A stretch of 34,651 nucleotides of DNA from Microcaldota archaeon (GTDB taxonomy: Archaea > Micrarchaeota > Micrarchaeia > Micrarchaeales > CABMGC01), in NCBI GenBank assembly GCA_021827925.1, contig JAKATZ010000008.1, forward strand, positions 1 through 34,651, read 5' to 3'. Of the stretch, positions 1 through 34,651 are shown in pieces. A model generated the notes under the pieces. The model saw only the letters and a list, made by a program, of their open reading frames with translations. It did not search any database and was not told the DNA's origin. Each line of letters begins with the position of its first letter. The stretch's first letter is position 1. A program made the position numbers and the translations under genes.

Positions 1-86
1 GTATACCCCAACCCCTTGGGGTGGGGATACAAATATCGAAGAGTGCTTTGCAGAATGCAAAGATACCCCACCGCAAGCGGTGGGGT
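1..86 (+). repeat. Three-hairpin repeated element, copy 1 (may be cut by the window edge)
   Basis: H1 CCCCAA(6-11)/TTGGGG(16-21); H2 CTTTGCA(46-52)/TGCAAAG(56-62), with flanking TATC(34-37)/GATA(62-65); H3 CCCCACCGC(66-74)/GCGGTGGGG(77-85). Second copy at 3876-3962. Confidence 0.8.
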
Positions 87-189
87 TATTCATATTCACT
101 TACCGTCGCTACAGCCCTGATACCTCTTTAAACGCGCATCGCATGCATACCCTACCCCTTTTTATTTGTTCTATAAAATTAATAGCCTC

Positions 190-813
190 ATGGCCCTCTC
201 TAAAGATTACGACCTGTTCATATTCGACTGGGACGGCACGCTGAGCACATCCACAATCCTCGTCAGGCTCTCTTCATTCCTCAAGAAGAGATACAACCGC
301 GGGTATGTTATGCAGCACAAGGAATACTATTCATCTGGATACAAGACCACGATGAGCCGCGATGAGGCGATGCTGAAGCATTACGCTATACTCTATGACC
401 TGTATTCGCTGTTCTCAAGGCCGCGCCTTAAGGGCGGTTCAATCGAGGTGCTAAAAGCCCTGAAGAAAAAGCACAAGAAGGTCGCAGTATTCAGCGACTC
501 GAAGAGGTACCGCCTTCTAAAGGAGATGAAGAACCTTGGCATAATCGATTATGTCGATTTTGCGCTAAGCGCAGCTTCCATTGGCGCTTACAAGCCCAAT
601 CCTTCGGGATTGCTTCTCATAATGGAGCGCATGCGTACCGGCAAGGGCAAGAGCATCTACATCGGCGATATGGCAACAGACGTATTCACTGCGAAGTTCG
701 CTGGGATAAGCTCCTGCGCGGTAACCGATGGTCTCAATCCCTACGATGTAGTAAAGGAGGCAAAGCCCGACTACATCTTCGGCAGCATCGGTGCTATGGC
801 AGATAAGATCTGA
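190..813 (+). CDS. HAD-superfamily hydrolase (phosphoglycolate phosphatase-like)
   Basis: FIFDWDGTL motif I, VFSDS motif II, KPNPSG motif III and YIGDMATDV motif IV. The ORF track starts at TTG 166; ATG 190 looks more natural. Confidence 0.85.
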   Translation: MALSKDYDLFIFDWDGTLSTSTILVRLSSFLKKRYNRGYVMQHKEYYSSGYKTTMSRDEAMLKHYAILYDLYSLFSRPRLKGGSIEVLKALKKKHKKVAVFSDSKRYRLLKEMKNLGIIDYVDFALSAASIGAYKPNPSGLLLIMERMRTGKGKSIYIGDMATDVFTAKFAGISSCAVTDGLNPYDVVKEAKPDYIFGSIGAMADKI

Positions 814-822
814 GGTTTTAGG

Positions 823-1509
823 ATGAGCGACGAAGTAAGGCGCGTATTCTCAAGGATATCTCCTCATTACGATCTAATGAACCATCTGATGAGCATGGGC
901 GTTGATAAGAGATGGAGGCGCACCGCTGCCGAGGATCTTCTCGCAGGCAATCCGTCAAGCATACTTGACATAGCTACAGGCACCGGAGATCTTGCACTTG
1001 AGATCTCGCGTCTGGCTGCATCTTCAGGAAGGAAAATTGGAATAGTGGGGATGGATTTCAGCGAGGAAATGCTGAGCCTTGCACGGAAGAAGGCCGCAGC
1101 CGCAGGGATCGATGATATCGTTTTCGAGTACGGAGACGCATTAAAGCTAAAATACGCAAACGGTTCCTTCGATGCCGTAACATCGGCATTCGCAATAAGG
1201 AATTTCGATGATATTGGTATGTTTGCAAAAGAGCTCAGCAGGGTTCTCCGCAAGGGAGGCAGGTTCGTGCTTCTTGACATGGCAAATCCGGAAAGCAACG
1301 CAGGCAGGCTATTCTTCAGCGTTTACTCTAGAATCATGCTGGCGATGGGGTTCGTAGCCAGTAGGCATGCATACACGCGCCTTGTACGCACAATACGCGA
1401 GTTTGATCCTGAAAAGCTATCATCTGCGCTAAAGGAGGAAGGCCTTGCAGATATCAGGACAAGAAGGCTTGTATCTGGAATAGCTTTCATAACAACAGGA
1501 AGGAAGTGA
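823..1509 (+). CDS. UbiE/MenG-type class I SAM methyltransferase
   Basis: VRRVFSRISPHYDLMNHLMSMGVDKRWRR...ILDIATGTGDLALE...FDAVTSAFAIRNFDD is typical of the UbiE/COQ5 family. Confidence 0.9.
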   Translation: MSDEVRRVFSRISPHYDLMNHLMSMGVDKRWRRTAAEDLLAGNPSSILDIATGTGDLALEISRLAASSGRKIGIVGMDFSEEMLSLARKKAAAAGIDDIVFEYGDALKLKYANGSFDAVTSAFAIRNFDDIGMFAKELSRVLRKGGRFVLLDMANPESNAGRLFFSVYSRIMLAMGFVASRHAYTRLVRTIREFDPEKLSSALKEEGLADIRTRRLVSGIAFITTGRK

Positions 1510-2400
1510 TCAAGTCCGCACTCTAATGGATTTCGAATACTCTATGAATTTAGCTGCAAATCCTTCCTTTTCTATGCCTTCGCAGGCATCGTCTATGCAT
1601 CTGTTGTTGATCCTCGCGGCTTCTTCGAGTGCATTGCCATCACCAATCGAACGCTCCTCCATCAGAGTCGTTACGATATTGGGCCTCATCCGCTCCCCCG
1701 TTGTGCCATCTCCCATGTCCATATTCTCCACAAAGTCCTCCATATCGTCGCGTATCTGGAACGCTATCCCTATTCCTTCCCCAAGGCCGTATATCCTATC
1801 CGCAATGCCGCTGCCCTTATAAACTGGGGCGATACTGCACGATGCGCCTATCAGTGCCGCGCTCTTCAGTCTTGCTATCTCCATGTACTGCACCAGCGTA
1901 GGCGTCACGCCTTCAACCTGGCACCTATAATCAAGAGCCTCTCCCGCGCACATCATCATCGCAGCCCTTGTGATATGCCTAAGAACCCTGCTCCCATAAG
2001 GCGCAGCCATCTCTATGGCCTTGGCTATCAGCGCATCGCCTGCAAGTATCGCCGCAGCGCTTCCATATTCCTTATGCACCGTAGGCATTCCCCTTCGCAT
2101 AAGGTCACCGTCTATTATGTCATCATGTATGAGCGATGACGTATGCATGAGCTCAGAAGCAACTGCAAGATCTATGAACTCCGAAGGCCTTTCTCCTATC
2201 GCTTCTGCGCCTATGAAAACAAGGGCGGGACGCAGCAGCTTTCCCGGATGCCCGAGAAGGTGGGATGCCGGACCTGCCAGCTCGCCATTGATGAAATCCT
2301 CCTTTCCCAGAGACTTCATCACGAGCACTGCCCTATCCAGGCTGCGCTCTATATCAGAAGAGAGCTGCGGTACTGATTCCTCAAGTGTAGATGCCGGCAT
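1510..2400 (-). CDS. Polyprenyl (geranylgeranyl-type) diphosphate synthase
   Basis: DDxxD motifs DDIID and RDDMED; GKLLRPALV; LAGDALIAKA. The likely start is ATG at 2400 (MPASTLEE), just downstream of a TATA-rich stretch (tatatata ~2430). Confidence 0.9.
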   Translation of the reverse strand: MPASTLEESVPQLSSDIERSLDRAVLVMKSLGKEDFINGELAGPASHLLGHPGKLLRPALVFIGAEAIGERPSEFIDLAVASELMHTSSLIHDDIIDGDLMRRGMPTVHKEYGSAAAILAGDALIAKAIEMAAPYGSRVLRHITRAAMMMCAGEALDYRCQVEGVTPTLVQYMEIARLKSAALIGASCSIAPVYKGSGIADRIYGLGEGIGIAFQIRDDMEDFVENMDMGDGTTGERMRPNIVTTLMEERSIGDGNALEEAARINNRCIDDACEGIEKEGFAAKFIEYSKSIRVRT

Positions 2401-2586
2401 TTCATCTAGCAATAAAGCTAATGAAAGGTATATATATTGTCTTACAGGCCCCGGTAGATGGGCCTTCCCGCTGGCCCTAATTCTGCAAGCACAAGGCAAC
2501 TCTGCACGCAGCCCAGATTCCTCATGCTTCAATCCATACTCTATTTATATCTCACGCGGCAGATAATCACTGCGCCATGTCAGTGT

Positions 2587-2657
2587 GCCTTGGTGGTGTA
2601 ACGGTAGCATAGAGGACTGTGGATCCTCAGGACCGGGTTCGACCCCCGGTCAAGGCC
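2587..2657 (+). tRNA. tRNA-His (anticodon GTG)
   Basis: Cloverleaf folded by hand: acceptor GCCTTGG/TCAAGGC, D-arm GTGT..GCAT, anticodon stem GAGGA/TCCTC with loop CTGTGGA, T-arm CCGGG TTCGACC CCCGG, discriminator C73. Confidence 0.95.
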
Positions 2658-2759
2658 TTTTTCACTGCGCCAATTCCTGCAAAGAAATATAAACTATGCT
2701 GCAAATTATCTTTTGGATGTGCTGTCGCGCATCCGATATACTGCATTTAGGTGCACGAG

Positions 2760-3743
2760 ATGGAACAGGCTATACAGTATCCACAGACCACGCCTTCCGA
2801 AAAGAATTGGCAGGAGATACTCGCATGGGCTGTAAAATCCGTGGCGGCCCTGCAATCAAAGCTGATAGGCCTAGAGATAAACGAGGCCGTATCAAGGCAG
2901 AGCCTTGCCACAAAGCTGCTAATGTTGATAGCCGGCAAGCAAGCCGAGAAGTCGATAGCACCTTACATAAGCGCGGTGGTGTTTCTGGCATTCACAGGAA
3001 GGAGCATAAGCAGGGAAAATGTAAGCAAGGTTCTCGGCGCGGCCGGATTTCAGGTGAGTGCAAGGCCGCTCAATTTCATATCCACTCTGAATTTCAAGAA
3101 TACGCTGGCATATGCGCCTGCAATCTATTACATCAGCGTTATGAATTCGGTAAAGCTGGGCCCAGATAGCCTTATGAACGTAGTAAATGCGATGGGTGTC
3201 GAATCCGATGGGAAGACCGCGGCAAAAGTCATTAAGATATACTCGGAACTTGCATCGCAGAAAGAATCTTCCCAACGCGCAAACTCAAAGGATTCCCTGC
3301 AGCAGAAGCTTGACCTGGCCATAGCCCCTGCAGCTAATATGACTGCGGATACTCTGATAAATGAGCTGAACAGGATATTCGAGTATGAAGATACACAGGA
3401 GAACATGAGGAATGGGCTAGTCCCGTATATTGCCGCTGCTGGGGTGCTTGAGTTCATAGGCAGGGATCCGACAGCCGAAGGGCTCGAGTCTTTCCTCCAT
3501 GGGGTAAAGCGTGTTGTGAATGCCGTGGGTATACGCGTTGACAATGGCATGCTCGATTACATACGCAAGCTTAACCTTGGCAGGACGCCTTTAATATACG
3601 TTCCTGCGCTATATTTTCTCGCATCGCTTGAGAAAGGACCCACTGTAGAAGGGATAGTCGCCATTCTTGATTCAATAAAGGCACCCTCTGACCCCGCAAC
3701 CGCCGGATACTTCCTTACGTTATACAACAGCAACAAATCCTAA
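2760..3743 (+). CDS. Tandem-repeat all-helical protein; units resemble the archaeal ribosomal stalk L12/P1 N-terminal domain (paralogue A)
   Basis: YISAVVFLAFTGRSISRENVSKVLGAAGFQVSARPLNFISTLN matches the L12/P1 pattern YIxAxxxLxxxGxxIxxExVxxVLxAAG. Related units recur three more times. Paralogue of 4507..5442. Confidence 0.7.
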   Translation: MEQAIQYPQTTPSEKNWQEILAWAVKSVAALQSKLIGLEINEAVSRQSLATKLLMLIAGKQAEKSIAPYISAVVFLAFTGRSISRENVSKVLGAAGFQVSARPLNFISTLNFKNTLAYAPAIYYISVMNSVKLGPDSLMNVVNAMGVESDGKTAAKVIKIYSELASQKESSQRANSKDSLQQKLDLAIAPAANMTADTLINELNRIFEYEDTQENMRNGLVPYIAAAGVLEFIGRDPTAEGLESFLHGVKRVVNAVGIRVDNGMLDYIRKLNLGRTPLIYVPALYFLASLEKGPTVEGIVAILDSIKAPSDPATAGYFLTLYNSNKS

Positions 3744-3875
3744 GACAACAGCGTGTCGTGAACCTCTCCAGAAAAGAAGAAAGAGAGAAAATGTGAAGAG
3801 AGCGGCGGTACTACCAATAATGTACCTAACTAACTACTACCCTGACCTCTTTTTATTCATTTTTATTAGCCTAGA

Positions 3876-3962
3876 GTATACCCCAACCCCTTGGGGTGGG
3901 ACACTAATATCGAAGATGCAACAGTCTTGCGATACAGCATACCCCACAGCTTGCTGTGGGGT
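3876..3962 (+). repeat. Three-hairpin repeated element, copy 2
   Basis: GTATACCCCAACCCCTTGGGGTGGG and AATATCGAAG are shared with copy 1. H1 3881-3886/3891-3896; H2 outer TATCG(3908-3912)/CGATA(3930-3934); H3 CCCCACAGC(3942-3950)/GCTGTGGGG(3953-3961). Confidence 0.8.
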
Positions 3963-4085
3963 GGTTGATTTTTTAGTAGATTGGGAAAGCAGGATACTCT
4001 TCTTGCCCACACGTCTTTTGACGTATGCCCTATCCGCACTAGGATACGTTTAAGAATTTTAGTATAAAGACCTTACTGTGATAAA

Positions 4086-4448
4086 ATGGCAAAACAGCAG
4101 CCCAAGAAAAACAACAACAATGCGATCTTTGCACTGGAATTCGTAGGAAGCCTACTTTATTTGGCTGTCCTTTTCTCCGGCGCAGCGTTCCAGGCATCAG
4201 TATGGACTCCTGTGCTATACGGGATGGCGACGGTAAGCGCCGTAGCGCTCTTCTTCATAAGCATGGCAAACTTCGGGAACAACATGGACAAGCGCATTAT
4301 CTCGCGCGGTGCGATGAGTGCAACAGTGTTCGGCGGATTCGCCCTCTTCTCCCTGACGGGCATGACTGCAGGCAGCGGGGGTCTATTTCTCGCTACGCTT
4401 CTGGGGTTTGTCCTCGGATTCATAGGCGCGGGAATCGGTCACCAGTGA
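4086..4448 (+). CDS. Small multi-pass membrane protein, unknown function
   Basis: 120 aa with a hydrophilic N-terminus followed by about four hydrophobic segments; ATG after a TATA-like 'agtataaag'. Confidence 0.7.
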   Translation: MAKQQPKKNNNNAIFALEFVGSLLYLAVLFSGAAFQASVWTPVLYGMATVSAVALFFISMANFGNNMDKRIISRGAMSATVFGGFALFSLTGMTAGSGGLFLATLLGFVLGFIGAGIGHQ

Positions 4449-4478
4449 AAGCAACTCCTCCTGAAGATGCGGCATCTG

Positions 4479-4500
4479 GGCGGGCAGTTTTCTGCCCGCC
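4479..4500 (+). terminator. GC-rich hairpin between convergent genes
   Basis: Perfect 9-bp stem GGCGGGCAG-TTTT-CTGCCCGCC, between the stop at 4448 and the minus-strand stop at 4507. Confidence 0.6.
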
Positions 4501-4506
4501 TTCGTC

Positions 4507-5442
4507 TCATCGCTCGTTTGTGAAATAGATTGTGAGGATGTATTCGGCGAACGCTTCGTCAATCTGGGCTCCCATCGCACGCATCACGTTCCTTATGTTC
4601 TGTATGTTTACAACCCTCCCCGCTTCCCTCAGGAAGAATATTATCGGTACATAAGCGAGATCCACTGTACCGTAATTCAGTGAGGAGAAGTAGCCAAGCA
4701 TGGACTGATCCGGCTCTATCCCTATCACCTTTATAAGCGTACTGATACTCTCGCCGTTAACCTCCTTCCCCTTGCCGCTGTAAGCCATGACTCCAGCGCC
4801 AACCACGTACGGGAGGAGCCCTTTCTGCATCTGCTGTCCGATGCCTCTGTTCTCAAACGTCCTCCTCAGCTCCATTATCATGATCTTTGCCATAAGCTTC
4901 GCAGAGTCTGTTATGGGCTTCGCCAGTTTATCATCAAGCAGCCTCTTCTTCGTGCTATAGTCCTCCTTCCGCATCTCGCCGTAGAGCCCGAGCACTCTAC
5001 CTGCGCCGTCTTTATCAGCCTTTATTCCCATTGCTTCCACTATCTTCCCCATGCTATCCGCATCGGGCTCCTTCCCAAGGGCCTTCATAAAAAAGAGGGC
5101 AGGCACGAACACCGCATCGTTCCTGAGGTTTATCAAAGACACGAAGTTCATGATCCCGGTGTCGGGGTTTATGCCTATCGAGCTTATTATGCTTTCTACG
5201 CTTTCCCTGTTCACATACTTTCCTGAAAATGCCAAGAGGCTCACTGCACCTATGTACGGAGACACTGCCTCTTCGGCCTTTTTGCCTCCCACAGCCATCA
5301 TGACTTTCTGCATCACTCCCTCCTGTTCGACAGCCTTGCCTACGCTATCTGATATCAGGCTTATGAACACTTCAGTAGCCTCGGATATCACCTCTCCGAG
5401 CTTGCCCTCTATTACCCTTATGTTATTCGAACCGTCTTCCAT
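4507..5442 (-). CDS. Tandem-repeat all-helical protein; units resemble the L12/P1 N-terminal domain (paralogue B)
   Basis: VSPYIGAVSLLAFSGKYVNRESVESIISSIGINPD, VPALFFMKALGKEPDADSMGKIVEAMGIKAD, LLPYVVGAGVMAYSGKGKEVNGESISTLIKVIGIEPD and VPIIFFLREAGRVVNIQNIRNVMRAMGAQID. Start taken at MEDGSNN. Confidence 0.7.
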   Translation of the reverse strand: MEDGSNNIRVIEGKLGEVISEATEVFISLISDSVGKAVEQEGVMQKVMMAVGGKKAEEAVSPYIGAVSLLAFSGKYVNRESVESIISSIGINPDTGIMNFVSLINLRNDAVFVPALFFMKALGKEPDADSMGKIVEAMGIKADKDGAGRVLGLYGEMRKEDYSTKKRLLDDKLAKPITDSAKLMAKIMIMELRRTFENRGIGQQMQKGLLPYVVGAGVMAYSGKGKEVNGESISTLIKVIGIEPDQSMLGYFSSLNYGTVDLAYVPIIFFLREAGRVVNIQNIRNVMRAMGAQIDEAFAEYILTIYFTNER

Positions 5443-5636
5443 AATCCAAACCAATATAACGCAATGCCATACATCAGCATGATTGATTTGCACCAACAGC
5501 TTTTTATTCTTTATATGCCAGAGATATCTGCTTTGCCGTCAATGTCGTGTCCGGCCGAAAGGTCCATAGCTTCGCAGCGACGCTTGCAATTCGGTAGTTC
5601 AATAGGCATAAGGCCAAAGTTAAAAAGAGTGTTTCA

Positions 5637-8303
5637 TTGGGAAGCGGTATCTCGGAATCCAATATCGGAAAGTCTGCAGGAAGAATGCCGAATGGCATCG
5701 CTGCGGATAGAATCGCGTTTCTGCTCATAGTGCTCATCGGCCTGGCTGTCGCCATCTTTCTCCGAACATCGATGCTGAAGTTCTACGGCTTCTTTGAGCC
5801 CGACGGCTTCTACCACTTCTCAGTGATAAGGTATGCGGTAGCCCACGGCTTCCAGATACCAAAATACCTTGACATATCCGGGTGGCCGTCCCATACGATA
5901 GTGCTTGAACCGCACGGCCTCTACTGGGCGACCCTCGTGCCTTACTTCTTCCTGCAATTCTTCGGTGTAAGCTACTACGCTGTAATGAGGCTTGTTCCAG
6001 TACTCTTCGGTCTATTCGACATCATCGGCGCATACTACCTTTCACGGTTTATAAGCAGGGACAGGCTCTTCGGCCTACTGGTCATATTCCTCGTTGCGCT
6101 AAGCTCCGGAGACGCAGCAAGGACAAGCGCACTGATATACCGCGGCGACGGATTCGTAACAATATTCGTCATACTCGCCTTGATATTCCTGGTTAAGGTT
6201 TACAAGGAAAAGGACACGAGGAGCAAGATCATATTCGCGGCCCTCTCGGGCATTGCACTGAGCTTCTGCAATCTCGTGTGGATAGGCGGGGAGTTTGCCA
6301 CGGCAGTTTACATCCTTTCATTATCATTGATACTGGCCAGCGGTTTCATTGCAGGGAAGAAGGAGAGAGTCATTGACTCCGCGTACATACTTTGCGGAAT
6401 GGTCGTATGGTACATTCTCGTAAATATCTACGCCATCTCAGGATTCATGGCTCCGGGAGACATATTCACCGGGCTTGATTTCCTTCCATTCATAATATCC
6501 TTGTCTTTAGGATGCATCGCATCGTACTTCGTAATTGAATTAGGGTCGCAATCCATCATTGGCGATCCAGTCGTAAGGGGCGGGCTTGTTATTGCCGCTT
6601 TCATCGCAGTAATGGCCCTTCTCTCAGTAACCGGGATACTGTATAATATATTCGTAGCAAACGGCTTCGTAGTGACAACAAGCTTCTCCGCAACAATCCA
6701 GGAACTCACTCCTCCAACGTTCAACTTTCTTTTTGCCAGCTTCGGCTCAACTCTGTTCACTACTCCAATGACGCTCATGGCCATTGCCTCCATATCCGTA
6801 ACGCACAACAACTTCGAACGTATACTGGCATTTGCCATAGCCATGCTGGGATTCCTGCCATACCTCTTCATGCGCATATACGATTCCTCCGGCTTTATGA
6901 AAGGCAACGCCCGGCTAAGGCTAGACCCCGATGTCGGCATGCTTGCTGTGGGTGCATATCTCGCAACGACGCTATGCCTGCAAATGATAGCCATAAGGTT
7001 CAACTCCCTGGTATCGATACCACTCGCAATACTCTCGGCATACGGCGTGTACTGGTTGATATCGTACTCAAGGTCCGAGAAACAGTCTCTGGTCTCTATG
7101 GCTGCACTGGCACTACTCCTGCTCTCTGTAAGCACTGCCATCGGTTACCAATCGCTCATATTTTTCTCCTCGTACATAGCATACTCTGCCGCAAAGCTCT
7201 ACGCCGTGCTAACTGCGATAGGTTTCCTATTCCTAGTTGCTCTATACTACTTCACCAAAGGGGGGAGCATGGAACTCTACGGCAGGGTGGCACTCGTCGC
7301 ATACATATTCCTGTTCTTCATATCAAGGATATTATTCCCGCAGTCGCTCCCACAGACGCTGCTTCTCTTCTTCTTCCTGCTGGCAGCCCTGGCAGTTCTC
7401 GCCTTCGATTTTTTCAACAACTCAAACAATTGGCATATTGTACTAATATTTTTCTTCATATTCACGATAATGCAGCTTGACTTCTCCTACGGCGCCTCCA
7501 TCGGCCAGGCGGACAACATAAACCCGCTGTTCATAAACGCAATGACGTGGCTAAAGAACAACTCACCCAACAGCAGCGTCGTTCTTACTCTTTGGCCAGA
7601 CGGCAGCGTCGTCGAAGGTGTTGCTAACAGGACGAGCGTTACCGATAGCGTGGGCTCGCAGAACCTCACCAAGGCGGACCTTTTTGCAGCATGGCTGCTT
7701 AACCAGAGCGCTGACCCTCAATTCCTCACAAGCAGCATAAACGGCAGACCAAACTATCTTGTGACAAGGTTCACCTGGCTGAGCGAGACCAGCGGCATAT
7801 ACGTTGAGTCAGGCCTGCCAAATTCAACAGTGCCGGGGTACTCGTACGCCGCGCTTGGCAGCGTCGGAGAATCGTTACAGAGCAACTACACTGCACTGAA
7901 ATTCGGAGCAGGGCCCAACACCGAAGTCATAGCAATGCTTCAGAAGGGCAGCATAAACGGCTACATCCAGACTCCGCAAGGCATCTCTCCATTCTCATAC
8001 ATAGGCTTTTACGATCAGGACAACGGCAACTTCACAATAATACGGCAGTCTTCCTATAATGTTACCAACAACCAGACATTGATGATAGTATACTCCGGGG
8101 TTCACAATCCAAGCCTTCCAATAAACATCACCGGTGCTCTGGTCTTCAGGAACCTGATAGCCAACAGCAATATGTTCAAGCTGCTCTATCTCTGCGGTCC
8201 TTCAGGTTGCGCATGGGACAACGGGCTCGCCCGCCTGCAGCTTGTGTACGTGAATTCAGACACGAAGATATTCAAGATAATATATAACAACACCAACGGA
8301 TGA
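5637..8303 (+). CDS. aglB: Oligosaccharyltransferase, AglB/STT3 family (GT-C)
   Basis: Multi-TM protein with FEPDGFYHFSVIRY (first acidic motif), IYRGDGF, TIQE (TIxE motif) and a C-terminal ectodomain with NAMTWLKNNSPNSSVVLTLWPDGSVVEGVANRTSVTDS in the WWDYG position. Start uncertain (5637 TTG or 5685 ATG). Confidence 0.85.
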   Translation: MGSGISESNIGKSAGRMPNGIAADRIAFLLIVLIGLAVAIFLRTSMLKFYGFFEPDGFYHFSVIRYAVAHGFQIPKYLDISGWPSHTIVLEPHGLYWATLVPYFFLQFFGVSYYAVMRLVPVLFGLFDIIGAYYLSRFISRDRLFGLLVIFLVALSSGDAARTSALIYRGDGFVTIFVILALIFLVKVYKEKDTRSKIIFAALSGIALSFCNLVWIGGEFATAVYILSLSLILASGFIAGKKERVIDSAYILCGMVVWYILVNIYAISGFMAPGDIFTGLDFLPFIISLSLGCIASYFVIELGSQSIIGDPVVRGGLVIAAFIAVMALLSVTGILYNIFVANGFVVTTSFSATIQELTPPTFNFLFASFGSTLFTTPMTLMAIASISVTHNNFERILAFAIAMLGFLPYLFMRIYDSSGFMKGNARLRLDPDVGMLAVGAYLATTLCLQMIAIRFNSLVSIPLAILSAYGVYWLISYSRSEKQSLVSMAALALLLLSVSTAIGYQSLIFFSSYIAYSAAKLYAVLTAIGFLFLVALYYFTKGGSMELYGRVALVAYIFLFFISRILFPQSLPQTLLLFFFLLAALAVLAFDFFNNSNNWHIVLIFFFIFTIMQLDFSYGASIGQADNINPLFINAMTWLKNNSPNSSVVLTLWPDGSVVEGVANRTSVTDSVGSQNLTKADLFAAWLLNQSADPQFLTSSINGRPNYLVTRFTWLSETSGIYVESGLPNSTVPGYSYAALGSVGESLQSNYTALKFGAGPNTEVIAMLQKGSINGYIQTPQGISPFSYIGFYDQDNGNFTIIRQSSYNVTNNQTLMIVYSGVHNPSLPINITGALVFRNLIANSNMFKLLYLCGPSGCAWDNGLARLQLVYVNSDTKIFKIIYNNTNG

Positions 8304-8307
8304 TACA

Positions 8308-9423
8308 ATGCCAAAATCACTTGTGATAATCCCGACAGTAAGGAATCCCTCCGTCATATCGGATTACGCCGCGAACATCGAGCTGCACGGTTTCGATAAG
8401 AAAAGCCTTCACTTCCTCATAGTCACGGAAGACAACGCTGAGAAGTCGGAGTACAAGCGCAAGCTGGACGAGAGCGGCCTCTCCGGAGAGATATTCGGTG
8501 CTACAGAACGGGAGAGGTTCATGGGTGAGAACGGCATATCCGAGTATCTCGACATAATACCTCGTAAATCGCACGCCGAGACGAGTTTTGGCCTGATATA
8601 CCTCCTAATCCACCGCGAGTTCGAGTACGGCTTCTTCATAGACGATGACACAAAGCCTGTGGCCGAATTCGATTACTTCGGCGGTCATCTGGGCAACCTC
8701 TCATTCAAAGGGGAAGTCGACTCGGCAGGCAGCGAGAAAGGCTGGCTCAACGTGCTATACCAATCCTTTTCCAGGCACGGGCTATATCCACGCGGTTATC
8801 CTTACAGCGTGATGGGCGAGAAAACCTCCGTCTCGCGAATTGGCGTTTCCGAAGGCAGCGTCTTCATATCGCACGGGCTATGGACCAATGTGCCAGACCT
8901 TGATGCCATACGCATACTGATGGACGGGGATCTGAACGGCCAGGCACGGACAAGGCTCCGCAGGGAAGATTTCACGGGCAATTTTGTTGCTGAAAAAGGC
9001 AGCTTCCAGACTGTCTGCTCGATGAACCTTGCATTCAGGCGCGAGATAATACCTGCATTCTACCAGATGCCGATGGATGATAACCCATACCGCGTAGGAA
9101 GGTTCGATGATATCTGGTCCGGATTCGTTGCCAAGGCAGTACTTGACCGGACTGGAGGGCTGATAATGAACGGTTATCCTCTTTGCGAGCACAACAAGGC
9201 CCCAAGGAGCACGTTCAAGGATGTAGCATCAGAATCCCCTGGCTACGAATCAAACGAGTTCTTTGCCGAGACTATACGGAACACAAGCTTCAGCAGTGCC
9301 GATGTCCAGGGGCTTACCGAAGAGATAGCGGACAAGCTCGAGAAGGATGGAAAGACCGAATTCGTGAGGTACTGCGGGAAATACCTCGGAAGGTGGACTG
9401 ATCTCTGTGAAAAGAAGGGCTAA
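8308..9423 (+). CDS. GT75 / reversibly glycosylated polypeptide (UDP-arabinopyranose mutase-like) protein
   Basis: FFIDDD, PRGYPYS, SHGLWTNVPDLDA, CSMNLAFRRE and VGRFDDIWSGF reproduce the ordered motif set of the RGP/UAM family (IDDD, RGYPFS, SHGLWLNIPDYDA, GMNLAFDRD, IGRYDDMWAGW). Confidence 0.8.
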   Translation: MPKSLVIIPTVRNPSVISDYAANIELHGFDKKSLHFLIVTEDNAEKSEYKRKLDESGLSGEIFGATERERFMGENGISEYLDIIPRKSHAETSFGLIYLLIHREFEYGFFIDDDTKPVAEFDYFGGHLGNLSFKGEVDSAGSEKGWLNVLYQSFSRHGLYPRGYPYSVMGEKTSVSRIGVSEGSVFISHGLWTNVPDLDAIRILMDGDLNGQARTRLRREDFTGNFVAEKGSFQTVCSMNLAFRREIIPAFYQMPMDDNPYRVGRFDDIWSGFVAKAVLDRTGGLIMNGYPLCEHNKAPRSTFKDVASESPGYESNEFFAETIRNTSFSSADVQGLTEEIADKLEKDGKTEFVRYCGKYLGRWTDLCEKKG

Positions 9424-10555
9424 GCGCGTGAGAGGGAAGGCTCTGGTGATAATACCTACCTTCAATTCGTACGCGCTCACGCATAAGCACCTTGAGCTTC
9501 TTGAGAAGCAGCAAGGCGGCAATTTCGATGTCATAGTGATAGACAGCGGGAGTTCGGAAGACCACCTGAAGCTCAAAGGGGAGCGCCACGGTTTCGGTCT
9601 TTTCATACTGCATTTCGACGAAGATCTGGGCGGTTCCGGAAGCACCTATGAAGGCGTCAAGTACGCCATGGAGCACGGCTATTCATATGCCATACTCTCT
9701 GATTCTGACGCGTTTCCCGTATCAAAAAACCTGATAAACGGTCTTACCGAGGCAGCGGGCCCTGACACCGCTACTTTTCCGACGAATCTCTTCAAGAGAT
9801 ACTGCAAAGGCAGCTGGACTGATTCTGAGGAGTCACGATGGGCCCCATGGCACTACCTTACGCTTTCAAGGGAAACGATAGGCAGGGCAGGCTATCCGCG
9901 CCGCGACCTCTTCATATATAACGACGACATCGAGTACTCTTTGCGGATACGCTCCAGCACCAGAATCCTGCAGATGAACAACCTCTATTATGAGCACAGG
10001 AACTCAACGCTATCAAATTACTTCCTGAAAGGGCTGTCTGCAAAGGCCTCTTATTACACTATAAGAAACAGGATACTCTGTTCGCCGGGCCTTAAAGGGC
10101 GCATCACTCCCATCGGGAACTGCTTTTTCAGGATGCTCATCGCATTCTATTCACTGCCATTAGGAACAGCTATGCGGTACTCATTTGTGCTGTTCAGGGC
10201 CGTAGCAGATGGCGTCTCAGGCAGATCCGGCAGGGCTGAGATACCGAAGATCGAGCCATTGATTACAATAACGGGGAGTAACGGCAGGATGCGCGGAGCT
10301 TATCTTACCTACCCTGAACGGGATTCCGTCATGGACAGGAAGAAAGCGGCTCGGCTCGGATGGCGCCAGATGGACATCTCGGGCGGTGTAACAACTGCCG
10401 CGCTGCTGCGCATCCTCATCGGAGGAGGTTCCGTGATAGTCAACGACCTGCTGGGCAACCAGCGCATAACGACGCGCCTCTCTCCTTTCCTCTTTCTCGG
10501 CAGGCTCTACCTTCTCAACGAGAAAGGCCTTTTCAGGGTAACGTCAGGCAGATAA
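9407..10555 (+). CDS. GT2 family glycosyltransferase, GlfT-like (furanosyl/rhamnosyl transferase type)
   Basis: VIIPTFNSYALTHKHLELLEKQ...DLGGSGSTYEGVKYAMEHGYSYAILSDSDAFP...NDDIEYSLRIR. GTG start at 9407 overlaps the upstream stop. Confidence 0.75.
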   Translation: MKRRAKRVRGKALVIIPTFNSYALTHKHLELLEKQQGGNFDVIVIDSGSSEDHLKLKGERHGFGLFILHFDEDLGGSGSTYEGVKYAMEHGYSYAILSDSDAFPVSKNLINGLTEAAGPDTATFPTNLFKRYCKGSWTDSEESRWAPWHYLTLSRETIGRAGYPRRDLFIYNDDIEYSLRIRSSTRILQMNNLYYEHRNSTLSNYFLKGLSAKASYYTIRNRILCSPGLKGRITPIGNCFFRMLIAFYSLPLGTAMRYSFVLFRAVADGVSGRSGRAEIPKIEPLITITGSNGRMRGAYLTYPERDSVMDRKKAARLGWRQMDISGGVTTAALLRILIGGGSVIVNDLLGNQRITTRLSPFLFLGRLYLLNEKGLFRVTSGR

Positions 10556-10565
10556 CAGATAACCA

Positions 10566-12263
10566 TCAGGTGTACGCTGCACAGTTCCACACCGGTTCTT
10601 TCTTCAGCGAGTATATCAGCAGATTGTTAACTCCGCTGCTGTTTCCTACTTCTTCGTATACCAGCGTGAGATTCGCGTCCATGCCGCTTATCACTCTCTG
10701 CGGTCTCTCGAAGAGCTGAAGGTTAGTGCCATTCACTTTCCTGTTCGCCAATGGCTGAAAGTCCGAGACAAGCAGATAGTCGGGCTTTCTTGCGACAACA
10801 TAGCTTAGGTTGCCTGCCCTGGCGTACAGGAAATCCTCGAATGCCCACCATTCCGTATTGTTTGCATTGTAATTGGTGTCGCTGAACGTCTTCCTGTCTC
10901 CCCAGTACTGTATTGCGGTGCCGTCTGCCTCAGAGCTGAGGAATGTGGCATTCGATACTGTGTTCAACTCAGTGCAGAGCATCGCCTGCTTCATGACTTT
11001 GCTTATGGAAGGTACCGCCGGGGAATACACTATCTGTCCTGTGTCGAGGACGAAACCAAAGATCAGCAAAGCGGAGAATAGGAGCATGACAAACCTCCTT
11101 CTCTCGCCTTTGTAGAAGCTCAGCAGAGAGCCGGCAAGTATCGAGATCGGAATAAAAAGAAGGGATTCGAACCTGCTGCTCTGAAGCGTGAAAGGCACCG
11201 CAAAAAGCAGCATCGCCCATACGACCATCCACGCCTCTCTCCTGTTTCTGTCTGCCGATCCGAACGAATCCCATTTTACCTTGATGCTGGCCGCCATGGC
11301 CGGCAGCCATGATGTTGCAAATCCTACGAGTATCCAGATAACGAGAGTTACGCTGCCCAGAGCATTTGTCCATATCCCTATTGGGTAAGTCTGGTAAGCG
11401 AAAGGCTCTATCATTCCAAGAACCTGCATCCCGTTAATGATAACCTGCCCTTTTCCGAATACAAGAAGGAAAGGCAGAGAAGTTATTATAACGGGAGCCA
11501 GAAAGAAGAGTCCCCATCCCAACAGGAACATTGAAGAAAGCACTACAATGCCTTCGCGCTTCAATCCAGAGAATATCGCAGCAATAAATGCGAAGACCCA
11601 GAGTACGATGGCATAAACTCCCCCGTTCCAGATAAGGAAGGCGAGAACTGCCGGCAGCACTGAAAGAAGCATGGTCCGAGGCCTCTCCGCTTTTATCATC
11701 ATAAGCAGTGATAGTAGCGAGAGCGCAGGCACATACACGTCACCCCTGAAGAGATTGAATGCCGAGCTGTACATGCCCGCCCCTGAAAGGGCGAAGAAGA
11801 GTACCGCGAAGAGCGCTGCGCCATGGTCTCCGGTCATCTCCTTCGTGTAGAGGAAGACGCAGAGCGCAGCAAGCGTTATGAACGCAGCGTCGGCAATCCA
11901 TAGCGCATGGTAGAAGCCCAGAAAGCCGAGGAACTGCTCTATCTTGAGGCCAAAGTAGACTAGCCCCTGCTCCGAGAATATTATGTTATGACTGGTGTAC
12001 CCTGCTAGCATATTTGGTGCGAGTGTGTACGCATCTGCGATGCCCTGCCTGAGCGCAAGCATACCTGCCATGCTCTCTGTATCGAGGATATTGCCGCGCA
12101 TGAGGTATAGCGCTCGCGTGGCTACCGAGAGCAGCACAAGAACTGCGAGGACGTAGATCTCCCTGCTTCTTGCATTTTTCCACTGTACTACAGAGAACGG
12201 AAAAATCCTCCTCGCAAACTCGCCATTGATGACGGGATCCGAAGCCCTGTTTGCTTCATGCAT
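10566..12263 (-). CDS. Diverged STT3/AglB-like GT-C membrane protein
   Basis: Multi-TM; LFRGDVYVPALSLLSLLMMIKAE parallels IYRGDGFVTIFVILALIFLVK of 5637..8303; IIFSEQGLVYFGLKIEQFLGF parallels VLEPHGLYWATLVPYFFLQFFG; ectodomain SNATFLSSEADGTAIQYWGDRKTFSDTN parallels NSSVVLTLWPDGSVVEGVANRTSVTDS. The start could be as far upstream as 12344. Confidence 0.7.
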   Translation of the reverse strand: MHEANRASDPVINGEFARRIFPFSVVQWKNARSREIYVLAVLVLLSVATRALYLMRGNILDTESMAGMLALRQGIADAYTLAPNMLAGYTSHNIIFSEQGLVYFGLKIEQFLGFLGFYHALWIADAAFITLAALCVFLYTKEMTGDHGAALFAVLFFALSGAGMYSSAFNLFRGDVYVPALSLLSLLMMIKAERPRTMLLSVLPAVLAFLIWNGGVYAIVLWVFAFIAAIFSGLKREGIVVLSSMFLLGWGLFFLAPVIITSLPFLLVFGKGQVIINGMQVLGMIEPFAYQTYPIGIWTNALGSVTLVIWILVGFATSWLPAMAASIKVKWDSFGSADRNRREAWMVVWAMLLFAVPFTLQSSRFESLLFIPISILAGSLLSFYKGERRRFVMLLFSALLIFGFVLDTGQIVYSPAVPSISKVMKQAMLCTELNTVSNATFLSSEADGTAIQYWGDRKTFSDTNYNANNTEWWAFEDFLYARAGNLSYVVARKPDYLLVSDFQPLANRKVNGTNLQLFERPQRVISGMDANLTLVYEEVGNSSGVNNLLIYSLKKEPVWNCAAYT

Positions 12264-12443
12264 ATCCTTATCAATGCACAGCAATGGTATTAACTCCCAC
12301 TGTGTCCAGTGCCTGTTGTATATTATGCTGCGCGATAATGCCACAGCGGCTTTAAACTAACTATTACGTCTGCAAAAGAATCCATATACAACAATCAACG
12401 AATTTTGTCCGGGAATATGCAAATAAAAAGTTAAACAAAACGC

Positions 12444-12459
12444 AAGTATTTAAATACTT
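12444..12459 (+). promoter_or_regulatory. Palindromic TATA-containing promoter of the S-layer gene
   Basis: AAGTATTTAAATACTT is a perfect 16-bp palindrome containing TTTAAATA, ~38 nt upstream of ATG 12497. Confidence 0.6.
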
Positions 12460-12496
12460 TACTTTTCATCTATTCTCAAAATATTAATGTGATAGC

Positions 12497-15400
12497 ATGA
12501 AAAGTCTATACGCAAAGAGGATAGCCGCTGTAGCGGCAAGTTTGTTAGTGGGCCTTGCGTCCGCTGGACAGGGAGTTACCTATGGTAACATTCCCATAAT
12601 AAGCACAACCGGGCAGCCTGTCGTGCAGATCGTAGTAGGATCTACCGCGCAGCCTAGCGACGGAGTGGTAGCCGCAAACATCGCTGCGGTGATAGGAAGT
12701 CTGGCGCACACGACACAGAACGTAACCGCAAGCATATCCGGTCCTGGGGGGGCTAGTGTTAATAACAGCTATGGCGTAACATGCGCAATCACGCAATCGC
12801 TTTGCTCGATAAGCAATCAGCAGGTCTGGCTTGGAGAGAAGGGTGGAGTCGCTGCTGCGGGTTCATTCTCTTTTGCGGGATTAATAGGATCTATAATAAA
12901 CGGGGGAGTTATAAACTCTGCAAACTTGGGTAACACGAAGTACTCCTCAACAACAGCAACGCAGGCAAATGTGGGTTCCTCATTCATATATCCTGACGTT
13001 GGCGGATCCGGACCTTTCACTATCTCGACCTCACCTACGCCACCTAGCGCGTGGGAAGGAGTCGGCCTGCCTGGCTCTACGCCTTCGGCAAGTTCGACAA
13101 GCGGTGGCGTGACGCTCGGAAAGTTCACGCAGGGAACAGGCTCCAACGCAAAGGACAACGTAGTGCAATTCACTTCCTCGCAGATACCTGGCTTGCTCAA
13201 TGCATACGGGACTAATCTCGAGTCAGAGTCTCTCTGGCTTGCAGGCTATCCTGTATACGACCAGCAGTCAAACGTTACAAGCTTTGCGTTGCTAAACGTT
13301 AACGGCGCATACCAGGTGACCTTCGGAAAGCCTATCTCGAACCTCACGGGAGGTTCCACAACACTGCAGGCATTCCAATTCCTGGGACAGAACTGGTCAA
13401 CATACGCGTTCAAGCCTCCAGTATTGACAAGCAACTGGCCTACCTCCTCGCAGTTCGTAGTAGGGGGAAACATGACCTTTGCATCTGCCTCTACTGCACT
13501 TACGCACGTAAACGTTGGCGGCAACCTGACAACAGGAAACATAACCGTGCAGCTTAACGACCTTGAGCAGCTTGGAAGCAACCAGCCTGACGCCACATTC
13601 ACTGTGTACAAGAATGGCGTAGCTACAAACACCTCGGTTATAGTGTACTCCGGGCACACAGTACCTGTAAATTCCAGCGGCACGCTCATACACATAAGCA
13701 TGCCTCAGGCATTCGCAGGATTGTACGGAAACGCAAGGTATGCTGACGTGCAGCTATTCTCAAACATACTGAACGTATCTAATGGCGGCTACTGGAACAC
13801 GAATAACAAGAACTGGCTAGTGGAGCTAAGGTGGACATCAAACCAGTCCTCCATGCCTGCGAACCAGCTTGTATTCTCGAAGGACGCGCAGCTGCAGTCG
13901 ATAATACTGTACAGCAACCAGTCGACTACAACGATGCTGACCCCTGGGTCTACCTTCGACTACATCCAGAACCCTGCCGTATGGAAGCTGACCTTTGCGG
14001 GAGATACTCTCGGAGCTCCTAGCAGCGGAAACTCCAATTTCGATGCGCTCTCATTGTCGACGAGCTCATCCACAGCGTCTTCATCGACTGGAGGATCTGC
14101 GTACACGAACATCGGCGGAAACAGCATGTATCCTGTGACGGCTAGGGTCTTCAACGGCCTAACCTTTGCAGCTGCCGGAAGCACTCCTGCGGTAAACGAC
14201 AGCACAGTGCAGGAGCCAGTGAACCTCTTCACAGTTACGAGCCAGATACCTACGGCATTCACGATAGTGCCTAGTGGGGCTCTTGCGGCGCCTTCAACAA
14301 GCCTGCAGAGCGTAAACTACAACCTGGACTCGTACAAGTTCACTCCGTACAATGCCGTGCAGGCGAACACCCTTGTGAACGCCACTGATCCAAACGCCGG
14401 TCTTGTAATACAGCTGATAAACAATGGGGTATCCGGAAACTACATAAGCAACAACAACAACTTCAATGTTTATCTGACTGGTTACAACGGCAATGGGCAG
14501 AAGCAGTCCGGTACGGCGCTTGAGGCTACGTACAATTCGTTCTACGGGGACACGGCAGCGCCATTCAACGGTGGCAATGTCGTAATATACGAGAACGGAA
14601 AGACCCTCCTGGCGAACCTAACAGGCATAACCTTGCAGTATGCGCTGCCTAACCCTGGGGTAAACGTCAATGTATTCGAATCTGCGAACGTCCCGGCAAA
14701 CGGAATAAGCAGCAGCGCTGGAAACGAGATCCTTCTTGGTTCTCTTACGTACAATGGCCCGAAGCTCTTCTATAAGCCTGCTTCGTATGGCTACTACGTG
14801 GCTCCTGTGGCTACAAACTCCACCGTAACGTACAGCGGAGAGAGCAACAACGTGAACTTCAAGATACAGCAGAACTCTCCTGCGAACACAGTCGCAAGGG
14901 GTTCGTACTTCACGTACAACATACCTGAGTTGATCTCTTCGAGCGCAACGACGACTGAAGCCGCTACGTTCATAGACCTGACGAACTCCACATCAGCGCA
15001 GCAGCCAAACCCTCTGTACCTGCTGAACTATACGAATGGGTACAACAATGCGGTTGACTACGCGAGTTCTTCGGACTATCTGCTTAACCCAGGTAATCCT
15101 GAGGGCAGCGGAGTAAAGGCGCTGACAGGGTTCAGAACAGAGCGCGGAAGCGCAGTAGGCGCTATACCGCAGGGATCAGGCACTCTGACGTACTACATGG
15201 CAAAGAGCGTCGGCGGCCTTGAGTTCCTCGTGGGTCCGGCAAACACGAACATCACGACGAGCACCTCTCTCTATGGGCCTTACTCGGTCGGAGCAACTAC
15301 AAACCTGCCTAACGTAACGATAGCGAAGGTAAACGCAACATGCCAGTTCGTATCGACAACCAACACTTGCACGATAACTGGCGCAAACAAGCTGGTTGCG

Positions 15401-15715
15401 ACACCTTCAGTAACGCAGGCTTCAGTAGCAACCGTGATAGACCCTACGAAGGGCGTTCCTATAGCTGTACTCGATACGCAGGCAAACAATGCCTCCTCCG
15501 AGATAGTCATAGGAAGCAAGTACGTGAACAGCGTTGCGGCGCAGATATTCTCTGCAAACCCTTCGCTGAACTCAGCGTTCGCTCCTACTGGACCTGACTC
15601 TGTGATAGTGCAATCCTACCAGAACAAGATACTGGTCGCGGGATACACTGCGCAGCAGACAGTGCAGGCGGGCAACGAGTTCATAACGAACCTGCTGGCT
15701 GACGCTGGTGCGTAA
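12497..15715 (+). CDS. S-layer protein (methanococcal-type S_layer_N/S_layer_C architecture)
   Basis: Signal peptide MKSLYAKRIAAVAASLLVGLASA; N-terminal PVVQIVVGSTAQPSDGVVAANIAAVIGSLA; C-terminal GPDSVIVQSYQNKILVAGYTAQQTVQAGNEFITNLL. By-eye count of about two dozen N-x-S/T sequons. Confidence 0.92.
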   Translation: MKSLYAKRIAAVAASLLVGLASAGQGVTYGNIPIISTTGQPVVQIVVGSTAQPSDGVVAANIAAVIGSLAHTTQNVTASISGPGGASVNNSYGVTCAITQSLCSISNQQVWLGEKGGVAAAGSFSFAGLIGSIINGGVINSANLGNTKYSSTTATQANVGSSFIYPDVGGSGPFTISTSPTPPSAWEGVGLPGSTPSASSTSGGVTLGKFTQGTGSNAKDNVVQFTSSQIPGLLNAYGTNLESESLWLAGYPVYDQQSNVTSFALLNVNGAYQVTFGKPISNLTGGSTTLQAFQFLGQNWSTYAFKPPVLTSNWPTSSQFVVGGNMTFASASTALTHVNVGGNLTTGNITVQLNDLEQLGSNQPDATFTVYKNGVATNTSVIVYSGHTVPVNSSGTLIHISMPQAFAGLYGNARYADVQLFSNILNVSNGGYWNTNNKNWLVELRWTSNQSSMPANQLVFSKDAQLQSIILYSNQSTTTMLTPGSTFDYIQNPAVWKLTFAGDTLGAPSSGNSNFDALSLSTSSSTASSSTGGSAYTNIGGNSMYPVTARVFNGLTFAAAGSTPAVNDSTVQEPVNLFTVTSQIPTAFTIVPSGALAAPSTSLQSVNYNLDSYKFTPYNAVQANTLVNATDPNAGLVIQLINNGVSGNYISNNNNFNVYLTGYNGNGQKQSGTALEATYNSFYGDTAAPFNGGNVVIYENGKTLLANLTGITLQYALPNPGVNVNVFESANVPANGISSSAGNEILLGSLTYNGPKLFYKPASYGYYVAPVATNSTVTYSGESNNVNFKIQQNSPANTVARGSYFTYNIPELISSSATTTEAATFIDLTNSTSAQQPNPLYLLNYTNGYNNAVDYASSSDYLLNPGNPEGSGVKALTGFRTERGSAVGAIPQGSGTLTYYMAKSVGGLEFLVGPANTNITTSTSLYGPYSVGATTNLPNVTIAKVNATCQFVSTTNTCTITGANKLVATPSVTQASVATVIDPTKGVPIAVLDTQANNASSEIVIGSKYVNSVAAQIFSANPSLNSAFAPTGPDSVIVQSYQNKILVAGYTAQQTVQAGNEFITNLLADAGA

Positions 15716-15737
15716 TCCGGGCGTAGCTGATTTAGAC

Positions 15738-15770
15738 GGGGCGGGATCTTCCCGCCCCTTCTTTCTTTTT
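15738..15770 (+). terminator. Hairpin plus pyrimidine/T tract after the S-layer gene
   Basis: GGGGCGGGA(15738-15746)-TCT-TCCCGCCCC(15750-15758), followed by TTCTTTCTTTTT. Confidence 0.7.
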
Positions 15771-15928
15771 CTCTGATTTTCTTCGAAATTCCAGTACCTT
15801 TCTGCCTTCTTTTCAACTTTCTTCTAAAAAATCACCCGGAAATGATTTTACGTCGTAAAACATGTATTGTCTGCAAAATTGGATTTAGCAACATTTTTAA
15901 ATCCTTCCTGCTTAATACAAGTGATTCG

Positions 15929-17998
15929 ATGCGACATCTCGCCGCGCTTCCGCTCTTACTCTCATTGCTTCTTATTCTTCCAATAAGCGCGCTCTCACCG
16001 GGCGCGATGCTGCAGAATTACAACGTGCCTAATTCCCTTATAGCGAATCTTACCGAGATAAATGCCACTTATGGGAGCTCAAGCTACGCGCTTCTCTACA
16101 AAGGCAACTCCCCATACTTTGTAATAAACACAACGCACGGCGTTAACGAGTTTGTGACTGATCCGTCTGCAATAAGCGCAATAATAAGCGATACCCAGGC
16201 CGGAATATCCACGCGCAGCATAAACTTCACATACCTGAGCGGGCAAATGACTGCCTACATAAGCTCCGCTGCAACTGTGATGAATGCATGCCTTCGGTTC
16301 ACAGGACTTGACCATCTTACCTGCACAAAGCAGAACTTGTGCCTTTCCTGCCAGTCTGTACCTGCATGCAAGGATTATTATCTCGGCACAGGCGCCCTTG
16401 GCGGTGTAGGTAGCGTAAGCATAATGCAGTTCGGCAGTGCCTACGCCAACCTTACCCGGAATCTTACTATTTACTATCAGAGCTCCACAAATGTGACTGC
16501 CCTGGATCTGATCAGCAAAACTGCCTCTCTTAATGCAGCATTCTCTAACGTCTCCACCATAACAAGCCATATCTACCAGAATCCCATCTTCCCTCCTCCG
16601 CCTGGCGTCGACTACTCCCAGTGCCCTGGCACACCGCTCCAGGGGCCATGGTGGTGCTGGTCAGCCAACGCATCTGGCATCTGCGGCGTTTTCAATGCGC
16701 ACACGGGCCTCGGCGAATACAGCCCCATATATAACCACACCTTTCTGAACAACGTGAATGCAAGCCTCAAGAGCATCAACCCGAACCTGCCAACACAGCA
16801 GAACCTGCTTGCAATGGCACAAGCTGTCATAAACAATCAGAACGCGTATATAGAGCCTGTGGTGCAAAAGGCAAAGAAAGCCGAGCTTGACGCACTGCTC
16901 AACGGCTCTCTGAGCAGCTATCCGTCGCTAAAGAACGGCAGCACCATTCTTCTCACGCACATATACAACACCTCTCTGGAATATTCTCTTCTTGCACTGG
17001 AGAGCGCTTACAATAATCTGACATCAGACTACCTTACCTCAAACATACAGGCAAACGGCGCCGTTGTGGCAGCACAGCTGCAAAACACAACCTTGCTATA
17101 CAATGCCATCTCCTCAGAATATTCCTCCCTTCTCTCCAAGGCAAGCAACAATACCCTTCTGCTTATCGAGGCCCAGATCTCCGGCGCAAAAGGCAATGAG
17201 ATCGCAGCTCTCTCTTTAAATGAAATGAAGCTTAACAACGAAGTTCTCGGCCTTGTTGGCAATTCAACCGCAGCAGCCGCGCTCCTAAACACAATCTATT
17301 CGAGGGCCCGCACTGTCGTGCCTCTCAGCATCGGCGCTGGCAACGTAGTGAGGGCTATAGATGGCCCTTTCGCAACATCCCTCGCGCTCGCAATGGGTCT
17401 CTCGTATGACTCTGGGATTGCGCTCTCGCCTCTTCTATCATCTCTGCTATCTCTTGTAATAGGCGCGGTCATACTGTTGCTTGTCTATGGTTACTACCTA
17501 ACGCTGAAGCACAACCGGAAGGTGATACTGAACCGCAGGACAGCCAGGGTCTGGAAGCTACTATTCTCGGTAGCTTCAGTGCTGCTGCTTATATACATAC
17601 TACTGACGTATCTCCTTGCCACCTCCGCTGGCCATGCGCCCGCTGGCAGCCTTTTCAGCGCAATACATGGCGCAAGGAGCATCGCAGTCGTCTTAAACGG
17701 AAGCAGCATCTCGCGCAGCACAGTCAAATGCGGCGATCTCATAATCAGCCAAGCAAGATCCATTGGAAAGAACGCCGCACTAATGTACGTAAACGGGACA
17801 AGCTGCACAATGAACGATACCACGACGAGCAAGAGTTCCTGCCTGAACTCTTACGTGAGGGATGGCGATCCGATAGTGGTGCTCACGCAGTCTAATCAAT
17901 CTTCGATAAGCATATACTCACTGTACGGCACTGCGCTCCATGCAAACGGCAACCAGAGTTTCATGGATGCGTGCTATGCCAGTCTGTTCATAAAGTGA
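15929..17998 (+). CDS. Secreted, heavily sequon-bearing membrane-anchored surface protein, unknown family
   Basis: Signal peptide MRHLAALPLLLSLLLILPISALS; >20 N-x-S/T sequons by eye; Cys-rich segment; hydrophobic TM segments near the C-terminus. ATG 15929 preferred over 15842: TATA-like tttttaaat lies ~30 nt upstream. Confidence 0.75.
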   Translation: MRHLAALPLLLSLLLILPISALSPGAMLQNYNVPNSLIANLTEINATYGSSSYALLYKGNSPYFVINTTHGVNEFVTDPSAISAIISDTQAGISTRSINFTYLSGQMTAYISSAATVMNACLRFTGLDHLTCTKQNLCLSCQSVPACKDYYLGTGALGGVGSVSIMQFGSAYANLTRNLTIYYQSSTNVTALDLISKTASLNAAFSNVSTITSHIYQNPIFPPPPGVDYSQCPGTPLQGPWWCWSANASGICGVFNAHTGLGEYSPIYNHTFLNNVNASLKSINPNLPTQQNLLAMAQAVINNQNAYIEPVVQKAKKAELDALLNGSLSSYPSLKNGSTILLTHIYNTSLEYSLLALESAYNNLTSDYLTSNIQANGAVVAAQLQNTTLLYNAISSEYSSLLSKASNNTLLLIEAQISGAKGNEIAALSLNEMKLNNEVLGLVGNSTAAAALLNTIYSRARTVVPLSIGAGNVVRAIDGPFATSLALAMGLSYDSGIALSPLLSSLLSLVIGAVILLLVYGYYLTLKHNRKVILNRRTARVWKLLFSVASVLLLIYILLTYLLATSAGHAPAGSLFSAIHGARSIAVVLNGSSISRSTVKCGDLIISQARSIGKNAALMYVNGTSCTMNDTTTSKSSCLNSYVRDGDPIVVLTQSNQSSISIYSLYGTALHANGNQSFMDACYASLFIK

Positions 17999-18002
17999 TA
18001 CC

Positions 18003-18623
18003 ATGGCTTCTGAGAAAAAGAGAAAGAGCGAGCGAGTAGAGGGCAGCAAGTCCAAAGAACAGCACGGGGCCAAGGGGCACGCCGATCGTGCATCCAGAGC
18101 AAATCCTGACATATCAGGCGAAGAGGGCATCCGCGGAAATGAACGCGGGCTTTTGGAAAACGCGCCTCTGATAGGGCTTATTGCAGTTGTTGTGGTTGCG
18201 ATAGCCGCAGCCGCTGTGATCATTCCAGGCATAAATCCCTCCTTCTCTACATTCAAGAGCAACTTCCAGTCTGCCCCAAGGATAGCCATAACTGTGAAGT
18301 ACACCAACGCAACCGCATACAACAGCGAGACCAGCTGCTTCACCGATATCGTTGAAGTAGTTTCCAGATACAAGAGCCCATCTGCAATAGATTTCTACAC
18401 AATAGACGGGAACAATTGCACATACTCTCCAACAGGCCTGGGACATCAGATAAATCCTGTCACGACAAATGCTTCGGAATGCCTCAGCAAGGCCTACTCG
18501 GAGCCGGGCATCTTCCTGAACTACAGCCAGGCAAACAGGACTCTCATCACTGCAAGCCATCTCTACATATACGGCAACGGTGCGTATTACAACGAATGTC
18601 CCATAGCGGTCGATCTCTCCTGA
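18003..18623 (+). CDS. Single-pass membrane protein with Cys-containing ectodomain, unknown
   Basis: Charged N-terminus, one TM (APLIGLIAVVVVAIAAAAVIIPG), then an ectodomain with sequons and four Cys. Starts 5 nt after the previous stop. Confidence 0.7.
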   Translation: MASEKKRKSERVEGSKSKEQHGAKGHADRASRANPDISGEEGIRGNERGLLENAPLIGLIAVVVVAIAAAAVIIPGINPSFSTFKSNFQSAPRIAITVKYTNATAYNSETSCFTDIVEVVSRYKSPSAIDFYTIDGNNCTYSPTGLGHQINPVTTNASECLSKAYSEPGIFLNYSQANRTLITASHLYIYGNGAYYNECPIAVDLS

Positions 18624-18651
18624 AGCTTTCCTGCCATAGGGCCTGGTACGC

Positions 18652-19446
18652 ATGGAAGGGGAAGATCTAGATATAGGCGGACAGCTCTTCAGGATAAGAG
18701 TTGAGCCTGCAAGGGGACGGAATGCATACGCGATTATCTCCGGCGCTGAGATAAGGATAAGGATACCTCTAGGCATGGGCAGAAGGGAGTCAGAGCGCTG
18801 TTTTATGGAGCTCAGAGAGCGTGTGATAAGGAAGATCATGCGTCATCCCGAAGTCCGATGGCATTCAAACAGGGGGCCCGAATTCAGCGCAGGACAAGAG
18901 TTCGGCGTGCTTGGGCAACCATTACGCATAGAGGTCTCAGAGGATCTCTTCCGCAGGCGCAACACCGCAAAGATAGATGGTGCTGTCCTACGCCTGCTTC
19001 TTGCAGGTGACATACCACAGAGTTCGAAGGCAAGCACTGTTAACCTGCTTGCGCACCGTGCCATATCGCGCCACTTCCTCCCCGAGATAGAGAACCGCGT
19101 AAGCAGGATAAACGCAGAATCATTCGGATTCGATCTCAAAAGAGTATCATTAAAGAGGCAGAGCACAAGATGGGGCAGCTGTTCCAAGAGGAGCGGCAGG
19201 ATAAACCTGAATTTCCGGCTCCTATTCGCCCCGGAAGGAATACTGGATTATGTAATAACCCACGAGCTTGCACATCTCAAAGAATCAAACCATTCTCAAG
19301 CATTCTGGAGACTTGTGGGAACAGCGATGCCAGATTATAAGGAACGGGCAAGATGGCTCAGAAAAAATGGGGGAACCATCTGCCCTTCATCTGCAACTCT
19401 GCCGGATAGCAGCAGTAACGACGAGCAGCGCAATGCCTTGAGATAA
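18652..19446 (+). CDS. YgjP-type metal-dependent hydrolase/protease (DUF45, M48-like)
   Basis: TRWGSCSKRSGRINLNFRLLFAPEGILDYVITHELAHLKESNHSQAFWRLV: HExxH plus downstream motif typical of YgjP. Confidence 0.9.
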   Translation: MEGEDLDIGGQLFRIRVEPARGRNAYAIISGAEIRIRIPLGMGRRESERCFMELRERVIRKIMRHPEVRWHSNRGPEFSAGQEFGVLGQPLRIEVSEDLFRRRNTAKIDGAVLRLLLAGDIPQSSKASTVNLLAHRAISRHFLPEIENRVSRINAESFGFDLKRVSLKRQSTRWGSCSKRSGRINLNFRLLFAPEGILDYVITHELAHLKESNHSQAFWRLVGTAMPDYKERARWLRKNGGTICPSSATLPDSSSNDEQRNALR

Positions 19447-19452
19447 TGCAAT

Positions 19453-20430
19453 TCAGTGCCGCCTTTTTGCTCTGTTCCCGCCGCCCTGCTGTTTCCGATA
19501 AGCTACGATCTCCCCTGCATACTTTGTGCCGGTGAAGTTTCCCACGATCATTATCCTCGGTTCGCTATATCTTACCTCAAAACCCTCTGCCTTAAGCCGC
19601 TCTACAATATCCCTGTATCCGTAATGGTACTCTATGTGCAGCAGTGAAAACCTTCTGAGGATCTCGCTCGACGTGTTTCTTATTATCTCGTACTCTCCGC
19701 CTTCGCAGTCCATCTTGATTATGCAATCCTTAAGCTTCATTCTCGCTGCAAACTCGCCGAGCTGGATCATTTTGCCTTCAGAAGATCCGAAACTGCTGTT
19801 TGAAGGGCTGTACTCTTTCTTATCCCCCACAAGAAGCGCCATGAACGGGATTATCCTCGATTCAAGCCTGTTAAGCTCTATGTTCCTCTTCATCGTCTCG
19901 TAGAGCGGTTTGACAGGCTCGAACGCGTACACCTTCTTCGCTCCGAGGATTGAGTAGAGAAGGGCAGTTTCGCCCATGTACGCGCCAGCATCTACTACAA
20001 CCTTTCCATTGAAATCAGCAACAGCGTGCTCATCCGAAGAGAGGTCTCCTACTGCGGCCGCAACCGAGGCCGCATCAACTCCCACCTTAACCCCTCGCAC
20101 AGTGAAAGATGCAGTATTTCCTGAGCGCACAAGCCCCAATCCCTTAACGCGCTCAAAATGCGATTCGTCTGACTGCCCTATGCTTATCAACTTGTTGATG
20201 CTATTGCGCGTTAGCTCAAAAGCATTCCCATTCCTGAGTCTAATTGTTCTGCTCTTCGCAAGTCCCGAGTACACCAGCGGAGCTATATACCACTGTGTTG
20301 TTGCCTTGCGCATGCTGCCAAGATAACCGAGCATCTGCGATGCGTGGATTACTGCAGCGTACGGCATGGAAAGAGTCAGTCTTATCCTATCTTTTGCATA
20401 AACATTCTCAAACATGGCTTGTGGCACCAA
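19453..20430 (-). CDS. FkbM-family SAM methyltransferase
   Basis: GKVVVDAGAYMGETALLYSILGAKKVYAFEPVKPLYETMKRNIELN...IIKMDCEGGEYEII. Confidence 0.88.
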   Translation of the reverse strand: MVPQAMFENVYAKDRIRLTLSMPYAAVIHASQMLGYLGSMRKATTQWYIAPLVYSGLAKSRTIRLRNGNAFELTRNSINKLISIGQSDESHFERVKGLGLVRSGNTASFTVRGVKVGVDAASVAAAVGDLSSDEHAVADFNGKVVVDAGAYMGETALLYSILGAKKVYAFEPVKPLYETMKRNIELNRLESRIIPFMALLVGDKKEYSPSNSSFGSSEGKMIQLGEFAARMKLKDCIIKMDCEGGEYEIIRNTSSEILRRFSLLHIEYHYGYRDIVERLKAEGFEVRYSEPRIMIVGNFTGTKYAGEIVAYRKQQGGGNRAKRRH

Positions 20431-20442
20431 ATTGCTTCCGCA

Positions 20443-21657
20443 TCAGTTTATCGCGCAGCATCTCGCGCATGCGGGGAAGAGCTTGCGCTTGTAAAGCTCC
20501 TCCCTGAATTTCCTTGCGGCATCGCTGCCCCATAACTCATCAACTTTCTTATTCCTTACATTGCCAAGCTTGAAATCGGTCATCCACTCGTCAGGGCAGA
20601 ACATTGCATCTCCGTTCGCCTTAACCATCAGATAATTCCATGCGACAAAGCATCTGTCTCTCTTCGTAAATGAGAGATCCGAGTAATACTTGACAATCTG
20701 CTCCTGCGTGAGCCGCGGATGTATGAACACGGGCTTACTGTACTTCTTTTTCTCTATGTCCATTATCTCCTTCGAGAGCTTCTGCACGTATCCTGCATCA
20801 AAAGTCGATATTATGTGCGAGTCAACTCCCTCGCCTTCGTTGCTGCCAAAGATCATCTTCAGCACCTTCTTATGGGCTTCGGCGTGGTTCTTGTCAGTGA
20901 ACCAGAGGTGCTGTAGTCTTGTGCCGTCAACCCCGACATCATCCTGAAGATACCTGATAAGCTCATCAAGCCTGCCGGCGATCCACGGCGAGAATGTCGT
21001 GTTCGTCTTGATGCCTGGAAGAGCGTTCTCTCCTCTATAATCCAAAAGCTTCCTTATAGTCTCTGTAGTCTTGTCAAACATGCCTTTTCCCCTGATGTTA
21101 TCATGCACGTCTCTGGGGCCGTCTATGGAGAAGTTTATTGTGAGGTTTCTTATCCTTGAGAGCCTTTCAAGCTTATCATCGCTAAGCATGGTGCCGTTGT
21201 TGTTAGTTATCACCGACATGCCCTTGCCGGTTATGTACTCTATTATGTCTACAGTATCCTTCCTTATGAAGGGCTCCCCTCCTGAAAGGTAGAACGAAGG
21301 CCTGTGCTTTCCCGCAAGCTGGTCCACAAGATCGAATATCTCCTGCGTACTGAGCTCCTGCGTCACTAGAGGATCCCTCTCCCTGACGAGCTTGAAAGCT
21401 ATGCCGTTAGATCCCCACCACCAGCACATCGTGCATCTAAGGTTGCATATCACTGAGAGCTCAAGGTTTACTACGTCTATCTTCCTGCCTTCCTGCCTGT
21501 CTCCGAACCTGAATTTGTATCCGGAAGAGAGTCTTTCCGGGAGCGTGAGCATGCTTGTGCCGTAATCCCACAGCCGCGGACTGACCTTCTGCAACCTCAT
21601 CCCTATCTTGTAAAGGTTCGGATGCAGCCCGCTGTCAAGCTTCAGAAAACCACTCAT
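20443..21657 (-). CDS. Radical SAM protein with SPASM-like C-terminal Cys cluster
   Basis: ELSVICNLRCTMCWWW (CxxxCxxC), YLSGGEPFIRKD, SIDGPRDVHDNIRG, and C-terminal CFVAWNYLMVKANGDAMFCPDEWM...LFPACARCCAIN. Confidence 0.9.
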   Translation of the reverse strand: MSGFLKLDSGLHPNLYKIGMRLQKVSPRLWDYGTSMLTLPERLSSGYKFRFGDRQEGRKIDVVNLELSVICNLRCTMCWWWGSNGIAFKLVRERDPLVTQELSTQEIFDLVDQLAGKHRPSFYLSGGEPFIRKDTVDIIEYITGKGMSVITNNNGTMLSDDKLERLSRIRNLTINFSIDGPRDVHDNIRGKGMFDKTTETIRKLLDYRGENALPGIKTNTTFSPWIAGRLDELIRYLQDDVGVDGTRLQHLWFTDKNHAEAHKKVLKMIFGSNEGEGVDSHIISTFDAGYVQKLSKEIMDIEKKKYSKPVFIHPRLTQEQIVKYYSDLSFTKRDRCFVAWNYLMVKANGDAMFCPDEWMTDFKLGNVRNKKVDELWGSDAARKFREELYKRKLFPACARCCAIN

Positions 21658-21783
21658 TATTCCCTTCCCTTTTGATGTTTAAATACCTTATTGTCAGTGT
21701 CTCGCAGTGGTCTTTCTGCCAAGAATCCCTGTGTTGTGTACCTGAGATGATATATTTTTAAGCTTCCGATTCCATCACCTAGC

Positions 21784-22854
21784 ATGAAGCCTATCACAGT
21801 GCTCATATTCTCCAGAAACAATGTTGCAGGAGCGATCGAGCTCATACAAAGCGTGTACGGCCTCGCTCAGGAATTCGTGCTTATAGACAGCAGCGGTCAA
21901 AAACAGCGAGCCGAGCTGCGCAGAACGATATCTGCGCTTAAGCTTGATAAAATCCGCACGTTCCATGCCGTAGCTCTAGGATACGCTGATCCGCTTCGCA
22001 TGTACGGCCTATCAAAATGCAGTAACGACTGGGTTCTCTATCTCGATGTCGATGAAAGAGTCAGCGAACGCTTGAAAAGAGAATTGCAGAAAGTAATATC
22101 AAGGCCCGGCTGCGACGCGTTCGCGATAAAACGCTACGAAGAGGCCGGAGATGACGCATCGGGCTTCTTCACGTGGCAGGTACGCCTGTTCAGGAAAAGC
22201 AAAGTGCTATACAAAGGCCTTCTCCACGAACAGGCAGAGGTTAACGGCAAGTTATGCCGTATTGAAAACAGCGACTTCTACCTTGAACACAGGCAGGAAC
22301 TAAGGAACCCATCCTCAGGCATAGAGTACTCTGAATTCGAGCAGTTCGAGAGGATGTCTTATCGCACATACAACGAGAAAATGCTCGAATATTTCATAAA
22401 GGCTACAATGCCTGAAAAAAAGACATTCTCAAACAATATTGCCAAGCACATAATAAAAGGATGGCTCTTTCTCTATGAGTCGGTGACACTCCGCAAACAG
22501 GAGCAGGAACTTGGAAATTTCGATTATCTGTTCTATTATCTGGCCAAGAGCATGGGTTATTCATTAAAGCGCGGCAGGCTTTACGGGGGTACGATACGGG
22601 GGGCGTTAGAGTATCTCGGGAAGGTCAGGGAATGGAAGTCCTCTCCGAACGGGAAAGAGTTCTTCGAGATATCCCAGATAATAAACAAGGAAGGAGTGAT
22701 ACACTTTCTCGGCCTCGAGACTGAGAAGACCATACTGGCACTTAACAGGAAGTACTCCGGCAAAAGGCAAGGGATAGGATTGCTTAAGGAGCTGCTCATA
22801 GAAAAGTACAGGCTATTGCATGCAGTCCCGTCTCGCGGCAAAAAAGGCAGTTAG
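21784..22854 (+). CDS. GT2 family glycosyltransferase (WaaE/KdtX-like)
   Basis: ITVLIFSRNNVAGAIELIQSVYGLAQEFVLIDSSG...DWVLYLDVDERVSERLKREL. Confidence 0.85.
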   Translation: MKPITVLIFSRNNVAGAIELIQSVYGLAQEFVLIDSSGQKQRAELRRTISALKLDKIRTFHAVALGYADPLRMYGLSKCSNDWVLYLDVDERVSERLKRELQKVISRPGCDAFAIKRYEEAGDDASGFFTWQVRLFRKSKVLYKGLLHEQAEVNGKLCRIENSDFYLEHRQELRNPSSGIEYSEFEQFERMSYRTYNEKMLEYFIKATMPEKKTFSNNIAKHIIKGWLFLYESVTLRKQEQELGNFDYLFYYLAKSMGYSLKRGRLYGGTIRGALEYLGKVREWKSSPNGKEFFEISQIINKEGVIHFLGLETEKTILALNRKYSGKRQGIGLLKELLIEKYRLLHAVPSRGKKGS

Positions 22855-22855
22855 G

Positions 22856-24019
22856 ATGGGAAAATCAAAGATACTCCTTATCGCAAACAACCTTTCCAAC
22901 TTCGGCGGCGGAGAGCGATGGGTGCTCGAAGTTGCGTCAGAGCTCAAGAAGAAGCACGAAGTATCCATATTAAACCTGACTTCCAAAGCGGACACCACGA
23001 GGGTGCCCCTGCGCGCAGCTTTGCGGAATTATGGCCTAAAAAAAGCAGACGTATCAATTGCAGAATGTATCGGGGTAAGGTCGAAAGTTTTTGGTTCGGA
23101 GAACTTCATCCTCCTCGTGCCAAAGCCTGGTGCCCTATCCGCTATGCACGCAAAGATCAGGGATACCGATACTGTATACATAATAACATCAAACCCTCTG
23201 GCACTGTCCTACGTCATCGCACTCTGCAGCCTCTATCGGAAGAAGCTGATCTTCGGAGTCCACATACCTTTCCTAAAAAACCTGCTATCCTCCAATTCAA
23301 CCGCCGGAACATATCGCTTTCTCCTTGGCAAAGTACGTGAATTCCATGTACTGAACAGGGATGACGAATCACTTATACGGTCACGCTTCAAGAGTGCAAA
23401 AGTGCATCTGATACCGAACTTCATACCCTCACTTCCCGTGCTGCGTAATTCCAAAAATAAGAAGAAGTTCATCGTGCTATTCGTCGGCAGGCTTGAGACG
23501 CAGCAGAAAGGGATAGATCTGCTCTCTGAAATCGTCGCCAGGACAATAAAAAAGAACCCCCGCATAAGCTTTCATATCCTGGGGAAGTCCGGAGACGGCC
23601 AGGGCATCGTGTTGAAATTGGCCTTGCGATATCCCGGGAGAGTACTGCAGCCAGGCTTTGTATCGGAGCGCAGGCTTGCGGAAGAGTACCAAAGGGCATC
23701 CTTATTCATATGCACCTCGCGCTACGAGAGCTTTGGCCTTAGCGTACTTGAAGCACAAAGCTTTGGTCTGCCTGTCGTGTCCTTCAGAATAAGCGGTCCC
23801 GTGGATATACTAAGATCCACGATACAGGGAGCCACGGTTGCGCCTTTCGATACAGTGGCGTTCTCGGATCGCATACTCTGGTACTACAACAGATACGCCT
23901 GCAATCCCGAAGATCGCATATCTGATGGAAAACAGATACGAATGATAGTTGCCAGAGAATACGGCAAAGAGCTGGTTATGGCTAAGCTCGAGAAATTATT
24001 ATCCGGCAAGGGGGAGTGA
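22856..24019 (+). CDS. GT4 family glycosyltransferase
   Basis: GGGERWVLEVASELKKKHEVSILN; FVGRLETQQKGIDLLSEI; TSRYESFGLSVLEAQSFGLPVVSF. ATG at 22856 follows the upstream TAG. Confidence 0.88.
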   Translation: MGKSKILLIANNLSNFGGGERWVLEVASELKKKHEVSILNLTSKADTTRVPLRAALRNYGLKKADVSIAECIGVRSKVFGSENFILLVPKPGALSAMHAKIRDTDTVYIITSNPLALSYVIALCSLYRKKLIFGVHIPFLKNLLSSNSTAGTYRFLLGKVREFHVLNRDDESLIRSRFKSAKVHLIPNFIPSLPVLRNSKNKKKFIVLFVGRLETQQKGIDLLSEIVARTIKKNPRISFHILGKSGDGQGIVLKLALRYPGRVLQPGFVSERRLAEEYQRASLFICTSRYESFGLSVLEAQSFGLPVVSFRISGPVDILRSTIQGATVAPFDTVAFSDRILWYYNRYACNPEDRISDGKQIRMIVAREYGKELVMAKLEKLLSGKGE

Positions 24020-24044
24020 TCCTGCGCTGTCCCTTACTGCTGCG

Positions 24045-25142
24045 TCATTGCCTTCCACTGCTTATCATCTTCTCGTATGCTAAAATCGTGTTTAAAGCTG
24101 TTTTTTCCCATGTGAATCCCCTCGCGTAATTCATGGCAGCTTTCCTTTTTTTCTCCCCGTATCCATTCTCCTTGAGCTCCTTTATCTTTTCTGCCATCTC
24201 CTCTTCGCTTTCCACCTCGATGCAGTGCCTTCTGACTTCCCTTGCGATCCTTCCTTTTCTGTACACTATCACTGGGATCCCCCTGGCTTGGGCTTCAAGT
24301 ATTTCAAGCTCGAATCCTGCGTAAAGTACGGGGTGAACATAAACATCAAACGAGTCGTATATGCGCACAAGCCTGTCCTCAGGCGCGAAGCCCATAAGAT
24401 GTATCCTCCTGTCTGACGAAGCTTCCTTCTCAATGTCAGCATAGGCCTTGGTGTCAGACCTCTTGCCCCAGAGTTCCATGTGCACATCCTTGTCCTCTAG
24501 AAGCTTCACTGCCTTAACTCCGAAGATTCTGTTCTTTTTGTATATGTAGGAGCCTATTGAGCCAACTACGAATCCCTTCCTCATTCTTCTGTGCGCGTAC
24601 GCAGATAGGAATCGGCTGTCTATCCCGAGGCTTACTACGCATATCCTCTTCCTGTCGTAGCCGAGCGATACTGCATCCTCCCTTGTGAGGGTTGAATCTG
24701 CAATAAGGTAGTCTGCCTTCAAAGACGCTTTCTCAGCCGCTTTAAGGAGTCTGTAATATGCCCTGATGCCTGCCTGCTTCTTTGCAGAGAGGTACCTCTC
24801 CATCACAAACTCCGGATACTTTATCGCAGAGAACTCATGTGCGGTGTTTACCTGCAGCGTATTCCTATCCTTGAGCGGTAGGCATAACAGGTCTCCTGAC
24901 GGGTTGTGCACTATGTCATAGCCTGCGTATGCCTTGGTGAGGTTATTCAGCATGAAAGCAAGGAAAGGCATCCTCCTGCCAAGAAAGGGAAGCTCTTCGG
25001 GCACTTCTATCTTATCCAGTTCAATATCTTTGCCTGCATACAAAGACATGTTGAAATACAGCTCATACAGATACCTGCGAACCCCCGAGCCGCTTCCCTT
25101 GTCAAAACTGCCTCGCGGCCCAAGAATCGCTATCTTCATCAT
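24045..25142 (-). CDS. GT4 family glycosyltransferase
   Basis: GSGSGVRRYLYELYFNM; SLGIDSRFLSAYAHRRMRKGFVVGSIG; ELEILEAQARGIPVIVYRKG. Confidence 0.85.
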   Translation of the reverse strand: MMKIAILGPRGSFDKGSGSGVRRYLYELYFNMSLYAGKDIELDKIEVPEELPFLGRRMPFLAFMLNNLTKAYAGYDIVHNPSGDLLCLPLKDRNTLQVNTAHEFSAIKYPEFVMERYLSAKKQAGIRAYYRLLKAAEKASLKADYLIADSTLTREDAVSLGYDRKRICVVSLGIDSRFLSAYAHRRMRKGFVVGSIGSYIYKKNRIFGVKAVKLLEDKDVHMELWGKRSDTKAYADIEKEASSDRRIHLMGFAPEDRLVRIYDSFDVYVHPVLYAGFELEILEAQARGIPVIVYRKGRIAREVRRHCIEVESEEEMAEKIKELKENGYGEKKRKAAMNYARGFTWEKTALNTILAYEKMISSGRQ

Positions 25143-25158
25143 AAGCCTAACCCTAAAC

Positions 25159-26334
25159 TCAAACCTGCCCCTTCAATGCCTTTCTGTACGAGTCTATCGT
25201 GTCAGCGACAACCCTCTTCCATGTGAATCTTCTGGCTCTTTTCAGGCCCATCCTTATGAGCCTGCTCCTTAGTTTCTCGTTCCTGCTGAGAGCAAGAATC
25301 CTGTTTGCCCACTCCTCGGGGTTCATCGGATCATTCACAAGCAATCCTGCCCCTCCTGAAGCTTCAGGCATGGCTGAGACGTTCGATGTTATTACCGGTG
25401 TACCACAGGCCATCGCCTCTACAATGGGGAATCCAACACCTTCATAAGTCGACGGATAAACCGAAAGCAAAGCACAAGCATACAGGTACTTGAGGTCTCC
25501 TCCCTCTATCCACCTGAGGCCTATGATGTCCTCCCCGTCCCTCAGCCCCTCCTCTTCCATAAGATTCTTAACCGGATCCATTTCCACTCTTGTTACTATA
25601 AGCGGCAATGAAAATCCGTACTTTCTCTTCAGAATCCCCCACGCTTTTATTATAGTGGGGAAGTTTTTGTTCTTTGCCATTCCTCCGCCAACGTATAAGA
25701 CGTAATGGCTACCCCTTATGCCGTATTTCTCGCGCAGGTGCCCAAGAACCTCAGATCTTTTCCTGCCGCTTAGCGGCTTCAGGTCTTTGTTAAGCCCGAA
25801 ATAAGTGACATCTATCCTACTAAGGGGCTTGCCGTATTTTTCATGTATCTCATGCCTCAGCTTATCCGATACCGATATTATTCTGTCCGCAAACAAGGCC
25901 GCAGTCCTGTAATTCAGCAGAGAGTAAACGTTCTCCTTGAGCGAATGCCAAAAATATTCTGAATGAAGGCCGTGAAAGGTGGAAATCATCGCCACTTTCC
26001 TCATGGCCCGCGGAACTAGCGGCAGCGTGTATGCCGTAGAATGGTAAACGTCTATGCCATCTCTGTCAAGTATCCTGGTAAACAATGGCGTCCTCCACAG
26101 AAAGTACGGCAGACTAACTTCCCTCACCTTATACTTGCCCTTAAACTTGAGCTTCGGCACCGCCCCTTTCCTGAAGTATATGGTATACTCGTTATCCGGG
26201 GCGTATTTCAGCAAGCTTTCGGTAAGCTCGAAGGAATATCTAACTATCCCGCTGCCTGGCTTCAGTAGTACCCTTCCGTATATTCCGATTTTCATCAGAT
26301 CCACAGGAAAGCGCGGCCAAGCCGTCAACCGCAC
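25159..26334 (-). CDS. GT4 family glycosyltransferase
   Basis: [82 protein letters not shown]-like motifs. Confidence 0.9.
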   Translation of the reverse strand: [391 protein letters not shown]

Positions 26335-26385
26335 TCTTTATAGAGATGAACATCTACATTAATAAGTGTTTACCTTGGTGCTCTA

Positions 26386-27573
26386 TTGAAGTATGACCTC
26401 TGCATTATCGGCGGCTTCGGGCATGTGGGTCTGCCTCTCTCTATTCTTTTCGCGAGCAAAGGCATCAAGGTATGCGCATACGACATATCAAAGGATACAG
26501 AGAAAGTCCTCTCCGAAGGAAAAATGCCTTTCATAGAGTTTGGGGCTGAAAAGTATTTCCCCCAAGTCCTTAAAGACGGCAATCTTCACCTGTCCACATC
26601 TCCTGATTGCATATCTGAGAGCAGGAACGTGCTGATAACCATAGGGACCCCTACCGACTTGCACATGAGTCCCGAACCGGTTGTTGAGCAACTGATCGAG
26701 GATTACATGAAATACTTCCGCGATGGGCAGTTGATAATTCTGCGCAGCACCGTGTATCCTGGTACAACCGAACGACTTTCAAGGATATTCGAGAAAAAAA
26801 GCGTAAAGGCAGATGTTGCTTTCTGCCCCGAGCGGATAGCACAAGGATACGCAATAAAGGAACTCCTGGAACTGCCCCATATAATATCCTCCACAAGCGA
26901 GGAAGGCATATCGCGCGCAAAGGAGCTTTTCAGAGTGCTCAATGACGATATCATAGTACTGAAGCCGATAGAGGCGGAGCTCGCCAAGCTCTTCACGAAT
27001 GCGTGGAGGTATATAAGCTTCAGCACCGCAAACCAGTTCTTTGTGATAGCCAACGATGCAGGCGCTGACTTCTACAAGATATACGATGCGATGGCTTACA
27101 AGTATCCAAGAATAATGGGTTTGCCGACTCCTGGTTTTGCATCAGGACCCTGCCTTTTCAAGGACACTGTGCATCTGAATGCTTTCTCCCAGCACAACTT
27201 CCACGTAGGAAATGCCGCAATCCTGATAAACGAGGGGATGCCAACATACGTGGTCGACAGGCTGAAACTCAAGCATGACCTCAGGAACAAGCGCGTGGGC
27301 ATACTCGGCATGGCATTCAAGGCAAACATTGATGACAAACGCGATTCTCTCTCATACAAGCTTTTCAAGCTGCTGGAGTTTGAAGCAAAGGAAGTGTACT
27401 GTTCCGATCCTTACATAAAGGGAGAAGGCTTCGTAAGCCCAGAAGAGCTGTTAAGGAAATCAGACATAATAATAGTCGGGACTCCCCACAGGGAATACGC
27501 GAACCTCAAGATCGACAGCAGCAAGGACCTTGTTGACGTATGGAACCTCTATGGGAAAGGATGTGTGCTCTGA
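26386..27573 (+). CDS. UDP-glucose/GDP-mannose dehydrogenase family (nucleotide-sugar dehydrogenase, WecC-like)
   Basis: CIIGGFGHVGLPLSILFASKGIKVCAYDI; RSTVYPGTTE; CPERIAQGYA; GPCLFKD catalytic Cys; GILGMAFKANIDDKRDS. TTG start. Confidence 0.88.
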   Translation: MKYDLCIIGGFGHVGLPLSILFASKGIKVCAYDISKDTEKVLSEGKMPFIEFGAEKYFPQVLKDGNLHLSTSPDCISESRNVLITIGTPTDLHMSPEPVVEQLIEDYMKYFRDGQLIILRSTVYPGTTERLSRIFEKKSVKADVAFCPERIAQGYAIKELLELPHIISSTSEEGISRAKELFRVLNDDIIVLKPIEAELAKLFTNAWRYISFSTANQFFVIANDAGADFYKIYDAMAYKYPRIMGLPTPGFASGPCLFKDTVHLNAFSQHNFHVGNAAILINEGMPTYVVDRLKLKHDLRNKRVGILGMAFKANIDDKRDSLSYKLFKLLEFEAKEVYCSDPYIKGEGFVSPEELLRKSDIIIVGTPHREYANLKIDSSKDLVDVWNLYGKGCVL

Positions 27574-27586
27574 TACTTTCGCATAA

Positions 27587-27619
27587 CACGCCAATTGCCT
27601 TATATTGGCTATTGGCGTG
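27587..27619. terminator. Hairpin between convergent genes
   Basis: CACGCCAAT(27587-27595)...ATTGGCGTG(27611-27619), a perfect 9-bp inverted repeat between stops at 27573 and 27631. Confidence 0.55.
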
Positions 27620-27630
27620 CCAGCGTCCAT

Positions 27631-28644
27631 CTAGCCTCTTTTTCTTTTACCCAAGCCTTTTGCCTGCCCTACATTACTGCTTATGAACTGTATCGTATCA
27701 TCAAGTATGTACTCCATGTCGTACCTGGGCTCCCACCCCAGCAGCTTCTTGGCCTTCTCGGACCTCCCGACCCTGAACCTTACGTCATCCTTCGGCGCTT
27801 CCATATGCTTTATCTCTGGAAACTTAGTACTGCCATTTACTTTTGACCATACTTTCGCTGCAAGGTCTTTCATCGCTATCTTGTTGTTACCGCACACGTT
27901 GAAGTCATCATTTCTAACCCCTTTGCTTATCATCAGCGAGATAGCGTCGGCAATATCCTTCGCATGAGTAAATGTCCTTACCTGTTCTCCGTCTCCCATT
28001 ACCTGAAACGGCGACTGTTTTGTAATCGCCTTGTAAACGAAGTCGGGTATCACGTGTGCCATGCCGAATTCCGCCTCCCCCTTTGAGTCTATCTTGGGCA
28101 GCTCCCCGCTTCCTACGGCATTGAATGGCCTGACTATTACGTAATTAAGGCCGAACTCGTCCCCTGCGCCCCTTGTCAGGAACTCGCCGAAAAGCTTCTG
28201 CACGCCGTAGTTGGTTATCGGCACGGGCTGGTTGAGGGCGTCCTCCTCCGTGACCTCCCGTTGTAACCTCTCGTAAACCATCGAGGATGAAAAGTAGTAA
28301 AAAACGGCTTCAGGAGACGAAGCGAGCGTGTTGTCTATCGCCTTTGTCAGTATCTCCGTATTGTCCCTGGCTATCTGGTATGGGATACTATGGAAATACC
28401 TTATGCCTCCTATCAACGCAGCAAGGCATAGAACATAATCGTAGCCGTTGAATTCATGGGGATACATGTTCCTTACGTCTTTTGTGATAAGCCTGAATCT
28501 CCTATTGGTGTAGAAATCATGGTTTACGAACCCGTATTTGGAAAAATTATCGACGCAGGTAACCTCATGGCCTTCACTAAGGAGCTTCCTTGTTATGTAA
28601 GATCCTATGAAACCGCATCCTCCCAAAGACAAGATCCTGGCCAT
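27631..28644 (-). CDS. NAD-dependent epimerase/dehydratase (extended SDR)
   Basis: ILSLGGCGFIGSYITRKLLSEGHEVTCVDNF; YYFSSSMVYER; NYGVQKLFGE (YxxxK); VRPFNAVG. Confidence 0.88.
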   Translation of the reverse strand: MARILSLGGCGFIGSYITRKLLSEGHEVTCVDNFSKYGFVNHDFYTNRRFRLITKDVRNMYPHEFNGYDYVLCLAALIGGIRYFHSIPYQIARDNTEILTKAIDNTLASSPEAVFYYFSSSMVYERLQREVTEEDALNQPVPITNYGVQKLFGEFLTRGAGDEFGLNYVIVRPFNAVGSGELPKIDSKGEAEFGMAHVIPDFVYKAITKQSPFQVMGDGEQVRTFTHAKDIADAISLMISKGVRNDDFNVCGNNKIAMKDLAAKVWSKVNGSTKFPEIKHMEAPKDDVRFRVGRSEKAKKLLGWEPRYDMEYILDDTIQFISSNVGQAKGLGKRKRG

Positions 28645-28725
28645 TTCATGCCCCTGCTCCTAAAATTATATTGGAGTATATATAAAGCTTAATATGGTAA
28701 ATAACAGATATCAAACATTACTGGT

Positions 28726-29652
28726 ATGCAAATGAACGAGATCGATTCTCTCTTTCTAAGCAAGGACCCTGCAGACGTATTTGCTTTCTATTCCAAGTTC
28801 AATAATGCCGGGGACATTCTCGCCTATGTAAGAGGCCGTACTTACAACAAACCCCGCATATTCGAGAAAGACGGGGACAAGGACGTGGTCGCGGTCATCC
28901 CTACAAGGGACCACAACGGCGAGTTTGCCAAGAGCTTCTGCGACATCTTCAAAGGGTTCCACATAATAATGGCGGAGAGCGGAAACGATCCATATTTCAA
29001 CTATACCAAAAACACAAATTTGGCTGTAGAAAAGGCCGTATCCTACGACCCGAAATGGATAATAGTCTCAAATGACGACATGTACGGAATAGACGATCCT
29101 GCAGTCCTGAGGCAGGGGCTTCTCCGGCTTGACAACGGGAAGATAGATAACGTGTGGATAAGCCCAGAACCAGAGCACCATCACTGCCACTCCATACATC
29201 TTGTTGAGTGCAAGAAGGCGCTCGGAATACTGCGCAAAGTACAGGGCGCTTATCAAAGGAAGGCACACGCCGTCTTGAATAAGTTTGGAGTCGATTACAC
29301 GCTTCTCTACGGCCAGTTCAAACCACACTACTCCCTTTTCTTGCGCAACGTCAAGCAGTTTCTCGTTACGGAAGATTTCTTTGTCATATCCGGAAAATAT
29401 GCAAGCAGTATCTATAACTCCGGACACAGACTTTACGACGAAGCGTTCATAAATAACGCAGAGGACGCGTGGCTGTCTCTAGGCTTCGGCCCTGAAAGAA
29501 GCGCGTACCTCGAATTTAAAATAGGCTCAAGGATAAACGGTACGTTCACTCCTAGCAAAAGCAATGATGCCCGGGGCATACTTGAAATGATATTATTCGA
29601 TTATAAACTGAAGGAATATCTTCATGATCATGGTAGGTTACCCTGCCAATAA
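28726..29652 (+). CDS. GT-A-like putative glycosyltransferase, tandem paralogue 1
   Basis: VVAVIPTRDHNGEFAKSF...NTNLAVEKAVSYDPKWIIVSNDDMYGIDDP resembles a GT2 core with a DD motif. 349-bp tract shared with 29668..30585. Confidence 0.65.
   Translation: MQMNEIDSLFLSKDPADVFAFYSKFNNAGDILAYVRGRTYNKPRIFEKDGDKDVVAVIPTRDHNGEFAKSFCDIFKGFHIIMAESGNDPYFNYTKNTNLAVEKAVSYDPKWIIVSNDDMYGIDDPAVLRQGLLRLDNGKIDNVWISPEPEHHHCHSIHLVECKKALGILRKVQGAYQRKAHAVLNKFGVDYTLLYGQFKPHYSLFLRNVKQFLVTEDFFVISGKYASSIYNSGHRLYDEAFINNAEDAWLSLGFGPERSAYLEFKIGSRINGTFTPSKSNDARGILEMILFDYKLKEYLHDHGRLPCQ
28840..29188 (+). repeat. 349-bp apparently identical direct repeat, copy 1
   Basis: Base-by-base reading matches 29788-30136 at constant offset 948. 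Confidence 0.9.
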
Positions 29653-29667
29653 AGGCGTCAAGCCTCA

Positions 29668-30585
29668 ATGTTAGATAAAATGAACGAGTTGGATTCCCTT
29701 TTTACGAGCAAGAATTCTGAAGATGTGCTTGAGTTCTATTCGCGGTTCAATACGGTGGATGACCTTCTCAATTATTCGCGAAATAGAACTTACAACAAAC
29801 CCCGCATATTCGAGAAAGACGGGGACAAGGACGTGGTCGCGGTCATCCCTACAAGGGACCACAACGGCGAGTTTGCCAAGAGCTTCTGCGACATCTTCAA
29901 AGGGTTCCACATAATAATGGCGGAGAGCGGAAACGATCCATATTTCAACTATACCAAAAACACAAATTTGGCTGTAGAAAAGGCCGTATCCTACGACCCG
30001 AAATGGATAATAGTCTCAAATGACGACATGTACGGAATAGACGATCCTGCAGTCCTGAGGCAGGGGCTTCTCCGGCTTGACAACGGGAAGATAGATAACG
30101 TGTGGATAAGCCCAGAACCAGAGCACCATCACTGCCGTAACGTATACCTTGTCAGGAAGCGAGCAGCGCTGGGAGCACTCCGCAAACTCCAAGGTGGCTA
30201 CCTGCAAAAAAGGCAGAAGATACTTGACAGATTCGGGGTAGACTATTTCCTGATGTATTCCCCTTCAAAACCCTATTACTTCCCTTTCGTAAAATACCTT
30301 AAGACGTTCCTAAACACGGAGGATTTTTTTGTGCTATCCGGCAAGTACACGCACAGTCTGCATTCGTCCGGAAAGGAAGTGTATGATGAGATATACATCA
30401 ATGCCAATGAAGATAATTGGCTCTCCCTCAACCTGGGCACAGAGAGGAGTTCTTACATCGATTTCAAGATCGGCTCAAAAATCGGCAGCAGTTATGGACT
30501 GACCGAAAGCGCCGAAGCACGCAGGATAATCGGCACCATCTTTTTTGATCAGATGCTGAAGAAAAGCAGGTTAGTGAAAACCTGA
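29668..30585 (+). CDS. GT-A-like putative glycosyltransferase, tandem paralogue 2
   Basis: Same architecture as 28726..29652; central region identical, N- and C-termini diverged. Confidence 0.65.
   Translation: MLDKMNELDSLFTSKNSEDVLEFYSRFNTVDDLLNYSRNRTYNKPRIFEKDGDKDVVAVIPTRDHNGEFAKSFCDIFKGFHIIMAESGNDPYFNYTKNTNLAVEKAVSYDPKWIIVSNDDMYGIDDPAVLRQGLLRLDNGKIDNVWISPEPEHHHCRNVYLVRKRAALGALRKLQGGYLQKRQKILDRFGVDYFLMYSPSKPYYFPFVKYLKTFLNTEDFFVLSGKYTHSLHSSGKEVYDEIYINANEDNWLSLNLGTERSSYIDFKIGSKIGSSYGLTESAEARRIIGTIFFDQMLKKSRLVKT
29788..30136 (+). repeat. 349-bp apparently identical direct repeat, copy 2
   Basis: See 28840-29188. Confidence 0.9.
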
Positions 30586-30587
30586 TG

Positions 30588-31805
30588 TCATTTCCTGATT
30601 ATCTCGCATTTGAGTGGGTCTATAAGGATGCCTCCACGCTCCAAATACCACCCAAACTTTTTCTTTGCAAAATCCAAATAGTTCCATGCACCGACAATGA
30701 GGCAATCCGGCATATCGTTCACTATCTCCTTCTCATCCTTTATCCTTATGTTGGCAACAGGTATGAATCTCCCTATCTTCGTCGGTGTGTTATCATAAGC
30801 GCATTTTATCTGCCTGTCAGACATCCCTGAATAGTTCAGTAGCGTGACTATCTTCGCAGGCACCGCCCATACTGATACATTCTTGTTTTCTGCCCGCAGT
30901 CCTTCTATCAGTTTAACGAACCTGTCCCTGCGTTCGTCTGCGCGCTTCTGCAGCTCCTTCATCGATCCGGCGTCATAGATTCCCGATCTCCTCTCTTCCG
31001 CATAAAATGCTTCCAGTTCTTTCCCAATGCCACTCAGGCAAAAAGTGGTTCTTATAGAGCCGCCGTGCTGTCCTTCCAGATACTCCATCTCTGATATCTT
31101 AAGACCACATACATTTGCAACTGTATGCATGGCCTTTGCACTCCATACGTAGTAATGTTCGCCGTAAAGCGCATCTATCTGAAGATCGTCTATTAGCGAT
31201 TTTAGCCAGTGTACCTCCACGATTATCCTGCCTCCGTCATCCAGAAGCATTTTCATGCCCGATAAGAAATCAATAGGGTCAGGTATATGTGCAAATACAT
31301 TATTCGCAACCACAAGATCTGCTTTCCCGTACACATCAACTATTCTGCTCGCGGTGTCTTTGCCGAAAAACTCCTTGATCGTATGCAGACCTCTGCTGTT
31401 CGCTATATCCGCAAGATCGTTTGGTTCGACTCCTATCACCTTCCCGAAGCCACCGAAATTTTTAATCATCTCTATCTCTGTGCCATCATTTGAGGCGACT
31501 ACAACCGCAAAATCCCTTTTAGCGATTTTTTCCTTCAAATTCCTGGCAAGCTCTTCGAAGTGCTTGACTGCAGGCGAGCTAACGCCTGTTTGATACACAT
31601 AAAACCCCCCGAATAACTGCTCTCTGCTTATCATCTCGATCTGCTGGAAAAATGTGCAATCTCCGCACCAGTAATATGCAAGTGGATAACTCTTCACGCT
31701 GTTAAGTTCATCCTTTGTAACCAGATTATTTGCGCTAGGCATGCTCCCAAAATCAAGAACCTTGTGGACATTCAGGCTGCCGCAAACTTTACATGTTTTT
31801 TCCAT
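30588..31805 (-). CDS. Zinc-binding class I SAM methyltransferase, sugar C-methyltransferase type (Methyltransf_13/14-like)
   Basis: N-terminal KTCKVCGSLNVHKVLDFGSMPSANNLV...YYWCGDCTFFQQIE; VVASNDGTEIEMIKNFG; NNVFAHIPDP; C-terminal VWAVPAKIVTLLNYSGMSDRQIKCAYDNTPTKIGRFIP. Start at MEKTCKVCGS. Confidence 0.85.
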   Translation of the reverse strand: MEKTCKVCGSLNVHKVLDFGSMPSANNLVTKDELNSVKSYPLAYYWCGDCTFFQQIEMISREQLFGGFYVYQTGVSSPAVKHFEELARNLKEKIAKRDFAVVVASNDGTEIEMIKNFGGFGKVIGVEPNDLADIANSRGLHTIKEFFGKDTASRIVDVYGKADLVVANNVFAHIPDPIDFLSGMKMLLDDGGRIIVEVHWLKSLIDDLQIDALYGEHYYVWSAKAMHTVANVCGLKISEMEYLEGQHGGSIRTTFCLSGIGKELEAFYAEERRSGIYDAGSMKELQKRADERRDRFVKLIEGLRAENKNVSVWAVPAKIVTLLNYSGMSDRQIKCAYDNTPTKIGRFIPVANIRIKDEKEIVNDMPDCLIVGAWNYLDFAKKKFGWYLERGGILIDPLKCEIIRK

Positions 31806-32748
31806 TAGCGCCTCCTCTGTTTTTATACCATTGTATTGTTTTCCTGAGCCCCTCCTCAAACGTCAATGACGGCTTCCAGCCTAGAGCATCGCGTATCTTT
31901 GACGAATCCAGTGCATACCGGATATCATGGCCCGGCCTGTCCCTGACATGCTCCACTGCGCTCTCCGCTACTCCCAATTCCTGCAGTATGCGCTTCACCA
32001 CATCGATATTGCGTCTTTCATAGCCTGCGCTGATTATGTATGTTTCCCCTATGACTCCGTCAGAAAGTATGCTCTCGATCGCGGAGCAGTGGTCGTCTAC
32101 GTGTATCCAATCCCTTACCTGCATGCCATTCCCGTAAACCGGTATTCTGCTGCCATTAATCGCATTGATTATAGTTTTAGGTATGAGCTTTTCTTCATGC
32201 TGCCTAGGTCCCATGTTGTTGCCACAGTTAGAGATTGTGACTTTGACTCCGTGAGTATTAAAGTAGGCTCTTGCCAGATGGTCTGCAGATGCCTTTGTAG
32301 CGGCATATGGGTTTCTCGGGGCGTACGCACTGCGTTCCGTGAATTTCTCATCAGAATCCAAAGAAAGCGTCCCATACACTTCATCTGTAGACACTTGGTG
32401 TATCCTTTTATCGTACCTCCTTGCCGCTTCTAGAAGTACATGCACTCCTGCTATGTTTGAATGTATGAACGCCCCAGAGTCAACTATCGATCTGTCTACG
32501 TGGCTTTCCGCGGCAAAATTCACCACGGCATCTGAATCATTGACCACCGGATCAACAACACTGGCATCGGCTATGTCCCCCTTCACAAATTCATATCTGG
32601 AGCTATCTATGCCTTTAAGGTTAGAAGGATCAGCAGCATAAGTGAGTTTATCCAGGTTTACTATCTCATCACCGCCATGGTTCTTAAGCCAATAATGTAT
32701 GAAATTAGAGCCAATGAACCCGCAGCCTCCCGTAACTAGCAACTTCAT
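31789..32748 (-). CDS. rmlB: dTDP-glucose 4,6-dehydratase
   Basis: MKLLVTGGCGFIGSNFIHYWLKNHGGDEIVNLDKLTYAADPSNL; STDEVYG; YAATKASADHLARAY; GNGMQVRDWIHVDDH. Confidence 0.95.
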   Translation of the reverse strand: MKLLVTGGCGFIGSNFIHYWLKNHGGDEIVNLDKLTYAADPSNLKGIDSSRYEFVKGDIADASVVDPVVNDSDAVVNFAAESHVDRSIVDSGAFIHSNIAGVHVLLEAARRYDKRIHQVSTDEVYGTLSLDSDEKFTERSAYAPRNPYAATKASADHLARAYFNTHGVKVTISNCGNNMGPRQHEEKLIPKTIINAINGSRIPVYGNGMQVRDWIHVDDHCSAIESILSDGVIGETYIISAGYERRNIDVVKRILQELGVAESAVEHVRDRPGHDIRYALDSSKIRDALGWKPSLTFEEGLRKTIQWYKNRGGANGKNM

Positions 32749-33626
32749 CCTATCAACTGCTTTTTGAATATAGAAAGGCCTTCTTCTATCCCAAACGCCC
32801 TTATTCCTGTGGCATTCTCGACCTTCTTGTTGACCATGTTAACCCTTCCCGGTCTAAGTCCTACCTGGTTCAATTCGCTGCTAGTAACTGGTACTATCAA
32901 TTCCTTCTCAAGACCAAAAACATCGGCGATAATGACTGAAAAGTCATACCTGCTTATACAATCGGTGCCTGTGATATGGAATACCCCTCTTTCATCCCTC
33001 TCATACAGTCTGAGAAGGAATTCAGCTAAGTTGTCAGTGAACGTGGGGTTGTTTTCCTGGTCGGTCACTATTCTTACCTGCTCTCCACCCCTGAGCTTCT
33101 CTATCAACCATGCTGGAAAACTCGCCTTTCCGGAACCACCCGTACCGTACATGACCGAACTTCTTGCCACCACATAATCTACATCAAGTGCCGATAAGAC
33201 CTTCTCCATTATGAGCTTTGTCTTAGCATAATAATTAAGCGCATGCGGCTCGTCCTCCTCCGTGTACTCTCCTTTCTTACCATCAAAAACGTTGTCCGTA
33301 GACATAAACATGTACTTGCAAGATGCCTCTTTGCATGCCTCGGCCACGTTCTTGGCTCCGTCAACATTCACCATCCATGCCTCTGCTGGATTCTTCTCGC
33401 AATGGTCTATGTTAACAAGTCCGTGCGTGTCTATCACAAAATCGGGCATAATCCTGGATATCAACTCGAACACTCTCTCCCTGTTGCACACGTCAAGCTT
33501 CCACATATTCTTCCTTTCCGATGCATGAAGATTGTAAGTACCAAAAACTTCAAATCGGCCTTGCGCTACCTCAAGTATCTTGCTCCCCAGAAGGCCGGTA
33601 CCTCCTATAACTAGCAGCCTTTCCAT
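32745..33626 (-). CDS. rmlD: dTDP-4-dehydrorhamnose reductase
   Basis: ERLLVIGGTGLLGSKILEVA; STDNVFDGKKGEYTEEDEPHALNYYAKTKLIME; FHITGTDCISRYDFSVIIADVFG. ATGA overlap with rmlB; start uncertain (33626/33632). Confidence 0.88.
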   Translation of the reverse strand: MERLLVIGGTGLLGSKILEVAQGRFEVFGTYNLHASERKNMWKLDVCNRERVFELISRIMPDFVIDTHGLVNIDHCEKNPAEAWMVNVDGAKNVAEACKEASCKYMFMSTDNVFDGKKGEYTEEDEPHALNYYAKTKLIMEKVLSALDVDYVVARSSVMYGTGGSGKASFPAWLIEKLRGGEQVRIVTDQENNPTFTDNLAEFLLRLYERDERGVFHITGTDCISRYDFSVIIADVFGLEKELIVPVTSSELNQVGLRPGRVNMVNKKVENATGIRAFGIEEGLSIFKKQLIG

Positions 33627-33685
33627 AACCATAAAGTTGCGTGACAAGATATTTATAGATTCTTAAACAAATAGTTCTGATTTTG
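33627..33685. promoter_or_regulatory. Compact divergent promoter between rmlD and rmlA
   Basis: ~59 bp containing AT-rich TATA-like sequence (gatatttatagattcttaaacaaat) that must serve both strands. Confidence 0.5.
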
Positions 33686-34432
33686 ATGATTGGAATAATC
33701 TTGGCCGGCGGCAATGGCACAAGGTTACGGCCCATTACAAATGTCACCAACAAGCATCTTCTGCCAGTATACAACAAGCCCATGATCTACTACCCTGTGG
33801 AATTTCATAAGTCACTGGGAATAACTGAGGTGTTACTTACCACCGGGAAGGAGTTTGGCGGAGAGTTTACCAATCTTCTCGGGGATGGGAGCAGGTTCGG
33901 AATCAACCTTACTTATAAGGTTCAAGAAGAAGCCCTGGGGATAGCGCATGCTTTGGGACTTGCGGAGAACATAGCAAAGGGCCATAGCATGGCCGTTATC
34001 CTTGGCGACAATCTATTCTTTCTAAGCAACGAGGAGACAAAGTCAATACGCAGAGAAGTGGAAGAATTCGCAAGGACACCCGAAGGGGCAGTTATATTTC
34101 TTAAGAGAGTTAGCGACCCTGAAAGGTTCGGTGTCGCAGAAGTGGATGAGAACGGAAGAGTCATGGGCATAGAAGAAAAGCCAAAGAACCCGAAATCCAA
34201 CTACGCTGTTACTGGGCTATATCTGTATGATAGCACAGTATTTGAAAAGATACGCCGCCTTAAGCCCTCCGGAAGAGGAGAACTAGAGTTAACTGATGTC
34301 AACAATGCCTATCTTCTTGAAGGCAAACTCAAGTCACATCTGCTCGAAGGAGAATGGACTGATGCCGGCACGTTCGATTCACTTCACAGGGCAAATTCCT
34401 TGGCGAAGGATATACAGGGACCCTCGGTGTAA
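33686..34432 (+). CDS. rmlA: Glucose-1-phosphate thymidylyltransferase
   Basis: MIGIILAGGNGTRLRPITNVTNKHLLPVYNKPMIYYPV...ILGDNLFF...EEKPKNPKSNYAVTGLYLYD. Confidence 0.95.
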   Translation: MIGIILAGGNGTRLRPITNVTNKHLLPVYNKPMIYYPVEFHKSLGITEVLLTTGKEFGGEFTNLLGDGSRFGINLTYKVQEEALGIAHALGLAENIAKGHSMAVILGDNLFFLSNEETKSIRREVEEFARTPEGAVIFLKRVSDPERFGVAEVDENGRVMGIEEKPKNPKSNYAVTGLYLYDSTVFEKIRRLKPSGRGELELTDVNNAYLLEGKLKSHLLEGEWTDAGTFDSLHRANSLAKDIQGPSV

Positions 34433-34435
34433 ACG

Positions 34436-34651
34436 ATGTTCCGCTTTATTCCAATGTCCATACCTGAAGTGGTTGCTGTGGAGACCGAGCGCTTCAGCGA
34501 TGATCGCGGTTATCTGTATGAGCATTTCAAGGAATCTTCATTCAAAGGCAGCGGCCTGCCTTTCAGGTTTGAGCAAGATCTTTTTTCAAAATCTAAGAAA
34601 GGTATAATTCGAGGGCTGCACTACCAGACGGAGCCCAAGGGACAAGGGAAG
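34436..34651 (+). CDS. rmlC: dTDP-4-dehydrorhamnose 3,5-epimerase (3'-truncated by window end)
   Basis: Translating from ATG 34436: MFRFIPMSIPEVVAVETERFSDDRGYLYEHFKESSFKGSGLPFRFEQDLFSKSKKGIIRGLHYQTEPKGQGK. FSDDRGYLYE and GIIRGLHYQ are RmlC hallmarks. Confidence 0.92.
   Translation, partial: MFRFIPMSIPEVVAVETERFSDDRGYLYEHFKESSFKGSGLPFRFEQDLFSKSKKGIIRGLHYQTEPKGQGK

Follow-up and report, generated by a model that had tools for sequence, protein, structure and literature searches.

Tandem units resembling the N-terminal domain of ribosomal stalk protein L12 in a multi-copy archaeal protein family with KaiC-linked members

The 34,651-nt stretch of DNA analysed here (hereafter the window; contig JAKATZ010000008.1 of the Microcaldota archaeon assembly GCA_021827925.1) encodes two paralogous proteins, A and B, whose repeated units are, on strong evidence, homologous to the N-terminal domain (NTD) of L12/P1. 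With a probability of roughly 0.5, we read A and B as non-ribosomal, L12-NTD-derived helix-binding adaptors or assembly scaffolds that partner KaiC ATPases, where we infer both the partner and the mechanism. If this reading is correct, a ribosomal stalk domain has been reused outside the ribosome in eleven copies in a genome of <1 Mb, an unusual case of domain capture; the copy number is notable because paralogues are costly in a genome of that size. The reading would also provide a candidate function, with a testable KaiC partner, for a group of DPANN archaeal proteins annotated as hypothetical, and the family would represent a natural system for the conversion of a homodimeric domain into an intramolecular pseudo-dimer.

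Both genes are real open reading frames (ORFs), and the unit sequences quoted in the original prediction, which had proposed two paralogues with a four-unit layout, were found in both. Protein A (327 aa) is encoded at 2760–3743 on the forward strand and protein B (311 aa) at 4507–5442 on the reverse strand; their pairwise alignment covered ~310 residues, nearly the whole length, with 30% identity and 54% positives (E = 5e-55). Judged from their sequences, A and B are paralogues, each consisting of a lead-in helix followed by two units (a and b), with this arrangement doubled. In A, the first lead-in region (2799–2960) was placed by alignment with other halves and by the helix in the AlphaFold2 models of B, followed by unit 1a (2961–3089; TIGR03685 profile positions 3–34 at 2964–3059 and an N-half profile match of 95.6%) and unit 1b (3108–3251; alignment and a second N-half profile match of 93.9%). 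The second half of A comprises a lead-in region (3282–3422; alignment), unit 2a, which carries a 7-residue insertion (3423–3575; alignment and a C-half profile match of 92.2%), and unit 2b (3591–3725; alignment and a C-half profile match of 94.1%). The corresponding regions of B, all on the reverse strand, are the first lead-in (5260–5412; modelled helices at residues 2–39 and 43–50), unit 1a (5128–5259; TIGR03685 match at 5158–5256), unit 1b (4981–5112; N-half profile, and a TIGR03685 match at 5011–5094 with E = 9.9 alone), the second lead-in (4813–4953; helix 6–40 of the half model), unit 2a (4675–4812; TIGR03685 match at 4696–4809), and unit 2b (4525–4656; TIGR03685 match at 4549–4653).

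The sole significant library match of A or B was the N-terminal part of the NCBIfam model for archaeal ribosomal P1 (TIGR03685), at 2.1e-10 for B (40.8 bits, in three separate stretches) and 2.7e-4 for A (21.2 bits). Single-half relatives reached 2.7e-14, and the best family score seen was 53.3 bits, so that all sequences scanned lie far below the cut-off of this model (100 bits). No Pfam family reached its cut-off in A or B, PADLOC returned nothing for either protein, and PHROGs returned nothing below 0.1; one single-half member gave weak partial matches in PADLOC (5.8e-4) and PHROGs (0.0032). The family is thus undescribed in the libraries searched, in agreement with the original prediction, which knew of no described family with this layout. 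When the P1 model was run over the whole genome of origin, the true L12 ranked first (C5:12350, 105 bits), and the next 18 matches all fell within the family, among them all four units of B and a single unit of A.

Profile-profile comparison with the NTD of 27 genuine Micrarchaeota L12 proteins yielded 97.2 and 96.8% for units a and b of the single-half forms, respectively, 95.6 and 93.9% for those of the N halves, and 92.2 and 94.1% for those of the C halves. By comparison, 60 column-shuffled L12 profiles never exceeded a probability of 0.7% against the profile of single-half forms, and the control profiles of KaiC and P0 stayed below 1%, the latter built from 25 P0 reads of which at least two were wrong frames. 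In a reciprocal search, a true-L12 HMM run over 4,715 ORFs from the gene neighbourhoods analysed produced 108 matches at E < 10, namely L12 itself and 107 family ORFs and nothing else, and a family half profile recovered true L12 sequences at 20–43 bits. In the PDB, hmmsearch with a profile of 28 single-half forms matched P. horikoshii P1 (3a1y) through unit a (2.1e-8), followed by four eukaryotic P2 chains through unit b (0.0046–0.13). An alignment of 28 rows diverged too much to be used in a pattern search. Given the profile-profile values relative to the shuffled controls and the specificity of the reciprocal HMM, homology of the units to the L12 NTD, as originally predicted, is strongly supported over chance resemblance.

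The basic and most widespread form of the family is a single half of ~160 aa with two units, which could not be visible to the original prediction, made from four-unit proteins. In a tree of halves, whose bootstrap is not fully settled and which has some long branches, the N halves of the expanded doubles clustered together (38 of 39 rows), as did the C halves (36 rows), and the doubling therefore appears to have preceded the radiation of these proteins. Other doubles were located elsewhere in the tree and seem to be independent fusions, such that doubling would have occurred several times. In one genome (G052, L097), two adjacent single genes correspond to a fused gene in another (G038, L096), one pairing in this tree with its N half and the other with its C half. 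The tree of doubles contained groups common to several genera; B clustered with genes from G022 (L092:5988-6935) and G031 (L094:5238-6164) with a support of 98/99, and both of these relatives adjoin the single-half gene. The dN/dS ratios of ten family pairs ranged from 0.05 to 0.22, which indicates functional, constrained genes under purifying selection. Among positions conserved at ≥70%, hydrophobic and aromatic residues and Gly predominated, and a single His (80%) and a single Asp (84%) were also present; this composition is more in line with binding than with catalysis.

Family members are not ribosomal stalk proteins. Their scores lie below the cut-off, they occur in many copies, the hinge and the LFG-type tail are missing, and the same genome holds a normal L12 (C-terminus GGLASLFG) together with P0 at C5:11497-12646. 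The C-terminal ends of A and B read LTLYNSNKS and LTIYFTNER, respectively, and bear out the original statement that the acidic hinge and the stalk tail are absent. Each unit class of the family matches the NTD of aL12/aP1 (TIGR03685; P. horikoshii P1, 3a1y) at model positions of about 3–46, whereas the chains differ from it in holding two or four units plus lead-in helices and in lacking the acidic/Ala-rich hinge and the GLxxLFG tail. The stalk gene is single and lies beside rplP0, whereas the 11 family genes are spread over several contigs and were not found beside it. In the eukaryotic P1-P2 heterodimer, a single platform for helix binding is made by two different NTDs; the family likewise has two distinct NTD types, units a and b, but within one polypeptide, where they may pack in a heterodimer-like manner. 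The lead-in helix was considered as a mimic of the P0 spine and rejected because its profile similarity to P0 was just 0.2–0.6%. The P0 (uL10) ORFs read from relatives (L201–L225) and from the genome of origin (C5:11497) were short (~280 aa), with untrimmed starts and at least two reads in wrong frames; none of those read ends in an LFG-type factor-binding tail, while the L12 of these genomes does.

The genome of origin, from Candidatus Micrarchaeota (969 kb in 33 contigs), contains 11 family copies, a count that leaves out a twelfth match (E = 0.02, six stops). Occurrence across related genomes, a check proposed with the original prediction, was tallied from a table of matches at E < 1e-19, and such strong matches were found in 67 of 301 genomes of the phylum (listed as Microcaldota), confined to two families of one order and patchy within it (67 of roughly 170 genomes). 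Nearly all other genomes of the phylum gave one weak match each to the family profile; this match is probably the true L12, since isolated true L12 sequences obtained 20–43 bits with this profile. The half profile scored the L12 of the order itself at 31.8–42.9 bits (n = 22) and that of five genomes of other families at 20.1–31.0 bits, without overlap, which is consistent with an origin of the family from the order's own L12. Scans of genome-contig and viral-contig collections with B alone as query returned no relatives, and a viral or mobile origin was rejected for the lack of relatives of B among the viral contigs. This distribution bears on the P0-binding ribosome factor raised in the original prediction, whose units would still bind the P0 spine helix and compete with or replace L12 dimers, tuning stalk occupancy or hibernating ribosomes. 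Such a role would fit the homology of the units to a P0-binding domain, the higher scores of the order's own L12, and the presence of P0 and L12 in the genome, but it has become unlikely in view of the patchy distribution, the up to 11 divergent copies, and the missing tail needed for factor recruitment; moreover, no member was seen beside rplP0 or rpl12, the linkage being to KaiC instead.

A family member adjoins a same-strand KaiC-like gene at ten loci in ten genomes (L059, L068, L069, L084, L086, L088, L089, L090, L116, and L117), the two genes either overlapping by as much as 4 nt or lying up to 64 bp apart, and a second KaiC gene mostly lies beyond the first. The KaiC assignment is based on PF06745 (6e-37 to 1e-49) and the presence of Walker A and B motifs. 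In the genome of origin, the linked copy (C15:59149) is followed by three KaiC genes, and in G042 (one contig, 952,257 bp), two KaiC genes and a half at C1:165453-167373 are joined by 4-nt overlaps at each junction; the single-half form is located in the KaiC operon in several genera. The number of KaiC matches per genome was at most 6, and a rough binomial estimate of obtaining this linkage by chance ranged from 1e-11 to 3e-7, with per-locus probabilities assumed and relatedness uncorrected. All six expanded genomes (G000, G011, G022, G031, G033, and G036) have the linked KaiC subtype. Archaeal KaiC-like ATPases have been proposed as signal-transduction hubs (Makarova et al. 2017, as cited in PMC5847659). 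The ATPases beside family members are single-domain forms, and an L12-derived KaiC partner was not found in the searches and literature examined.

The KaiC linkage is the strongest lead on the function of the family. KaiC cannot be the only partner, because A, B, most of the expanded copies, and most single-half loci lack a KaiC neighbour, and some genomes with a single half (G018, G037, G046, and G059) have no KaiC match. The strict version in which every family gene is KaiC-linked was accordingly ruled out, as was that in which every KaiC pair has a family gene beside it, since five genomes have a pair without one adjacent. These KaiC-like pairs lie at L152, L153, L154, L155, and L156, and a thioredoxin-like ORF follows the pair at L153 (G048). 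No recurrent neighbour was seen for the solitary four-unit paralogues.

In the proposed mechanism, the family would descend from the N-terminal domain by which L12/P1 dimerises in the ribosomal stalk, and the basic module would be one half, composed of a lead-in helix and two L12-NTD units. Stalk dimers bind the spine helix of P0 (PMC3794596). As the L12 dimer clasps this helix and two units are here present per chain, each half could plausibly fold into an intramolecular (cis) pseudo-dimer. The helix bound by it would be either the lead-in of the same half or one belonging to a partner. Fusion of two halves would have produced the 320-aa proteins, whose four units may constitute a two-site adaptor, and duplication would have led to up to eleven copies. 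With the hinge and the factor-binding tail lost, translation GTPases would not be recruited, and the proteins would function without catalysis, as adaptors or as scaffolds for assembly. Among candidate partners, a KaiC-like ATPase has the best support, since several members have such a gene, and often two, next to them; the two proteins may be in direct physical contact. Solitary paralogues would have either these clients or different ones. A broader version is offered tentatively, as somewhat less than an even prospect: a ribosomal domain captured in one archaeal order may have been built into a multi-paralogue KaiC adaptor system, in which halves act as cis-dimer copies of the stalk base and multi-copy doubles as client-specific adaptors in a signalling or assembly network of archaea with such small genomes.

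A KaiC-independent alternative is a self-assembling scaffold, or an envelope or cytoskeletal repeat protein, whose paralogues co-polymerise through stalk-type dimer interfaces. The co-existence of several paralogues, the tandem arrangement of dimerisation domains, the scarcity of conserved polar residues, and the character of the window as a surface-glycosylation region are compatible with this possibility. We nevertheless consider it improbable, given that visual inspection of A and B revealed no signal peptide or membrane segment, that no surface gene recurs as a neighbour, and that the single-half form occurs in the KaiC operon in several genera.

For the C-terminal half of B, AlphaFold2 (29-row alignment) predicted an all-helical structure with a pLDDT of 88.6, in which a 35-residue lead-in helix (residues 6–40) precedes two three-helix units (45–66/74–83/90–98 and 108–117/124–133/140–154, corresponding to units 2a and 2b, respectively); the full-length model of B was weak (pLDDT 73.7). 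A Foldseek comparison with stalk structures had been suggested together with the original prediction. Neither the half nor the full-length model had a PDB match at E ≤ 0.001 in Foldseek searches, and the 50 matches listed included no L12/P1/P2 structure, the stalk NTD targets being short; the best-ranked matches were calmodulin-like helical proteins and insignificant. The stalk fold of the units is putative, as is their pseudo-dimer packing. Convergence of helical repeats upon an L12-NTD-like appearance, to which these short helical units and insignificant calmodulin-like matches might point, is very improbable considering that the true-L12 HMM matched just the family and L12 among the 4,715 ORFs, that the family profile finds L12, and that shuffled profiles fell so far below the real ones.

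Regarding the surroundings of A and B, a small ORF between them (4086–4448) has a membrane-protein-like appearance and no Pfam match. Positions 5637–34432 of the window form the surface-glycosylation region, with many glycosyltransferase-like and nucleotide-sugar ORFs, including an STT3/AglB-like ORF (5637–8303; PF02516) and an S-layer-like protein (12497–15715; PF05124). Two further large ORFs, at 10566–12344 (reverse strand, 592 aa) and 15842–17998 (forward strand, 718 aa), appear membrane-rich and have no Pfam match. Tandem paralogues on the forward strand (28726–29652 and 29668–30585), the first without a Pfam match, share a core of ~115 aa that is identical by eye and flanked by divergent ends; over a stretch of 300 nt, identity at the DNA level is 87%. 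The pair has the appearance of a gene conversion or a partial duplication.
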